From NCBI RefSeq assembly GCF_023715655.1, contig NZ_JAMBON010000012.1:1-64000 (forward strand): a DNA stretch of 64,000 nt, read 5' to 3'. The DNA is from Oceanobacillus luteolus. GTDB lineage: Bacteria > Bacillota > Bacilli > Bacillales > Amphibacillaceae. Positions 1-64,000 of the stretch are shown here, piece after piece. How positions within the stretch are numbered: the stretch's first letter is position 1; each line of letters begins with the position of its first letter. The position numbers and the translations under genes were made by a program. The notes under the pieces are model-generated. The model was not told the origin of the DNA. It made no database searches and saw only the letters and a program-made list of their open reading frames with translations.

Positions 1-23
1 TGATCTCGCTTTGACTTAGTCAA
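1..23 (-). CDS. possible 5' end of a gene leaving the window
   Basis: Seven codons read from a TTG at 23-21 towards the window edge (M-T-K-S-K-R-D). A GGGAGG ribosome binding site sits upstream on the minus strand at about 32-37, eight or nine bases from the TTG. The sequence at 11-23 is also an inverted repeat (TTGAC/GTCAA around TTA). The product cannot be recognised from so few residues, and the start codon choice is tentative. Confidence 0.25.
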
Positions 24-66
24 TAGAATAACCTCCCAATCTTATATGTTTATTCTAACAATAAAA

Positions 67-118
67 AAATAAACTGCGAAGCAAGAGCCGTACGCTCTCT
101 CACTTACACAGTTTATTT
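67..118 (-). terminator. terminator of the two-domain PepSY gene
   Basis: Ten-base perfect inverted repeat (AAATAAACTG at 67-76, CAGTTTATTT at 109-118) with a further AGAGC/GCTCT inner stem. On the minus strand it is followed by a T-rich tract, so it closes the PepSY gene transcript. Confidence 0.75.
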
Positions 119-158
119 TACACTCCCTAAATCGTACTTTGATTTGATCTTATTTTAA

Positions 159-998
159 TCAATCGTCATCGTCGTCATCATCTTCTAAATCAATATCCAC
201 GACCAAGACTTTTCCAGTATATGCATCAATTTCAATGTCAGCTTCCCCACGGGAGCTCTCAATTTCAATTTCGTAGATGAGACGGCCATCGTCTTTATCG
301 AGTTCTACGTCTTCCACTGTACCAGAGAATTGTTTGAGAGCAATTTGAATTGCTTCTTCTTTACTGATGGTTGACTTCTTTGATTCTTTTTTCGTTTCTT
401 TAGCTGGCGCTTTTGTCTCTTGCTTTTTCTCCGTTTTAGGAGCTTGAGCTTTTGATTCAGATGCCTTTGCAGTTTGTTTATTTGTAGCTTCGTTTGTTTG
501 GTTTTCTTTCTTGTTTACCTCTTGTTTAGGAGCTGTTGCAGTTTTATTTTCTGCTGGCTTCGTTTCAGTATTTTTCTCTTCTACCTTTTTCGTTTCTTTT
601 TTGTCATCTGCTTGACCGTCGGTTTTTTCTTTAATATCTAATGATTTCTCTTCGTCTTTTTTAGCTACTTCTTTTTCTTGCTTTTCTTTCGCTTTATTTT
701 CTTCTGTTTTTGCAGTTAATTTCTCATCAAGTTTTAATACTTCGCCAGTATTGCCATCAATTGCTAACTCATACTCTTTTCCTTCAATTTCAATTTCCAC
801 TTCATAGACGGGATCTTTTCCTTTATTATCTAACTCTAATTCGGTGATTTTTCCTGGATATTGAGCCTTTACTTTTTGTTCTATCTCATCACGAGTTAAA
901 TCTGGACCTGCGGAAACGGATAAGTTTTGACTAAAGATTAAGCCTAAAAATGCTGCAATCGCCATTGCACCTAATGCCATCATTATTTTTTTGTTCAT
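159..998 (-). CDS. secreted two-domain PepSY protein with long charged linker and poly-Asp tail
   Basis: A 279-residue exported protein. A signal peptide (positive N-terminus, hydrophobic segment, cleavage about residue 30 after SVSA) precedes one PepSY domain at about 33-95 and a second at about 210-272. Between them lies a 110-residue low-complexity linker rich in Lys, Glu, Thr and Ala. The protein ends in seven Asp. PepSY domains are known from propeptides and from membrane or secreted proteins of poorly defined role; the acidic tail suggests cation or peptide binding (inference). The ATG follows AGGAGG. With the next gene and the two-component system at 2040-4096 it resembles the B. subtilis ykoGHIJ neighbourhood. 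Confidence 0.85.
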
Positions 999-1098
999 CT
1001 TTACTCCTCCTATGTCATATTATCTATTTTAAAAAAGTAATTTTGCTTCTCTATACTTTTAATTTACCTTAGTTGAATGAAAGTAACATGTGAATTAG

Positions 1099-1116
1099 AT
1101 TAGAATTTGATGAGAA
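1099..1116 (-). promoter_or_regulatory. candidate response-regulator box upstream of the two-domain PepSY gene
   Basis: On the minus strand two heptamers, TTCTCAT and TTCTAAT, start exactly 11 bp apart (plus-strand ATGAGAA 1110-1116 and ATTAGAA 1099-1105). The same pair with the same spacing occurs before the second PepSY gene at 1558-1575. Eleven-base direct repeats are typical of OmpR-family binding sites; the neighbouring YkoG-like regulator is the natural candidate (inference). Confidence 0.5.
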
Positions 1117-1122
1117 ATCTCA

Positions 1123-1488
1123 TTAATCGTCCCAATGATCGTCATCTTCATCGATATCGAACTCAACAATTTCACCAGTTACAGCATCAATATCAATATC
1201 TGCTTCTTGCTTCTCATTTTTCAATTCCATCTCATAAATAAGTCTACCATCATCTTCATCCAATTCAATATCGGTGACTTTCCCGTCGAACTTTTGAAGT
1301 GCTATTTGTTTTACCTCCTCCACCGAAAGTGCATCTTCATATTGGTTCGTCTTCTCTTGTTTTGTTCCTTTTACTTCACCTGTAGGTATAATGGATCCTA
1401 CTGAATCCGCATTCGATTGAAAAGCAGAAAATCCAAGAATCAATGCCAGAGCTAGGGCAGCTATTATTAAACCTGTTTTCTTTTTCAT
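1123..1488 (-). CDS. secreted single-domain PepSY protein
   Basis: A 121-residue exported protein with an N-terminal hydrophobic signal (about 4-25) and one PepSY domain at about 50-115, ending in an acidic DIDEDDDHWDD tail. Its PepSY domain is close in sequence to the C-terminal domain of the neighbour at 159-998 (shared [16 protein letters not shown] and DDGRLIYE motifs), so the pair looks like a local duplication. I chose the ATG at 1488 because GAGGAGG lies just upstream and the hydrophobic signal begins there; longer in-frame readings start ahead of the ribosome binding site. It compares with YkoI/YkoJ of B. subtilis. Confidence 0.85.
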   Translation of the reverse strand: MKKKTGLIIAALALALILGFSAFQSNADSVGSIIPTGEVKGTKQEKTNQYEDALSVEEVKQIALQKFDGKVTDIELDEDDGRLIYEMELKNEKQEADIDIDAVTGEIVEFDIDEDDDHWDD

Positions 1489-1557
1489 TTTTATTTCCTC
1501 CTCGTCAACTTCTATATTTATCATAACCACGTTTCATGAAAAGAGGCTGTGAGTCAG

Positions 1558-1575
1558 ATTAGAAAACAATGAGAA
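1558..1575 (-). promoter_or_regulatory. candidate response-regulator box upstream of the single-domain PepSY gene
   Basis: Minus-strand heptamers TTCTCAT and TTCTAAT, 11 bp apart, identical to the pair at 1099-1116. The context CTAATCT-A/G-A-Y-TCACA is also shared. A possible -10 (TATGAT on the minus strand, 1520-1525) lies about 33 bp downstream, compatible with an activator site. Confidence 0.5.
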
Positions 1576-1588
1576 ACCAGTTAAAGTA

Positions 1589-1618
1589 TTGAAAGATAAG
1601 GTGTGATACGATTAAAAT
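1589..1618 (+). promoter_or_regulatory. promoter of the DUF6176 gene
   Basis: TTGAAA (1589-1594) and TAAAAT (1613-1618) separated by 18 bp, about 30 bp ahead of the ATG at 1651, matching a vegetative sigma-A promoter. Confidence 0.5.
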
Positions 1619-1650
1619 ACAGCTTTCATTTACAGGGGAGGTAAAGAAAG

Positions 1651-1995
1651 ATGAATGTAGAATTGACAAGGTTTAAAGTAAAAGAGGGGAAATCGGCACG
1701 TGTGGATGCCTGGCTGAAGTTTTTGAATGATAATATGGAGGATGTTCTGGTCACTTTAGATGGTGAAAAAATGTATGTAGAAACTATTTTTAGAGAACTT
1801 ATAAATGGCGAAGAGTTTTTGTACTGGTATTCCATTAAAGGGGAAGGCGGACAAGAAGTGGAAGAGTCTGATCACTGGATTGATAAAAAGCATCTCGAGT
1901 TTTGGAGAGAATGTATAGATGAAACATATGAGCCAGTTGATCTTATAACTGAAGTTGTAATGATCCCTGAAAAAGTTAAAAACAGCATGAAGTAA
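1651..1995 (+). CDS. DUF6176-family protein
   Basis: A 114-residue soluble protein without signal peptide or membrane segment. The opening ELTRFKVKEGKSARVDAWL and the central MYVETIF...YWYSIKGEGG stretch match what I recall of the DUF6176 family of Bacillaceae; its function is unknown. The ATG follows GGGGAGG at a good distance. It is transcribed alone, convergent with the histidine kinase gene and separated from it by a strong bidirectional hairpin. Its position inside an otherwise YkoGHIJ-like cluster may be incidental. Confidence 0.8.
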   Translation: MNVELTRFKVKEGKSARVDAWLKFLNDNMEDVLVTLDGEKMYVETIFRELINGEEFLYWYSIKGEGGQEVEESDHWIDKKHLEFWRECIDETYEPVDLITEVVMIPEKVKNSMK

Positions 1996-1998
1996 AAC

Positions 1999-2021
1999 AA
2001 CCCCCGAATGATTCGGGGGTT
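1999..2021. terminator. hairpin between convergent genes
   Basis: AACCCCCGAAT / ATTCGGGGGTT, an 11-bp perfect stem with a one-base centre, between the DUF6176 gene and the histidine kinase gene. The T-run is short on both sides, so it may act bidirectionally. Confidence 0.65.
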
Positions 2022-2039
2022 CTATAATACAGCCTTTGA

Positions 2040-3407
2040 TTATTCAGTTGGTTGACTTTTCTTTTTTAAAATCGGCAAAACTAAAGTAAATGTGGAGCCT
2101 TCACCCTCGGTACTTTCAACTGTAAGTTTTCCGTTGTGTTCCTCAGCAATTGTAAGGGCAATGGAAAGACCTAATCCCGTACCACCTGTCTCTCTGCTTC
2201 TTGCCTTGTCCACACGATAAAATCGCTCAAATATCCGTTCCTGTTCCTCCTCTGAGATTCCATTACCAAAATCCTGGACAGAGAAGATCACTTCACCGTT
2301 ATAGGTAAACAGGCTGACGACGATTTTTTCCTTACTATATTTGAGGGCATTATCAATAAGTATATAGATGATCTGCTCCAGCTGCTCCGCACTTCCCATT
2401 ACATAGATTGATTCTATATTCTTATGGAATTCAATTTCTCTACCATATGCTTGTTTGAAAGTTACAATGGAATGTTCGACCAATTGATGAAACTCTACCT
2501 CTTTATGGACAACATTTTTTTTATTTTTCGCCAAAGCGAGAAGCTGTTCCACCAATTTCTTCATGCGGTCAGCCTCTGAATCAATCGCTTGAATTGATTC
2601 TTGCAGAAGTTCTGGATTATCCATGCCGCGTCTTTCCATAAGCTGTGCATAACTTTTTACAATTTGGATCGGCGTTTTCAATTCATGGGAAGCATTCGAT
2701 ACAAAGTCCTCTTGTTTTTCATAATTGGTTTTCAGTTGATCAATCATTTCATTAAAGGTGACTTCCATTTCATATAATTCATCTCTGGAATGATTCCGAT
2801 GTTCAATTTTATTCCATTTTCTATCTCTAATATTTTCTTTCATTGTATTCGTCAGCTTTTCAATCGGATTGAGTAAAAATCGACTTAACACAGTACTGCC
2901 AATTAAAGTTGGAATTAGGAATATGATAGAAGCAATAACTAACACGTAAAATAAAATAGTCATCGTATCAGCCAATTCCACTAAGTTATCCGATATTTGC
3001 AATGTAACGATACTGCCGTCATACCAAATAATCGGTTTTGTAATGACCGCAACATGAACTCCACGTTCAGGTCTGATGATTTCCCGTGATTCCTCGGCTT
3101 GAAATGCACCTTCCAAGGTTTTATAAGCTTCTCCAGTAAGTTTAAATTCAAGTGCCTTGCCTTCGTTCGAAAATACCTTTGCCATCCCATTTGCTGGAAG
3201 GAATGCTTTAATTACTTCTCCAGCCTCTTCAGCTGTCGTAGCGTTAGATAGGCGTCCCACCAGTACTTCTGTTTGCAAAGATAACTCCACCAATTGGCTT
3301 TTTGTGGCATTTTGATAAAAAAGAAAGTAAATTGAGGTATTTACCAAGACGAGCATAATAAGTATGAAAATGCTGGAAAAAAGCTGAATCTTCGTTTTAA
3401 GTTTCAT
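2040..3407 (-). CDS. sensor histidine kinase, YkoH-like
   Basis: A 455-residue membrane sensor kinase. Two transmembrane segments (about 8-30 and 150-174) bracket an extracellular domain of about 120 residues; HAMP follows (about 175-227), then the dimerisation domain with phospho-acceptor His241 in SNASHELKTP, then the ATPase domain with N-box DNALKYS, G1 DFGNGI, F-box ERFYR and G2 GTGLGLS. It overlaps the upstream response regulator by four bases (ATGA), so the pair is co-translated. The adjacent PepSY genes and shared upstream boxes suggest these are its targets. The signal is unknown. Confidence 0.9.
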   Translation of the reverse strand: MKLKTKIQLFSSIFILIMLVLVNTSIYFLFYQNATKSQLVELSLQTEVLVGRLSNATTAEEAGEVIKAFLPANGMAKVFSNEGKALEFKLTGEAYKTLEGAFQAEESREIIRPERGVHVAVITKPIIWYDGSIVTLQISDNLVELADTMTILFYVLVIASIIFLIPTLIGSTVLSRFLLNPIEKLTNTMKENIRDRKWNKIEHRNHSRDELYEMEVTFNEMIDQLKTNYEKQEDFVSNASHELKTPIQIVKSYAQLMERRGMDNPELLQESIQAIDSEADRMKKLVEQLLALAKNKKNVVHKEVEFHQLVEHSIVTFKQAYGREIEFHKNIESIYVMGSAEQLEQIIYILIDNALKYSKEKIVVSLFTYNGEVIFSVQDFGNGISEEEQERIFERFYRVDKARSRETGGTGLGLSIALTIAEEHNGKLTVESTEGEGSTFTLVLPILKKKSQPTE

Positions 3408-4096
3408 TGTTCCAAATCCTTTATTGTATAACCTACTCCACGCACCGTTTGAATATAAGGCACGTCAAAACCTTTATCTATCTTTTGGCGTAAATAACGA
3501 ATATATACATCGACGACATTCGTATCGCCATAATAATCGTATCCCCAAACTTGTTCAATCAACTGTTCACGAGTCAACACGATATTTTTATTTTTTAATA
3601 GACATACGAGCAAGTCAAATTCACGAGGAGTGAGCTCGATTTGCTGGTCACCCCTAGTTACTTCCCTGGAACTGATATTAACTGCAAGGTCACCGACCTG
3701 AAGACCGTTATCACTTTCTTTCTTCGGTTTTGGCCTCCGTAAATGTACACGGATCCTCGCTAATAATTCTTCAATCTGGAACGGTTTTGTAATATAATCA
3801 TTCGCTCCCAAATCCAGTCCACTTACTTTATCATGCACTTCATCTCTTGCAGTCAGTAATACAATCGGTGTATCCTCATCGATACGTCGGACTCGGCGAA
3901 GTACTTCAAGCCCGCTTAATTCTGGAATCATAATATCCAAAAGGACGAGGTCCCATTCCTGCTCTTCCATCATACGAAGAGCATCCTTTCCATTATCCGC
4001 TACTTCTGTTTCATAATTTTCATATTCTAGCTCTAGCTGGAGTACCCGGCTAAGCTTCTGTTCATCTTCTACAATTAAAATTTTTGGGCTTGTCAT
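3404..4096 (-). CDS. OmpR-family response regulator, YkoG-like
   Basis: A 230-residue regulator: receiver domain at 1-120 with Asp54 as phosphorylation site (VLLDIMIPE), Lys in the TKPF switch motif, and a winged-helix DNA-binding domain at about 130-225 (ELTPREFDLL, RGVGYTI). Partner of the overlapping kinase. OmpR-type regulators bind head-to-tail heptamers spaced 10-11 bp, which fits the repeats before the two PepSY genes. No copy of that repeat is visible ahead of this gene itself, so autoregulation is not supported by the sequence. Confidence 0.9.
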   Translation of the reverse strand: MTSPKILIVEDEQKLSRVLQLELEYENYETEVADNGKDALRMMEEQEWDLVLLDIMIPELSGLEVLRRVRRIDEDTPIVLLTARDEVHDKVSGLDLGANDYITKPFQIEELLARIRVHLRRPKPKKESDNGLQVGDLAVNISSREVTRGDQQIELTPREFDLLVCLLKNKNIVLTREQLIEQVWGYDYYGDTNVVDVYIRYLRQKIDKGFDVPYIQTVRGVGYTIKDLEQ

Positions 4097-4208
4097 GTTT
4101 ATTTACACCTGCCAATATATTTTAAGCACAATTCACTTTCTATTATACTAGTAAAAGCTTATGATGACGATAAGGAAAAATCTTCATTTTAGAAAGGGAG
4201 AGAAGTAT

Positions 4209-4835
4209 ATGTTAGCGATAGACCATCTTGTCATTGCATCACAGAATCCGGAAGAAGATGCCCAACAGTTTGCTGATAAACATGGCGTAACTGTTCTTCA
4301 GGGAGGGAAGCATGAAAAATGGGGTACATATAATTATCTGGCTTTCTTTGAGAATAATAGTTACATCGAATGGCTTGGAGTGTTTGATCGAGATTTGGCA
4401 AGTAAAAGTGACAATCCGCTCATTCAACAAACGATATCTTTTTTAGAGAAAGGAAATACCGGCTTAGTTACCTATGCGTTACGGACAAATGACATGGATA
4501 ACTACCTAAATTTATTTGCTGAAAAGAGTATCCATTTTCATGGACCCTTCCCCGGTTCAAGAAAAACAGCTGAAGGTCAGCTCTTAACCTGGCGGATGTT
4601 ATTTCCCGATGGAAAGGAACCACTCCCTTTCCTTATTGAATGGGGTTCGGGAATCAATCTTCCGGAAGATAAGACGAATATTAATACTAAGAGCTTAAGC
4701 AACATCGAACTTCCTGGCAGTCCGACAATTTATCTTGAAGTATTCCGTTTAAAGAGTGAAGAGAATCAGATTGAACTGGAAAATGGACATTTACAATTTA
4801 CTACAAGCTCACAGCTTGATTTTGAAATAAGATAA
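4209..4835 (+). CDS. VOC-superfamily (glyoxalase-like) protein
   Basis: A 208-residue cytoplasmic protein. It opens with AIDHLVIASQNPEE, the first strand of a vicinal-oxygen-chelate fold with a candidate metal His, and continues with a second half from about residue 75 (GLVTYALRT). It resembles the glyoxalase-like domain family (PF13468) common in Bacillaceae. The substrate is unknown. The ATG at 4209 is preferred because AAGGGAG precedes it; an upstream in-frame ATG at 4161 lacks a ribosome binding site. It stands just ahead of the serpin gene in the same direction, 68 bp away. Confidence 0.75.
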   Translation: MLAIDHLVIASQNPEEDAQQFADKHGVTVLQGGKHEKWGTYNYLAFFENNSYIEWLGVFDRDLASKSDNPLIQQTISFLEKGNTGLVTYALRTNDMDNYLNLFAEKSIHFHGPFPGSRKTAEGQLLTWRMLFPDGKEPLPFLIEWGSGINLPEDKTNINTKSLSNIELPGSPTIYLEVFRLKSEENQIELENGHLQFTTSSQLDFEIR

Positions 4836-4903
4836 GTTGAAACCATTTTCATCTTTTGACGTCTAATGAAGAAATCAGTCAAAGATGGAAAGGATGGGAT
4901 AGG

Positions 4904-6127
4904 ATGCAGAAAATAGTAATGGTCATTCTATTAGTTAGCATACTTGCTGCATGCGCTACATCCAATGTTGAGAACGAAGAGGATGAAAGGGATCATGTAG
5001 AGGGCGAAGTCAACACATTAGTACATGCAAACAATCAGTTGGCATTTGATCTTTTAGCCGAGATATCCAATGATACAGCGGATAATGTCTTCCTCTCCCC
5101 TGCCAGTCTCTATATCGCATTATCACTCGTTTATAATGGGGCGGATGGAGAAACTAAAAGTGAAATGGATGAACTACTTGGATTCAAGGAAGTAAATCAA
5201 CTGAACCAGTCCAATCAGAGCTTTTATCAACAGTTGATGAACGAAAAATCCGGAATTACACTTCAAATAGCCAATTCAATTTGGCTAAATGATGAGTTCC
5301 AATTTCAAAGAGATTTTCAGGATAGTATGAATGAATTCTATGAAGCTGAAATAAGTGAAGTCGATATAGCTGATCCCTCTACAACTGACTTGATCAATAA
5401 TTGGGTGAAGGAGAATACAGAAGGACGGATTGAGGAAATCGTCGAAGGCCCATTGGATCCAGAGATTGTTACGTTTTTGATTAATGCCATTTACCTCGAT
5501 GCAGCTTGGCAGCATGCGTTTGATTCAAATTCGACTCATACAAGTGAGTTTCATCTTCTAGATAATTCCACAAAAGAAGTGGAAATGATGATGCAGGTAG
5601 AACAATTCGACTATCTAGAACAATCGGATTTTCAGGGTATTGTCTTGCCTTACGGAGATGGGCAAATGAGTATGCAAATTTTCCTGCCTAAAGAGGGGAT
5701 CGATGACTTTGATGAAAAATTCACATTAGAAAAATGGGAAAGCTGGCAACACGACTTTCAAAAAGAAGATGTGCAAGTGATGCTTCCAGCCTTCGAAGTG
5801 GAGTTTGAAGCAACACTAAACGAAGCACTTGAGGACTTAGGAATGACGACTGCTTTTAATGAACATGCAAATTTCTCCAAACTCGTGAAAGAAACGGATG
5901 AAGTCTATATAAGTGAAATCAAGCAAAAAACATTCCTCCTCGTTGATGAAGAAGGAACAGAAGCTGCGGGGGCTACCTCCGTGGAAATGAGTACTACATC
6001 CATGCCTGGTAATGGCCCTTCTGTAATGGAAATCAACCGGCCGTTCTTTCTTGTCATTATAGACGAACAGACTGATGCTATTCTGTTTACCGGAAAAATT
6101 ACTGAACCTCCAGCACGTAGTAAGTGA
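4904..6127 (+). CDS. serpin-family protease inhibitor, lipoprotein
   Basis: A 407-residue protein with a lipoprotein signal (LLVSILAAC, lipobox Cys about residue 17), so it should be anchored on the outer face of the membrane. The serpin fold is recognisable: NVFLSPASL early, FLINAIYLDAAW in the centre, and near the C-terminus the reactive-loop hinge DEEGTEAAGATSVEM followed by NRPFFLVIID. The small residues in the hinge are those of inhibitory serpins, so it probably traps an extracellular serine or cysteine protease; the scissile bond lies in the STTSMPGNGPS stretch, which I cannot place exactly. The ATG is at 4904, where the signal begins. Serpins are patchy in bacteria, suggesting acquisition. 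Confidence 0.9.
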   Translation: MQKIVMVILLVSILAACATSNVENEEDERDHVEGEVNTLVHANNQLAFDLLAEISNDTADNVFLSPASLYIALSLVYNGADGETKSEMDELLGFKEVNQLNQSNQSFYQQLMNEKSGITLQIANSIWLNDEFQFQRDFQDSMNEFYEAEISEVDIADPSTTDLINNWVKENTEGRIEEIVEGPLDPEIVTFLINAIYLDAAWQHAFDSNSTHTSEFHLLDNSTKEVEMMMQVEQFDYLEQSDFQGIVLPYGDGQMSMQIFLPKEGIDDFDEKFTLEKWESWQHDFQKEDVQVMLPAFEVEFEATLNEALEDLGMTTAFNEHANFSKLVKETDEVYISEIKQKTFLLVDEEGTEAAGATSVEMSTTSMPGNGPSVMEINRPFFLVIIDEQTDAILFTGKITEPPARSK

Positions 6128-6225
6128 GATAATGTATTTCATAGAAGCTTTTGACGTTAATTTAAATAGGATAAGAACATTTAAAGGAAACAAGCTTGAT
6201 CCAATTTGATTTGATGCCTATGCAT

Positions 6226-6488
6226 CTTCTAAGGACACGAAACAGTACCAACTTGTTTCATTCGTGTCCTTATACTACTTCTAAGGACACGAACAGCATT
6301 AATTCTGTGTCATTCGTGTTCCTAGACTACTTCTAAGGACATGAAACAGCACCAATTTTATGTCATTCGTGTCCCTACACTACTTCTAAGGACATGAAAC
6401 AGCACCAATTTTATGTCATTCGTGTTCCTACACTACTTCTAAGGACATGAACAGAATCATTGTTGTTTCATTTGTATCTTTATAGAGT
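6226..6488. repeat. tandem array A: five 52-53 bp inverted-repeat units
   Basis: Units start with CTTCTAAGGACAYGAA at 6226, 6278, 6330, 6383 and 6436. Each has two complementary arms; in unit 1 AAGGACACGAA (6231-6241) pairs perfectly with TTCGTGTCCTT (6261-6271), with an inner GAAACA/TGTTTC. In later units CATGAA faces TTCGTG, which stays paired by G-U wobble in RNA of the plus strand. It fills the gap between the convergent serpin and thioredoxin genes. No spacers and no cas genes, so not CRISPR. It is related in inverted orientation to the array at 35132-35757. Confidence 0.85.
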
Positions 6489-6523
6489 CTAAACTTATTA
6501 TTGTGCATGGAAATGTAAAAAAA

Positions 6524-6561
6524 TAGTGGGTAAAGTCACCCTCCGATGACCTTACCCACTA
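6524..6561. terminator. bidirectional terminator
   Basis: TAGTGGGTAA / TTACCCACTA arms with an inner GTCA/TGAC, flanked by an A-run on the left. On the minus strand this gives a T-tract and ends the thioredoxin transcript. Confidence 0.75.
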
Positions 6562-6570
6562 ATTTCACTA

Positions 6571-6891
6571 TTAACCTAATTGCTGCTCTAAGAATTCCGT
6601 TACTTCTTCTGGTGATTTTGTATAAGCACTATGTTGATGGGCGAGCTTTTCGCCGTTTTGGAAAATCAATACACTTGGAATTCCCATGACATCGTACTTC
6701 TGGGCAATCCCTTCAATTTGATCTACATTTACTTCATACCAATTATAATTCTTAAACTTTGGGATGACTTGGTCAGAGAACATATCAAACACTCTGCAGT
6801 CTGGACACCAGTTAGCAAAGAATTTAATGATCACTGGATTTTCACTTTGGATTACTTTGTCAAATTCCGCTTGTGTTTCGATTAGCTCCAT
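6571..6891 (-). CDS. thioredoxin-family protein
   Basis: A 106-residue thioredoxin-fold protein with the redox motif WCPDC at about residues 31-35 and the cis-proline loop in MGIPSVLIF. No signal peptide, so cytoplasmic. The ATG at 6891 is set by AAGGAG eight bases upstream. WCPDC instead of the classical WCGPC is seen in small YtpP/YusE-type thioredoxin-like proteins, so a specialised reductant role is more likely than the main thioredoxin (inference). The DUF368 gene lies 48 bp upstream in the same direction, so the two may share a transcript. Confidence 0.8.
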   Translation of the reverse strand: MELIETQAEFDKVIQSENPVIIKFFANWCPDCRVFDMFSDQVIPKFKNYNWYEVNVDQIEGIAQKYDVMGIPSVLIFQNGEKLAHQHSAYTKSPEEVTEFLEQQLG

Positions 6892-6939
6892 GTAAATTCT
6901 CCTTTTATAGAACAATAGTATAATTTTCTCTATATTATA

Positions 6940-7752
6940 CTATTTGTATTCAATTCGTCCAAGAATATAGGCTGTTAGTAATCCAGCCAAGAAAGTCACG
7001 ATACTTAATACAATTAATCCAGCAGACCCTGGTATTCCAGGAAATATAACGAATACAGAACCTAATACAAGACCGATTGTAGCGGCAAACGTCAATGAAA
7101 AATAATTTTTCAAGCAATACCCAATAACCCGGCTCATAATGACAAATCCGATTGCTATACCAAGACCTGTAACAATAATAATATCAAATTGAAAATTACT
7201 TATTGCGGCAATAACAGTTGGATATACACCAAGAACAAGCATCATAAATGAACCACTGATTCCAGGAATAATCATTGCACTACTGCCAATAAACCCAGCC
7301 ACGAATAAAAGAAGATAAGTAGAAGGGGTAATGTTGGTGATAATCTCGCCATCTCCTGTACTTAGAAAACCAATTGCAACAATTAGAATTATTCCTGCAA
7401 TCATAAAGAAGATATGTTTTATACCAAAAGTATTTTTTGCATTTGCTTTATATAATAAATAAGGTAAAACCCCAAGAATTAACCCAAGAAAAAAGAATAA
7501 GGTTGGAGTAGGATAATTAATAAACAACCATTCTATCAAACTAGCCAATAAAAAAATGGCTGTGACCATTCCAACACCTAGCGGCACTAGAAAGCCTAAC
7601 TGTTTTTTCCAATTTTTACTAAAGAAACCATTGATTGCTTCGATTAAACGTTCGTAAATTCCAAGTAATAAAGCTATAGTGCCTCCACTAATGCCGGGGA
7701 TTACATCTACTGCACCCATTATCATTCCCCGATATAAATTCTTCCATTCCAT
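6940..7752 (-). CDS. DUF368 membrane protein, PopT-type undecaprenyl-phosphate translocase
   Basis: A 270-residue polytopic membrane protein with about eight hydrophobic helices and the hallmark repeats GAVDVIPGISGGTIA near the N-terminus and GSSAMIIPGISGSFMM in the second half. DUF368 proteins (PopT) have been reported to return undecaprenyl phosphate across the membrane for cell-wall synthesis, alongside DedA-type UptA. I chose the ATG at 7752 because AAGGAG lies nine bases upstream; the in-frame ATG at 7791 has none. The internal duplication of the PGISGG motif is directly visible. Confidence 0.85.
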   Translation of the reverse strand: MEWKNLYRGMIMGAVDVIPGISGGTIALLLGIYERLIEAINGFFSKNWKKQLGFLVPLGVGMVTAIFLLASLIEWLFINYPTPTLFFFLGLILGVLPYLLYKANAKNTFGIKHIFFMIAGIILIVAIGFLSTGDGEIITNITPSTYLLLFVAGFIGSSAMIIPGISGSFMMLVLGVYPTVIAAISNFQFDIIIVTGLGIAIGFVIMSRVIGYCLKNYFSLTFAATIGLVLGSVFVIFPGIPGSAGLIVLSIVTFLAGLLTAYILGRIEYK

Positions 7753-7838
7753 TAGATTAATCTCCTTATGTATGTTTATTTCAAAGTCCATTTTACATCA
7801 TATCAAAAAAAGTGGGACATGCATACAGGAAACTAAAT

Positions 7839-7868
7839 GAAGCGACCAGCATCACTACTGATCGCTTC
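7839..7868 (-). terminator. terminator after capA-like gene
   Basis: GAAGCGA / TCGCTTC arms with a 16-base loop directly after the CapA-like gene on the minus strand; the following tract is only moderately T-rich. Confidence 0.55.
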
Positions 7869-7870
7869 AT

Positions 7871-9046
7871 TTATTCCCCTTCTAAAAACTGCAGTTCCGG
7901 CATCCATTGTGACATATGCTTCTTGATTTCACTGTAATGATTAGAAGCTCCAGCCAACTCTTCATTACTTAACGTATACATCGGTACGACTTCATAATCG
8001 GACCAATTTGAACGAAATTTTACATATGTTGGCAACAGAGTAGGTGAATGGATTTCAATCTCTTCCTTATCACCAAATGTTGTTTTCTTTACGGTGAAAG
8101 TAAAGATTCCTCCAATACGCTGATAAAGAGTTTGTTGATTAGATAGAAAATTTCCTAGACTATAAATGACAAGAGTCTCATTTCCTTCCTCACCTTCTAT
8201 CCAGTCAGCAGGCTGTAATACATGAGGGTGATGCCCAATCACTGCATGTACACCCTGATCTGCTGCGAATTGTACAAGGGATTTTTGAAAGTCATTCGGT
8301 AACCGCTCATATTCATTACCGAAATGTAGACTCATTATAATAACATCGGCTGCTTCCTTTGCTCTGGCAATCTCTTCTTCCATATTTGCTTTATCGATTA
8401 TGTTCACCAAATAATCCTTACCTTTAGGCACTGGTATGCCATTTGTTCCGTATGTATAAGCTAGTAAAGCTACTGAAATGCCTTCATCTGTTTCAATGAT
8501 ACGTAAGTCTTGGCAATCCTCTTCATCTTTGTAAGCACCGACGTATGTTATACCAAGTTGCTCCCAATGGCGAATGGCTTGCTGGATAACAGCTTCCCCA
8601 CGATCTAACGTATGGTTGTTTGCCAAGTTAACTGCGTTCACACCAACCTCTTTCAAAGCAGCTCCTATTTCCACTGGGCTATTGAATGTCGGATAAGAAG
8701 ATAAGCCAAACTCCTCTCCCCCAATCATCGACTCTTGATTTGCAATCGTAATTGTTGCCGCACTTAAATAAGGTTTTACCTTCTCCAGCATAGGGGTAAA
8801 GTTATAACCACTTCCTGTCCACGCATCAATATATACTGGTTGATGAATCAAAACATCGCCTATGGAAGATATAGTGATTTCTTTCACTGACCGCACGGGG
8901 ATTGATGCTTTTTCGACTATACGATTTTCCTTTATTACGACTGATTCATCGGTACCTATCAATTCTGTAGTTGACGTCCCGCAAGAAGTCAGCAAACTAA
9001 TGAAACAAAAAACAAGCGAAACGTGAAATACAGTGAGCTTTTTCAT
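7871..9046 (-). CDS. CapA-family lipoprotein (PGA_cap, metallophosphatase-like fold)
   Basis: A 391-residue lipoprotein with signal ending LLTSCGTS (Cys about residue 22). The CapA domain spans about 55-310: SIGDVLIH at its start, NLANNHTLDRG in the centre, then MSLHFGNEY and IGHHPHVLQP with conserved His. CapA proteins belong to a calcineurin-like metallophosphatase fold and include poly-gamma-glutamate capsule factors, but many orphans exist. No capB, capC or capE is nearby, so a capsule role cannot be claimed. The ATG at 9046 follows GGGAAG about ten bases upstream. Confidence 0.85.
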   Translation of the reverse strand: MKKLTVFHVSLVFCFISLLTSCGTSTTELIGTDESVVIKENRIVEKASIPVRSVKEITISSIGDVLIHQPVYIDAWTGSGYNFTPMLEKVKPYLSAATITIANQESMIGGEEFGLSSYPTFNSPVEIGAALKEVGVNAVNLANNHTLDRGEAVIQQAIRHWEQLGITYVGAYKDEEDCQDLRIIETDEGISVALLAYTYGTNGIPVPKGKDYLVNIIDKANMEEEIARAKEAADVIIMSLHFGNEYERLPNDFQKSLVQFAADQGVHAVIGHHPHVLQPADWIEGEEGNETLVIYSLGNFLSNQQTLYQRIGGIFTFTVKKTTFGDKEEIEIHSPTLLPTYVKFRSNWSDYEVVPMYTLSNEELAGASNHYSEIKKHMSQWMPELQFLEGE

Positions 9047-9323
9047 GTCTTCTTCCCCATCTCTTCCCTTTTGTTCTCTGCACGACTAATATTATTTTAC
9101 TGCTAATAAATCATTCGCTCAATAGATTCTTAAAATTAACAAACTTTAAAGAAACTTTACACGCATAATGGTACACTGGACAAAACTGGTTATAGTATAA
9201 TAACAGATAGAGATAAAACGAAACTTCATTCCATGTATGTTTTACTGAAGTTTATACCCTTGTTTTTTTGGAAAGACTTAAATGAAGCCCACAAAACGTG
9301 TTAGAGGTGATGGAGGAATCGTT

Positions 9324-9515
9324 GTGAAACGTTATTTGTCCGGCATTTTAATTGGAATAAGCGCAGTCATTATCATCGTTGGAAACATGATGGATATTTA
9401 CTGGGGTGGAATTGCAGCATGGGGGATTGCATTTATATTATTGATACTCGCTGCTTATTTCACAAAATATATTCCTAATGAAGAAAAAAAGAAAACGAAA
9501 ACCAATCAGCGTTAA
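9324..9515 (+). CDS. small two-helix membrane protein
   Basis: A 63-residue protein with two hydrophobic segments (about 4-22 and 27-47) and a basic Lys-rich C-terminal tail. The GTG at 9324 is preferred because GGAGG precedes it by seven bases; upstream in-frame codons lie before that site. A TATAAT sequence at 9196-9201 could be its -10 element, with no convincing -35. Divergent from capA and convergent with the trehalose operon. I do not recognise a family. Confidence 0.65.
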   Translation: MKRYLSGILIGISAVIIIVGNMMDIYWGGIAAWGIAFILLILAAYFTKYIPNEEKKKTKTNQR

Positions 9516-9529
9516 TGGATCAGGACGAA

Positions 9530-9566
9530 AAACCCGAGCGAAGGCATGTGCTTCTCTCGGGTTTAT
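9530..9566. terminator. bidirectional terminator
   Basis: AAACCCGAG (9530-9538) and CTCGGGTTT (9556-9564) followed by a T-rich tract, serving the small membrane protein gene and, from the other side, the trehalose operon. Confidence 0.75.
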
Positions 9567-9569
9567 TTA

Positions 9570-11237
9570 TTACTTAATATAATAAACAACTGATTCATAG
9601 GGACGAAGTTTTAATTGCTCCAATCTCTCACTAGAATCATTATAATTCGATAGTAACAGTTTAGGATTGGCAAATTGTTTATCAACTTGAAGATCGACTG
9701 TTACCTCTTCTTCAAAAAAGTTACTTACGACAAGGATTCGTTCATCCTGCCAATTACGGGAATACGCAAAGACCTGTGGATGTTCAAGGAACAGCGGCTC
9801 GTAGTCGCCGTATGTGATGATGTCATACTGCTTCCGTAGCTCAATCAATTTTTTATAATGATAGAATACAGAATCCTCATCAGCAAGAGCCTCTTCCACA
9901 TTAATCTTTTTATAATTATCCGCTACATTTATCCACGGATTCCCAGCTGTAAATCCTGCATGCTCATCAGCTGACCATTGCATCGGAGTTCTTGCATTAT
10001 CTCTAGACTTTTGCATTAAAATCTTCATAATTTCAGGTTCAGACAAGCCTTTTTCCTGCAAGATATGATACGCATTCAGTGATTCCACATCACGATAATC
10101 TTCGATAGATGAGAAATTAGGGTTCGTCATCCCAATCTCTTCACCTTGGTAAATGTACGGAGTTCCTTTTAGAAAATGCAAGGTTGTAGCCAGCATTTTC
10201 GCTGATAATTCCCGATATTCTCCTTCTGAACCGAAGCGTGATACGACTCGTGGTTGATCATGGTTACACCAGAATAATGCATTCCAACCTCCACCTTCAT
10301 GCATACCGATTTGCCAATCAGACAGAATTTGCTTCAATTCAAGGAAATCAAAAGGAGCATACGTCCATTTCTCTCCGTTCGGATAATCGACTTTCATATG
10401 ATGGAAGTTGAACGTCATAGACAGCTCCTGACGCTCAGGTTGGGTATAACGGACACAATTATCTAAAGTTGTAGACGACATTTCTCCTACTGTAAGCATA
10501 TCGTATTCTGAAAATACCTCTTGGTTCATCATATGCAAATACTCATGAATACGTGGACCATCTGTATATTGACTGCGTCCATCCCCTTTAGGATCTGGAT
10601 CATCCTGGAAGTCTTGCTTTTTGGAAATGAGGTTGATTACATCCAATCGGAAACCATCAATCCCTTTTTCCGCCCAGAAACGCATCAATTCAAATACTTT
10701 TTCCCTTACCTCTGGATTTTCCCAGTTCAAATCCGCCTGAGTCTTATCGAATAGATGCAAATAGTACTGTCCAGTTGCTTCATCCCATTCCCATGCATTA
10801 CCACCAAACTTCGATTGCCATTGATTCGGCTCTCTCCCGTCAATCGGGTCTTTCCAAATATAGAAATCACGGTATGGATTGTCCTTTGAAGTCCGGGATT
10901 TCTTAAACCATTCATGGTCGGTCGAGGTGTGATTCACAACCAAATCCATAATCAATTTCATCCCCCGCTGATGTGTATCATGCAGCAGTTCATCAAAATC
11001 ATCCATCGTTCCATATAAAGGATCAATGGAATAATAATCACTGATGTCATATCCATTATCTTTTTGAGGAGATTGGTATACTGGTGTTAACCATAAGACA
11101 TCGACCCCAAGCTTTTGCAAGTAATCCAATTTTTTGCGGATTCCTTGTAAATCACCTGTACCTTTTCCCGTGGTATCCATAAAGCTTTTCGGGTAAATTT
11201 GATAAACGACCGATTTTTTCCACCAAGGTTCGTGCAT
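9570..11237 (-). CDS. treA: phospho-alpha-(1,1)-glucosidase (trehalose-6-phosphate hydrolase)
   Basis: A 555-residue GH13 enzyme splitting trehalose 6-phosphate into glucose and glucose 6-phosphate in the cytoplasm. Family motifs: WWKKSVVYQIYPKSF at the N-terminus, DLVVNHTS, nucleophile Asp in GFRLDVINLIS, acid/base Glu in TVGEMSS, and NHDQPR with the transition-state Asp. Length is normal for TreA/TreC. It lies 18 bp downstream of the PTS permease gene, so the two form one operon, and that pairing decides for trehalose 6-phosphate over an oligo-1,6-glucosidase. GGAG precedes the ATG. The usual treR repressor gene is not adjacent. Confidence 0.88.
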   Translation of the reverse strand: MHEPWWKKSVVYQIYPKSFMDTTGKGTGDLQGIRKKLDYLQKLGVDVLWLTPVYQSPQKDNGYDISDYYSIDPLYGTMDDFDELLHDTHQRGMKLIMDLVVNHTSTDHEWFKKSRTSKDNPYRDFYIWKDPIDGREPNQWQSKFGGNAWEWDEATGQYYLHLFDKTQADLNWENPEVREKVFELMRFWAEKGIDGFRLDVINLISKKQDFQDDPDPKGDGRSQYTDGPRIHEYLHMMNQEVFSEYDMLTVGEMSSTTLDNCVRYTQPERQELSMTFNFHHMKVDYPNGEKWTYAPFDFLELKQILSDWQIGMHEGGGWNALFWCNHDQPRVVSRFGSEGEYRELSAKMLATTLHFLKGTPYIYQGEEIGMTNPNFSSIEDYRDVESLNAYHILQEKGLSEPEIMKILMQKSRDNARTPMQWSADEHAGFTAGNPWINVADNYKKINVEEALADEDSVFYHYKKLIELRKQYDIITYGDYEPLFLEHPQVFAYSRNWQDERILVVSNFFEEEVTVDLQVDKQFANPKLLLSNYNDSSERLEQLKLRPYESVVYYIK

Positions 11238-11255
11238 CGTATCACTACTCCAATC

Positions 11256-13187
11256 TTAATTCGTATTCATTTTCCGTTTAGCGATTAAGTAAGTCAATAC
11301 AAACGGTACTACAATTACAATTGCCATACCGATCAAGAAGCTTATCCATCCTCCTGGAATGATTGAAAGAATACCTGGCAGACCACCGATTCCAATTGAA
11401 GTTGCCTGTACACTTTGGAGGGTGATGAATGCCCCGGCAATTGCAGAACCAATAATTGCTGCAAAGAATGGATAACGATATGGTAAGTTTACCCCGAACA
11501 TTGCCGGTTCAGTGATTCCCAGCCAAGCAGAAACTCCCGAAGTTCCTGATAATCCTTTTAATTTTTCCTCTTTTGCAACGACCATCATTGCAAAGGCTGC
11601 TGCCCCCTGTGCGATATTGGATAATGCCAATATCGGCCATAGGAATGTAGATCCCGTCGAACCAATCAATTGTAAGTCTACTGCCAGGAAAGTATGATGC
11701 ATTCCTGTAATAACGAGCGGTGCATAAATCGCCCCATAAATTAGTCCACCGATAAGTGGTACAGCATTGAAGGTTGCAACAAGCGCATCTGTAATCCAGT
11801 TTCCAATTGTAAATGTGATCGGGCCAATGAACAGGAATGTCAGGAATCCTGTGACCAAGATAGCTACTGGAGCAACAATCAGTAATTGAAGTGAGTCCGG
11901 CACTCTTTTCCTCAAGGCTAGTTCCAACTTGGCTAATATCCAAGAAGCGAATAAAACAGGCAGAACTTGGCCTTGATAACCGATTTTATTGATTTCCAAT
12001 CCGAATAGATTCCATGTCGGTACTTCACCTTTTTCAAGCGCTTCCCCATATGCCCATGCATTCAACAGGTCCGGATGAACCATGACAAGTCCAATGACGA
12101 CACCAAATAACGGATTTCCGCCAAAGCGTTTTACTGCAGACCAACCGATTAAAGCAGGCAAGAAGGTGAACGCAGTATTGGCAATGATATGGATCATATC
12201 AGCAAGGCCTGCCCATTGTGGATACATCTCGATAACCGGAAGCGAGTCCTTACCAAAAATGCCAGGGTTCGCTAAGATATTGTTGATCCCCATCAATAGA
12301 CCGGCAGTGATAATCGCTGGCAATATCGGGATAAAGATATCTGCCAAGACTTTAATTCCGCGCTGCAATGCATTTTGCTTTTGGCCACTCGCAGCTTTTA
12401 CATCCTCTTTTGTCGCTTCGCTGATATCGGTTTCATTAACCATGGACTGATATACTTTATCGACAGTACCTTGCCCGATAACAACTTGATATTGACCATT
12501 CGCTGAAAAGACACCTTTTACAATATCCATCTTTTCCAGCGCCTCTTTATCTACCTTATCATCGTCAGCCAAAGCGAACCGCAGACGGGTCACACAGTGG
12601 GTAGCCGCTCGAATGTTATCCTCGCCACCAACCGCTTGTACAATTGCCTTCGCTTCCTTACTATAAGGCTGATCACTTGTACTCTTTTCTTCTGAAGCAG
12701 AATTCGAATTTTGATCTGATTCTCCTTGATTCAATGTCGCTGTCAATAACAGGGATTCTCCAGCTGTCACTTCCGCTTCAGACGTTTTTTCCAACTTAGA
12801 GACCATATCACCATTTGTGATAATGATAGGCGTAATCGTACTTGCCGCTTTTTCGGCAATGAAATCCAAGTCGAAGCTGATTAATTTGTCACCTTGCTTG
12901 ACCTCGTCACCTTGTGAAACATGAACTTCAAATCCTTCTCCATTTAAATTCACGGTCTCCAGTCCAACATGAATTAAGATTTCCAAGCCTGAGTCTGTTT
13001 TCAAACCAATGGCATGCTTGGTTGGGAATGCCAAAATAACAGTAGCATGAAATGGAGCCCTTACTTCACCAATGGTTGGGTCAACCGCAATACCATCCCC
13101 CATCATTTTTCCAGAAAACGTAGGATCTGGTACCTCTTCTAAGGGGACAACCCTTCCTGTTAAGGGTGCAAAAATTTTATCTCCCAT
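11256..13187 (-). CDS. treP: trehalose PTS permease, IIA-IIB-IIC fusion
   Basis: A 643-residue phosphotransferase transporter that imports and phosphorylates trehalose. Domain order is IIA (about 1-150, active His in EILIHVGLET), a Ser/Glu-rich linker (about 155-175), IIB (about 180-255, active Cys in THCVTRLRF) and a polytopic glucose-family IIC (about 280-640, with GITEPAMFGVN). TreP of B. subtilis is IIB-IIC only and borrows IIA, so the N-terminal IIA is notable. The ATG at 13187 follows AAGGAGG by eight bases; an upstream ATG precedes the ribosome binding site. Substrate is inferred from the phosphotrehalase next to it. Confidence 0.85.
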   Translation of the reverse strand: MGDKIFAPLTGRVVPLEEVPDPTFSGKMMGDGIAVDPTIGEVRAPFHATVILAFPTKHAIGLKTDSGLEILIHVGLETVNLNGEGFEVHVSQGDEVKQGDKLISFDLDFIAEKAASTITPIIITNGDMVSKLEKTSEAEVTAGESLLLTATLNQGESDQNSNSASEEKSTSDQPYSKEAKAIVQAVGGEDNIRAATHCVTRLRFALADDDKVDKEALEKMDIVKGVFSANGQYQVVIGQGTVDKVYQSMVNETDISEATKEDVKAASGQKQNALQRGIKVLADIFIPILPAIITAGLLMGINNILANPGIFGKDSLPVIEMYPQWAGLADMIHIIANTAFTFLPALIGWSAVKRFGGNPLFGVVIGLVMVHPDLLNAWAYGEALEKGEVPTWNLFGLEINKIGYQGQVLPVLFASWILAKLELALRKRVPDSLQLLIVAPVAILVTGFLTFLFIGPITFTIGNWITDALVATFNAVPLIGGLIYGAIYAPLVITGMHHTFLAVDLQLIGSTGSTFLWPILALSNIAQGAAAFAMMVVAKEEKLKGLSGTSGVSAWLGITEPAMFGVNLPYRYPFFAAIIGSAIAGAFITLQSVQATSIGIGGLPGILSIIPGGWISFLIGMAIVIVVPFVLTYLIAKRKMNTN

Positions 13188-13317
13188 AGGATAAACCTCC
13201 TTCAATAATTCAGTCTGTAAGACTATGTAGTATCTTTGGTGTGTGTGAAGTTATATTCCCTATAGCATTTTCCTTCAGACACCTGAAATAAACACTTGGC
13301 GCCTAATATAATATATC

Positions 13318-13352
13318 AAAAAAAACCATATGAGTCTCCCATATGGTTTTTT
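13318..13352 (-). terminator. terminator of typA
   Basis: A-run plus ACCATATG and CATATGGT arms followed by T7, forming a symmetric bidirectional terminator between typA and the trehalose operon. Confidence 0.8.
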
Positions 13353-13374
13353 TAACGTATTGGATAGCATTTAT

Positions 13375-15189
13375 TTATTTTTTTGCTGCTTTTTCTCTTT
13401 CGTTCTTGTTCAAGATTTTCTTCCGTAAACGGACTGATTCAGGAGTCACTTCACAATACTCATCATCGTTCAAGTATTGGAGAGCTTCTTCAAGAGACAT
13501 TCTTCTCGATTTACGGATTGTTGTTGTATTGTCCTTGTTCGCTGAACGAATGTTGGTCAAATGTTTCTCTTTCGTAATATTAACCGTCAGATCGTTATCC
13601 CGGTTATGTTCCCCAATAATCATACCAGCGTATACTTCCAGACCTGGATCAACAAAAATAGTTCCTCGATCTTCAAGGTGCAGAATACTATAGGTAGATA
13701 CTTTACCTTTTTCCAACGCAACGAGAACTCCTTGACGTCTGCCGCCAACTTGTCCTTTCACGATCGGCTCGTAAGCTTCAAATGTGTGGTTCAGGATTCC
13801 ATAGCCGCTTGTTTGTGACATAAATTCAGTCGTATAACCAAGTAGCCCACGGGATGGAACTTTAAACTCAATCCGAACTTGTCCATTCCCAAAGTTCACC
13901 ATATCGAGCATTTCACCTTTTCTTGCCCCAAGTGACTCCATTATCGCTCCGGTATACTCTTCTGGAATATCAACCTGTACTCTTTCTATCGGCTCACATT
14001 TTACTCCATCGATTTCTTTAATGATGACTTCTGGCTTCGAAAGCTGTAATTCATAACCTTCTCTGCGCATATTTTCAATTAAAATCGATAAGTGTAGCTC
14101 ACCACGTCCAGAGACGACCCACGCATCCGGAGAGTCAGTTGGATCTACTCGCAGACTGACGTCCGTTTCCAATTCCTTCATAAGACGCTCTTCAATTTTC
14201 CTTGAAGTGATATACTTTCCTTCTTTACCTGCAAATGGGCTATTGTTTACAAGAAATGTCATTCGAAGTGTTGGTTCATCAATTCGCAGCCAAGGAAGTG
14301 CTTCTGGATGTTCTTTTGGACAAACCGTTTCCCCAATATTAAGGTCCTCTAAGCCAGATACAGCAACAATCTCTCCAGCATGAGCCTCATCAATTTCAAT
14401 TCGTTTTAATCCGAGGAAGCCAAATAGCTTCGTAATACGGAAATTCTTTTGAGTCCCATCTTTCTTTATTACAACCACTTGCTGACCGACATGAATTTTT
14501 CCTCTCGCAACCCGACCTACACCAATTCTTCCAACATAGTCATTATAATCAAGCAATGTCACTTGGAATTGAAGAGGTTCATCACGATTATCTATTGGAG
14601 CAGGGATATGCTTCATAATCATTTCAAAAATAGGATCCATTGTCTCCTGTTGGTCATCCGGTGTTAAACCTGAAGTACCGTTGAGGGCAGAGGCATATAC
14701 TACCGGAAACTCTAATTGGTCATCATCCGCACCTAACTCGATAAATAAATCAAGTACTTCATCGACCACTTCTTCCGGCCTTGCATTCGGTCGATCGACT
14801 TTATTCAATACAACGATAGGACGTAATTTTTGTTCCAAAGCCTTCTTCAATACGAATCTTGTCTGAGGCATTGTTCCTTCATAAGCATCGACAACAAGTG
14901 CTACACCGTCCACCATTTTCATAATCCGTTCCACTTCACCACCGAAGTCCGCGTGCCCCGGTGTATCAAGTATATTAATTGTTGCATCTTTATATTTTAC
15001 CGCTGTATTCTTGGCTAAAATAGTAATACCACGTTCACGCTCAATATCACCAGAGTCCATCGCACGGTCGTGCACATTTTCGTTCTCTCGGAAAGTCCCT
15101 GAGTATTTTAACAGCTGATCAACCATTGTCGTTTTCCCATGATCAACGTGTGCAATAATCGCAATATTACGTATGTCTTCTCTTCGCAT
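13375..15189 (-). CDS. typA: ribosome-associated GTPase TypA/BipA
   Basis: A 604-residue translational GTPase of normal length. The G domain has G1 [10 protein letters not shown]3 [11 protein letters not shown] and G4 NKVDRP; domain II, EF-G-like domains III and V and the TypA-specific C-terminal domain ([25 protein letters not shown]) follow. TypA binds the 70S ribosome and helps 50S assembly, especially in the cold and under stress. The ATG at 15189 is preferred because the in-frame ATG at 15207 overlaps the GAGGAG ribosome binding site. Confidence 0.95.
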
Positions 15190-15290
15190 AAATTTTACGC
15201 TCCTCATTATTAGGGATAAGTCAAGCCATAATTATACCATAATATTTTCCCCTCGTATATAATCTATCCCTTTCCCTCTTTTTAAAACAC

Positions 15291-15319
15291 AAAAAACCGG
15301 GATAAGAAACAATCCCGGT
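15291..15319 (-). terminator. terminator of the cssRS-like operon
   Basis: ACCGGGAT (15296-15303) and ATCCCGGT (15312-15319) followed on the minus strand by TTTTTT. Confidence 0.8.
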
Positions 15320-15325
15320 ATTATA

Positions 15326-16687
15326 TTACAATTTTTCCTTTAATTTCTTATTTTTATTTTCATAAAAAGTGATGGTGAATCTTGCCCCCCCCAAACGGGC
15401 AGAACGGTCGACAGAAATTTTACCATTCGACTGCTCGATAATTGCTCTAGCAATGGCTAAGCCGAGACCTGTTTCACCGCTTTTACCTTTAATGAAGCGA
15501 TGGAAAATATGTGGGATGAGCTCCTCATCTACCCCTTCCCCATCATCTTCAATGGTGATGATCGTCTTTTTAGCCTCTGTGTATGCATGGACAAATATCT
15601 GACTTTCTGCATGGCGGATTCCATTTAATACAATATTAGAAAGGGCACGCAACAATTTCTCTTCATCCGCATACAAAGTGATGTTATCCTCTACTTTTTT
15701 CTCGAGTGTTATATTACTTTCATTCAACAAAGGGATGACTCGATCAATGACTGAATCAATCATGACATTCCCCGAGAGTTTTACAGGTTCGTATGCTTTC
15801 TCAGTATCAAGCTTGGCCAATAAGATCATTTCATTGATGATGACCTTCAACCGCTTTACTTCTTCCACCATCGTCTCGAGACCTTTATCCCTATCTTCTC
15901 CTTCAAAGATTCCATCTTTAATCCCCTCGGCATAACCCTGGATCGACATGAGGGGTGTTTTCAGCTCGTGACTCGCATTTTGGAAAAATACTTGCTGTGA
16001 CTTCATATAACGCTGTAATTCCTTCGCCATTTCATAAACGCTTTGTTCCACTTCTTTTATTTCCCCAGTTGCTTTTATCCTCTCCATATCATCAAATTGA
16101 CGCTTTTCGATCTTTTTCAATTGGTGTTGCAATAATGTCAGTGGCGTAACTAGTTTGTTCGTTAAATAATAACTGAGCCAAATGGCAAGTAATGCACCGA
16201 TAAGGAATATCAAAAAGAGCCTGGAGAAGAAGTTTTGCTGTACCGCATGTAAGTCAGTCATTGGAGTAAGCAGAACCAACTCAATACCGAGTATATCTGG
16301 GCTGAAGAGAATCCGGGAGGTTACGAAACGATCACTCCCTAACTGCCACATCGTTTCTTTTGGATTTGCAAAGTTATTCTCTTTAATAAACCCTGCAACC
16401 ACCGCATTCGACATAGTCGAGAATAATACCTTATCTTGGTGACGATCATAAAGGATCAATTGGAGCTCTTGTTCATTCAAAAATTGGTTGAAATCCTGGA
16501 TATCTCTTGAAGTTCCATATTGTTCGGTCAAGAAACTGACAAGAAGTTCACCCGTTTCCTCCAATTGCCTTCGCTCATCCTGTACAAGTATTTCTAAAAT
16601 CAATGAATAAATTAAGTAACCTGTCACTGTTAAAACAACGAGCAGAAGGCCAGTAAATGCCAATGTTAGTTGTGATCTTAGTTTCAT
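15326..16687 (-). CDS. cssS: sensor histidine kinase, CssS-like (secretion stress)
   Basis: A 453-residue sensor kinase. Transmembrane segments at about 8-32 and 155-177 flank an extracellular loop of about 120 residues; HAMP follows, then His240 in QNASHELKTP, and ATPase motifs DDGEGVDEE and GETGLGLAIA. It is separated by two bases from the upstream regulator. In B. subtilis CssS senses misfolded secreted protein and induces htrA and htrB, and cssRS lies divergent from htrB. The same arrangement occurs here with the serine protease at 17738, which is the main support for the name. Confidence 0.85.
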   Translation of the reverse strand: MKLRSQLTLAFTGLLLVVLTVTGYLIYSLILEILVQDERRQLEETGELLVSFLTEQYGTSRDIQDFNQFLNEQELQLILYDRHQDKVLFSTMSNAVVAGFIKENNFANPKETMWQLGSDRFVTSRILFSPDILGIELVLLTPMTDLHAVQQNFFSRLFLIFLIGALLAIWLSYYLTNKLVTPLTLLQHQLKKIEKRQFDDMERIKATGEIKEVEQSVYEMAKELQRYMKSQQVFFQNASHELKTPLMSIQGYAEGIKDGIFEGEDRDKGLETMVEEVKRLKVIINEMILLAKLDTEKAYEPVKLSGNVMIDSVIDRVIPLLNESNITLEKKVEDNITLYADEEKLLRALSNIVLNGIRHAESQIFVHAYTEAKKTIITIEDDGEGVDEELIPHIFHRFIKGKSGETGLGLAIARAIIEQSNGKISVDRSARLGGARFTITFYENKNKKLKEKL

Positions 16688-16689
16688 CT

Positions 16690-17376
16690 TTACTCCTCAT
16701 CTTTTCGTAAACGATAACCAAATCCCCATACCGTTTCAAGAGGGATATCGGGCAATTTCTTCCGGATACGCTTCACTAGATCATCGACTGCCCGATCACT
16801 TCCAAAATAATCGTTGCCCCAAATATTTAAAAGCAACTCCTCTCGGGAAAATGCCCGATTTGGGTTTTGGGCAAGCAACAGAAGCATATCGTATTCTTTC
16901 GTAGTCACTTCAAATTCTTCACCTTTCCAGAAAATACGCCGTTCATCGAGATAAATCAGAAGTTCTCCAACCTTCATCCGTTCGAGGTTTTGCTGCTTAG
17001 TTTGTCTTTGTGGTACCGTCCTTTTAAACAATCTCTTTACCCGAGCGACAAGTTCTCTAGGACTAAAAGGTTTTGTTAAATAATCATCTCCACCTAATTC
17101 AAGACCGAGGATTTTATCGATTTCATCATCTTTTGCTGAGATAATGATAATTGGCACTTCACTTTCCGCCCGAATCCGTTTACAGAATTCATATCCATCC
17201 ATACCCGGCAACATAATATCAAGAATCCACATATCCGGCGGGTTGTTTTCCCAAACTTCCCAGCCTTCTTCACCTGAAGCAACAACCGTCACTTCATAAC
17301 CTTCTTTTTCTAAATAAGCCCGTACGATATTTTGGATATTTTTATCATCTTCAACTAATCCAATTTTGTAGCCCAT
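16690..17376 (-). CDS. cssR: response regulator, CssR-like
   Basis: A 228-residue OmpR-family regulator with receiver Asp53 in WILDIMLPGMD, TKPF, and a winged helix ending WGNDYFGSDRAVDDLVKRI...GFGYR, which is close to the remembered CssR C-terminus. I set the start at 17376, where the receiver domain begins directly (MGYKIGLVEDD) with AAAGGTG upstream; in-frame ATGs at 17412 and 17397 would add short tails. Divergent from the HtrA/HtrB protease gene, with an unusual 360-bp intergenic region between them. Confidence 0.85.
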   Translation of the reverse strand: MGYKIGLVEDDKNIQNIVRAYLEKEGYEVTVVASGEEGWEVWENNPPDMWILDIMLPGMDGYEFCKRIRAESEVPIIIISAKDDEIDKILGLELGGDDYLTKPFSPRELVARVKRLFKRTVPQRQTKQQNLERMKVGELLIYLDERRIFWKGEEFEVTTKEYDMLLLLAQNPNRAFSREELLLNIWGNDYFGSDRAVDDLVKRIRKKLPDIPLETVWGFGYRLRKDEE

Positions 17377-17526
17377 GCCTGTCACCTTTTTCTTCATGAT
17401 ACTTAATTCCATTTTTACATAGAAAGTACGAAGATTACACTAAAAAGTTTCAAAAAGACGATTCTCCACATTTTTTCCACATTTACTCCAAACCTATTCC
17501 TTTTCTCATGGGTAGAATAAGAAATG

Positions 17527-17690
17527 TAAGGAAGTGACTCTCAATTAGTTGATACCTTCTTCCTTATAACTTCCCCCTTAATTAGTTATTCAGGAAGGTA
17601 AGATGCAAATTTCATCCCATTTGTTTTTACCTTCTAGGAGTTGCTGCTGTAAAAATTTCTTTTCAGCAGCTCCTCTGTTTTTTTCTTATA
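17527..17690 (+). promoter_or_regulatory. structured leader with alternative stems and terminator-like hairpin before htrB
   Basis: Three stems can be read on the plus strand: TAAGGAAG (17527-17534) with CTTCCTTA (17559-17566); GAAGGTAA (17594-17601) with TTACCTTC (17627-17634); and a GC-rich hairpin, AGGAG..GCTGCTG (17636-17649) with CAGCAGCTCCT (17664-17674), followed by a run of T. GAAGGTA can instead pair with the upstream TACCTTC (17553-17559), so the stems are partly exclusive. The layout resembles an attenuator or a small terminated RNA. No promoter for it is convincing. Confidence 0.45.
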
Positions 17691-17708
17691 CTTTTTGAAT
17701 TCTATCGA

Positions 17709-17714
17709 TATAAT
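17709..17714 (+). promoter_or_regulatory. -10 element of htrB
   Basis: TATAAT 24 bp ahead of the protease start codon and downstream of the terminator-like hairpin. The -35 position (TTATAC, 17686-17691) is weak, which fits a promoter needing an activator such as CssR. Confidence 0.45.
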
Positions 17715-17737
17715 AATGAAGTGAAAGGGTGAATGAC

Positions 17738-19072
17738 ATGGATTTTGATGATAAGAAAAAAGAGCAAGAGCAATCATATGAACGCGAGGACGAACCATCT
17801 TCCTCAAATGCACCAGATGACCAAGAAGAGTTTGATACCTTCCAACCTCATTCTTCGGAACCTTCCACTACATCATCTCCTAATGAAACTGGTCAAGAAA
17901 CACGAGAAAAACGGAAAAAATGGCATGGAATTAGCGCTGTCGTCGGTGGATTAATTGGCGGAGTGGTCGCAGCCATTATCGTTGCTCTGATTTTTGTAAA
18001 TGTCGGAGGAGCTGATGGACAGGATCAAACATCTTCTAAAGAAGATACTAATGTCGCTCCAGAAATCGTGGAAACATTAGCCACTGAAGATGCCGAGGTT
18101 TCTACGAACATAGAGGAAGTATCAAGTGCTGTTGTTGGTGTGGTCAATATGCAGCAAAGAAGTATTTGGGAAGGAAATGAAGAAGCAGGTACCGGATCAG
18201 GTATCATTTATAAAAAGGAAAATGGAAAAGCATATGTTGTAACAAACCAGCATGTTGTAAACGGGGCTGAGCATGTCGAAGTCGTTCTTGATGACGAAGA
18301 GAGACTACCAGCGACTGTGCTAGGGCAAGACGCATTAACCGACTTGGCAGTTCTCGAAATTGATGGAGAAACCATCGATACAGTTGCTCAAATCGGCTCC
18401 TCATCAGACCTTGTTGTTGGCGAAACGGTACTAGCTATTGGAAATCCGCTTGGACTTGAATTTGCCAACACGATTACAAAGGGAATCATCAGTGGATTGA
18501 ACCGTTCTGTGCCTGTTGATACGAACCAAGATGGTCAACCTGATTGGGTGACCGAAGTGTTGCAAACAGATGCTGCGATTAACCCAGGTAATAGTGGCGG
18601 GGCTTTAGTCAATGCAGAAGGTGAAGTCATCGGTATCAATTCCATGAAAATCGCCAAAAACTCTGTAGAAGGAATTGGTTTCGCGATTCCTGTTGACACA
18701 GCACTGCCAATTATGGAGCAACTAGAAACAGAAGGTGAAGTCACCCGACCATTAATCGGCATCAGTACTGCTGCTTTATACCAAGTACCGCCGCAATACC
18801 GCTATGAAATCAATCTTCCAGAAGATGTGGAAGGCGGAATGGTCATCGCTCATGTTGAGCCTCGCACTCCAGCTGATCGGGCAGGACTGCAACAGTTTGA
18901 CGTCATTACGAAAATAAATGGTCAACCAGTAACATCGATTTTAGAACTACGGAAGTATCTATATTCGGAAACAACTGTTGGTGATGAAATCGAAGTAGAA
19001 TATATTCGAGATGGAAAAGTGGAGACGACTAAACTGATTCTTGAAGAGATTAATCAAGATGATGCAGCATAA
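17738..19072 (+). CDS. htrB: membrane-anchored HtrA-type serine protease (HtrB-like)
   Basis: A 444-residue quality-control protease. An acidic cytoplasmic head (about 1-50) precedes one transmembrane helix (about 55-80), placing the rest outside. The trypsin-like domain (about 120-320) has His in TNQHVVNGAEH, Asp in DALTDLAVL and Ser in NPGNSGGALVN; one PDZ domain follows (about 335-430, GLQQFDVITKING). It degrades or refolds misfolded exported protein at the membrane-wall interface. Start chosen at ATG 17738, eight bases after AAAGGG. Divergent from CssR/CssS, its expected regulators. Confidence 0.92.
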   Translation: MDFDDKKKEQEQSYEREDEPSSSNAPDDQEEFDTFQPHSSEPSTTSSPNETGQETREKRKKWHGISAVVGGLIGGVVAAIIVALIFVNVGGADGQDQTSSKEDTNVAPEIVETLATEDAEVSTNIEEVSSAVVGVVNMQQRSIWEGNEEAGTGSGIIYKKENGKAYVVTNQHVVNGAEHVEVVLDDEERLPATVLGQDALTDLAVLEIDGETIDTVAQIGSSSDLVVGETVLAIGNPLGLEFANTITKGIISGLNRSVPVDTNQDGQPDWVTEVLQTDAAINPGNSGGALVNAEGEVIGINSMKIAKNSVEGIGFAIPVDTALPIMEQLETEGEVTRPLIGISTAALYQVPPQYRYEINLPEDVEGGMVIAHVEPRTPADRAGLQQFDVITKINGQPVTSILELRKYLYSETTVGDEIEVEYIRDGKVETTKLILEEINQDDAA

Positions 19073-19077
19073 AATGA

Positions 19078-19105
19078 GACCGCCTATTATTTGGGCGGTC
19101 TTTTT
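19078..19105. terminator. terminator of the htrA/htrB gene
   Basis: GACCGCC / GGCGGTC stem with a T5 tract, between two convergent genes. Confidence 0.8.
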
Positions 19106-19107
19106 GT

Positions 19108-19773
19108 TTATTCAGGTTTTTGATTACGATATAGATTTAATGTATTTTCATCGTAATTACCACTTTCATCTGCAGCAATGTAATTCTCAATATCTTCAGG
19201 CCCTGTCGTATTTTCATCACTATTTGGATACATTTCATTGTAGCTTTCATGATCATCATATAAATCAGACGGACCATCTGAAGATCCATAGCGGCTCACA
19301 TCTTGCCATGCATCCTCCCTGTCATAAGCTACATTTTCGTCATTTTGGTCTTCCTCTGGATGGAAATTGGCAGCCATCACTTCTTCTTCAACCGGCCGCT
19401 CCCTAGTGAATGTTTGCTTACTTGCGTGTTCGATACAGCGATCCGCGGTTGGAACTGCAAGTAGCCTTTCATAAGGGATATCTTCTCCACAAGTGACACA
19501 AATTCCATAAGAGCCTTCCTCAATGGAGTGAAGCGCTTCATTAATGTCTTCCAATTCTTTTTCAGCGTGTTCATTTAATGCGAAGTCCTTACTACGCTCA
19601 AATAATTCCGTCCCTTGATCCCCCGGGTGATTATCATAGTTAGAAAGCTCTCCACTTACTTCTTGCGCAAATTCAAACTTCATACCAAATTGGTCCTTTA
19701 ACTGGTGGATAAGTTCTTTTTCTCTACTTTCCAATTGGTCTTTCATACGTGATAATTGCTTTTTAGTCAGCAT
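19108..19773 (-). CDS. TraR/DksA-type zinc-finger protein, YteA-like
   Basis: A 221-residue protein with a coiled-coil N-terminal half (LSRMKDQLESREKEL..., about 5-85), a DksA-like finger at about 88-112 (CVTCGEDIPYERLLAV...RCIEH) and an acidic C-terminal tail rich in Asp, Glu and Asn. The fourth metal ligand position is His in place of Cys (CxxC...CxxH), as in some Bacillus YteA-type proteins. It matches the YteA/YlyA group, some of which touch RNA polymerase or sporulation; the role here is unknown. The ATG at 19773 follows GGGAG; longer readings lack a site. Confidence 0.8.
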   Translation of the reverse strand: MLTKKQLSRMKDQLESREKELIHQLKDQFGMKFEFAQEVSGELSNYDNHPGDQGTELFERSKDFALNEHAEKELEDINEALHSIEEGSYGICVTCGEDIPYERLLAVPTADRCIEHASKQTFTRERPVEEEVMAANFHPEEDQNDENVAYDREDAWQDVSRYGSSDGPSDLYDDHESYNEMYPNSDENTTGPEDIENYIAADESGNYDENTLNLYRNQKPE

Positions 19774-20026
19774 ACGGAAAACTCCCATCTTTATGAAGAT
19801 ATAAAGGAACTGTATTCGATGGTGAATCATGAAAGCCAGGGTCTTTTTATTGTGAATGAATAAGATGATCGACGCGGGATAATCTTGTTGAAGGTTGACA
19901 TGTTCTTATACCTTAATGATTGGAAGAGGAATGTTTTTTGCTATAATAAAGCTACATATACTTTGTGTAAAAACAGAAGAATGATGCGGGAGTTCAGGTG
20001 ACCAAATGATGGAAAGGGGAAGAATA

Positions 20027-20902
20027 ATGGGATTAAGTACATCGGCAAAAATTGGTTTTGTTGGCACTGGAGTCATGGGGAAAAGTATGGCTTTAAATTT
20101 AATGAATGCGGGTTATCCAGTTTACGTTTATACCCGGACGAAAGAAAAAGCAGAAGACCTGCTGACACAAGGGGCAACTTGGATTGAAACGGTAAAAGAG
20201 CTTTCTCAGCATGTTGATGTTGTTATTACGATGGTTGGGTATCCAAGTGACGTCGAAGAAGTTTATTTTGGAGAAAATGGCATTTTAGAAAATGCAAAAG
20301 AGGGCTCATACGTCATTGATATGACCACATCCAAACCCTCTTTAGCAGTTAAGATTTATGAACAAGCTAAAGCAAGAAATATCCATGCTTTAGACGCTCC
20401 AGTTTCAGGTGGAGATATCGGAGCGAAGACAGGCAAACTTGCTATTATGGTTGGTGGTGATGGCAGTGCATTTGAGGAAGTTTTACCGATTTTTCAATCG
20501 ATGGGAGAAAATATCATCCATCAAGGGAATGCAGGAGCGGGACAACACACGAAACTCGCCAACCAAATCACTATCGCATCTAACATGATCGGGGTAGTCG
20601 AAGCAATTGTGTATGCTAAAAAAGCAGGTTTAGATCCCGAACGAGTTCTAGACAGTATAAGTAGAGGTGCTGCGGCAAGCTTTTCCTTGTCCCAACTAGG
20701 ACCACGTATGTTGAAAGGTGATTTCGCACCAGGATTTTATGTGAAGCATTTTATCAAAGATATGACCATTGCATTAGAATCAGCAGAAGAAATGGGAATG
20801 TCCACACCTGGACTTGCTCTGTCATTGAAACTTTACAAAGAATTGGCCGAAAACGGAGAAGCGGACAGCGGAACACAAGCATTAATCAAATTATTTCAAT
20901 AG
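20027..20902 (+). CDS. NAD(P)-dependent beta-hydroxyacid dehydrogenase, YkwC-like
   Basis: A 291-residue dehydrogenase of the 3-hydroxyisobutyrate dehydrogenase family. Rossmann motif GFVGTGVMGKSMALNLMNAG at the N-terminus, substrate motif DAPVSGGDIGAKTGKL, and catalytic Lys in GAGQHTKLANQI. The substrate is not decided by the sequence. The ATG at 20027 is preferred, with AAAGGGG upstream. Single gene, followed by its own terminator. Confidence 0.85.
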   Translation: MGLSTSAKIGFVGTGVMGKSMALNLMNAGYPVYVYTRTKEKAEDLLTQGATWIETVKELSQHVDVVITMVGYPSDVEEVYFGENGILENAKEGSYVIDMTTSKPSLAVKIYEQAKARNIHALDAPVSGGDIGAKTGKLAIMVGGDGSAFEEVLPIFQSMGENIIHQGNAGAGQHTKLANQITIASNMIGVVEAIVYAKKAGLDPERVLDSISRGAAASFSLSQLGPRMLKGDFAPGFYVKHFIKDMTIALESAEEMGMSTPGLALSLKLYKELAENGEADSGTQALIKLFQ

Positions 20903-20909
20903 GATTTAC

Positions 20910-20946
20910 GTGGTCAATCAGTAATTCAGGTTGACCACTTTTTTAT
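20910..20946 (+). terminator. terminator of the dehydrogenase gene
   Basis: GTGGTCAA / TTGACCAC stem followed by T6. Confidence 0.8.
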
Positions 20947-20961
20947 CCCATTTCGAGTAAA

Positions 20962-21264
20962 TTAACTTTTATCCCGCTTTTCGACTTCCTCTTGGACAAT
21001 AAATGCCAAGTCATTATTTCCAAATAGTTGAAGAACTTGGAGAAGAGTTGCATCAGAAATGACATCCGATTCTTCCTTCGACACCGTACTTTCTTTCATC
21101 TCTTCTATTAGCGCATTAGAAGGTTGTTCAGGGTAAGCTCTACCGTACAGTTCTTGTGGATCAAGATCATGATTTACACACCATTGGCAAAATATGAGAA
21201 TCATCATTCTTTCATCATTTTGATAATTTTCAATGATTCTCTTTTCTACTTCCTTTTTATCCAT
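20962..21264 (-). CDS. conserved hypothetical protein, 100 residues
   Basis: A small acidic cytoplasmic protein, predicted mostly helical, without signal peptide or recognised domain. It contains a lone Cys pair (FCQWCVNHDLDP) near residue 26, a possible redox or metal site (inference only). The ATG follows AGGTGAAATT on the minus strand. It lies just downstream of the cold-shock gene but is separated from it by a terminator, so it may receive read-through only. Confidence 0.6.
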   Translation of the reverse strand: MDKKEVEKRIIENYQNDERMMILIFCQWCVNHDLDPQELYGRAYPEQPSNALIEEMKESTVSKEESDVISDATLLQVLQLFGNNDLAFIVQEEVEKRDKS

Positions 21265-21290
21265 AATTTCACCTGCTTCCGAATTTAAAA

Positions 21291-21317
21291 AAGCTTACCT
21301 CCAATGGAAGTAAGCTT
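21291..21317 (-). terminator. terminator of cspD
   Basis: AAGCTTAC / GTAAGCTT stem, T6 on the minus strand. Confidence 0.75.
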
Positions 21318-21330
21318 AAGAATTTTTTAA

Positions 21331-21528
21331 TTATAGACGAACTACGTTAGCAGCTTGTGGTCCACGGTTTCCTTCGACGATTTCGAATTCAACTTCTTGA
21401 CCTTCTTCTAAAGTTTTGAATCCGTCAGCTTGAATTGCTGAGAAGTGTACGAATACGTCATCTCCGTCTTCACGCTCGATGAAACCAAAACCTTTTTCTG
21501 CATTAAACCATTTTACTTTACCAGTCAT
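21331..21528 (-). CDS. cspD: cold-shock protein
   Basis: A 65-residue OB-fold RNA chaperone with both RNA-binding motifs, KGFGFIE and DVFVHFSAI, and an acidic surface. It binds single-stranded RNA and DNA and keeps mRNA open in the cold. AAGGAGG precedes the ATG. More than 150 bp of AT-rich sequence upstream is consistent with the long 5' leader usual for csp genes, but no cold box was identified. CspB, CspC and CspD cannot be told apart with certainty; the symbol is a best guess. Confidence 0.9.
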
Positions 21529-21780
21529 TTAAATGACCTCCTTTTTCAATATCGTGCAAAGTGATTGAATCTTTAATACTTTTACACATCTTGAAAAAGA
21601 GTCGTAAAGTATTATTCTAATTCCAATTCCCATTTGCACCTTAAACTTTACCTTGAAGTGAGAAAAAATGCAAGCTTTTCTTAATTTTTTTCTCAACTTT
21701 TTCTAAGTATTTTATTCTTAACCACTTTCAAATGTGAATATACATAAAAACTTAAATTTATTTGGAGGCTATTTTTGTAA
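21529..21780 (-). other. AT-rich upstream region of cspD
   Basis: No gene visible. On the minus strand this would carry the promoter and leader of the cold-shock gene. Runs of T and A are frequent; I could not place -35 and -10 elements with confidence. Confidence 0.4.
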
Positions 21781-21816
21781 TCGCTGTCAGAGAATGGGGA
21801 CGAGTACGATACTATA

Positions 21817-22077
21817 GACCGAATGCGAGGAGTAAGCAGTAATTCGGGCGGGTTTGAGAGCCGATAAGCGACCGAACGCGAGCTGTAATCAGTTGCTCGG
21901 GAGGTAATAGCACCGATGAGCGACCGAATGCGAGAAATAAGCAGGAGTTCGGGCAGTTAGAGTACCTATCAGTGACCGAATCCGAGAAGTAAGCAGGAGT
22001 TTGGGCGCTTAGAGCGCCAATGAGCGACTAAATAAGAATAGTAAGCAGTTGTTCGGGTGTTTAGAGCTAATAAACTT
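21817..22077. repeat. tandem array C: five 52-53 bp units of a second sequence family
   Basis: Units start with GACCGAATGCGAG (or variants) at 21817, 21870, 21922, 21974 and 22026. Each has complementary arms, for example CCGAAT (21819-21824) with ATTCGG (21842-21847). The sequence differs from arrays A and B, yet the period is the same. GC content is above the surrounding AT-rich DNA. It lies between cspD and trhO. No coding potential across the units. Confidence 0.8.
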
Positions 22078-22102
22078 AAGGTAATATGGTTATTTCCCAA
22101 AC

Positions 22103-22135
22103 AAAAAGAAGCCGCACTAATTCAAGTACGGCTTC
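22103..22135 (-). terminator. terminator of trhO
   Basis: GAAGCCGCACT / AGTACGGCTTC arms with one mismatch, and T5 on the minus strand. Confidence 0.75.
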
Positions 22136-22147
22136 CCATTTTAATCA

Positions 22148-23113
22148 TTAAGCATGCTGTTCTTCTGCTTCAAGTGCACGAAGACGTTCAGCAACTTCTT
22201 CTTCGGTTAGATTATGCTCTTTTACATATAGATTACGTGGAGTCACTCGACATTCATGAGAGCATCCACGGAGATATTTATGTTCATTTTCCTCAGAACA
22301 AAGCATTTGACGGTTACATTCTGGATTTGCACAGTTGACATATCGTTCACAAGGCTCTCCATCAAAGTAGTCTTTACCAACAATGACATGTTCTTTCTGA
22401 TTTACTGGAACAGAGATTCTTTCATCAAACACATACATTTTTCCGTCCCAAAGATCACCTTGGACTTCAGGGTCTTTTCCATAGACGGCAATACCACCAT
22501 GAAGTTGTGCTACATCTTCAAATCCTTCTCTAACTAACCAGCCAGAGAATTTTTCACAACGGATTCCGCCAGTACAGTAAGTTAAAATCTTCTTACCTTC
22601 AAACATTTCACGGTTTTCGCGTACCCAGTCTGGCAGCTCACGGAATGTTTCAATATCTGGACGGATTGCTCCACGGAAATGGCCAAGATCATATTCATAA
22701 TCATTACGAGCATCTAGAATGACAACATCATCCCGTTGCATCGCTTCATACCATTCCTTAGGCTCGAGGTATTTCCCAGTAATTTCATGCGGGTTAATAT
22801 CGTCCTCAAGGCGAAGTGTAACCAATTCTTTACGTGGACGAACATGCATTTTCTTAAAGGCATGACCATCATGTTCATCAATCTTGAACACCATGTCTGC
22901 GAATCTTTCGTCCGCATGCATTGTATCCATATATTTTTGTGTTTGTTCAACAGTACCGGATACCGTTCCGTTGATACCTTCTTCAGCGACTAAAATCCGG
23001 CCTTTCAAGCCAAGCTCCTTACAAAACTTCAAATGATCAGCTGCGAAAGTTTCCGGGTCTTCGATGTGTACATAATTGTAGTACAATAAAACTTGGTACT
23101 TTTCATTCTCCAT
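22148..23113 (-). CDS. trhO: tRNA uridine(34) hydroxylase, rhodanese type (TrhO)
   Basis: A 321-residue enzyme (YbfQ/YceA family) making 5-hydroxyuridine at tRNA wobble position 34 using oxygen. An acylphosphatase-like N-terminal domain (about 1-95) precedes a rhodanese domain (about 120-225) with active Cys in [13 protein letters not shown], and a C-terminal Cys-rich segment follows ([12 protein letters not shown]...CSHEC). Domain order and length are normal. The ATG follows a GGTGG site. The 5' flank borders the convergent-facing acyl-CoA ligase terminator, so it has its own promoter. Confidence 0.9.
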
Positions 23114-23247
23114 AGTGATTTACCACCTATCATTTATATTTGCAAGATACAAATGTTGGGGTTTTTATTAATTTATCTCTTGCATAACGAGTATTATAAC
23201 AAAAATCGTACAAATTATAAAGTGGACAAAAAAAGTCACTCTTTTCA

Positions 23248-23281
23248 ATTAAAAGAACCAGTACTCTTACAAAGTACCGGT
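23248..23281 (-). terminator. terminator of the acyl-CoA ligase gene
   Basis: ACCAGTACT / AGTACCGGT arms paired with one wobble on the minus strand, followed by TTCTTTT. Confidence 0.7.
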
Positions 23282-23292
23282 CCTTACCTCCA

Positions 23293-24906
23293 TTATAAAG
23301 CCAACTCTTTCCTAACCTGCTCTCTTAAAGCCATTTTTAAAAATTTCCCTACGGATGTTTTAGGGATTTCTTCCATAAATATCACTTCGTCCGGCAACCA
23401 CCATTTGGCAAATTGAGGTTCTAAAAACTCCAGTAAATCATCTTTTGTAACTCTACCTTTATCCGCATCTTTTAATACTACACAAGCCACCGGACGCTCT
23501 TGCCATTTTGGATGCGGGACAGAAACTACTGCCGCTTCAAATACAGATGGATGTGCCATCAATGCGTTTTCCAAATCAACAGAGGAAATCCACTCTCCAC
23601 CGCTTTTAATCAAATCTTTTGTCCGGTCAACTATTTTCACATAACCTTCTTCATCTATTGTCACAACATCACCGGTATGGAGCCAACCATCTACAAAAAC
23701 ATCTTTACTGCGTTCATCTTTATAATAGGAATCCGCAATCCACGGTCCACGGACAAGTAGTTCACCCATGTCTTTTCCATCGGCTTTTGCTTCCCCTTGA
23801 TCGTTAATCACTTTAATCTCCAGACCTGGAACTACTCTACCCTGTGTGGAGCGCAATTCCAATTTTTCTTCGTACGGAAGATCTCCTTGATAACTCTTCA
23901 GATTGGCAGCTGTAACAATCGGGGAAGTCTCTGTCATCCCATACGCATGGATGAATGGAATTCCGTGTGTTTCTTCAAAAGTCCGAATCATGCCTTTCGG
24001 AGCCGCTGATCCACCGCATAAAACAGCCCGAAGACTGTTAAGATTGTATTTACCGGATTCCAATTCTTTTAGTAGTCCTAACCAAATAGTAGGTACACCA
24101 GCTGTAATGGTTACTTTATGTTCTTCAATCAATTCTGCAAGTATTTGAGGTGTCGGTGCTGGTCCAGGTAAAACTTGTGTGGACCCAAGCCATGTAGCTG
24201 CGAAAGGTATACCCCAAGCATTCGCATGAAACATTGGCACAACAGGCATTGTAACATCCTGCTCGGAAAGGCCAGCAGTATCAGCAAGGGCAAGTGCTAT
24301 ACTATGGAGATAGAGGCCACGATGTGAATATAAAACCCCTTTAGGTTTCCCAGTTGTCGCAGAGGTGTAGCATAAACCTGCTGGATCATCTTCTGAAAGG
24401 TCCTCACGAAATGAAAAGGATTCATCACCATTAGCAAGCAATTCCTCATAGGAGTACAGCGGCGCAAGTCCAGAATCCGGAAGCTCTTCATCGTCTGTCA
24501 TCACAATAAATGCCTCCACTGTCTTGATTTCATCTTTTATTCCTTCAATCAATGGAAGCAAATCGACATCGATCAATAAAACCTTATCTTCAGCATGGTT
24601 TATAATGTGAATCAAATGTTCCCTTGAAAGCCGTAAATTAATGGTGTGTAAAATCGCCCCGATACTTGGTATGGCAAAATAAGCTTCCAGATGACGGTGG
24701 TGGTTCCAAGCAATTGTTCCTACTCGGTCCCCTTTCTCCACACCTAAGCGATCGAGAACACTGGCAAGTGACCTTGTCCGTCGCACATACTCATCATAAG
24801 TAAGTGTTTGCGTCCGCTTCTGTGTACGGGAGATGATTTGTTTCTTTGGGAAGAACTTTTCAGTGTGCTGGATCATGAGAGGAAAAGTTAACTGGGTATT
24901 CATCAT
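23293..24906 (-). CDS. fatty acyl-CoA ligase (AMP-binding enzyme)
   Basis: A 537-residue ANL-superfamily ligase activating a carboxylic acid to its CoA thioester through an acyl-AMP. Motifs: P-loop-like YTSATTGKPKGVLYSHRG, HAYGMTETSPIV, GWLHTGDVV and the C-terminal catalytic-Lys region IPKTSVGKFLK. It matches the medium/long-chain ligase group of Bacillaceae; chain length is not determined by the sequence. The ATG at 24906 follows AAAGGAG. No beta-oxidation genes adjoin it. Confidence 0.85.
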   Translation of the reverse strand: MMNTQLTFPLMIQHTEKFFPKKQIISRTQKRTQTLTYDEYVRRTRSLASVLDRLGVEKGDRVGTIAWNHHRHLEAYFAIPSIGAILHTINLRLSREHLIHIINHAEDKVLLIDVDLLPLIEGIKDEIKTVEAFIVMTDDEELPDSGLAPLYSYEELLANGDESFSFREDLSEDDPAGLCYTSATTGKPKGVLYSHRGLYLHSIALALADTAGLSEQDVTMPVVPMFHANAWGIPFAATWLGSTQVLPGPAPTPQILAELIEEHKVTITAGVPTIWLGLLKELESGKYNLNSLRAVLCGGSAAPKGMIRTFEETHGIPFIHAYGMTETSPIVTAANLKSYQGDLPYEEKLELRSTQGRVVPGLEIKVINDQGEAKADGKDMGELLVRGPWIADSYYKDERSKDVFVDGWLHTGDVVTIDEEGYVKIVDRTKDLIKSGGEWISSVDLENALMAHPSVFEAAVVSVPHPKWQERPVACVVLKDADKGRVTKDDLLEFLEPQFAKWWLPDEVIFMEEIPKTSVGKFLKMALREQVRKELAL

Positions 24907-25087
24907 TTCGCATTTCTCCTTTCAAAATATGAATTCAAGCAATTTGTAAGCCCTTACATATTACACTTAATCTTTATTCTAAATATTCTGTGTAAATTGT
25001 CAAGCTGGTATTTTAAATTTATGTCGCTCTATGTTTTGACAGAGGATTATGGGCTTGCTATGCTTTTTTTAAGGAGGTTTGATATCA

Positions 25088-25567
25088 ATGAGCGTCTATG
25101 AATATCAAGCGAAAACAATTAATGGAGAAGAAAAATCCCTTGCCGATTTCGAAGGCAAAGTATTATTGATTGTTAATACAGCGAGTGAGTGTGGGTTCAC
25201 ACCCCAATTCAAAGGCTTGCAAGAACTATATAAGGAAATTGTCAATGAAAAATTTGAAATATTAGGTTTCCCTTGCAACCAATTCGGTGGACAAGATCCT
25301 GGTTCGGATGAAGAAATCAGTTCGTTTTGCTCGGCAAACTATGGAGTTTCCTTCCCGATGTTCAGCAAAGTCGATGTAAAAGGAGAAAATGCCCATCCTT
25401 TATTCAAATATTTAACATCGGAACAAAAAGGGATTTTAACCGAAGATATCAAATGGAACTTCACTAAATTCCTTGTCGACAAAAATGGTAAAGTAGTGGA
25501 CCGTTTTTCCCCACAAAAAGAACCTGCAAAGTTGAAAAAGGATATTGAGTTATTAATTAACGCGTAG
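25088..25567 (+). CDS. bsaA: thiol (glutathione peroxidase-family) peroxidase
   Basis: A 159-residue peroxidase that removes hydroperoxides. The peroxidatic residue is a Cys (TASECGFTPQF, about residue 36), not selenocysteine, and the family motifs LGFPCNQFGGQDPG and WNFTKFLVD are intact with Gln and Trp of the catalytic tetrad. The family in Bacillaceae usually uses thioredoxin. AAGGAGG lies ten bases ahead of the ATG at 25088. The symbol follows the B. subtilis name and is a best guess. Confidence 0.88.
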   Translation: MSVYEYQAKTINGEEKSLADFEGKVLLIVNTASECGFTPQFKGLQELYKEIVNEKFEILGFPCNQFGGQDPGSDEEISSFCSANYGVSFPMFSKVDVKGENAHPLFKYLTSEQKGILTEDIKWNFTKFLVDKNGKVVDRFSPQKEPAKLKKDIELLINA

Positions 25568-25624
25568 GCATCGTTTTGCGATAAGTGAGCAAACTCCACT
25601 GATTTATAAAAGTAAAAACAAATA

Positions 25625-25657
25625 AAACTACCTCCCTGCAAAACAGAGAGGTAGTTT
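25625..25657. terminator. bidirectional terminator between gpx-like gene and ddl
   Basis: AAACTACCTC / GAGGTAGTTT stem with flanking A and T tracts, placed between convergent genes. Confidence 0.75.
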
Positions 25658-25660
25658 AGT

Positions 25661-26761
25661 TTATTCCGCTTCAAACGAGCTTTCTAAAGCTGAATCCCGT
25701 TCATGTCGCTCGATTGCCAATTGAATCAACTGGTCAATAAGGTCACTGTAGGAGATTCCGCTATGTTCCCATAATTTCGGATACATACTGATTTTTGTAA
25801 ATCCAGGTATCGTATTAATTTCATTAATAATGATTTCATCGGCTTCCGTTAAGAAAACATCCACTCTTGCCATACCTTCACAGTTCAATGCTTGGAAGGC
25901 TTGAATTGCAACATCTTGGATTTCCTTCACTTGTTTTTCATTTAATTCGGCTGGGATTTGTAATGTCGCCCCATGCTCGTCAATATATTTCGCTTCATAA
26001 GAGTAGAAGTCATTTACCGCAATAATTTCACCAGGTATAGAAGCTTTCGGATACTCATTCCCTAAAATGGAACATTCAATTTCTCTTCCACGAATTGCTT
26101 CCTCAATAAGGATTTTGTGGTCATATTTAAACGCTTCGGTAACTGCTGCATTAAATTCTTCCTTCGACTCTACTTTACTCACTCCAACAGAAGAACCTTG
26201 ATTCGCAGGTTTAATGAATAAAGGCAGACCTAAGCTTTTTTCTATGTCTTCAAAAGAAATATTTTCTCTTGTAGCTCTTGTGAATGTATAAGAATCGGCA
26301 ACTTTCAATCCGGCTACCCGTAGTAGGCGTTTTGCAATATCTTTATCCATGCTCACCGCTGATCCTAATACGCTAGATCCAACGAATGGAATCTCAGCTA
26401 CTCTTAACATCCCTTGAATGCTTCCGTCCTCACCCAACGTTCCGTGTAGAATTGGAAAAATGACATCCAATTCACCAAGTGCTGATTTTCCATCTGTCTT
26501 CACTAACTTGTTCTGGGTCTCTCCTGGAACAAAAGCAACTCCTTCATTTGTTTTATTAAGAGCAATAAGTTTCGGATCTTCAGCATTTAGAAGGAAATGT
26601 GAGGAGTCATGCATATGCCATTTCCCTTCTTTATCAATCCCAATTAATAACACTTCATATTTGTCTTTATCAATGGCTTCCAATACGTTTTTTGCAGATT
26701 GTAATGAAACTTCATGCTCAGCAGATTTCCCGCCAAATATCAGGCCAACTCTTTTTTTCAT
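25661..26761 (-). CDS. ddl: D-alanine--D-alanine ligase
   Basis: A 366-residue ATP-grasp ligase that makes the D-Ala-D-Ala end of the peptidoglycan stem peptide. Motifs: FGGKSAEHEVSLQSA at the N-terminus, HGTLGEDGSIQG, KPANQGSSVGV and EINTIPGFT near the C-terminus. Length and motif order are normal for Ddl. The next gene upstream on the same strand is proS, about 600 bp away behind a repeat, so ddl has its own promoter. The usual partner murF is not downstream. Confidence 0.93.
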   Translation of the reverse strand: MKKRVGLIFGGKSAEHEVSLQSAKNVLEAIDKDKYEVLLIGIDKEGKWHMHDSSHFLLNAEDPKLIALNKTNEGVAFVPGETQNKLVKTDGKSALGELDVIFPILHGTLGEDGSIQGMLRVAEIPFVGSSVLGSAVSMDKDIAKRLLRVAGLKVADSYTFTRATRENISFEDIEKSLGLPLFIKPANQGSSVGVSKVESKEEFNAAVTEAFKYDHKILIEEAIRGREIECSILGNEYPKASIPGEIIAVNDFYSYEAKYIDEHGATLQIPAELNEKQVKEIQDVAIQAFQALNCEGMARVDVFLTEADEIIINEINTIPGFTKISMYPKLWEHSGISYSDLIDQLIQLAIERHERDSALESSFEAE

Positions 26762-26938
26762 ATTCTTTCCTCCAAAAAATTAGTCCACTAGCCTATGTTT
26801 ATTCTAAAACTTTGTTAGACGTGCATATAGCAAAATATAATTATACTTTTTATATTTTATCACTGAGTAGCGTGTCTTACAAAGATAATATGAAAAGAGT
26901 GCTCCAAACAGAATAGACTCTGATTGGACCACTCTTTA

Positions 26939-27366
26939 ACGGTCGTTTTCGCTTTTGCTATGTCTTGCTAAAGCACGCAGGGACTGCCTGAACTTCATGC
27001 GCTTCCGGTCGATAAGTCAACATCGACTCAAGTTAAAGGTTGCCCGACTAAAACCGGGCTAAAGCCCAACGCCGGATACCCCTAAAGGGGCATGTTTCCT
27101 TTATCTTCCTGCATCGCATTCCAGTTCAGACGTCCCTAAACGCGTCCTTTCGCTTTTCTTATGTCTAGCTCAAACGACCAGGGACTGTTCAAACTTCCTG
27201 CGCCTCCAATCGATAAGTCAACATCGGCTCGTACCTCGCTGTGTTTCCTTTATCTGTGAAGTAGGGGAAGTTCGATTAAGTACGCCCCATCCCGGGGCAA
27301 CATCGAACCACCCCACGTCCTGTGGGGCGCAGTTTGACCGTCCCTAAACGGTCGTTTTCACTTTTC
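26939..27366. repeat. GC-rich tandem repeat, about 205 bp period, hairpin-rich
   Basis: Two diverged copies and a partial third boundary. The boundary sequence GGTCGTTTTCGCTTTT recurs at about 26941, 27143 and 27350. Copy interiors share CAGGGACTG, CTTC-TGCGC-TCC and CGATAAGTCAACATCG. Several short hairpins lie inside, such as GCCCGG..CCGGGC and CCCCACG..TGTGGGG. No reading frame spans it. It resembles a dispersed intergenic repeat I recall from Bacillaceae genomes. It is richer in G+C than its surroundings, so probably mobile in origin. Confidence 0.7.
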
Positions 27367-27368
27367 TT

Positions 27369-28808
27369 TTAATAAGCTTTTGCCCAAAGGACTAGTTCTT
27401 TAGCTGGTTTGCCGCAGCAGACGCAGCTGTCGGATAGTTTTTCTTGTTCGAATGGGATACAGCGGGAGGTTGCCGTTGTGTCTTCTTTGATTTTCTCTTC
27501 ACATTCCAAGTCACCACACCACATTGCTTTTAAGAATCCACCTTTAGTTTCAAGTACTTCAGTAAATTCTTCCATCGTAGTGACAGATGTCGTCATCTCA
27601 TTACGATGTTGTAATGCTTTATTGTAAAGATTTTGTTGAACTTCTTCAAGCAGCTCAGGCAAACGTTTTTCAAGATCTGCAAGGGCGACAAATTCTTTTT
27701 CACCTGTATCGCGGCGAGCTAGTACCACCTGGTTCTTCTCGATATCTTTTGGCCCTAATTCAATACGAACTGGAATTCCTTTCATCTCGTATTCATTAAA
27801 TTTCCAACCAGGCATTTTATCATTTGCGTCAATATCTACACGAACGATATTTTTCAGTTGATCACGCAGCTCATAAGCTTTATCGAGCACCCCTTCTTTA
27901 TGTTGCGCAATCGGGATGATCATCGCTTGTGTTGGTGCAATTCTCGGTGGAACTACTAATCCACGATTATCTCCATGTACCATGATCAATGCCCCCATGA
28001 TTCTAGTGGACAATCCCCAAGAAGTTTGGTGGACAAATTGACTCTTTCCGTCTTTATCTAAATACGTAATATCGAATGCTTCGGCAAATCCGGAACCAAA
28101 ATGGTGACTTGTTCCCGATTGTAAAGCTTTACCGTCATGCATCAACGCTTCAATTGTCAGTGTGTAGTTCGCACCAGCAAACTTTTCCTTTTCTGTTTTC
28201 TTTCCTTTATATACAGGAATTGCCAAATAGTTTTCTGCTAAGTCAGCATATACATCAAGCATTTTAGCTGTTTCAGCTGCAGCTTCCTCATCTGTTGCGT
28301 GTGCTGTATGTCCTTCTTGCCAGTGGAATTCGGATGAACGTAAGAATGGACGAGTTGTCTTTTCCCAACGTACAACGTTTGCCCATTGGTTATAAAGCTT
28401 AGGCAGGTCACGGTAGGAGTGAATATGTTTCGAATAGTACTCACAGAACAACACTTCAGATGTAGGTCTTACCGCAATCCGCTCTTCAAGTTCATTATCT
28501 CCACCATGTGTTACCCAAGCAACTTCAGGAGCAAAGCCTTCCACGTGATCCGCCTCTTTTTGCAATAGGCTTTCAGGTATGAAAATTGGAAACTGGACGT
28601 TGGAGTGACCAGTATCTTTAATCATTTTGTTCAATTCATCTTTAATATTTTCCCAAATTGCATATCCGTAAGGACGAATGATCATCGTACCTTTTACTTG
28701 TCCATAATCTACAAGTTCTGCTTGCTTAACGACATCTGTATACCATTGGGCAAAATCGTCTTCCATAGCTGTAACTTTTTCTACGAAATTTTTATTTTTC
28801 TTAGCCAA
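27369..28808 (-). CDS. proS: prolyl-tRNA synthetase, archaeal/eukaryal-type short form
   Basis: A 479-residue class II aminoacyl-tRNA synthetase that charges tRNA-Pro. Class II motifs are present ([49 protein letters not shown]), there is no editing insertion, and the protein ends with the KAY C-terminal Tyr typical of the archaeal/eukaryal form, preceded by a Cys-rich zinc-binding region. The TTG at 28808 is preceded by GAGGTG; the longer in-frame reading runs back through the T-box leader and is rejected. Expression should depend on uncharged tRNA-Pro through that leader. Confidence 0.93.
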
Positions 28809-28842
28809 GTAAAACACCTCTTTATAGTTAAATTTATTTTTA

Positions 28843-29098
28843 CAATAAAAAAAGACCCCTAAATATGAAAAAGGGACCTTTGCGTGGTGGTACCACCCTT
28901 GTTTGCACTCAAAAAGCATGCACACTTCATTAGATAACGGCTTTCGAACCGCGCACATCTTATAGACCAGAATGATCCTTTCGATGGCGAACTCAGACGG
29001 CAGGTTCTAATTCTATCTCCTGGAAATTCACACCGACCATTTCCTCTCTTTTAGAAGACCATGAATTATACTATTCCGCTTCAACGTTACTATTCATT
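28843..29098 (-). promoter_or_regulatory. T-box leader of proS
   Basis: Read on the minus strand, the leader has a stem I region with AGAGAGGAAATGGTCGGTG, a likely specifier CCU (Pro codon; plus-strand AGG at 29002-29004) in GAACCTGC, the T-box/antiterminator AAGGGTGGTACCACC (about 28885-28900) and a terminator GGTCCCT / AGGGGTC (28854-28878) followed by T7. Uncharged tRNA-Pro should stabilise the antiterminator. T-box mechanism is established; the specifier reading is mine. Confidence 0.9.
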
Positions 29099-29147
29099 TC
29101 TAGTTTCTACTATATAAGGAGAGGTACCCAAAGTCAAGCACACCTCT

Positions 29148-29699
29148 TTAGATGACCTTTCCGCCCAGCGTATCGGTAAAATGGCCAAGAGCCCATTCAT
29201 GACCTGCTGCATTGAAACTCGCTACAGCATCTTTATGTACAACAATGTCAAAACCTTTATTATAAGCATCCACAGCAGTATGGAGCACACAAATATCTGT
29301 ACAAACACCTACAATATGGACTTCTTCAATACCACGTTCCCGCAATCTGATTTCCAAGTCCGTTCCTGCAAAAGCACTGTAACGTGTTTTATCGAAGTAA
29401 TACACATTATCTTTATCCTTATTCTTTTCGTATACATCCGCAAGCTCCCCATATAAGTCACGGCCTCTAGTCCCAATGATATTATGAGGCGGGAAAAGTC
29501 TGGATTCAGGATGAAGTTCATCCCCCTCTTTATGGGCATCGATTGCAAATACTACATAATCATCAGAATCAATAAATTCCTTTGTCAGGGAAACGATTTT
29601 CTCCTCAATCGCTTGAGCTGGTTTACCCGCAGTCAATGAACCTGCATCATCAACAAAATCAAACGTATAATCAACATTAATCAATGCTCGTTTTACCAT
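29148..29699 (-). CDS. pncA: nicotinamidase
   Basis: A 183-residue isochorismatase-fold hydrolase converting nicotinamide to nicotinate for NAD salvage. Catalytic triad candidates are Asp in NVDYTFDFV, Lys in DKTRYSAFAGT and Cys in VGVCTDICVLHTAVDAY. The length is normal. It lies 11 bp downstream of the PdxK/ThiD-like kinase gene, so the two share a transcript of cofactor genes. Confidence 0.88.
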   Translation of the reverse strand: MVKRALINVDYTFDFVDDAGSLTAGKPAQAIEEKIVSLTKEFIDSDDYVVFAIDAHKEGDELHPESRLFPPHNIIGTRGRDLYGELADVYEKNKDKDNVYYFDKTRYSAFAGTDLEIRLRERGIEEVHIVGVCTDICVLHTAVDAYNKGFDIVVHKDAVASFNAAGHEWALGHFTDTLGGKVI

Positions 29700-29710
29700 G
29701 ATTCATCCTC

Positions 29711-30544
29711 CTAATTCGTCTTTTCCACTTTAATTTGGAAGGCGTCCCCATATTTCCTTTGAGAAGCGTGATAAGTAGGACCGACCATTTCGGTATAAGT
29801 AAATCCATGATTTATTGCTGTCGTAACAAACTGCTTCGCTTGCTCAACAGCCTTTTCCACAGTTGTTCCTTTTGCTAAATAAGCTGCGATAGCTGCAGAG
29901 TAGGTGCAACCCGCTCCACTTGTATTAACCGTATCGATTCGTGGTGCTTCAAATAAGGTCAGATTCTGTCCGTCGTATAACACATCAATTGCTGGTCCTT
30001 CCAGACGGCCACCTTTTACAAGAACAAATTTTGAGCCTAATTCGTATAAATCAATTGCAGCCTGCTTCAATTCCTCTACATTCGTTATCGGTCTATCATC
30101 CAGAAGGAACCTAGCTTCCGGTATATTTGGCGTGATGATGGTCGCTAATGGAATGAGCCGCTTTTTCATTGCCTCAATGGCATCTTCCTTCAATAACTTG
30201 GAATCCATTTTCCCCACCATGACAGGATCGATGACGACCGATTCGATAGTGGATTCTTTAATCAATCCCGCTACTACTTCAATTACTTCTTTAGAAAACA
30301 GCATCCCGGTCTTTAAAGCATCCATACCGACTTGCTTCATTGCTGTTTCAAATTGTGCCTCAATCGCTTCTATTGTTTGTGGATGCACATTCTTGTTCGT
30401 TTTCGGATGTCTGCCGACAATAGCTGTCACAACACTCATACCATAGACATCCAACTCTTGAAACGTTTTTAAGTCTGCTTGTATCCCTGCACTGCCACCT
30501 GCAGCAGAACCCGCGATAGTGATTACTCTTGCAGGATATTCCAT
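29711..30544 (-). CDS. pdxK: PdxK/ThiD-type kinase (pyridoxal or hydroxymethylpyrimidine kinase)
   Basis: A 277-residue ribokinase-fold kinase. It opens with AGSAAGGSAGIQADLKTFQE (substrate and phosphate site) and has the anion-hole motif NTSGAGCTYSAAI near the C-terminus, where ThiD-type enzymes more often have HGTGC; the catalytic Cys is retained. Bacillaceae PdxK is a ThiD-like kinase that phosphorylates pyridoxine or pyridoxal, and the sequence cannot exclude a hydroxymethylpyrimidine substrate. First gene of a pair with pncA. No other thiamine genes are in the window. Confidence 0.8.
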   Translation of the reverse strand: MEYPARVITIAGSAAGGSAGIQADLKTFQELDVYGMSVVTAIVGRHPKTNKNVHPQTIEAIEAQFETAMKQVGMDALKTGMLFSKEVIEVVAGLIKESTIESVVIDPVMVGKMDSKLLKEDAIEAMKKRLIPLATIITPNIPEARFLLDDRPITNVEELKQAAIDLYELGSKFVLVKGGRLEGPAIDVLYDGQNLTLFEAPRIDTVNTSGAGCTYSAAIAAYLAKGTTVEKAVEQAKQFVTTAINHGFTYTEMVGPTYHASQRKYGDAFQIKVEKTN

Positions 30545-30623
30545 ATGTCAAAACTCCTTTTACTACTATAGAAGATTTAATCTAGGTGATATGCCCAGCA
30601 GGACATTTTCTGTTGATATGATG

Positions 30624-31106
30624 CTAGAAAATAACAAGAATAAAAAACCACGCAATCATCAACAATTGTAAAATAACTTTTGCTGCCGTACCGCTTAAGA
30701 AACCGATTAACGAGCCAATCGAGGCGCGAAATGCTTGTTTTACAGTCCGTTTCATAATCAATTCAATAAGAAAGACAGCAATAAATGGGACATAAATAAT
30801 CCCGAATGGCGGTGTAATAAAGGAACCGATTATAACAGCGATTGCTGCGGCCCGCTCTCCTTCTTTACTTCCGCCAAAGCGTTTAACAAAATAACTGTTT
30901 GCAATGATATCCGAACTGACTAGAACTACAGTCAATAGTATCATTGCTATCCAAAATAATGTATTTAACTCTCCACCATCTATTCCGAAGTGATAGATGA
31001 TGAAACCGAGCCAAATAAACAGGACGGATGGAATAATAGGAAACACGATTCCTATAAAACATCCTATAAATAATGCGATGATGATGATCCATAATATGAT
31101 CTCCAT
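30624..31106 (-). CDS. DUF456 membrane protein
   Basis: A 160-residue integral membrane protein with about four to five hydrophobic helices and a glycine-rich core (FIGCFIGIVFPIIPSVLFIW, GSFITPPFGIIYVPFIAVF), as in the DUF456 family. Function unknown. The ATG at 31106 is followed immediately by the hydrophobic stretch. The 53-residue gene just upstream lies 24 bp away and may be co-transcribed. Confidence 0.8.
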   Translation of the reverse strand: MEIILWIIIIALFIGCFIGIVFPIIPSVLFIWLGFIIYHFGIDGGELNTLFWIAMILLTVVLVSSDIIANSYFVKRFGGSKEGERAAAIAVIIGSFITPPFGIIYVPFIAVFLIELIMKRTVKQAFRASIGSLIGFLSGTAAKVILQLLMIAWFFILVIF

Positions 31107-31130
31107 CTATGGACACTCCATTCTTATAGA

Positions 31131-31292
31131 CTAGCTTTCATTCTTTTTGCTGTTACGCTCTTCTTCGTCTTCTGGAAGTGGATCAACGGAATGTTTATAC
31201 CCGTAACCTTTATTAATCGTTATCAACGACCCGACAACAACCATAATAATCAATACAATTGAAGCAGCAACAACTGCTACATAAGCCCCCAT
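31131..31292 (-). CDS. small single-pass membrane protein, 53 residues
   Basis: A short frame with a clear ribosome binding site (AGAGGG, minus strand) and ATG at 31292. One hydrophobic helix (about 4-25, VAVVAASIVLIIMVVVGSL) is followed by a hydrophilic acidic tail (DPLPEDEEER). The 24-bp gap to the DUF456 gene suggests one operon. I do not recognise a family. Confidence 0.65.
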   Translation of the reverse strand: MGAYVAVVAASIVLIIMVVVGSLITINKGYGYKHSVDPLPEDEEERNSKKNES

Positions 31293-31626
31293 ATTAATCC
31301 CTCTCTTGAAACTTTTTTCTTAATTTAATACTAAAGTTTTTTCATACCAATGTCTAGCTATCTTTTCTTCTCATAATAACGAATATTTGGTATTTAAGAG
31401 GAAACGGGATGATTTTGGAGGATATATTAGCATAGTCCGTTCTGAGGACTTTCATCCAACTATTTGAGGAATAAACCCATTTTATCTAGTTTAATAGAGT
31501 TTGAGTGAATGTTGAATTATCGTTACCATTAAAACAAGACTAATATGGGTACCCTTCTCGCCCAATATTTAATACGAATAAAAAGGGGAGAAAAGTTTCA
31601 TAAAAATATAGGAGGTCCAATTTATT
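31293..31626. other. intergenic region between divergent transcripts
   Basis: No gene seen. It must hold promoters for the small membrane protein (left) and for ehuB (right), but no -35/-10 pair with good spacing stood out; TTGAAT at 31512 and TAATAT at 31541 are 23 bp apart. AGGAGG at about 31611 is the ehuB ribosome binding site. Confidence 0.4.
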
Positions 31627-32511
31627 GTGAAGAAATTAGGGATATTATTACTAGGTTTTGCACTATTATTACTTGCTGCCTGCGGTTCGAACGATGAAGA
31701 TGCTGATGCCGCAGAGGGTAAAAGCAAATTAGAACAACTGCGTGAAAGCGGTACGGTAACGATTGGTTTTGCCAACGAGGCACCTTATGCATATGAAGAA
31801 AATGGCGAACTAAAGGGCGCTGCTGTTGATATCGCAAAAGCAGTTTTTCAGGAGTTAGGTGTAGAAAACATGGAATCTCAGTTGGCAGACTTCAGTCAAT
31901 TGATTCCTGGAGTTCAAGCGGGACAGTTTGATGTCGTAACAGCAGGTATGGCGATTCAACCAGCACGCTGCGAAAACGCGCTTTTCAGTGAACCAGAAAT
32001 GCAATATGGAGAAGGATTGGTTGTTCAGGCTGGGAATCCTCACGATATACATAGCTATGAGGATATTGCAGCCAACCCAGACATAACCGTAGTTGTTATG
32101 GAAGGTGCTACGGAAATCGGTTTCTTACTTGAAGAAGGAGTAAGTGAAGATCAAATTACGACTGCAGCTGACATTCCAGCTACTTTCTCAGCAGTTCAAG
32201 CAGGTAGAGCAGATGCTACTACTGGTACAGAAATGACGGTAAAAATGGCGCTGGAATCCTTTAATTCCGATGAGTTAGAATTTGTGGAGACATTTGAACA
32301 GCCTGATATTGAAGGAGTGCCTAGTTATGGTGCTGCTGCATTCAGCTTGGAAAATGAAGAACTTAGAGATGTTTATAATGAAGTTTTAGCAAAATTAAAA
32401 GAAGATGGAACCATTGCTGAACTGTTAGAAAAAAATGGATTCAGCGAAGAGATGAATTTTGTCGGCGATGGCGAGGTAACAACAGAACAACTTTGTAATG
32501 GTGAAATTTAA
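31627..32511 (+). CDS. ehuB: ectoine/hydroxyectoine ABC transporter, substrate-binding lipoprotein
   Basis: A 294-residue lipoprotein (lipobox LLAAC, Cys about residue 19) of the amino-acid-binding family 3. Residues TIGFANEAPYAYEENGELKG, LIPGVQAGQFDVVTAGM, PARCENALFS and HSYEDIAANPD match remembered EhuB. It captures ectoine or hydroxyectoine outside the membrane for the EhuCD channel. The GTG start has AGGAGG upstream. A terminator follows the gene, so the binding protein is probably made in excess over the permeases. Ectoine uptake suggests a saline habitat. Confidence 0.88.
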   Translation: MKKLGILLLGFALLLLAACGSNDEDADAAEGKSKLEQLRESGTVTIGFANEAPYAYEENGELKGAAVDIAKAVFQELGVENMESQLADFSQLIPGVQAGQFDVVTAGMAIQPARCENALFSEPEMQYGEGLVVQAGNPHDIHSYEDIAANPDITVVVMEGATEIGFLLEEGVSEDQITTAADIPATFSAVQAGRADATTGTEMTVKMALESFNSDELEFVETFEQPDIEGVPSYGAAAFSLENEELRDVYNEVLAKLKEDGTIAELLEKNGFSEEMNFVGDGEVTTEQLCNGEI

Positions 32512-32546
32512 TTCATAAGTTTCTGTTAGAAATGAAGTAAGTGGCT

Positions 32547-32589
32547 AAAGGGTCCGGTTCCTCTTCCAGGGCTGGACCCTTTATTTTTT
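32547..32589 (+). terminator. terminator between ehuB and ehuC
   Basis: AAAGGGTCC (32547-32555) and GGACCCTTT (32574-32582) followed by ATTTTTT. Partial termination here would lower permease mRNA relative to ehuB. Confidence 0.8.
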
Positions 32590-32736
32590 CGTAGACTCAG
32601 GATAAACATGCATATCATGGTTTGAATATTCAAAAAACGGGTAAATACCGTTAACTTGTCTCCTCGCACTTCTTCCCTATGTATCTTATCCGACTTTATT
32701 AAAATTTTATAAGGAGTGGTTATCATTAATGCAATA

Positions 32737-33387
32737 ATGGAGGTTATTCCTCAAGTTGCAAAAGGTCTGCAAGTGACGATCACCGTCTTACTTGCATCAG
32801 CACTATTAGCTTATTTATTGGCATTTGTGGCTGGGCTCTCTAAATTATCGAATAATGTGCTCATCCGAAAAGCGACTGGTGTTTACGTGGAAATCTTCCG
32901 CGGAACCTCACTAATCGTACAATTATTCTGGCTCTACTATGCTATTCCCATGCTGTTCGGTATTCAGCTTGGAACAAACTGGTGGATTGGTGTGATTGCA
33001 ATCGGATTGAACTATGGTGCTTATCTATCTGAAGTTGTCCGTTCATCGATTGTTGCGGTTGATAAAGGACAGTCTGAAGCTGCAACTGCTTTGAATATGT
33101 CGAGTTTCCAACGAATGAGGCTCATAATATTTCCACAAGCCGTACGCATGATGCTTCCTGAATTTGGTAATTATACGATTTTAATCCTTAAGAGTACATC
33201 ACTCGTTTCTTTAATCGGACTGCATGATGTTCTCTATTACGGAGATATCATCCGCAGTACAAATGCTTCAGCGACACCAATTGTATATGGTGTTATTCTC
33301 GTGTTCTACTTTATTCTTGCCTTGCCATTAATTTGGATGACAAGAAAAGGAGAAGCAATCGCAAAGAAAGGGGCGGCTAGTTCATGA
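32737..33387 (+). CDS. ehuC: ectoine/hydroxyectoine ABC transporter, permease EhuC
   Basis: A permease of about 216 residues, family HisMQ, with about five membrane helices and the EAA loop GQSEAATALNMSSFQRMRLIIFPQAVR. Start is unclear: AAGGAG at 32711-32716 is 20 bp from the ATG at 32737, overlaps a GTG at 32716, and is eight bases from an in-frame ATT at 32725. I list the ATG. It overlaps ehuD by four bases, so the two are translationally coupled and form the heteromeric channel. Confidence 0.88.
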   Translation: MEVIPQVAKGLQVTITVLLASALLAYLLAFVAGLSKLSNNVLIRKATGVYVEIFRGTSLIVQLFWLYYAIPMLFGIQLGTNWWIGVIAIGLNYGAYLSEVVRSSIVAVDKGQSEAATALNMSSFQRMRLIIFPQAVRMMLPEFGNYTILILKSTSLVSLIGLHDVLYYGDIIRSTNASATPIVYGVILVFYFILALPLIWMTRKGEAIAKKGAASS

Positions 33388-34085
33388 ACACTACATATTG
33401 GAGTTGGGAGAGATTCTTCGAAGCCCTGCCTATTGTCTTAGATGGCTTATGGATGACAATATTCCTCACATTTGCCAGTTTTGCCTTTGCTCTTATCGTT
33501 GGTTTTATTTGGACACTTTTAAGAAGAATACCCATTAAGCCATTCAATTGGATTGTCACTTGGTCAATGGAATTTATCCGTTCGACACCACCGCTTGTGC
33601 AGTTATTTTTCATTTTCTTTGCATTGCCGGTTATACCTGTTATTGGGATCACTTTAAGTCCAGTACAAAGTGCAATACTTGGTCTTGGTCTTCACTACAG
33701 TACTTACATCTCTGAAATTTATCGTTCAGGAATCGATAGTGTAGGCAAGGGACAATGGGAAGCGGCCAAGGCACTGAATTTCAGCACAATGGATAAGTGG
33801 AAAAAGATTATCCTTCCTCAAGCGATTCCGCCAACCGTACCTATGCTAGGAAACTATCTAATCATTTTATTTAAGGAAGTCCCTCTAGTTTCCACCATTA
33901 CGGTGTCGGAAATATTACTTTTAGCAAATACGTACGGTTCGAGAAATTTTGCTTATTTAGAACCACTTACCATTGTCGGTATCATCTTCTTAGTTTTAAG
34001 TTACGCTTCTGCTTTTCTCATTAAGAGACTTGAATTGAGGCTGAATAAGAGATTTGATAAAAATGCGCTTGCTAAAAGCTCATAA
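33384..34085 (+). CDS. ehuD: ectoine/hydroxyectoine ABC transporter, permease EhuD
   Basis: A 233-residue HisMQ-family permease with about five membrane helices. EAA loop GQWEAAKALNFSTMDKWKKIILPQAIPPT contacts the ATPase. Starts at ATG 33384 inside the end of ehuC (ATGA overlap) with GGGG upstream. The membrane-spanning EIIRSTPPLVQLFF-like segment is the usual core of this family. Partner of EhuC. Confidence 0.88.
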   Translation: MNTTYWSWERFFEALPIVLDGLWMTIFLTFASFAFALIVGFIWTLLRRIPIKPFNWIVTWSMEFIRSTPPLVQLFFIFFALPVIPVIGITLSPVQSAILGLGLHYSTYISEIYRSGIDSVGKGQWEAAKALNFSTMDKWKKIILPQAIPPTVPMLGNYLIILFKEVPLVSTITVSEILLLANTYGSRNFAYLEPLTIVGIIFLVLSYASAFLIKRLELRLNKRFDKNALAKSS

Positions 34086-34192
34086 AATTGACAATATAAT
34101 ATGTGTTTAACATATTGCATTTACTTTTTTCCCGTGCCCTCAATTTGGTGGGAGTTTTACGAACCATATAACGTATTAAAGGAGTATGAAAA

Positions 34193-34963
34193 ATGACGGA
34201 ACCTATTGTTCAATATCGGGATGTCTATAAATCATTCGGAGATGTAAAAGTATTAAAGGGAATCAATTTGGATATTCATGCCGGAGAGAAGGTTGCCGTA
34301 ATCGGTCCAAGTGGCTCCGGTAAAACGACCATTATCCGGATGTTGATGACGTTAGAGGAACCTACATCTGGTGATATTATTGTAAGCGGAGAGAATTTGT
34401 GGAAAATGGAGAAAAACGGTAAAGAAGTTCGTGCCAATGAGAAGCACTTACGCAAAGTACGCGGGGACATCGGCATGGTGTTTCAGCATTTTAATTTATT
34501 CCCCCATATGACAATTTTAGAAAACTGTATGACAGCACCGATTCATGTGAAAAAGGAAGATAAACATGAGGTCCGTGAAAGAGCAATTCAGATGCTGGAA
34601 CGAGTCGGACTAGGTGACAAAATCGATAATTATCCAAGCCAACTTTCAGGTGGACAAAAGCAGCGTGTGGCAATGGCAAGAGCTGTCGTTATGCGCCCGA
34701 AGATCATGTTATTTGATGAGGTGACATCAGCCCTTGACCCTGAACTCGTCGGGGAAGTTCTTGAGGTGATCCGCGACCTTGCACAACACGAAGACATGGC
34801 AATGGTTCTCGTTACTCATGAAATGGATTTTGCTTTGGATATTGCAGATAAAGTTCTCTTTTTAGATGAAGGAGTTATTGCGGAACAAGGCTCAGCACGC
34901 GACGTCATCGAGCATTCACAAAATGAGCGGCTGCAGAGTTTCTTAAGCAGATTCCGTGCTTAA
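34193..34963 (+). CDS. ehuA: ectoine/hydroxyectoine ABC transporter, ATPase EhuA
   Basis: A 256-residue ABC ATPase. Walker A GPSGSGKTT, Q-loop MVFQHFNLF, signature LSGGQKQRVAMARA, Walker B IMLFDEVTSALDP and switch His in VTHEMDF are all intact. It energises EhuCD. AAGGAG precedes the ATG. A 107-bp gap separates it from ehuD, with no terminator seen, so it likely belongs to the same transcript. Confidence 0.92.
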   Translation: MTEPIVQYRDVYKSFGDVKVLKGINLDIHAGEKVAVIGPSGSGKTTIIRMLMTLEEPTSGDIIVSGENLWKMEKNGKEVRANEKHLRKVRGDIGMVFQHFNLFPHMTILENCMTAPIHVKKEDKHEVRERAIQMLERVGLGDKIDNYPSQLSGGQKQRVAMARAVVMRPKIMLFDEVTSALDPELVGEVLEVIRDLAQHEDMAMVLVTHEMDFALDIADKVLFLDEGVIAEQGSARDVIEHSQNERLQSFLSRFRA

Positions 34964-34981
34964 TAATCGTTCGATATAAAT

Positions 34982-35020
34982 ATACCGGATGCCGATAAAA
35001 AGCTTCCGGTATTTTTATTT
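34982..35020 (+). terminator. terminator of the ehu operon
   Basis: ATACCGGA / TCCGGTAT stem followed by TTTTTATTT. Confidence 0.8.
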
Positions 35021-35131
35021 CTACTTATACACTTATCATAATAATGTTATTTTATTAGAGATATTAAAAGTATTATAAGAACATGAACAGGTACTAAGAA
35101 AAATTCTATTCTATTTTTGTCCTTAGGATGC

Positions 35132-35757
35132 TTCTATGCCATGAAGAAAGACAATTCGTTTCATTCATGTCATTTAAACCAATGTAGGAACACGAAGGAA
35201 GAATAATTCGTTCCATTCAGGTCGCTAAAACCAATCTAGAAACACGAACAGAGAATAATTAGTTCCAATCATGTCGTTAGAACCAATCTAAGTACACGAA
35301 GAAAAAATAATTCGTCACATTCATGTCGTTAAAGCCACTCTAAGTACACGAAGGAAGAATACCTCACTTCATTCATGTCGTTAGAACCAGTCTAAGTACA
35401 CGAAGAAAGAATAATTCGTTCTCATTCATGTCGTTAAAGCCACTCTAAGTACACGAAGGAAGAATACCTCACCCCATTCATGTCGTTAGAACCACTCTAA
35501 GTACACGAAGAAAGAATAATTCGTTCCATACATGTCGTTAAAGCCACTCTAAGTACACGAAGGAAGAATAGCTCACTCCATTCATGTCGTTAGAACCAAT
35601 CTAAGTACACGAAGAAAGAATAATTCGTCTCATTCATGTCGTTAGAGTCACTCTAAGTACACGAAGGAAGAAAAACTCACCCCATTCATGTCGTTAGAAC
35701 CAATCTAAGTACTCGAAGAAAGAATAATTCGTTCCATTCAAGTCATAAGAACGGATT
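35132..35757. repeat. tandem array B: about twelve 52-bp inverted-repeat units with two-unit alternation
   Basis: Clear units start (CTAAGTACACGAAG or variant) at 35184, 35236, 35288, 35340, 35392, 35445, 35497, 35549, 35601, 35653 and 35705, with a decayed one near 35132. From 35288 two subtypes alternate without exception: GAAAGAATAATTCG and GGAAGAATACCTCA. ACACGAA faces TTCATGT, which pairs fully as RNA only on the minus strand (ACATGAA with TTCGTGT). Reverse-complemented, units match array A. It lies between convergent ehuA and murB. Confidence 0.88.
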
Positions 35758-35772
35758 CTCAAAAAACACCAA

Positions 35773-35805
35773 AAAATGGCGCCTTCCTTAAGAAAGCGCC
35801 ATTTT
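35773..35805 (-). terminator. terminator of murB
   Basis: AAAATGGCGC / GCGCCATTTT stem followed on the minus strand by T6. Confidence 0.8.
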
Positions 35806-35806
35806 A

Positions 35807-36730
35807 CTATACCTCTACATCTTCACCAATAATCCGTACTTCACGTTCAAGAGTGACTCCAAATTTATCTTTCACTGTTGCTTGGACATGTTTGATCAGG
35901 GAGATATACTCTGTTGCCGTTGCATCATCAATATTTACGATAAAGCCAGCATGCTTCTTGGAAACTTGTGCACCACCAATTTGCACTCCTTGCAAGTTGC
36001 TGTCCTGAATCAGCTTCCCTGCAAAATATCCCGGTGGACGTTTGAACACACTTCCGCAAGATGGATATTCCAATGGTTGTTTGGATTCCCTTTTTTCCGT
36101 CAAATCATCCATGACAGCCTTTATGTCCTCATATTCACCTTGCTTCAAATCAAACGTAGCTTCCAATACAATATAACCGTTATCCGGAATGTTGCTTGTA
36201 CGGTAATCAAGATCTAATTCATCTGCACTCAGCGTGATAAGCTCGCCATCTTTCGTGCAGACAAGTGTACTTCTGAGAACATCTTTAATTTCACCGCCGT
36301 AAGCACCGGCATTCATATACAACGCCCCGCCTACAGAACCAGGAATACCACAAGCAAATTCTAAACCGGTAAGCCGTTCATTCAATGCAAATCTGGATGC
36401 ATCAATAATTCTTGCGCCACTTTCCGCAATGACACTATCTCCATCTGCTTTTATCGCAGCCAACTTTTGCAGATTCATTACGATTCCGCGAATTCCGCCA
36501 TCACGGACGATTAAATTCGAACCATTGCCGAGCAAAGTAAATTCTACATCTTCCTGATTTGCCAGCAAAACGATTTCCTGCACTTCCTGATAAGTTGAAG
36601 GAGTCACATAGTAATCGGCTTTACCGCCAAGTCGTGTGTACGTATGCTCTTTTAGAGGTTCGTCTTTCAATACATTTTCCTCCGCAGTAATCTGCGTTAG
36701 TTTATTATAAATTGGGTCATTCATTGTCAA
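35807..36730 (-). CDS. murB: UDP-N-acetylenolpyruvoylglucosamine reductase
   Basis: A 307-residue FAD enzyme reducing UDP-GlcNAc-enolpyruvate to UDP-MurNAc, the second committed step of peptidoglycan synthesis. FAD-binding motifs [13 protein letters not shown] and NAGAYGGEI and the catalytic Ser region [18 protein letters not shown] are present. The TTG at 36730 lies eight bases after AAAGGATG; an ATG two codons later is a little far from that site. Single gene, not in the mur operon, as in several Bacillaceae. Confidence 0.92.
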
Positions 36731-36813
36731 CGTATATCATCCTTTAATAAAAAATTCCATCCATTATTCACCATGGAATATCATTTCATTTTAGCTTGCT
36801 TCTATAGTTTAAG

Positions 36814-37626
36814 TTATTGTGCTAAATCTTGCCACAAAAAACGATAAATCAATTGATCTACCCCTGCATGTTCATGAAGTGCGCTATGTCCTAAAGTCTC
36901 ATCTTCCAACATCACTTCTTTCAGTTGGCTTGATGGGACAATTTTTCTGAGTTGGGCTACACTTTCAGGAACCGCAACAGCGTCGCCTGTACTTCCAATA
37001 CTAAGTACTTTCACATGTTCTGGGAAGGTGGACGTATGGAGCATTCTTAATGCAAGCGAGTCCATCTTCAAATCCTCTGCTCCTCTATCCGTATGTGTAA
37101 TAAAATAATTCGGATCAAAGATACCAGCGAACGGACTGCCGATGGTCACAAGTTTCTCTACACGGGGGTATGCCTTACCATCATATTCCATGATGTACTT
37201 TAAGGACACTATCCCACCCATTGAATGTCCTACGAGATTCACCGTGTCTATTTGATACGTACTTTTAAGATTGTGCAGCACATTCGCAAGATAATTTGTC
37301 GTCTCTGCAAAACTGGTACGATTATTTTCAAAAACGACTTGAATGAATAACGGTTTACCATTACTTCGGGCCAAATGTTGTGTATGAAGGGAACCATCAG
37401 CGTTCACAAAATAAGTCATCCCTACTACCCCATATTTATACTCATTTTCAAAACGTTGGAGCATATTGCCGAAAGAATTGACGGTTCCTTTATATCCATG
37501 TACAAAGACAGTCGGTATTCCTACATATCCTTCTGACTTTGTATTTTTCGGCATCAATGAATAACCCCCCAGTCCGAGTAAAAGTAATAATGCAAAAAGA
37601 CCTGTGATGATATTTCCTTTATTCAT
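36814..37626 (-). CDS. secreted alpha/beta hydrolase, DUF915 type
   Basis: A 270-residue protein with an N-terminal hydrophobic signal or anchor (about 5-25). The catalytic Ser is in VNLVGHSMGGIVSLKY, the oxyanion start in VFVHGYKGT, and the Asp and His candidates lie in STGDAVAV and GHSALHEHAG. This is the DUF915/lipase-like group of Bacillaceae and Staphylococcaceae; substrate unknown. The ATG at 37626 follows AAGGTGAG. It stands between murB and hisJ without an obvious operon link. Confidence 0.82.
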   Translation of the reverse strand: MNKGNIITGLFALLLLLGLGGYSLMPKNTKSEGYVGIPTVFVHGYKGTVNSFGNMLQRFENEYKYGVVGMTYFVNADGSLHTQHLARSNGKPLFIQVVFENNRTSFAETTNYLANVLHNLKSTYQIDTVNLVGHSMGGIVSLKYIMEYDGKAYPRVEKLVTIGSPFAGIFDPNYFITHTDRGAEDLKMDSLALRMLHTSTFPEHVKVLSIGSTGDAVAVPESVAQLRKIVPSSQLKEVMLEDETLGHSALHEHAGVDQLIYRFLWQDLAQ

Positions 37627-37777
37627 TCAAATTCACTCACCTTGCTTGTTAACCAATATGTAATGGAAGAATATTAGCCACTGCCAAATAGCAGTGGCCT
37701 ATTTTCTTTTTTATTATAGCATAGCGAGACGGTACTCATCCCTGCTTCATGTGAAATTCGTAAAAAAGTCACCTTTA

Positions 37778-38572
37778 TTATAAATTATCAATGTAATGAA
37801 ACTCTGGCTTACCATCCGTAAATGTACATATATATTTAAAACCCGCTTCCTTCAAATGAGCGATGGCAAGTGGAAATTCAACTGCAAGTGTGTCCACCAC
37901 ATGAGAATCTGAACCTAATGTGATGATCTCTCCCCCACAATCTTTATACAACTTCAATATATCAAGACTTGGCATACCAGATTCCAAACCATAACGATAG
38001 CCAGAAGTATTCACTTCAATCCCCTTTCCTGCTGGGATGATTTCAGCAAATATTTCCTTAATAATATGATGGAAGTTATTTTTGCTTTTTTCCTTCGTAT
38101 AGCGTTTCACTAAATCAAGATGGCCAAGTACACTGAATTCCTTAAAATCCCTTACACATGTCAACAGCTCCGTATAGTAAATTTCGTATGCCTCATCCAC
38201 TGTTTTTCCTTCAAAGAACTCACCGAAATGCAAATCCTTTTTTTCCGTCGCATGTAAGGAACAAATGACAAAATCGAACTGTTCTTGTTCCATCATATCT
38301 TCATATCTCTGGAGGATATGTGGCTGAAGCCCAATCTCCACTCCTTTTTTAATTCGGATTTGATTACGGTATCTCTCTTGGACCTCTTTAATTTTTTTAT
38401 CATAATCTTTTAGATCAAATTCAAATATCCAATCTTTATCCGGGTAATCATAGTCAATATGGTCAGTAAAACAGATTTCCTTTAATCCCAATTCAATTGC
38501 TCTTTCAACTGTTTTCTCCATCGGCGTTTCACAATCGGCCGAGAAATTACTGTGCATATGGTAATCAAACAT
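37778..38572 (-). CDS. hisJ: histidinol-phosphatase, PHP family
   Basis: A 264-residue metal-dependent phosphatase releasing histidinol from histidinol phosphate. PHP motifs DYHMHSNFSADCETP, CFTDHIDYDY and LGSDSHVVD supply the metal ligands. AAGGAGAG precedes the ATG. Divergent from hisZ with a 173-bp shared promoter region. This is the expected phosphatase in Bacillaceae, complementing the operon on the other side. Confidence 0.92.
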   Translation of the reverse strand: MFDYHMHSNFSADCETPMEKTVERAIELGLKEICFTDHIDYDYPDKDWIFEFDLKDYDKKIKEVQERYRNQIRIKKGVEIGLQPHILQRYEDMMEQEQFDFVICSLHATEKKDLHFGEFFEGKTVDEAYEIYYTELLTCVRDFKEFSVLGHLDLVKRYTKEKSKNNFHHIIKEIFAEIIPAGKGIEVNTSGYRYGLESGMPSLDILKLYKDCGGEIITLGSDSHVVDTLAVEFPLAIAHLKEAGFKYICTFTDGKPEFHYIDNL

Positions 38573-38642
38573 GCTGCTCTCTCCTTTGTCTTATCTTTCG
38601 GCTATTAATCTAGCTTTTCATAAAATTTCGTGAAGAAATCAT

Positions 38643-38671
38643 TTGACTTTATAATCTATCATAATTATTAT
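38643..38671 (+). promoter_or_regulatory. promoter of the histidine operon
   Basis: TTGACT (38643-38648) and TATTAT (38666-38671) with 17-bp spacing, about 75 bp before hisZ. I saw no T-box or leader peptide in the remaining leader. Confidence 0.45.
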
Positions 38672-38745
38672 AATACTATATAACTTTAATTAGATGAAGT
38701 GATAAAGTGATAAATCAATAAAGTTTTTTGGAGGGAGAATAAGAA

Positions 38746-39969
38746 ATGCGGAACGGTATCGAGAAATCCAGTAATCGAGCGGTCATGAATTACAAAATTA
38801 AGAACCAGCTCATCCATAAATTGAAAAGCCGTTTTTCAACATATGGTTATGAACAAGTACATACCCCAACTTTTGAAGATTATGATATGTATAATTCCAT
38901 CCAGCAAACAGTGAATAAAGATGAAATGATTAAAGTAATTGATAGATCTGGGAAAGTCCTCGTGCTTCGGCCAGATGGAACGATTCCGATGACACGTTTG
39001 ACAGTTACTGACCGGGAAATCAATGGAAGTGAGCAAAGGCTCTTCTATGTTTTTAATGTATACCGCCATCCGAATGGTGAAAGCACAGAAAAAGAAAGTA
39101 CCCAGGCTGGTGTGGAATTGTTCGGAAATAAAAAGCCGGAAGCCGATGCTGAAGTTATCGCACTCGCCGTTCATACGTTGAAAGAGATTGGGTTCAACAA
39201 TTTTAAAATCGAAATTGGTCACGCAGGGTTTTTCAAGGAATTGATTGAACAGGCAAACTTATCACCGCAAGACCTGCAACAACTTCAGGAACTGATTCAA
39301 TCCAAAAATATGGTTGAGATGGAGCCCTTTTTAACTAAGCTTGATTTACCTTCTGAAATACAAGAAGCACTTTATGCCATTCCACTTCTTTACGGCAGTC
39401 CGTCAGCAGTATTGGAAGAGACAAAGTCTATTATCCAAAATGAACGGATGCAACATATCCTGGATAATTTGCTGGCTGTCATAGAGGTTCTTGAAGATTA
39501 TGATGTGCTGGACTTTATTACGTTGAATCTTGGGCTAATCAATAACATGGATTATTACACGGATGTTATTTTCCAAGGCTTCGTCGAAAATATCGGAAAA
39601 CCTGTCCTAATGGGCGGACGTTATGATCAATTGGGCAAACAATTCGGTAAAGATATGCCTGCCATTGGGTTTGCCTATGAAGTTGATGACTTACTTGAAG
39701 CAATAAATCAACATAAACTTACCGATGTTAGAAACGAACCTGCTCCATTAACACTTTACTATGTAGCGAAACAAAGGCGTAAAGCATTGGAAGCAGCTCA
39801 ATCTTTAAGAGAGCAAGAGTATAGAGTGATTACAAAACAACTCGAAATTGGAACTGCTGAAGCTGGAATCCTTTTTCTAGAAGATAAAAATGTACTAATA
39901 GATGAGACGGAACAGACTTTCGAAACAACGGAAGAATTGATTCGATTAGTTGAAAAAGGGGGGGCCTAA
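38746..39969 (+). CDS. hisZ: ATP phosphoribosyltransferase regulatory subunit
   Basis: A 407-residue paralogue of histidyl-tRNA synthetase that lacks tRNA charging and activates the short HisG. HisRS-like motifs are visible (TPTFEDYDMY, LRPDGTIPMTR, GGRYDQLGKQFG). GGAGGG precedes the ATG. First gene of the operon and next to the short hisG it needs. Confidence 0.9.
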   Translation: MRNGIEKSSNRAVMNYKIKNQLIHKLKSRFSTYGYEQVHTPTFEDYDMYNSIQQTVNKDEMIKVIDRSGKVLVLRPDGTIPMTRLTVTDREINGSEQRLFYVFNVYRHPNGESTEKESTQAGVELFGNKKPEADAEVIALAVHTLKEIGFNNFKIEIGHAGFFKELIEQANLSPQDLQQLQELIQSKNMVEMEPFLTKLDLPSEIQEALYAIPLLYGSPSAVLEETKSIIQNERMQHILDNLLAVIEVLEDYDVLDFITLNLGLINNMDYYTDVIFQGFVENIGKPVLMGGRYDQLGKQFGKDMPAIGFAYEVDDLLEAINQHKLTDVRNEPAPLTLYYVAKQRRKALEAAQSLREQEYRVITKQLEIGTAEAGILFLEDKNVLIDETEQTFETTEELIRLVEKGGA

Positions 39970-39970
39970 A

Positions 39971-40597
39971 ATGGAGAAGCTTACGATTGCATTAGCGAAA
40001 GGACGACCAGCTAAACATACCATTGAAACGTTGGAGAAAGCCGGCATGCATTTTATTGACTTTCACGCAGATAGCCGAAAACTTGTTTTCTTTAATGAAG
40101 AACGAACGATTAAATTAATCTTCGTAAAAGCTGTCGACGTTCCGACTTATGTAGAAAGAGGGGCAGCAGACATAGGCATCGTCGGAAAAGATAATATTCT
40201 TGAATCCCGAGCCGATGTCTATGAGCTGCTCGATTTGAAAATTGGTAAATGTAAATTCTCTGTTGCCGGATTTCCTGATTACACGGCAGATTCCAACCAA
40301 ACGTTAACCGTTGCCACAAAGTATCCTAACGTAGCGAAGAAGTATTTTTCAAATGTTGGCCAGTCCATTGAAATCGTCAAATTGAATGGTTCTGTTGAAT
40401 TGGCGCCACTCATCGGGCTTGCCGATGTCATCGTCGATATTGTGGAAACCGGTAGTACATTGAAGGAAAACGGCTTGGTGGTTTTGGAAGATATCGAGTA
40501 CATTAGTACCCGCCTCATTGTAAATAAAGCTAGTTTTGCAACTAAATCAACGGAAGTAAAAGACTTCATTGACCAACTAAAAAATGCATTGGAGTGA
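39971..40597 (+). CDS. hisG: ATP phosphoribosyltransferase, short form
   Basis: A 208-residue catalytic subunit for the first step of histidine synthesis. Motifs LAKGRPAKHTIETLEKAG, ADIGIVGKDNILE and DVIVDIVETGSTLKENGL are present; there is no C-terminal regulatory domain, so HisZ is needed. Start at ATG 39971, one base after the hisZ stop, with a G6 run as ribosome binding site. Confidence 0.93.
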   Translation: MEKLTIALAKGRPAKHTIETLEKAGMHFIDFHADSRKLVFFNEERTIKLIFVKAVDVPTYVERGAADIGIVGKDNILESRADVYELLDLKIGKCKFSVAGFPDYTADSNQTLTVATKYPNVAKKYFSNVGQSIEIVKLNGSVELAPLIGLADVIVDIVETGSTLKENGLVVLEDIEYISTRLIVNKASFATKSTEVKDFIDQLKNALE

Positions 40598-40602
40598 CCA
40601 GC

Positions 40603-41889
40603 ATGAGAATAATTACTGCAGAAGAATATATCGCAGAATGGAATAATTCTACCAGCGCAGAAGAAAATGACGCTGCCCTGGACGATGCAGTTCTCGGGAT
40701 TATCCGTAAAGTACGAGAAAAGCAGGATAAAGCACTATATGAATATACGAAACAATTCGACGGGGTGACCCTCGATGATTTAGTTGTTTCTGAAAAAGAA
40801 TTTCGTGAGGCAAAGCAATTCACAACTCCAGAATTCCTTACCGCTTTGAAGCAAGCAGCAAAAAATATCCGTGCCTATCATAACGAACAGAAGGAGAAAT
40901 CTTGGCTAGTTGAACAAGACAATGGAATAATGCTTGGCCAAAAGATTACCCCTATTGATCGTGTTGGTGTCTATGTTCCGGGCGGAAAAGCCGGCTACCC
41001 TTCCACCGTTTTAATGACAGTGATCCCTGCGCAACTGGCTGGAGTAAAGGAGATTGTAATTACTACCCCGCCTGGTAAAGATGGAAAAGTAAACCCTTAT
41101 GTGCTGCTTGCCGCTGAGCTTTTAGGAATCAAAAAGATTTATAAGATAGGCGGAGCACAAGCGATCGCAGCGCTTGCCTACGGAACAGAAACGGTAAAAA
41201 AGGTAGATAAAATTGTCGGTCCCGGCAATGCTTATGTTGCTCGAGCCAAAAAGTGGGTATATGGCACAGTCGGCATCGATATGATTGCTGGTCCAAGTGA
41301 GATTTGTATTATTGCTGACGAGAAAGCAAACCCACGATATGTAGCTGCTGACCTTTTATCTCAAGCGGAGCATGATGAATCTGCCCGAGCGATTTGTATT
41401 ACTACGAGCGAACAACTTGCAGACTCTATCCAGGAAGAGATCGTTTTACAGACTAGTAGACTGGAACGAAAGGAAATCATTGATGCTTCCATCGAGGCAA
41501 ACGGCAGAATAATCATCGTAGACAGCCTGGAGTCAGCAGCTCAAGTGGCCTATATTATCGCAGCGGAGCATCTGGAATTGATGGTCGAGCATCCAACGGA
41601 GCTTTTACCTCAGATTAAACATGCTGGAGCAATTTTCCTAGGAAGCTATTCACCTGAACCGTTGGGAGATTACTTTGCCGGGCCAAACCATACGCTGCCA
41701 ACAAGTGGTACAGCAAGGTTCGCCTCAGGGCTTGGTGTCTATGACTTCTTGAAGAAATCAACGATCATCAGTTACCCGAGACAAGCATTGGAAGATGTCA
41801 GCGATCAAATTATTACACTAGCAAACGTAGAAGGCTTGACTGCCCACGCAAATGCTATTCAAATCAGAAAGGATGATCAGGATGCGTAG
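40603..41889 (+). CDS. hisD: histidinol dehydrogenase
   Basis: A 428-residue zinc, NAD-dependent enzyme that carries out the last two oxidations to histidine. Motifs RVGVYVPGGKAGYPSTVLM, KIVGPGNAYV, AGPSEICIIAD, QAEHDESA and GPNHTLPTSGTARF are typical. ATG at 40603 is preceded by GGAG. It overlaps hisB by eight bases. Confidence 0.95.
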   Translation: MRIITAEEYIAEWNNSTSAEENDAALDDAVLGIIRKVREKQDKALYEYTKQFDGVTLDDLVVSEKEFREAKQFTTPEFLTALKQAAKNIRAYHNEQKEKSWLVEQDNGIMLGQKITPIDRVGVYVPGGKAGYPSTVLMTVIPAQLAGVKEIVITTPPGKDGKVNPYVLLAAELLGIKKIYKIGGAQAIAALAYGTETVKKVDKIVGPGNAYVARAKKWVYGTVGIDMIAGPSEICIIADEKANPRYVAADLLSQAEHDESARAICITTSEQLADSIQEEIVLQTSRLERKEIIDASIEANGRIIIVDSLESAAQVAYIIAAEHLELMVEHPTELLPQIKHAGAIFLGSYSPEPLGDYFAGPNHTLPTSGTARFASGLGVYDFLKKSTIISYPRQALEDVSDQIITLANVEGLTAHANAIQIRKDDQDA

Positions 41890-42466
41890 TTATTCAATTG
41901 CCAGAGATACTGCGGAAACAAAGATCAAGTTAGACCTTAATATAGATGGTACCGGACAAGGTGATTTTAATACAGGTATCGGTTTTTTCGATCATATGTT
42001 AACACTGATGACAAAGCATGGCTTGTTTGACTTAAAGGTGAAATGTGACGGCGACCTCGAGGTGGATCAACATCACTCTGTCGAAGATATTGGAATTGCT
42101 CTCGGTCAAGCTTTCCGGGAAGCTTTAGGAACAAAAGAAGGCATTACGAGATATGCATCGGTCACTTCTCCGATGGATGAGGCGTTGGTCAACGTATCCC
42201 TCGATATTAGCGGCCGCTCTTTCCTTGTATATAATGTGGAAGGATTAAAAGACAAAGTCGGTGATTTCGATACTGAGCTTGTCGAAGAGTTCTTCCAAGC
42301 GTTTGCAAGCAATGCAAAAATCACTCTTCACATTAATCTCGCATATGGCAGAAACAGCCATCATATGATTGAAGCAATTTTTAAAGGCTTCGGAAGAGCA
42401 TTAGACCAAGCAACAATAATTAATTCAAGAATCAAAGGTGTTCCGTCTACAAAAGGCGTCCTATAA
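41882..42466 (+). CDS. hisB: imidazoleglycerol-phosphate dehydratase
   Basis: A 194-residue manganese enzyme. Metal motifs HHSVEDIGIALGQAF and HHMIEAIFKGFGRAL are both present, with no fused phosphatase domain. The ATG at 41882 overlaps the hisD stop. In related operons hisH follows; here the next gene begins 19 bp later and is hisA. Confidence 0.95.
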   Translation: MRSYSIARDTAETKIKLDLNIDGTGQGDFNTGIGFFDHMLTLMTKHGLFDLKVKCDGDLEVDQHHSVEDIGIALGQAFREALGTKEGITRYASVTSPMDEALVNVSLDISGRSFLVYNVEGLKDKVGDFDTELVEEFFQAFASNAKITLHINLAYGRNSHHMIEAIFKGFGRALDQATIINSRIKGVPSTKGVL

Positions 42467-42485
42467 ATTTACAGGAGATGATTTC

Positions 42486-43964
42486 ATGATTTTATTCCCG
42501 GCAATTGATATTCTTGGAGGTAAATGCGTACGTCTAACCCAAGGAGATTATAATAAAGAAACGATTTACAATGATAACCCTGTGGAAGTCGCGAAAGAAT
42601 GGGAGAGACAAGGTGCGGAGTATATCCATATTGTTGATTTGGATGGTGCCAAAACAGGAAAGTCGATTAATCAAGGTCTGATTGCAGAGATTGCGCAAAC
42701 TGTATCCATCCCCATTCAGGTTGGTGGTGGCATCCGTTCGATAGAAGTAATTGAAAATTACTTGAACCGGGAAGTGAGCCGAGTCATCATTGGTACAGCC
42801 GCCATTCAAAACCCAGAATTTTTGCGTGAAGCAGTGGAAAAATTCGGCGAAAGAATTGCAGTTTCAATTGATGCCCGTAATGGTTTTGTTGCAACAGACG
42901 GCTGGACTAAAGAAAGCACAGTCAAGGCACTTGATCTCGTGAAAGATTTGGAAGAAGTCGGTGTTCAAACAATTGTTTACACCGATATTTTGAAAGATGG
43001 CATGCTGCAAGGACCAAATTTTGAGGAGCTCCAAGCGGTCAATCAAGCAACAACGATTGATGTCATTGCTTCCGGCGGCGTGACAACAGAAGAAGATGTT
43101 AAGAGGTTAAGGGAACAAAAGATGTACGGTGCAATTATTGGAAAAGCACTATACGACGGCACATTAAATTTCAAGAACCTGATGGATGGTGAGAAGATGG
43201 AAAAGAAGAATATCATCGCTTGTCTCGACGTCAAAAATGGCCGAGTCGTGAAAGGACAACAGTTTCAAAACATTCAAGAGGTCGCAGATCCAGTAGAGCT
43301 TGCAAAGCAATATAATAAAGATCAAGTAGATGAACTTGTTCTATATGACATTACAGCATCTGTAGAGAAGAGAAATGTTTTTATCGACCTTGTCGAGAAC
43401 ATCGCAAAAGTAATCCAAGTACCTTTTACCGTAGGTGGTGGAATTAGTTCCATTGCAGATATTGAAAAAGTATTACAAGCCGGTGCTGACAAAGTTTCAA
43501 TCAACAGTGCCGCCATCGAAAACCCAGATCTCATTAGTGAAGCTTCACAGAAATACGGGAGTGAAACTATTGTATTTGCATTAGATGCTAAAGAGGTTGC
43601 ACCTGGGAAGTGGAATGTCTTTTCCAAAGGAGGACAGGTGGATACCGGCATTGATGCAATTGAATGGGCAATCAAAGGAGTAACACTTGGAGCAGGTGAA
43701 GTCGTCGTGAATGCCATAGACGATGACGGTGCGAAGTCGGGTTATAATATAGCATTAACCAAGAAAATCGCCGAAGCTGTAGATGTACCGGTAATCGCAA
43801 GCGGTGGAGCTGGAAAACCCGAACACTTTAAAGAAGCACTGACAGAGGGCAGTGCAGCTGGGGCCCTTGCAGCATCTGTATTCCACTTTGGCGAAATTAA
43901 AATACCTGCATTGAAAGAATATCTTGCAAATGAAAATGTTTTGGTCAGGGGGATAAAAGAATGA
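42486..43964 (+). CDS. hisAF: HisA-HisF fusion: ProFAR isomerase plus imidazole-glycerol-phosphate cyclase
   Basis: One frame of 492 codons. Residues 1-237 are HisA, with Asp8 (PAID), Asp129 (SIDARNG) and TDILKDGML. Residues 238-492 are HisF, with Asp11 and Asp130 in HisF numbering (ACLDVK, FALDAK). There is no linker; the junction reads DGEK-MEKKN, and its Met codon (43197) has GGTGAG upstream, so HisF could also start internally. Relative to the T. maritima HisF sequence as I remember it, gate residue Arg5 is Asn, Gln123 is Glu, LRDSGDP is IQEVADP and LLTSID is VVNAID, while Glu46, Lys99 and Glu167 are kept. The glutaminase hisH is missing from the operon. The TIM-barrel pair is clear; whether the HisF half works normally is open. 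Confidence 0.92.
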
Positions 43965-44602
43965 CAATCCAACTAGAAGATTTAGCATTTGATGAAAACG
44001 GGCTCCTGCCTGCTGTCGTCCAAGATGCAGCAAGCGGTACAGTATTGACCCTTGCTTATATGAATAAAGAGTCATTGGAAAAAACAATTGAAACAGGTGA
44101 AACCTGGTTTTATTCCCGTTCCAGACAGTCCTTATGGAACAAAGGGGAAACGTCAGGTAATAAACAGCTGGTAAAGCGTATCAACTATGACTGTGATAAA
44201 GATGCTCTACTTGTCCAAGTCGAGCCCCTTGGCCCTGCCTGCCATACCGGTGAAGTGACTTGCTTTAATGAAACGCTCGACCAAAAAGAGTTACCATCTC
44301 TGGATATCGTAACGCAAGTAATTGACAAAATTAAAGACAGACGGGAAAACCCTGTCCCAGGAGCATATACGACGTATTTGTTTGAAAAAGGTATCGACAA
44401 AATGTTGAAGAAGGTTGGCGAGGAAACGAGCGAGGTTATCATTGCTGCAAAAAATGAAGATAAAGAGGAGCTGACAGCCGAAATCTCCGATTTGTTCTAT
44501 CACCTTCTTGTCGTGATGGAGACGTCAGGAGTAACTCTAAATGAAATTAAAGCGGAATTATTAAAACGCCATCTGACAAAGGAAGGTCAAAACCGTGAGT
44601 AA
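43961..44602 (+). CDS. hisIE: bifunctional phosphoribosyl-AMP cyclohydrolase/phosphoribosyl-ATP pyrophosphatase
   Basis: A 213-residue two-domain enzyme for steps two and three. The N-terminal cyclohydrolase (about 1-110) has [20 protein letters not shown] and zinc Cys in [11 protein letters not shown] and [12 protein letters not shown]; the C-terminal pyrophosphatase (about 115-210) has [16 protein letters not shown] and [10 protein letters not shown]. It overlaps the hisAF stop (ATGA) and hisC by eight bases. Confidence 0.93.
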
Positions 44603-45656
44603 ATTTTGGAGCAGTGCAGTAAAACGTAGTGATCCATATATTCCAGGGGAACAGCTGAATGATCCGAAAATCATTAAGCTAAATACGAACGAGAACCCAT
44701 ATCCTCCCTCCCCTCTGGTTTTAGATGCGATAAAGAAGGAAGCAGATCAGTCTCTCAGACTCTATCCAAGTCCAACAGTGGATGAGCTGAGAAATGAGAT
44801 CGCTGACTATTATGGATTGGGTAAGGACAGCGTATTTATCGGAAACGGTTCAGATGAAGTGCTTGCCTTTTCGTTTATGGCTTTCTTTGAATCCGGGAGG
44901 AAAATCCGTTACCCAGAAGTCTCTTATAGCTTTTACCCGGTTTATGCCAAACTCTTTAACATACCAGTAGAGGAAGTTCCTTTACAAGCGGACTTCTCTA
45001 TTCAGGCAAGTGATTTTCACAGTTCAGAAGGCGGCGTTATTTTCCCAAATCCGAACGCACCAACTAGCCTCTATTTACAGCTCGAGGCAATTGAAGATAT
45101 TCTTCAGCATAATCGGGATCGGGTTGTTATTGTTGATGAAGCATATATTGATTTTGCCGAGGAATCTGCAGTCAAGCTGCTTCATAAATATGATAACTTA
45201 CTCGTTATTCAAACGATGTCCAAATCCCGTTCTCTTGCTGGACTTCGCTTAGGATTTGCTCTTGGCTCACCTGAATTAATTGAGGGGCTCATCAGGATAA
45301 AAGATTCCTTTAATTCTTATACAATTGATCGCCTAGCTATTGCTGGCGGTATTGCAGCAATGAAAGATAAAGTTTACTTTGAAGCAACAAGGGAGAAAAT
45401 TAAAAGGACAAGGATTTGGGCCACTCAGGAATTGAGAAAACGTGGATTTAACGTGCTTCCCTCTCAAGCAAACTTCCTATTTGCAACTCATCCAGACAAG
45501 GAAGCTTCCAGCCTGTATGAACAGTTAAAAGAAAATAAGATCTTAGTGAGATACTTTAATAAACCACTCATTAACGAATATTTACGAATTACAATTGGTA
45601 CGGAAGTAGAGATGGACACGTTTTTCCAGGTGCTCGATAAACTTCTGAAAAAATAA
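44595..45656 (+). CDS. hisC: histidinol-phosphate aminotransferase
   Basis: A 353-residue PLP enzyme of fold type [12 protein letters not shown] near the N-terminus, [15 protein letters not shown] and the PLP Lys in [16 protein letters not shown] are in place, and RITIGT near the C-terminus binds the substrate carboxylate. GTG start at 44595 inside the end of hisIE. Last gene of the operon. Confidence 0.93.
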
Positions 45657-45659
45657 AAA

Positions 45660-45693
45660 TAGGATGACGCACAACTTTCTGTGCGTCATCCTA
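45660..45693. terminator. bidirectional terminator after hisC
   Basis: TAGGATGACGCACA / TGTGCGTCATCCTA, a 13- to 14-bp stem; the A-run on its left gives a strong T-tract for the minus-strand lipoprotein gene. Confidence 0.8.
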
Positions 45694-45701
45694 CTGTTGT
45701 C

Positions 45702-46406
45702 TTAAATCAACGTCTCAATTTCAGCTTCTTCTTTTAATTCTTCGATACGAGCTTCCAACATTTCTCTTTGCTTCTGCTCCATGACGCTTTGGCGGATCAG
45801 TTCTTCATATTCCTGAAGTTCGCCCACTTCTTCACTCTGTTCTTTCATCTGGTTATATTGTTCTTCCACTTCTTCATCGGTCACTTCAACAGTAAATTCA
45901 GACTCAATATAACGGACCATCAACAAGTCATCCATCAATTGTTCTCTGAACTGTTCTTCAGATAAATCATATTCTTCAAGCATGGTTTGAATAGCTTCTT
46001 CTCCATTTGTCTCAATGATATTGTCAATCTCTTCTTGAGCATCTTCTTCCGTCACTTCAATTCCACTATCGAGTGCATCCTGACGAATCAATTCCTGCTC
46101 AGTTAGAATCAGAACTGTTTCATCCTTCAACATGTCCAAATCACTTACATCTTGTCCATACATATGAAGCATTGTTTTGTATTGTTTATAAACATTATTA
46201 TATTTAGCTCCGTTGATCTCAGTACCATTAATATTCAAGACGACGGAGTCATTATCAACCTTTTCCTCATCAGAAATCTCCACAGTTTCTGTTGCTTGCT
46301 CTTCTGTATCCTTATTGTCATCCGCTTTCTCTGTGTCATCATTATTACATGCAGCTAATAGCAACGTTAAAAATAATGCTGTAATAAGCAGGATTCTTTT
46401 CTTCAT
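45702..46406 (-). CDS. SurA N-terminal-domain lipoprotein (chaperone-like)
   Basis: A 234-residue lipoprotein (LLLAACNN lipobox, Cys about residue 20) with an acidic linker and a helical SurA-N/trigger-factor-like domain (about 55-230, INGTEINGAKYNNVYKQY). There is no parvulin proline-isomerase domain, so it would act as a chaperone holdase outside the membrane, if at all. It resembles PrsA-related proteins with the catalytic domain missing. The ATG follows AGGAGG. Confidence 0.8.
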   Translation of the reverse strand: MKKRILLITALFLTLLLAACNNDDTEKADDNKDTEEQATETVEISDEEKVDNDSVVLNINGTEINGAKYNNVYKQYKTMLHMYGQDVSDLDMLKDETVLILTEQELIRQDALDSGIEVTEEDAQEEIDNIIETNGEEAIQTMLEEYDLSEEQFREQLMDDLLMVRYIESEFTVEVTDEEVEEQYNQMKEQSEEVGELQEYEELIRQSVMEQKQREMLEARIEELKEEAEIETLI

Positions 46407-46409
46407 TTA

Positions 46410-46863
46410 ATTATTACCTCCTAATTGGTCTTACTCCAGTAAAACATAAAACACCCTAATAATTCAATAACGAAAGTGTGATTAAGGCTAAAGTCATATA
46501 CAATGATTCGTTCATCCTTCACTTTTCTTAAACACAAGGGAAAAACACTATAAATTATAATGACCTTAGGGTAACTTGTTGACCATGCAATTGGAAGCAC
46601 TGGGAATTGATGAGGCACTTTCTGCAAGAAGGTTTATGAGGGCTGGTTACAGGGGAATACTAGGGTAGAATCACTTCAAAACTGAAGAGCCGGGACAAAA
46701 GTTCTTATCTTTATTAATGAACATGAAGTTTTAACAAAATACTTGGGTATTTGCTTTATTCATTTCATTAAACGCCTTTTTTCGATAAGATCCTTTATGT
46801 CCCATACTCTGGTCAAATTAGAAAATGTAATACAGTCTGATTCCAATAAATATTTGTTCTTTG
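46410..46863. other. gene-free stretch
   Basis: No open frame of interest beside the inverted-end element at 46687-46809. The part near 46410-46600 should carry the promoter for the SurA-like gene. Confidence 0.4.
46687..46809. mobile_element. possible MITE-like remnant with imperfect inverted ends
   Basis: GAGCCGGGACAAAAG...TCTTATC at 46687-46709 faces an imperfect inverted copy at 46784-46809 (read in reverse GAGTATGGGACATAAAG...TCTTATC), enclosing about 75 bp. Ends of the GGGACA type recall IS1182-group elements of Bacillales. No transposase, no clear target duplication. Confidence 0.4.
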
Positions 46864-47919
46864 TTACAAAGTCTTTCTCCTTAAAATGATGACTAAGAAT
46901 GTTATACCACCAACCATTTCGATAATAACAGAAACGACACCTTGAGCATTAAATACATGATACATGATAAAATATGCACCTGATAAAATTAAGAAACCGG
47001 ATGCAAGAGCCATCGGAAATATGTATCGATGATCATAAGTTTGTGCCAACTGATAACTTAGAGTCGCAACTAAAAACCCAAAGAAAGTTAGTGGTCCAAC
47101 TAAAGCAGTTGATACTGACATTAATATGGAAACTAAAACAAGAACATAAATGACACTAAATCGATAGTTTACTCCTAAAGAACTAGCGATATCTTTACCA
47201 AGTGACATTACATTTAATCGTTTTGAATAAACAAGGAGCAGTAATGCCACAATGATTACAATTGGTATTGCAATATGAAAGTATTCAGGGTCTGCATTAT
47301 TGACAGAACCGAATAATCTCGCCTGTAAAACATCAAACTCAGACGGTGCAAGTAGTTTTCGCATAAAAGATGATAATGACCGAAGTCCGGTACCAATAAT
47401 AATTCCGACTAGAAGCATTAACTGGAGATTCCCATACTTTCCTGAAAGTAACCAACCATAAAGTACCAAACAGAGCACAATCATAATAATAACTTGGGTT
47501 AAAAATGGTCCAGTGCCGCTAAATCCGATAAATACACTGGCACCAAAGTAAAACATTGTACTAGTTTGAATTGTTGAATACAGTGCTTCAAATCCTAATA
47601 GTGAAGGAGTTATAATCCTATTATTCGTTACTGATTGGAAAGCAACAGTCGCCAAGCTTTGGCAGATTACAGCAATAAACATTGCAGTAAGGGCATCCAA
47701 TCTTCTTTCAACAACTGGAATAAAGGAAGGGGAATCTACTGGAACCGGATTGTTATACACTAATAGTCCAAACGCAGCAAGACCACCCAAAACGATCAGT
47801 GTAATTAAAAGGATCCAATAACGCCTTTCTTCTTTCTTGGACCGAAAAGCTTTAGACGGTTTATCTTCATTAGGAAGGCTAGAATTAATTTTGACGACTT
47901 TGTTGTTTGTAGTTTCCAA
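46864..47919 (-). CDS. siderophore ABC transporter permease, YclO-like
   Basis: A 351-residue FecCD-family permease with about nine or ten membrane helices behind a charged cytoplasmic head (1-32). SLGVNYRFS and VGPLTFFGFLVATLSYQL are family motifs. It begins at a TTG (47919) with AAGGAGG about 13 bases upstream, inside the end of the preceding permease gene, so the two are coupled. With the next gene it forms a heterodimeric channel as YclN/YclO do for petrobactin. Confidence 0.88.
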   Translation of the reverse strand: METTNNKVVKINSSLPNEDKPSKAFRSKKEERRYWILLITLIVLGGLAAFGLLVYNNPVPVDSPSFIPVVERRLDALTAMFIAVICQSLATVAFQSVTNNRIITPSLLGFEALYSTIQTSTMFYFGASVFIGFSGTGPFLTQVIIMIVLCLVLYGWLLSGKYGNLQLMLLVGIIIGTGLRSLSSFMRKLLAPSEFDVLQARLFGSVNNADPEYFHIAIPIVIIVALLLLVYSKRLNVMSLGKDIASSLGVNYRFSVIYVLVLVSILMSVSTALVGPLTFFGFLVATLSYQLAQTYDHRYIFPMALASGFLILSGAYFIMYHVFNAQGVVSVIIEMVGGITFLVIILRRKTL

Positions 47920-47923
47920 TTTG

Positions 47924-48940
47924 TTAACCTAGCCTCCTTCTTCTTAATAGAATAGTAATGAATACGATTGCACCTACTGTTCCGAGTATCAGAGAAACAG
48001 GTACCTCAAAAGGCATAATAATAGTTCGAGAGATTATATCTGAAGCAAGCAAAGCACCCATACCAATGACACTTACCCAAGGCAAGTTACTTCTCAGATC
48101 ATCACCTCTAAACATGGAAACGATATTAGGCACGATTAAACCTAGAAATGGCAGATTACCAATCACAGATGCTACAATTCCAACTGCAACAGCAATAAGT
48201 CCAGTACCAATAAGAACAATCCGGTTATAGTTCACACCAAGACTTGTTGAAACATCTTCTCCTAAGCCTGCTAAAGTGAGCTTGTTCGCATAGATATAAA
48301 TAAGAACACTAATGACAACAATTAACCATAAAAATTCATATCTTCCAACTTGAATAGAAGAGAACGAACCCACAAACCAGGATTCAATATTTTGCGACAT
48401 GTTAAAAGCCAGTCCAACAAATGTAGAAAATGCAGAAATGACCGCTCCAAGCATAATTCCAATAATTGGTACGATTAATGAAGAACGTAGTCTAACTCTT
48501 CTTAAAAACAAAAAGAAAATCATCGTTCCAATAAAGGAAAAAATGATTGCGAAAGTCATTCTAAGGACTAATGTTGGTCCAGGAAATAATAAGTAAGCTA
48601 GAATTAAACCTAAGCCCGCCCATTCGATTGTCCCAGTTGTTGTCGGTTCAACGAAACGGTTTTGGGTGATAAGCTGCATGACAAGCCCTGACATTGCCAT
48701 AGCTGCTCCAGTCAGCATAATCGCAGCTGTCCTTGGGATACGAGTTATAAAAAACATATCCATCCCGTCTTCTCGCCCTCTAATATCATAAACTCCAGTA
48801 AACAAAGAAATAACACCTAGAATAATAACAATAATGACTGCTATTATAAAAGGCTTCGTCCATATTTTCTCCTTATTATAACGTCGCGGGGGCTGTAAAT
48901 TACCAGCCCCGAACGTTTTTTCTATTGTATTTTTCGGCAC
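47924..48940 (-). CDS. siderophore ABC transporter permease, YclN-like
   Basis: A 338-residue FecCD-family permease. RIPRTAAIMLTGAAMAMSGLVMQ and PTTTGTIEWAGLGL are close to remembered YclN, and LPFLGLIVPNIVSMFRGDDLRSNLP is the family coupling region. It has an extended, basic cytoplasmic N-terminus of about 30 residues. GTG start at 48940 with GAGGAG upstream. Second gene of the operon after the binding protein. Confidence 0.88.
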   Translation of the reverse strand: MPKNTIEKTFGAGNLQPPRRYNKEKIWTKPFIIAVIIVIILGVISLFTGVYDIRGREDGMDMFFITRIPRTAAIMLTGAAMAMSGLVMQLITQNRFVEPTTTGTIEWAGLGLILAYLLFPGPTLVLRMTFAIIFSFIGTMIFFLFLRRVRLRSSLIVPIIGIMLGAVISAFSTFVGLAFNMSQNIESWFVGSFSSIQVGRYEFLWLIVVISVLIYIYANKLTLAGLGEDVSTSLGVNYNRIVLIGTGLIAVAVGIVASVIGNLPFLGLIVPNIVSMFRGDDLRSNLPWVSVIGMGALLASDIISRTIIMPFEVPVSLILGTVGAIVFITILLRRRRLG

Positions 48941-48959
48941 TATAGTTATACTCCTCTAT

Positions 48960-50015
48960 CTACTCAGCTAGAGCTTCAGCAAGATCGTTAAATAATTCAG
49001 TAAAGGTTTGAATTGATTCATTTGTATAAGTATCCGCCGGTGCATACACGATTTGTCCTTCTTTAACTGCTGTTGTGTTTTGAAGGGCAGGTGCTCCATC
49101 GATTACATCACGAGCTGGAACTGCATCCGTTTCAGAAGATACCGCAGCATCACGGTCCATTACAAAAATCCAATCAGGATCAGTTTCCGCGATTGCTTCA
49201 ACAGAAATATCATCACCTTGGTGGTCTGCAGAAGCTTGATCAATTTCTAAAGCTGAAGTCCAACCAAATATATCATATAATGGCCCCCATACACGACCAG
49301 TTTGGGGAGCTGCAAAATTAATATCTCCACCAGATACTATAACACTCATAATTCTATCTGTCCCGTTATATGCGGCTTTAGCTTCTTCAATTGATTGATC
49401 AAACTCAGCAATCAACGCTTCAGCTTCTTCATTTTTATCAAAAATTTGGCCTAGGGAAGTTGTAATATCTTTAAATCCATTAACCAAATTATCACCTGGT
49501 GTTTCAGCCTCTTCAGAAACGTCGATATTCAAGTCGATAACGACAGCATTTGGTACCAATGCTTTAATATCTTCGTAATAGCTTGCAAACCTTTGACCGA
49601 CGATTACAAGTTCAGGATCTACCGCAGCGATAATTTCTAAATTTGGTTCACGATGGTTTCCAATATTTTGAATGGAATCATCATTTTTATAAGGATTGTC
49701 TTCAGGTATTAGATCCACAGGAGCAGCCGCTAATTCAATACCCCAATCAGCTAGAGTTTCAAATGTACGGTTATCAAGAGCCACTACATTCTGTGGATTC
49801 ACTGGAACAGCAACCGTACCATGTGCGTCCGTTATTTCAATAGTTGCATCTTCAGTAGACTCGTCTTCCTTCTCTTCTGTTCCAGCTGAATTATTTGCTG
49901 TATCTTCCGCATTCTCTGCATCATCACTTGATCCAGAGCAAGCTGCTAAGAACAAAACTAAAATTGCAAAAATTAATACTATGAATGATGAATTAATATA
50001 TTTTGATTTTCCCAT
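48960..50015 (-). CDS. siderophore-binding lipoprotein, YclQ-like
   Basis: A 351-residue lipoprotein (LFLAACSGS, Cys about residue 26) with an acidic Glu/Asp/Ala linker and a class III binding domain (VVALDNRTFETLADWGI, PDWIFVMDRDAA). The neighbours and the matched YclP-like ATPase point to a catecholate siderophore such as petrobactin; the ligand is inferred. GGGGAG lies ahead of the ATG. Divergent from the ATPase gene with two Fur boxes between them. Confidence 0.88.
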   Translation of the reverse strand: MGKSKYINSSFIVLIFAILVLFLAACSGSSDDAENAEDTANNSAGTEEKEDESTEDATIEITDAHGTVAVPVNPQNVVALDNRTFETLADWGIELAAAPVDLIPEDNPYKNDDSIQNIGNHREPNLEIIAAVDPELVIVGQRFASYYEDIKALVPNAVVIDLNIDVSEEAETPGDNLVNGFKDITTSLGQIFDKNEEAEALIAEFDQSIEEAKAAYNGTDRIMSVIVSGGDINFAAPQTGRVWGPLYDIFGWTSALEIDQASADHQGDDISVEAIAETDPDWIFVMDRDAAVSSETDAVPARDVIDGAPALQNTTAVKEGQIVYAPADTYTNESIQTFTELFNDLAEALAE

Positions 50016-50148
50016 TTCTTTAATTTCTCCCCTTGTAAGTGTTTTAGATTATTGAGTTGATAATAACTTTGTTTTATTTTTATGCGCAATTTTGAAGAAT
50101 TAAAGCATAAATATACTATAGTGCACTTAAAAAATACAAACAATTGAT

Positions 50149-50167
50149 ATTGAGAATCAATCTCAAT
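50149..50167. promoter_or_regulatory. Fur box, binding-protein side
   Basis: ATTGAGA-ATCAA-TCTCAAT, a perfect 19-bp inverted repeat of the Fur type, about 135 bp before the YclQ-like gene. Iron repression is the expected outcome. Confidence 0.7.
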
Positions 50168-50429
50168 AACCTAATCAAAGTATAGCAAATCCAAAAAAGT
50201 TGTCAATTATAATTTAATGAAATTATTTTTATAATAAAATATTATTATTGTGTACTAGACTCCTCCTATAACCACTCCTATCCGCTTACGATGTTCCAAT
50301 ATCTATCCATTGACAGTAGATCAGAATTTCCTTCCATCTCAAAATTTGAAGTTAATAAGGGAGATTTTACAGACTATTCTTAAGCACAAGCATTGATTTT
50401 CCTACCGACATCATATAAAATGAATATAG

Positions 50430-50444
50430 TGATAATGATTATCA
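50430..50444. promoter_or_regulatory. Fur box, ATPase side
   Basis: TGATAAT-G-ATTATCA, a perfect 7-1-7 Fur box, about 170 bp before the YclP-like gene. Confidence 0.85.
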
Positions 50445-50614
50445 TTATTGATATTTCTTATAAAGTAGCTTTTATAGCTGGAGAAATTTTTAATATGAAA
50501 TTGTAGAAGAACTTGAGGACATTTATCCTTAAACATATATCCATAATTATTATTAGCTTTACTGGCTTTAATTATTCCGTCTAGATAATTACATAGGGAA
50601 AGCAGGGTTGAGGA

Positions 50615-51379
50615 ATGATCGAAATAAAAGGGTTATCAAAAAGATTTGGAAATAAATCAATCATTAATGATGTCTCGGTTGAAATCAAGCCTAGACAGAT
50701 CACCTCGTTTATCGGTCCAAATGGCGCGGGAAAATCAACGTTACTTTCAATGGTAAGCCGACTACTGGATGCAGATACAGGTGAAGTGTTACTTGACAAA
50801 AATAATGTAAAAAATATAAAATCTAATGAATTTGCGAAGCGAATTGCCATTTTACGACAATCAAATTACCTAAATGTAAAACTTACAATTCGACAATTGG
50901 TCTCGTTTGGCCGATATCCATATTCAAAAGGTCGACTAAATGCTGAAGATAATAGAATCGTTGATCAGGCATTAGAGTATTTGAACCTTTCAGATATCCA
51001 ACATAAATTCTTGGATGAACTTTCTGGCGGTCAAAGACAGCGTGCTTTTATTTCAATGATTATTGCACAAGATACCGAATATATTCTATTAGATGAGCCA
51101 TTAAATAATTTAGATATGAAGCACTCTGTGCAAATCATGAAAATACTACGCAAACTTGTTGATGAACTAGGAAAAACAGTTGTGATTGTATTACATGACA
51201 TTAACTTTGCTTCCGTTTATTCCGATCAAATCGTCGCTTTAAGAGATGGACGTCTCGTAAAAAATGGCCCTACACATGAAATTATTAATTCAGAAGCATT
51301 GAAAGAAGTTTATGATATGCATATCCCGGTCCATATGCAAGATGGTTGCCGTTTTTGTGTATACTTTAATTCTCACTAA
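50615..51379 (+). CDS. siderophore ABC transporter ATPase, YclP-like
   Basis: A 254-residue ABC ATPase. Walker A GPNGAGKST, signature LSGGQRQRAFISM, Walker B YILLDEPLNNLD and switch His in VLHDINFASVYSD agree with remembered YclP. It drives the two permeases encoded divergently. Placement of the ATPase opposite to the binding protein and permeases differs from the yclNOPQ order. Near-Shine-Dalgarno sequence (AGGG) seven bases from the ATG. Confidence 0.9.
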   Translation: MIEIKGLSKRFGNKSIINDVSVEIKPRQITSFIGPNGAGKSTLLSMVSRLLDADTGEVLLDKNNVKNIKSNEFAKRIAILRQSNYLNVKLTIRQLVSFGRYPYSKGRLNAEDNRIVDQALEYLNLSDIQHKFLDELSGGQRQRAFISMIIAQDTEYILLDEPLNNLDMKHSVQIMKILRKLVDELGKTVVIVLHDINFASVYSDQIVALRDGRLVKNGPTHEIINSEALKEVYDMHIPVHMQDGCRFCVYFNSH

Positions 51380-51408
51380 TAACAGAAAAAATTTAGAATA
51401 AGTAAACT

Positions 51409-51447
51409 AAGGGTTCTGCACAACTACAGTTGTGCAGAACCCTTTTT
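51409..51447. terminator. terminator of the YclP-like gene
   Basis: AAGGGTTCTGCACAAC / GTTGTGCAGAACCCTT, a 16-bp perfect stem followed by T3-G-A; on the other strand it can end the FrnE-like gene. Confidence 0.85.
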
Positions 51448-51541
51448 GATACATCTATCAAAAGAAATCTCTTTGAATAAACAAACGTAGTTTTTTACCG
51501 GTAAAGTTCTTCATGTAAGTCCACTGGTTGACCACGATACC

Positions 51542-52252
51542 TCATTCGTGCTCAACACAGCCTTCATCCGTACAATAGGATGTTTTCGCTTTCCCTTTTT
51601 TCGCTGCTGGATTGCTTTCCTCTTCTTCCCATACCTTCTCAAGTACTTGAGAAAATACATCACTAGATTGCGCTCCTGAAACAGCATATTTTTCATTAAA
51701 AACGAAAAACGGTACACCTTGTACTCCGATTTGTTGTGCTACGGCGATATCCTCACTTACTTTTTGAGTATATTTTTCAGATTGTAATAGTTCCCTTACT
51801 TTCTCTTCATCCAACCCAACCTCAACGGAAAGTTTCACCAACGTTTCCTTATCACTTAACAACGCGGATTCTGTAAAATAAGCATGGAGGAATCGTTCGG
51901 TAATTGCATTTCCCTTACCTTGACGTTTTGCATAGTGAAATAATCGATGAGCATCAAACGTATTGGTGTATTGCATCGTATCAAACCGGAAGTCCAAGCC
52001 AACAGCTCGAGCCTGCTCTGCTACTTGGTGATTCATCGTTTTCACCTGTTTGATCGGCATACCCTTCAACTCAGAGAATGTTTCATAGAAATTTTTCCCC
52101 GGTATATGCTTCGCAGTTGGATCAAGCTGATAACTCCTATATTCTATCGTCACCGCTTCTTTATGTTGAAATCCTTCTAGGGCTGCTTCCAACCGTCTCT
52201 TTCCTATATAACAAAAAGGGCACACAAAATCTGACCATATTTCAATTAGCAT
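51542..52252 (-). CDS. DsbA-family oxidoreductase, FrnE-like
   Basis: A 236-residue thioredoxin-fold protein with the redox motif CPFC in SDFVCPFCYIGKRR at the very N-terminus and no signal peptide, so cytoplasmic. FrnE proteins are linked to oxidative-stress tolerance. The C-terminus carries two further Cys (YCTDEGCVEHE), probably redox active or metal binding (inference). AAGGAG precedes the ATG. Confidence 0.87.
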   Translation of the reverse strand: MLIEIWSDFVCPFCYIGKRRLEAALEGFQHKEAVTIEYRSYQLDPTAKHIPGKNFYETFSELKGMPIKQVKTMNHQVAEQARAVGLDFRFDTMQYTNTFDAHRLFHYAKRQGKGNAITERFLHAYFTESALLSDKETLVKLSVEVGLDEEKVRELLQSEKYTQKVSEDIAVAQQIGVQGVPFFVFNEKYAVSGAQSSDVFSQVLEKVWEEEESNPAAKKGKAKTSYCTDEGCVEHE

Positions 52253-52493
52253 TTACTTTGAATCTCCTTTTTCACTAACATAACGATAACTAGTATAACG
52301 TATGAAACCGTCTTCCGAAATGAAAATTTTTCATCACTCCATTAAGTTGCATTCATTGTAGCACAGGGGCTTTTTAGAATGAAATAATGTGCTTATCTCA
52401 AGAGTTGGCCTTGCACATTTCTAAAAGTCACAGGGTAGTACCATCTCCTCTTTTATAAACAAAAAAACAGCAAAGCATTTCAGCCTCACTGTT

Positions 52494-52952
52494 TTATTCT
52501 TCTTTAAATGAATATTTCTCTTGGATCGTTCCGTCCTTTTTATGGACAGTAACAGATGTACCTTTGTTTTCAGCTATTTCCTTTGCTCGTTGAATCGCTT
52601 CTTTTTTTGTATCAAAAACGTTACTTGGTTTTTGAGCGCCTTCCGATTCCACTGCCCAGCCATCTTCATGCGGGCGGACAACCTCTCCTTCTTCCATTCT
52701 CTCCGGATTACTTTCATACTTTTGGCCTTCTGGAGAACGGGTCGTCACCTTCCCATATTTACGAAAATGCTCAATCTCTTCATCCTCAGCGCTATCTTCC
52801 CATTCTTTCGCCTGACTGATAGCAATTGGAATGGCATCTTCCTCTTTATAACCTTCATCCACCATCGCGTTTGCGATATCAATTGCCTTTTTTCTAACAA
52901 TATCTGATAAGTTCTTCATTGATGGAGGATAATCCTCAAGTGTCCATACCAT
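52494..52952 (-). CDS. YdaT-like general-stress protein with DUF2188 domain
   Basis: A 152-residue hydrophilic protein. The N-terminal half (YPPSMKNL...AIDIANAMVDEGYKEEDAIPIAI) and a DUF2188 region (about 90-150, EDGWAVESEGA..FDTKKEAIQRAKEIAENKG) resemble B. subtilis YdaT, a SigB-regulon protein of unknown function. The ATG at 52952 follows AGGAGGG; an upstream in-frame ATG precedes that site. I did not see a SigB promoter with confidence. Confidence 0.8.
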   Translation of the reverse strand: MVWTLEDYPPSMKNLSDIVRKKAIDIANAMVDEGYKEEDAIPIAISQAKEWEDSAEDEEIEHFRKYGKVTTRSPEGQKYESNPERMEEGEVVRPHEDGWAVESEGAQKPSNVFDTKKEAIQRAKEIAENKGTSVTVHKKDGTIQEKYSFKEE

Positions 52953-53009
52953 AGTTATCCCTCCTAGCTCTATCATTCATTTACCCAGTGCAAGGAGGGA
53001 TAAAACTTT

Positions 53010-54062
53010 TTACATTTCATCCATAAGTGAAGTACCCATGATATTAACACGTTTTGTATTTCTCAATTCATCCAAGTTTTTCACACCAATACCAAACATG
53101 GTCATCTTGAGCTCTAATTCGATTTGCTCCATCGTCTCAAGGACTGCTTCCGGTGATTCGGTAGCTGCTTTCAGCAAATGACGGGCAAATCCAATAATAT
53201 CTGCACCAATTGTAATTGCTTTAGCCGCATCGACACCAGTACTCATACCACCACTCGCTACAAGAGGTGCTTCCGGGAGCTTGCTTCGTACAGATACGAT
53301 ACAATCTTTCGTAGGAATTCCCCAGTTATTGAATGCTTCTGCTGCAGCCTTTTTCAATTTATTGCGGGAACGTAATTTTTCAACTTGACTCCAAGAAGTA
53401 CCGCCAGCACCTGCTACATCAATATAGGAAATGCCTGCATTATATAACCTTTGAGCAGCCTCCCCATCGATACCGAATCCAACCTCTTTTACTCCAACTG
53501 GGACTTCAAGCGTTTTACATACTTGTTCAATTTTAGGAAGAAGGTTTTCGAAATTCACATCTCCCCCGTCTTGTACAATTTCTTGCATGCTGTTTAAATG
53601 CAGCACAATAGAGTCGGCACCTGTTTTATCAATTATCCGCTGACATTCCTCTGCACCATATCCATAATTAAATTGAACCGCTCCAATATTTACAATTAAC
53701 GGTACAGTCGGAGCTTGCTCACGGATAAGGAATGATTCTTTATATTGATCGCTTTCTAAAAATGCACGTGTAGAGCCAATTGCCATGACCCAGCCCTTTT
53801 CCTCAGTAGCAATAGCCAAGTTTTGATTGATGGTTGTGGCAAGCTCTGAACCACCAGTCATAGAACTGACTAAAAACGGGGCTTTTAATGCTTTTCCTAA
53901 AAAACTCGTTTCTAATGTAATGGAATCAAAATTTATTTCTGGTAATGCATTATGTATGAAATGAATCCCTTCCAGGCCCGTTGTTTTGTTGACACCTTCT
54001 ACGTTTCCAGTTAAACAAAGTCGGATATGTTCTGTCTTTCTTTGGTTAATTCCTTTATCCAT
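53010..54062 (-). CDS. fni: isopentenyl-diphosphate delta-isomerase, type 2
   Basis: A 350-residue FMN and NADPH-dependent isomerase interconverting IPP and DMAPP. SSMTGGSELATTINQNLA, GVKEVGFGIDGEAAQ, AGAGGTSW and SGGMSTGVDAAKAITIGAD are the FMN and substrate motifs. Type 2 is usual in Bacillaceae that also carry the MEP pathway. CGGAGG precedes the ATG. Single gene. Confidence 0.93.
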   Translation of the reverse strand: MDKGINQRKTEHIRLCLTGNVEGVNKTTGLEGIHFIHNALPEINFDSITLETSFLGKALKAPFLVSSMTGGSELATTINQNLAIATEEKGWVMAIGSTRAFLESDQYKESFLIREQAPTVPLIVNIGAVQFNYGYGAEECQRIIDKTGADSIVLHLNSMQEIVQDGGDVNFENLLPKIEQVCKTLEVPVGVKEVGFGIDGEAAQRLYNAGISYIDVAGAGGTSWSQVEKLRSRNKLKKAAAEAFNNWGIPTKDCIVSVRSKLPEAPLVASGGMSTGVDAAKAITIGADIIGFARHLLKAATESPEAVLETMEQIELELKMTMFGIGVKNLDELRNTKRVNIMGTSLMDEM

Positions 54063-54205
54063 GTATGGGTACCTCCGAAAAGTAAAATTTATTCTATTAG
54101 CTATTCTACTTGTTTTACACCTGAATTGAAAGGAGAAGCAACTTTGATGCCACCATACGAGCTACCTTCATATTGTGGTCTCCTTTCCGGGAGCCAATAC
54201 AAAGA

Positions 54206-54241
54206 AAATTGACCTCGTTTCCAATGAAACGAGGTCAATTT
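54206..54241. terminator. bidirectional terminator at the 3' end of the carD-like gene
   Basis: AAATTGACCTCGTTTC / GAAACGAGGTCAATTT, a 16-bp perfect stem with a four-base loop. Confidence 0.85.
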
Positions 54242-54251
54242 CTTCTTTATA

Positions 54252-54755
54252 TTATGAAACCTTTGCCGGTATCATTGAATTGATTCGGTCAACGATTTGT
54301 TCAACGGTTGTTTCTAGGGATGCTGCCAATTCTTGGAACATAATCCGCTGAATGTGTTCAAGCATTTTTGTATCTTGGTCATACATGCGCTCTTTATTAA
54401 GCTCAGCTTCTTTTTGTTTGCGCATAAGTGTGTTGGCAATCTTAATGATTTTGTCACGATCACCACTATTAATGATGCTATTATACTTTTTATTACGTGC
54501 TTTCGCATCATCGATCCATTCAATACCAGGTTCTTCAAAAGACTTCAGGATGTTTCTTGCTTCTTTCTTCTCCATGATGTCCAACATGATGACCTGATCA
54601 TTATCTACGGGCACGCTGATTGTTAAATTCGGATCATCCAGTGGATGGAGAATATAATAATTACGTGTCACGTCTTTAAAGCTTTTCTCGCAAATGTCAT
54701 CAATTTTACATACCCCATGTGTGGAATAGATAATCAAATCACCGACTTTAAACAT
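54252..54755 (-). CDS. CarD/CdnL-type RNA polymerase-binding regulator
   Basis: A 167-residue protein. The N-terminal Tudor-like RNA polymerase interaction domain (about 1-60, MFKVGDLIIYSTHGVCKI) and a helical C-terminal domain are typical of CarD/CdnL (B. subtilis YdeB). Such factors stabilise open promoter complexes. It is divergent from the MarR gene, with an 18-bp palindrome between them. GGAGGTTGGC lies before the ATG. Confidence 0.87.
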   Translation of the reverse strand: MFKVGDLIIYSTHGVCKIDDICEKSFKDVTRNYYILHPLDDPNLTISVPVDNDQVIMLDIMEKKEARNILKSFEEPGIEWIDDAKARNKKYNSIINSGDRDKIIKIANTLMRKQKEAELNKERMYDQDTKMLEHIQRIMFQELAASLETTVEQIVDRINSMIPAKVS

Positions 54756-54825
54756 TTGCCAACCTCCATTTTCTCAGGCTCATTCCGTAGAGCTTCAGTT
54801 CTAATTGTAATACAATTTCAACAAT

Positions 54826-54843
54826 TTGTCAACTAGTTGACAA
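54826..54843. promoter_or_regulatory. 18-bp palindrome, likely MarR operator, over the -35
   Basis: TTGTCAACT-AGTTGACAA is a perfect palindrome. Its right half contains TTGACA (54837-54842), which with TATAGT at 54861-54866 (18 bp spacing) forms the promoter of the MarR gene. A bound dimer would block RNA polymerase. Confidence 0.75.
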
Positions 54844-54866
54844 CCCTTCACTTCGCTTTGTATAGT
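54837..54866 (+). promoter_or_regulatory. promoter of the MarR-type gene
   Basis: -35 TTGACA and -10 TATAGT, 18-bp spacing, partly inside the palindrome. Transcription would start at about 54873, after the in-frame ATG at 54837, which supports the TTG at 54906 as start codon. Confidence 0.7.
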
Positions 54867-54905
54867 ACAGAAGACAATCTTAATAGAAGTAGAGGTGTTT
54901 CTTCT

Positions 54906-55334
54906 TTGGAAGAGGAGTTAAACGAAAAAGACTTATTTGATTTATTAAGTAAAAAAAATAGAGAAATACGTAAAGCAATAGAAGATAGATGGAATAATAA
55001 AAATGAAATTCAGCTTACAAAATCAGAGTGGTTTATATTGGATCGCATTAATTATGGTCAGGAAATGCTTGCCGATGTATGTAAAAATGGGGAAATTACT
55101 CGTCAAGGAACTCATAAACTGATAAGAAAACTGGAAGCACAAGGCCTAGTAAAACTGACTAACTTAGATGAAAATAAACGCAATAAGTATGTACAATTGA
55201 CCCAGTTGGGGCTGAATTGCTATGAAGAAAATAAAGCATTAAAACAGGCATTGGAAGAACGAATCAAAAATGCACTTGGTCAGGCGGCATATGATGAACT
55301 TAAAAAGACACTAGCTGCAGATTGGCAATTATAG
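54906..55334 (+). CDS. MarR-family transcriptional regulator
   Basis: A 142-residue winged-helix protein: helices (LTKSEWFILDRINYGQ), recognition region (GEITRQGTHKLIRKLEAQGLV) and the wing (NKYVQLTQLGL). The start is a TTG at 54906, seven or eight bases after AGAGGTG. The palindrome over its own -35 predicts negative autoregulation. The HD-domain hydrolase gene follows 39 bp later in the same transcript. The inducer is unknown; no efflux pump is adjacent. Confidence 0.83.
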   Translation: MEEELNEKDLFDLLSKKNREIRKAIEDRWNNKNEIQLTKSEWFILDRINYGQEMLADVCKNGEITRQGTHKLIRKLEAQGLVKLTNLDENKRNKYVQLTQLGLNCYEENKALKQALEERIKNALGQAAYDELKKTLAADWQL

Positions 55335-55373
55335 GATCCCATCATTTATAAATCGTTGGAAGGATGAGGAAAA

Positions 55374-55913
55374 GTGAAGGAAAAAGCGAAACGTTTCGCT
55401 GAAAACGCCCACAAAGGACACTTTCGAAAGGCAGGAAACATCCCCTATATCACACATCCCATACGCGTCGCAAATATATTGGAAAGTGCAGGAGCGAGTG
55501 AAGCTCTAATATGTGCAGCTTTTCTTCATGATGTCGTTGAAGACACTCCCATCGAGATTGAGGAAATAAGAGCTGAATTCGGTAAACATGTGGCTAATCT
55601 TGTCCAAGCACATACGGAGGACAAATCAAAGACATGGAAAGAAAGAAAACAACATACAATTGACACATTAAAAACAGCCGACCTCGAAGTAAAACAGCTA
55701 ATCGTTGCCGATCGTCTGGACAATCTTTTATCCTTGGAAAAAGACCTTGAAGAAGTTGGTCCGAAGATTTGGAAAATCTTTAATGCCGGTTACAAAGAAC
55801 AACAGTGGTACAATGAAGCCATTGTTATGAATATGGACCATGGCTTAAGTGAGGTAAATCGCCCTCAATTCTTCAGCGAATTTGAAGCTGCAGTAAAAAG
55901 AGTGTTTAAGTAA
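55374..55913 (+). CDS. HD-domain protein resembling a small alarmone hydrolase
   Basis: A 179-residue protein with the RelA/SpoT-type hydrolase features HPIRVANIL, AAFLHDVVEDT and VADRLDNLLSL; it lacks a synthetase domain. The helix ADRLDN carries Asp where the usual motif is ADRLHN. If active it would remove the 3'-diphosphate from (p)ppGpp or a similar nucleotide (inference). GTG start at 55374 after AGGATGAGG. Downstream partner of the MarR gene. Confidence 0.75.
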   Translation: MKEKAKRFAENAHKGHFRKAGNIPYITHPIRVANILESAGASEALICAAFLHDVVEDTPIEIEEIRAEFGKHVANLVQAHTEDKSKTWKERKQHTIDTLKTADLEVKQLIVADRLDNLLSLEKDLEEVGPKIWKIFNAGYKEQQWYNEAIVMNMDHGLSEVNRPQFFSEFEAAVKRVFK

Positions 55914-55989
55914 TAGAAGCGAAAAATATTACTTAAGATAAATGACTAAAGATAAAGACAGGCCATAATCACTCGGCCTGTCTTTATCT

Positions 55990-56559
55990 TTAGTCATTTA
56001 TCTCGCCATATAAAAAGCAACTTTTCACATGATCATTCACTAAACCAGCTGCTTGCATATAGGCATAACAAATCGTTGGTCCGACAAAGGAGAAATTTCT
56101 TCGCTTCAAGTCCTTGCTAAGCTTCTCAGATATTTCCGTTTTTGCTGGGACATCCTCCACCTGCTCCCAATGATTCACCAGTGATTTACCATCTACAAAT
56201 TGCCAGACATAAGCTGCGAAACTACCAAACTCGGCTTGTAATTCAAGGAAGGCTTTTGCATTTTGGATGACGGATAATATCTTTCTACGATTACGGATGA
56301 TTCCTTCATTCTGCAAAAGACTTTCTACCTTCTCCTCATTATATCCAGCAATAATTTCAGGTTGGAAGTTATCGAAAGCTTTACGATAATTTTCTCTCCG
56401 TTTTAAAATGGTGACCCAACTTAAGCCGGCTTGAGCACCTTCCAACGTCAGCAACTCAAATAACTTCCGATCATCATACACCGGCCTGCCCCATTCGTTG
56501 TCATGATAATCCAGATAAACCGGGTCTGTTGTCACCCAACTGCAACGGGAGCGGCTCAT
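55990..56559 (-). CDS. tag: DNA-3-methyladenine glycosylase I
   Basis: A 189-residue base-excision enzyme removing 3-methyladenine. The N-terminal RCSW (zinc Cys) and YHDNEWGRP, the EGAQAGLSW helix and the C-terminal zinc pair in NDHVKSC complete the Tag signature. The ATG overlaps the sulfurtransferase stop, so the two genes are co-translated. Confidence 0.92.
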   Translation of the reverse strand: MSRSRCSWVTTDPVYLDYHDNEWGRPVYDDRKLFELLTLEGAQAGLSWVTILKRRENYRKAFDNFQPEIIAGYNEEKVESLLQNEGIIRNRRKILSVIQNAKAFLELQAEFGSFAAYVWQFVDGKSLVNHWEQVEDVPAKTEISEKLSKDLKRRNFSFVGPTICYAYMQAAGLVNDHVKSCFLYGEIND

Positions 56560-57401
56560 AACTCTCCCTCACCAATCTCAATTTCATTTTCATCATAGGA
56601 GATCCAATCACTAAAGCTTCCCGGGTAAAGACGAACTTGTTTAAATCCAGCAGCCTTCAGTGCCAATATATTTACACAAGCAGATACCCCAGATCCACAT
56701 GAAACAATGACTTCCTCTTCCTTATCCAAGCTCGAGAAATGTTCTTGCAGTTCTTCGCCTTTCAGCCATCTCCCATCTTCTGTGAGAACTGCTTGCCAAG
56801 GAAAATTTTTGGCACCTGGTATATGGCCTGCTTTACTGTAAAATGGTTCAAAGTCACCTAAGTAACGGTTTTCCGCTCGAGAGTCAATCAGCACAGCATT
56901 TGTCTCCAGTTTTTCTCTCACCGTTTTCATATCGACGATTTTATCTTCGTTGAATTGAGCATGGAATTTTTTGGGTTCAAGTTTTGGAATATCGGAGGTG
57001 ATTTCATTTCCATCTTCTACCCACTGTTTGAAGCCGCCCTCCAATATATATACTCTTTCATGGCCAATCGCTTCCAGCAGCCACCAAAGCCTTGCAGCAA
57101 ACATGTCATTTCCTTCATCATATATAACAACCGTTGTCTCATGATTGATTCCGATATTCTCCAACTTTTTAATAAATGTAGGGAAATCCGGCAAAGGATG
57201 GGTACCTCCATGCTTCTCCACTTTCCCTGACAAGTCCCGATTCAAGTCTAAATAAACCGCTCCAGGCAGATGCCCTTCGAGGTACATTTTTCTGCCTGCA
57301 TCTTCATCATCCAGTTTAAATCTAACGTCTACAACTACTGTATTATTTTGCCCATTTTCCAGACGTCTTTTTAAGCGTTCGACACTGATTAAGTTCGTCA
57401 T
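56556..57401 (-). CDS. thiosulfate/3-mercaptopyruvate sulfurtransferase
   Basis: A 281-residue tandem-rhodanese protein. The N-terminal domain (about 1-135) is non-catalytic; the C-terminal one (about 155-280) has active Cys in CGSGVSACVNILALKAAG. The GSGVSA loop is typical of 3-mercaptopyruvate-preferring enzymes, but the donor is uncertain. GGAGGGG precedes the ATG. First gene of the pair with tag. Confidence 0.87.
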   Translation of the reverse strand: MTNLISVERLKRRLENGQNNTVVVDVRFKLDDEDAGRKMYLEGHLPGAVYLDLNRDLSGKVEKHGGTHPLPDFPTFIKKLENIGINHETTVVIYDEGNDMFAARLWWLLEAIGHERVYILEGGFKQWVEDGNEITSDIPKLEPKKFHAQFNEDKIVDMKTVREKLETNAVLIDSRAENRYLGDFEPFYSKAGHIPGAKNFPWQAVLTEDGRWLKGEELQEHFSSLDKEEEVIVSCGSGVSACVNILALKAAGFKQVRLYPGSFSDWISYDENEIEIGEGEL

Positions 57402-57601
57402 AAAACCCCTCCATGTTTTTCTACTAATTTAATTGTATATGTTTCCTAACATACTAGAAAGATTTTTCCTCAAACTGCGATAACGGTATGGTGATGGCAA
57501 GAACTATAAACTATTTCGAGTTCCGATATAATTATGTTAAAATACTGTTATTCTATACAATAACACGTTCAATACTAAAATTACATAAGGAGTGTACTTC
57601 G

Positions 57602-58846
57602 ATGAAAGAGGAATTAATAAAAAGATTGACAACCTACGCAAAAATCGATACGCAATCCAATGAAGATTCTGACACTGTGCCTACAACAAAAGGACAATTG
57701 GAACTAGTGGAAGTCCTCATTAAAGAGTTGAAAGAAATTGGTATGGAAGATATAGAAGCGGATGAAAATGGTTATTTAATGGCAACCCTTCCTGCCAATA
57801 CAGATAAGGATGTTCCTACTATCGGCTTCCTTGCCCACTTAGATACAGCAACTGATTTTACAGGCAAGAATGTCAATCCACAAGTCATTGAAAACTTTGA
57901 TGGAGAAGATATTACTTTAAATGAAGATCTAGGAGTAATTCTATCTCGAAAAGAGTTCCCAGAGCTGCCAAGCTATAAGGGCCATACTTTAGTTACGACG
58001 GATGGAACGACCTTACTCGGAGCTGATAATAAAGCTGGTATAGCCGAAATTATGACAGCTATGAATTATCTCATTCAACATCCGGAAATTGAGCATGGAA
58101 GAATTCGAGTTGCTTTTACGCCTGATGAAGAAATCGGACGTGGACCGCATCATTTTGATGTGAAGCGTTTTGATGCGAAATTTGCTTACACTGTTGATGG
58201 TGGACCACTTGGAGAATTACAGTATGAAAGCTTCAATGCAGCTGCTGCGAAGGTGACATTTAAAGGTAATAATGTGCACCCAGGAACTGCAAAGAATAAA
58301 ATGGTGAACTCCGGTAAGCTTGCAACTGAATTTATTGGTAAATTTCCTGAGAAGGAAGCACCCGAATATACAGAAGGCTACGAAGGGTTCTACCACCTTA
58401 TCTCGATTCGAGGGGATGTAGAAACTACGCAAGTTTACTATATTATCCGCGATCATGATAAAGAGAAGTTCGAAGACAGAAAAGCAACGCTAAAAGGTTT
58501 TGTGGAAGAGATGAAAGCCAAATATGGTGAGAATCAAGTCATTCTTGAAATGAATGATCAATACTACAACATGCGCGAAAAAATTGAGCCAGTAAAAGAG
58601 GTCGTCGATATTGCAAGCCAAGCAATGAAAAACTTAGACATTGAACCGGTAATCGAACCTATTCGCGGTGGTACAGATGGTTCCCAACTTTCATACATGG
58701 GACTACCGACTCCTAACATTTTTACAGGTGGCGAAAACTTCCACGGCAAGTTCGAATATATTTCTGTCGACAACATGGAAAAAGCAAGCAAAGTCATCAT
58801 TGAAATCGCAAAACTATTTGCAGAAAATAGCGAAGCAAATGCATAA
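57602..58846 (+). CDS. pepT: tripeptide aminopeptidase
   Basis: A 414-residue M20 zinc peptidase that removes the N-terminal residue from tripeptides. Metal motifs [26 protein letters not shown] and [13 protein letters not shown], and ending [31 protein letters not shown]. The ATG at 57602 is preceded by AAGGAG; longer readings begin before that site. Single gene. Confidence 0.93.
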
Positions 58847-58866
58847 ACTAAGATAATCAATAGAAT

Positions 58867-58914
58867 AATTCCTCCCTCTTAATCATATATATTTAAATTA
58901 GGAAGGGAGGAATT
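58867..58914 (+). promoter_or_regulatory. hairpin that sequesters the ribosome binding site of the zinc-ribbon gene
   Basis: AATTCCTCCCT (58867-58877) pairs perfectly with AGGGAGGAATT (58904-58914), with five more pairs TTAAT/ATTAG (one wobble) inside. The 3' arm contains the whole Shine-Dalgarno of the ATG at 58918. There is no T-tract, so it is not a terminator on the plus strand. Confidence 0.7.
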
Positions 58915-58917
58915 TCC

Positions 58918-59253
58918 ATGTTCTGCCCTCATTGTGGTACACAAACTGACCAAAACGTAAACTTTTGCTTTTCATGTGGTTACCGCTTCAAGGAAAACCT
59001 CAATCACTCGAATCCCTCCGATACAATTGAACCTAAAAAAAATGGTTTTGTCTTTAAGTTATTTGGCTGGATTTTTGTACTGACCTCTCTCGTGTTTATA
59101 CCAATACTTTTTGGGGCAGGAGCTTTCATTATGGGCTATTTATTGAAAAAGACCGGCGTACACAACGACACACATGCGACGATTATTATGGTGATGGGCG
59201 TTGCATGTGGAATCCTGGGAACATTGTTAGGAATGGCTGCTGCAGGGGTCTAA
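58918..59253 (+). CDS. zinc-ribbon membrane protein
   Basis: A 111-residue protein with an N-terminal zinc ribbon (MFCPHCGTQ...FCFSCGYRF, residues 1-23), a short polar spacer and two membrane helices (about 42-66 and 77-109) with a glycine-rich second helix. Zinc-ribbon plus membrane-segment proteins are common in Bacillales; none has a firm function that I can name. Its ribosome binding site is in the hairpin described at 58867. Confidence 0.75.
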   Translation: MFCPHCGTQTDQNVNFCFSCGYRFKENLNHSNPSDTIEPKKNGFVFKLFGWIFVLTSLVFIPILFGAGAFIMGYLLKKTGVHNDTHATIIMVMGVACGILGTLLGMAAAGV

Positions 59254-59266
59254 TTAAAATAAAAAA

Positions 59267-59301
59267 AGCATTCGTCCGACTTAAACGAATGCTCTTTTCT
59301 T
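59267..59301. terminator. bidirectional terminator
   Basis: AAGCATTCGT / ACGAATGCT stem followed by CTTTTCTT, with an A-run to its left; convergent genes on both sides. Confidence 0.75.
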
Positions 59302-59306
59302 GCCGA

Positions 59307-59453
59307 TTATTTTAAAGCTGATCGTAAAACATCATATTCAAGGGTTACTCGTTCACGCACTAATTGCGCTTCATTCTGTTCATACGTCTGAGCATAATCT
59401 TTAACCGTAGATTTACGTAGCTTATTATATCGATTAAACCAGATTAACATCAT
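59307..59453 (-). CDS. small basic protein, 48 residues
   Basis: A short frame with a perfect AAGGAGG seven bases before the ATG at 59453. Sequence features: MMLIWFNRYNKLRKSTV head, polar helical body rich in Glu, Tyr and Arg, ending SALK. No signal or membrane helix. It lies directly downstream of the TetR gene on the same strand, and a GACTAGTC half-site pair precedes its ribosome binding site. I do not recognise a family. Confidence 0.6.
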   Translation of the reverse strand: MMLIWFNRYNKLRKSTVKDYAQTYEQNEAQLVRERVTLEYDVLRSALK

Positions 59454-59475
59454 TTTTCCTCCTTCTAATTAAAAT

Positions 59476-59483
59476 GACTAGTC
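59476..59483. promoter_or_regulatory. GACTAGTC site, likely TetR operator 1
   Basis: The 8-bp palindrome with an adjacent CGGT (minus-strand ACCGACTAGTC) sits 15 bp upstream of the ribosome binding site of the 48-residue gene and 34 bp after the TetR stop. Half-sites match those at 60146. Confidence 0.5.
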
Positions 59484-59516
59484 GGTTTATTTAAGGTTAT
59501 ATAGATTGCCTGCTTT

Positions 59517-60122
59517 TCAACTAGTTGTTAAATAAGCAAGCATAGTTTTTTCCATTTCTATTATTCTTTTTTCTAACTTTTCTTCATCGTAACCAATAGA
59601 TGCGTGAAGCCAGATCCCGTCATGTAGGGACCAAAACATAGCTGTAGCCGAATCGGAATCGATTTCGGGGTTGATTTCACCAATCCTTTGGCCTTCTTTG
59701 ATTATTTCTTCAGTTAATTGATACAGGGTGTCAAAGCGTGCTTTTAACTCCTTCTGTACATGTGGGGCGTCAGTGGCATACAACCAAGATTCAATATGAA
59801 CGTGCATGAATTTTTTCTTTTCGAGGTTATAAGGTATATCGGTTCTTATCCAGTATTTCAATTTTTCTAATGGACTTGAAATCTCGGCCAAACGCTCTTT
59901 TAAATCATGTAGAATTGTTTCACTGCGCTGCTCAAGGAGGCTTAAAAATATCTCCTCTTTGCCTTTAAAGTAGTTATAGACCGCACCTTTACTTAAACCA
60001 CAACTCTTTACGATATCATCCACAGTAGATGCATAATAACCTTTTGTGGAGAAACATTCTAATGCTGCTTGTAATATTTTATCTCTTCTTTGTTCTTTTG
60101 CTTCATCTGAAATTTTTGGCAC
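59517..60122 (-). CDS. TetR-family transcriptional regulator
   Basis: A 201-residue regulator. The N-terminal helix-turn-helix (about 15-60, KGYYASTVDDIVKSCGLSKGAVYNYFKGKEE) is canonical; the C-terminal ligand domain is poorly conserved. Start at GTG 60122, with GGTGG upstream. A GACT-AGTC palindrome sits about 25 bp ahead of its start and a related one before the small gene downstream, so self-repression and control of that gene are likely (inference). No transporter lies next to it. Confidence 0.85.
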   Translation of the reverse strand: MPKISDEAKEQRRDKILQAALECFSTKGYYASTVDDIVKSCGLSKGAVYNYFKGKEEIFLSLLEQRSETILHDLKERLAEISSPLEKLKYWIRTDIPYNLEKKKFMHVHIESWLYATDAPHVQKELKARFDTLYQLTEEIIKEGQRIGEINPEIDSDSATAMFWSLHDGIWLHASIGYDEEKLEKRIIEMEKTMLAYLTTS

Positions 60123-60145
60123 GTTTACACCCACCTAATAAAACT

Positions 60146-60157
60146 GACTGGTTAGTC
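60146..60157. promoter_or_regulatory. GACT-N4-AGTC site, likely TetR operator 2
   Basis: GACTGGTTAGTC, 12 bp, about 25 bp upstream of the TetR start codon. Same half-sites as the site at 59476. Confidence 0.55.
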
Positions 60158-60324
60158 TATTTAGATTATATGCAAGTATGCGGTAATTTGCAACTCATTT
60201 TCCACTATTATCATGACGTCTTTATGAACATTATTTCCTCCTCAAAATGTATCTTGCCCTTCCCCAATTCCTGTGAGAAAATGGAGCGTGGACCAAGAAA
60301 CTCTCAAAGATTGTAGGGATTAAA

Positions 60325-61350
60325 ATGAAATCGAAATTAGTTACTTTATCAATACTTACATTACTTCTAACTGCATGTGCAAACAATGAAGCGCCTGTTG
60401 ATGATAAATCTGAAGAGGAATCTACTATAGAAGAGAAACAAACAAATGACGCGGCTCCTGAGGTCGCCGAGAATATTGAGTTTCCAGAAGCAGAATTACA
60501 GAAAAAAGATGAAGGCGAGCCTGTGCTTCAACTTCAAGAGGCACTGACACAAATAGGATATACCATCCCCACAGATGGGATTTATTCAGACATTCTATCC
60601 TGGGCAATTACAGACTTTCAGTTACAGACAGAAGAACTTGATGTTACAGGTATTTACGATGAAGAAACACGTATAGCTTTAAAGAAAGTATTAGAAGAAG
60701 GCATAACAATTGAAGCCGGAGTGGGATTACCGCCGCTTGCAGAGCCTGTATTTACTGATTCGGGTTCTGAAGTCACAGGAAATCCTTATGATTTGCTAGC
60801 TGTCGTCAACAAAAATCAAGCTCTTCCTGATCACTATGAACCCCATGATCTCGTAGTACCAGATGTGGCATTTCCTTTTGAGGAAGACCTTCCTAAAAAA
60901 CAGTTACGTGCTCCTGCTGCTGAAGCATTAGAAGAGTTATTTGCAGCAGCCGAGGAAGCGGGTCATCAACTATACGCACAATCCGGCTATCGTTCCTATG
61001 ATCGCCAAGTCGCTTTGTTTGATTCCTATTCACAAGAACATGGTGAAGAGGAAGCGAATGTATTCAGTGCACGTCCTGGAGAATCGGAACACCAAACCGG
61101 CCTTTCTATGGATATTACGAGCGAAGCAGTGAATTATCAACTGACTACTGACTTCGGTAATACTCCGGAAGGAAAATGGGTTGCAGAACATGCCCATGAA
61201 TTCGGATTTATTATTCGTTACCCTGAAGGTAAAGAAGAGATCACCCAATACCAATACGAACCTTGGCACCTGCGCTATGTCGGAGTTCGAGCAGCGACAG
61301 AGATTTGGGAAAATGATTTAACGCTCGAAGAATACTTTACAGAAAATTAA
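60325..61350 (+). CDS. D-alanyl-D-alanine carboxypeptidase (VanY family) with peptidoglycan-binding domain
   Basis: A 341-residue lipoprotein (LLTACANN, Cys about residue 18). An acidic linker is followed by a peptidoglycan-binding domain (about 65-130, VLQLQEALTQIGYTIPTDGIY) and a zinc DD-peptidase domain (about 170-325) with SEHQTGLSMDIT and the EPWHLRYVG motif. It trims D-Ala from wall stem peptides. AGGGATT precedes the ATG. No vanH/A/X genes accompany it, so this is ordinary wall remodelling. Confidence 0.9.
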   Translation: MKSKLVTLSILTLLLTACANNEAPVDDKSEEESTIEEKQTNDAAPEVAENIEFPEAELQKKDEGEPVLQLQEALTQIGYTIPTDGIYSDILSWAITDFQLQTEELDVTGIYDEETRIALKKVLEEGITIEAGVGLPPLAEPVFTDSGSEVTGNPYDLLAVVNKNQALPDHYEPHDLVVPDVAFPFEEDLPKKQLRAPAAEALEELFAAAEEAGHQLYAQSGYRSYDRQVALFDSYSQEHGEEEANVFSARPGESEHQTGLSMDITSEAVNYQLTTDFGNTPEGKWVAEHAHEFGFIIRYPEGKEEITQYQYEPWHLRYVGVRAATEIWENDLTLEEYFTEN

Positions 61351-61358
61351 TGTACACA

Positions 61359-61411
61359 AAAACTCAGGGGTATGTTATGTCATCAACCGACACCCTGAGT
61401 TTTATTTTTTC
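61359..61411 (+). terminator. terminator of the VanY-like gene
   Basis: AAAACTCAGGG / CCCTGAGTTTT stem then ATTTTTTCC. It overlaps the 3' end of the convergent HD gene. Confidence 0.8.
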
Positions 61412-61913
61412 CATTCGCAATCTGGGCATCAAGCGCACGAATTCTTTCCAGTGCTGTATCATTATCAATCCGCTTATAATGGTGATTGCCGCCACCTTCT
61501 TCGTCCGCCTCATCTGCCATGGCTACAACCTGTTGGAGTGGATCCAGCTCTAAATGGCCTTCTGGTAAATAAGAATCTGTATGAAGCAAAATCGCAATAG
61601 CAATCTTCTTTGCTGCATGACGCTCTTCACCAAGCGAGATTAATAGTTTATGGGCACGGCTTGCACCCTTGATTGCATGAATATCATTCTCTTTATACAG
61701 GTCGTAATCCCATTCTCCATCACGATACCATGTATAATGCCCTATATCATGAAGCAGAGCTGCTTTTGTTGCATAATCAACATTTACATTAAAGCGTTTT
61801 GCAAAGATATAAGCATATTCCGCCACTGATACTGCATGGGCTATGCCTGATCGCTTGAGATATTTTTGTGTAATCGGATGGAGGAAAAGTTCCTCTAGTG
61901 TGACTCGTCCCAT
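61383..61913 (-). CDS. HD-domain phosphohydrolase
   Basis: A 176-residue protein with the HD motif: His in AVSVAEYAYIFAKRF, HD in ALLHDIGHYTW and a further His pair in LLHTDSYLPEGHLELDPL. YqeK-like nucleotidases and related HD proteins look similar; the substrate is not evident. The ATG at 61913 follows AAGGAGG. The 3' end overlaps the VanY terminator. Confidence 0.78.
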   Translation of the reverse strand: MGRVTLEELFLHPITQKYLKRSGIAHAVSVAEYAYIFAKRFNVNVDYATKAALLHDIGHYTWYRDGEWDYDLYKENDIHAIKGASRAHKLLISLGEERHAAKKIAIAILLHTDSYLPEGHLELDPLQQVVAMADEADEEGGGNHHYKRIDNDTALERIRALDAQIANGKNKTQGVG

Positions 61914-62048
61914 TCGTAATCCTCCTTTGATCGTAATTTTAATTAACACCTACACCCAAATAGTTTTCGGGTAAATTTTTACGATTTTAACATATTTCAA
62001 AAGGATTTACAATGGATAATTACCGATTATGCAGGAACTCAAACTTTA

Positions 62049-62507
62049 TCAAAATGGTTTTAATATCATAAGTGAAATGATAATGATAAACAAGATATTA
62101 ATGATACGTTCATATAAGAACAATTCCTTAGATAAATCAGCATATGTACTCGGAATGGTTTCCCCTTCTACATGAATAAACATTTGCTTTATAGGTGTTG
62201 ACCGTGGTTTAAGTACAAACGGGCCCATCGCAAGCGCAACTAGATACAAGATGAGACTAGTAATATACCAGCCTTGAGAAAACCAATATGGATGCAAAAC
62301 TCCCATCAATAGTCCCGTAACGAGTAATAAAATTCCACCTACCATCGTAAAGATATGTAAAGTATTTCTAATTTTAAATGAATGCTTCAACTCACTCATT
62401 GTAGCAGGTTTAGAGAGCGTCACTACCGCTGTCATGACAAGCCCAGGTCCCATTCCGAGAATCGCTGAAAAAATATGTATAAATACAAGGGTGTTGTAAA
62501 AAGTCAT
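62049..62507 (-). CDS. DUF2269 membrane protein
   Basis: A 152-residue integral membrane protein with four hydrophobic helices (about 5-27, 47-68, 78-100, 128-150) and conserved His in FIHIFSAILGMGPG. It belongs to DUF2269, of unknown function. GGAGG precedes the ATG. Single gene, convergent with nothing, divergent from the nitroreductase. Confidence 0.8.
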   Translation of the reverse strand: MTFYNTLVFIHIFSAILGMGPGLVMTAVVTLSKPATMSELKHSFKIRNTLHIFTMVGGILLLVTGLLMGVLHPYWFSQGWYITSLILYLVALAMGPFVLKPRSTPIKQMFIHVEGETIPSTYADLSKELFLYERIINILFIIIISLMILKPF

Positions 62508-62651
62508 AAGCAGCCTCCTATTTTATCTATACTACCATTTTACTTTATTTCTTCATCTTGTCAGTGATTCATCTCACAATAATGTGTTTATTTGCTTTAA
62601 GGTTACGGCTGCACTACAATTTACATATCATATAGATTAGGGGAATGTGCT

Positions 62652-63200
62652 ATGGAAAAATCTAATTTAGCAAAAATAATCCGGGAACGCCGGGCGATTA
62701 AAAAAGGGTATAATGACAAACCAGTCGAAGAGGAAACAGTTCGAGAATTGTTGAATGATGCCCGCTGGGCACCTACCCATGGTATGCGTCAACCATGGAG
62801 ATTTGTTTTTGTTGGAAAAGAGGAGCTTCCAGTGTTCGCCAAACGAGTCGCTGAAACTTATCCTGAAAATATGCGGGAAAATCGGGAAAACTATTTAAAT
62901 GAACCAAACGCTATTCTCGTTGCAATAATGGAAGTACCCGAATTAGAGAAGCAATGGGATGAGAACTTCGGTGCGATTGCGACCATGATTCAGAATTTCT
63001 GGTTGCTTGCTTGGGAAAAACAACTTGGTGTGGTTTGGAAAACAAACCCACATATTTATGATGATAAGGTAAAAGAAATATTAGATGTGAAAAAGAATGA
63101 AAAGATTGTCGGGTTTATTCACCTAGGATACTTTGATGAAAAACCTGCACCGAAAGAACGGACCCCACTTGATGAGAAATTTACCCGCTTTAAAATATAA
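62652..63200 (+). CDS. nitroreductase-family flavoprotein
   Basis: A 182-residue FMN oxidoreductase. IIRERRAIKKGYNDKPVEEETV at the N-terminus and ARWAPTHGMRQPWRFVFV are the FMN-binding motifs. Members reduce nitro- or quinone-type compounds with NAD(P)H. Substrate unknown. It resembles the YdgI/YodC group of B. subtilis. Ribosome binding site AGGGGA. Confidence 0.85.
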   Translation: MEKSNLAKIIRERRAIKKGYNDKPVEEETVRELLNDARWAPTHGMRQPWRFVFVGKEELPVFAKRVAETYPENMRENRENYLNEPNAILVAIMEVPELEKQWDENFGAIATMIQNFWLLAWEKQLGVVWKTNPHIYDDKVKEILDVKKNEKIVGFIHLGYFDEKPAPKERTPLDEKFTRFKI

Positions 63201-63213
63201 CAACGAATAAAAT

Positions 63214-63254
63214 AAAAAGAGCATTTGCCCAATAAGCAAATGCTCTTTTTATTT
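63214..63254. terminator. bidirectional terminator
   Basis: AAAAAGAGCATTTGC / GCAAATGCTCTTTTT, 15-bp perfect stem between the convergent nitroreductase and SHOCT genes. Confidence 0.85.
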
Positions 63255-63259
63255 AGCTA

Positions 63260-63460
63260 TCAAGCTTTACCTCTTCTTCTTTTTTGCTCCTCATAATCTT
63301 CCTTGGTAATCTCGCCTTTTTCATATCTTTCCTTCATTATTTCAAGAGAGTCACGTGCATCTGTATTTGACTTTCCGCGGCGGAAACGCACCAATATAAT
63401 AACAATCACAACGAACAAAATCGCAGCCAGAATAAGTCGAATAATCATTTCTGTCGGCAT
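63260..63460 (-). CDS. small membrane protein with SHOCT domain
   Basis: A 66-residue protein: one membrane helix (about 5-24, IIRLILAAILFVVIVIILV), then a basic stretch and a C-terminal SHOCT motif (LEIMKERYEKGEITKEDYEEQKRR). The ATG at 63460 has GGAGG eight bases upstream. SHOCT domains are short oligomerisation motifs; the gene's role is unknown. Confidence 0.8.
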   Translation of the reverse strand: MPTEMIIRLILAAILFVVIVIILVRFRRGKSNTDARDSLEIMKERYEKGEITKEDYEEQKRRRGKA

Positions 63461-63519
63461 ACCACTCACCTCCAGTAGCCTATCGGTAAGAAAATGATTA
63501 GCCTCAAATACTTATTATA

Positions 63520-63729
63520 CTATTTATATTTTCGTTCACTTTGAGAGTCGTCTTTTGTTTTGTGTTTTTTACGTTCATCTTCCTGCTCAATCTTCAAATC
63601 TTCCAGAGGAATATCATCTACAAGTTGCTGCTTTTTAAACTCATCAAGTTTCGTACGGTCTTCGTCATGTGCTGTCGATCGCTTCGAATTCTCCATTTTT
63701 TCAAATTCCTTCTTCTGTTTATCATTCAT
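63520..63729 (-). CDS. small hydrophilic protein, 69 residues
   Basis: Charged, likely helical protein (MNDKQKKEFEKMENSKRS...), no signal or membrane helix. Start at ATG 63729 with GAGGTGAG upstream; in-frame sequence further upstream is not preceded by a site. The Lys/Glu-rich composition resembles many small Bacillaceae hypothetical proteins. Function unknown. Confidence 0.6.
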   Translation of the reverse strand: MNDKQKKEFEKMENSKRSTAHDEDRTKLDEFKKQQLVDDIPLEDLKIEQEDERKKHKTKDDSQSERKYK

Positions 63730-63852
63730 GACACTCACCTCATATCCTTTTCTATCCTTTATCCAACTAATGATTCTGGTAAACATATTTCTGGATAGGC
63801 TGAAGGAAACGGGTATAATGAATAAATACCAAATTCTATTGGAGGTATTGTA

Positions 63853-64000
63853 ATGAATGATTTCCAGGAACTCGAAACGATAGATGAGATTAATACCTTT
63901 ATTGAAGATCATTCCTTAGCCTTTCTTTATATTTCACGGGATAATTGCAGTGTTTGTCATGCCCTCTTGCCGAAAGTCCAAGAGTTGATGAAATCATATC
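63853..64000 (+). CDS. thioredoxin-family protein, 3' end beyond window
   Basis: First 49 residues visible. CSVC in RDNCSVCHALLPKVQELM is the redox motif of a thioredoxin-fold protein (YtpP-like small thioredoxins of Bacillaceae). GGAGGT lies ahead of the ATG. The rest of the gene is cut by the window edge. Confidence 0.75.
   Translation, partial: MNDFQELETIDEINTFIEDHSLAFLYISRDNCSVCHALLPKVQELMKSY

Follow-up and report, generated by a model that had tools for sequence, protein, structure and literature searches.

The genome of Oceanobacillus luteolus appears to encode HisA and HisF, which act at successive steps of histidine biosynthesis, in one reading frame. This raises the questions of whether the fusion is genuine, how it arose and from where its HisF takes ammonia. 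We analysed a window of 64,000 nucleotides (assembly GCF_023715655.1, contig NZ_JAMBON010000012.1, positions 1-64,000, forward strand). The fused hisA-hisF gene, recognised as an ORF and by family profiles, lies on the plus strand at 42486..43964, where 492 codons (42486-43961) stay open from HisA straight into HisF up to the TGA at 43962-43964. The HisA part (residues 1-237, 42486..43196) scored 403 bits with TIGR00007 at residues 4-231 (cut-off 229), and the HisF part (residues 238-492, 43197..43961), which begins with an internal ATG, scored 430 bits with TIGR00735 at residues 241-488 (cut-off 295; both NCBIfam models). One open frame in O. luteolus thus holds both families at full length, that is, a natural HisA-HisF fusion. 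A sequence-only reading of this DNA had described the single frame of 492 codons and the lack of a linker, and both descriptions held: the HisA half ends in LMDGEK, and the HisF half starts directly after it. The fused gene was the single match in the 4.0 Mb draft genome (206 contigs, 99.94% complete).

Asp8 and Asp129 of the HisA half, which we take to be the catalytic aspartates, were invariant in alignment A2. The HisF half keeps D11 and D130, whose catalytic role is described in the accessible text of PMC11350729. Compared with G009, taken to be O. indicireducens JCM 17251, the HisA half showed a dN/dS of 0.05 with a dS of 2.4, which is near saturation, and the HisF half showed a dN of 0.15 with saturated synonymous sites. 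Full-length families in both halves, together with these values, suggest that the fusion is more than chance. AlphaFold prediction of the fusion from a 10-row alignment gave two full barrels with a mean pLDDT of 84.2; the pTM was 0.58, so the predicted mutual arrangement of the two barrels is uncertain. The closest PDB matches were HisF entries. Judging from sequence comparison, the gene probably encodes a bifunctional enzyme, in which HisA would convert ProFAR to PRFAR and the joined HisF would close the imidazole ring with free ammonia, the glutaminase HisH having been lost.

The origin of the frame could be followed in the genus sample (n = 28, O. luteolus included). hisA and hisF are separate in all 27 congeners but overlap in different frames: in each of them hisF starts before hisA has ended, and, counted from the first base of the hisF start codon, the hisA TAA begins eight bases further on. 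The junction of O. luteolus (43180..43207, plus strand) contains GGTGAG, the internal ATG at 43197 and, at the site of the congeners' TAA, a GAA (43205-43207) in place of the lost hisA stop. The distance between HisA codon 227 and the hisF start is 33 bases in O. luteolus, 34 in 14 congeners and 40 in G009. Since O. luteolus is thus one base shorter than 14 congeners and seven shorter than its nearest relative, and the congeners overlap out of frame, the comparison shows at the sequence level that the fusion arose by a frame change, after which the old hisA stop was altered. The one-base change from TAG to AAG that had been proposed earlier is not supported and was rejected, as the hisA of the congeners never stops before the hisF start and ends inside hisF at the TAA, in another frame. 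Flags of fusion raised at ~28% HisA identity were false, the HisA query having matched the HisF paralogue.

The same junction bears on the possibility that the genes are truly separate and were joined by one wrong base or indel in the assembly. The separate genes of all congeners and the draft state of the assembly speak for such an error, as do the TGA codons at 43180 and 43190 in the other two frames, since an upstream indel would bring a TGA into frame. However, frame 0 matches the relatives (LKFEDVLDGE) down to DGE, which leaves ~9 bases before the ATG, and beyond 43190 the two alternative frames reach a stop only after 17 and 38 codons of hisF, unlike any congener. The change of the hisA TAA to GAA and the fused frames in other hisH-less genomes, described below, also argue against an error, which we consider improbable, although a single miscalled base that masks a stop is conceivable.

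The fused gene belongs to a his operon on the plus strand, with hisZ (38746..39969; TIGR00443), hisG (39971..40597; an ORF with its start set by eye, which as a query matches the hisG places in related loci), hisD (40594..41889; TIGR00069) and hisB (41882..42466; start by eye, NCBIfam HisB models) upstream, and hisIE (43961..44602; NF002747) and hisC (44595..45656; TIGR01141) downstream. A PHP-type histidinol phosphatase of the HisJ family (37778..38572, minus strand; TIGR01856) is divergent from the operon. All these neighbours of the fused gene seem intact, as judged by NCBIfam models for hisZ, D, B, IE, C and J and, for hisG, by its ORF and matches. Rfam gave nothing at the gathering score over 36000-47000, and thus no T-box was found before the operon; promoter-like and terminator-like sites occurred only at the level of shuffled sequence. 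The gap between hisB and hisA (42467..42485, plus strand) measures 19 bases, a place occupied by hisH (~600 bases) in, for example, genome G001.

This absence of hisH is the weightiest context of the fusion and had been overlooked in the sequence-only reading. The hisH model TIGR01855 exceeded its cut-off in 26 of the 28 genomes of the genus, the exceptions being O. luteolus and O. indicireducens. A HisFH holoenzyme calls for a HisH encoded in the genome, and neither the family model nor a protein query found one in the O. luteolus draft. Thirteen of the 14 hisH controls passed the cut-off; the B. subtilis control failed, indicating that the model search can miss hisH or that this control genome is odd. 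The protein query recovered hisH in 4/4 positive genomes. In the family sample, hisH was detected in 123/149 genomes at E 1e-30, and a match to HisA and/or HisF in 140/149 at E 1e-40. Seventeen family genomes had HisF and lacked hisH, 16 of them with HisA as well at E 1e-20 (the exception, G049, had the HisF match only); in these 17 the protein query gave either nothing or only weak matches with E over 5e-4.

We compared the HisF residues of genomes with and without hisH, using T. maritima numbering and reading 66 of the 124 hisH-bearing genus and family genomes. We take R5 to be a gate residue and Q123 to be an interface residue that faces HisH. R5 was found in 66/66 of these sequences, Q123 and C124 each in 65/66, and D98 in 89%. 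D98 is placed at the HisH interface in the available portion of PMC8115485, and K99 is described as a gate residue in that of PMC10115891. In the 17 hisH-less HisF sequences, Q123 and C124 were each kept in 1/17, R5 and E46 each in 12/17 and D98 in 8/17, and D11, K19, K99, D130, E167 and D176 were each present in 17/17. The HisF of O. luteolus has N5 where its relatives have R5, and E123-T124 where hisH-bearing relatives have Q123-C124; it retains E46, D98, K99 and E167, which together with R5, Q123 and C124 are the positions nearly invariant in hisH-bearing genomes. Among 80 named loci, for which hisH was judged in the flank only (59 with, 21 without), R5, Q123 and C124 were each present in 58/59 loci with hisH in the flank. 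Those without it that carry E or D at position 123 were O. indicireducens, Pseudogracilibacillus, five Sporosarcina and a Tissierellia MAG; the other 13/21 retained both Q and C, and may have a hisH outside the flank. In the literature searched, HisF, HisH and Q123 were not found together in one paper.

These replacements also bear on whether another glutamine amidotransferase, of the PabA/TrpG type, substitutes for HisH on this HisF. In favour of such a substitution, two sequences resembling class I amidotransferases in the O. luteolus genome matched the hisH model weakly. However, Q123 and C124, nearly invariant with HisH, are replaced, and PMC3896937, in its accessible text, deems a replacement rather unlikely for C. 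glutamicum. We regard a substitute as very improbable.

The rarity of the fusion, also noted earlier, was borne out. A stop-free HisA-HisF span was found in 1/149 family genomes among the matches listed (to E ~1e-88), in 1/299 of the order sample at E 1e-130 and in 1/398 of the class sample at E 1e-105, in each case O. luteolus, with the limit that these thresholds would not reveal more diverged fusions. At E 1e-105, 8/398 genomes of the phylum sample were fused, and a ninth fusion was G979, in which the sole stop is the natural end. Frame-walking of 148 loci, some of which share a genome (O. luteolus included, L218-L224 left out), found only O. luteolus and G979 fused, one locus being unreadable. 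Related genomes with separate genes and a fused frame in this assembly alone had been named earlier as grounds against the fusion; this describes the genus, family, order and class samples, but not the distant genomes, where fused frames occur.

Seven of the nine phylum-sample fusions, O. luteolus included, have no hisH nearby (six checked genome-wide) and have lost Q123. Genome-wide searches found no hisH in the distant fusions G1054, G1092, G972, G926 and G995, nor was one seen within the 5.1 kb locus of G979; hisH was present in the fusion genomes G1095 and G801 and in three unfused genomes tested alongside. The distant hisH-less fusions lack a junction methionine and carry E, D or H at position 123. 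The other two of the nine (L218 and L220) keep hisH and Q123-C124 and have a linker of ~10 residues with an internal MLT start (MLTRR/MLTKR), which indicates that fusion does not require hisH loss. In the order of G926, the fused frame occurred in 4/10 genomes, one of them (G1176) with a partial match at a contig end, and three of these fused genes had dN/dS of 0.11-0.16. The fused proteins of f114 and f146 were 50-52% identical to each other, and 53% and 48-51% identical, respectively, to L218; being no closer to each other than to L218, they suggest separate origins.

Q123 was lost in 7/9 fused loci versus 3/44 separate same-frame loci (Fisher p 2.5e-5 with kinship uncorrected; 1.0e-4 without G979). 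A HisA tree, built quickly from 134 rows with the hisH state known for 125, showed nine changes of hisH state and six of fusion state. Loss of Q123 accompanied loss of hisH in 4.9 of 5 supported independent pairs (p 0.0625), a link that, at the level of sequence, is consistent and rests on few events. Fusion accompanied hisH loss in an average of 1.7 of 3 pairs, which is non-significant once relatedness is counted, so the association is suggestive only. Loss of R5 did so in 0.3 of 5 pairs; we rejected it as a general mark of hisH loss on this result and on the 12/17 hisH-less HisF sequences that keep the arginine, which is also present in the six other hisH-less fusions.

Whether the fused chain is the working product depends in part on the internal start at 43197. 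The stretch before this ATG pairs with the 16S tail at -11.6 kcal/mol (pairing energy alone, with an assumed anti-Shine-Dalgarno sequence). The 29 other in-frame internal ATGs of the operon were all weaker, the best reaching -7.5 kcal/mol. The 62 hisF starts of hisH-bearing relatives had a median of -11.35 kcal/mol, like 43197, and that of the nearest relative, G009, only -5.0 kcal/mol. Initiation at this ATG, giving free HisF, is therefore likely as predicted from the pairing, and fused and free HisF may coexist in O. luteolus, in agreement with the earlier suggestion that the ATG preceded by GGTGAG could yield a free HisF.

The strong Shine-Dalgarno match also fits a neutral accident: a stop would have disappeared from the closely packed overlap, the working enzyme would be free HisF, and the fused chain would be made alongside it to no benefit. 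The retained MLTRR/MLTKR start and linker of the hisH-bearing fusions point the same way. HisF-HisIE single frames (L152/L160 and L149/L163, of 469 and 462 aa) were observed in two hisH-less genomes (G043 and G108) and in 0/66 of the hisH-bearing genomes read, indicating that the absence of HisH may simply make a fusion tolerable. However, the six other fusions (L219, L221-L224 and L269) have no junction methionine, considering ATG only, and the fused form there seems to be the product. A neutral accident is possible but somewhat unlikely in our assessment.

For the bifunctional enzyme using free ammonia, we propose the following course. Neither O. luteolus nor O. indicireducens has hisH, and the gene may thus have been lost in their common ancestor; the pattern is observed, and the order of events is our proposal. 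The HisH-facing part of HisF would then have been freed, in keeping with the altered Q123, C124 and R5 and the unchanged catalytic residues, K99 and E167. The frame change in the hisA-hisF overlap, to which the comparison with congeners points, would next have chained the barrels while the old hisA TAA decayed. The fused protein is presumably made, perhaps together with free HisF from the internal ATG, given its Shine-Dalgarno match. Its HisF is proposed to use free ammonia because the lineage lost the glutaminase; the ammonia may come from the surroundings or from metabolism, as the published behaviour of HisF without HisH suggests. The accessible parts of PMC5919458 and PMC11350729 report that HisF without HisH makes IGP at high ammonium or basic pH, and that ammonium makes up for the hisH defect of a Klebsiella mutant. 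An unpublished result quoted in PMC3896937, also available in part, is that C. glutamicum can grow on minimal medium after deletion of hisH.

A more tentative extension, which we hold as a possibility well short of probable, concerns the recurrence of the fusion. In barrels of this type, HisA presumably ends and HisF presumably begins on the N-terminal side, which in HisF is presumably also where HisH binds, and chaining should therefore be easiest once HisH is gone. After hisH loss, the covalently chained HisA might take over the face that HisH occupied, where it could shield the entrance for ammonia or hand on PRFAR. Such a form would have arisen at least three times, in the O. luteolus lineage, f114 and f146, and perhaps also in G979. 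If so, these enzymes would represent, in present-day cells, the route without HisH and driven by ammonia that has been proposed for the first histidine synthesis.

Textbooks illustrate the evolution of barrel enzymes with HisA and HisF, and HisF-HisH serves as a standard model in work on allostery and ammonia channelling. Like the HisF of HisF-HisH imidazole glycerol phosphate synthase, that of O. luteolus has D11, D130, K19, D176, K99 and E167; unlike it, it has no detected hisH, has Q123-C124 and R5 replaced and carries HisA on its N terminus. Engineered HisA/HisF half-barrel chimeras join half barrels into one barrel. They also combine HisA and HisF sequence, whereas O. luteolus chains two complete barrels. 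HIS7/HisHF of eukaryotes, two delta-proteobacteria and two Archaeoglobales is likewise a natural fusion at the HisF N terminus (PMC1963479 and PMC11237513, as far as accessible), but the partner there is the glutaminase HisH, and in O. luteolus it is the preceding enzyme HisA, with HisH missing. The hisH pseudogenes of Blochmanniella, for which the authors suggest ammonia as a replacement, were the one natural hisH loss found in the literature searched (PMC12779916, accessible part); they belong to insect endosymbionts, whereas here the operons are wholly without hisH and HisF is altered to match. The semi-enzymatic route of Lazcano and Miller, cited in the available text of PMC5919458, also yields IGP from HisF and ammonia without HisH; it is an origins hypothesis, in contrast to the secondary loss seen here. 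The accessible text of PMC1963479 names five his fusions, of which its 'hisA/hisF' is the internal half-barrel elongation and not a HisA-HisF chain, and that of PMC7284861 does not include hisA in its list of seven his genes found in fusions. No report of a natural HisA-HisF chained enzyme was found in the literature searched, most subscription papers being outside its reach.

A natural HisH-free HisF would separate residues needed for HisH only, for which Q123 and C124 are candidates, from catalytic ones, and would allow the idea of an ammonia-driven histidine route to be tested in bacteria that can be cultured, among them Oceanobacillus and Sporosarcina. The HisA-HisF fusion contributes a natural enzyme in which two barrels for consecutive steps are chained.

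Several single loci deserve mention. The one hisH-bearing exception among the genomes read, G044 (L199), has E123-R124 in the HisF of its operon, carries hisH far from the his operon and has three HisA/HisF matches. Locus L265 (G1101) has S123-T124 despite hisH in the flank, counter to the general pattern. The five Sporosarcina loci (L046-L050) have E123-R124 and no hisH in the flank; Sporosarcina leads an ammonia-rich, urea-splitting life. The Tissierellia MAG (L060) has E123 and V4, and perhaps represents another hisH-less lineage.
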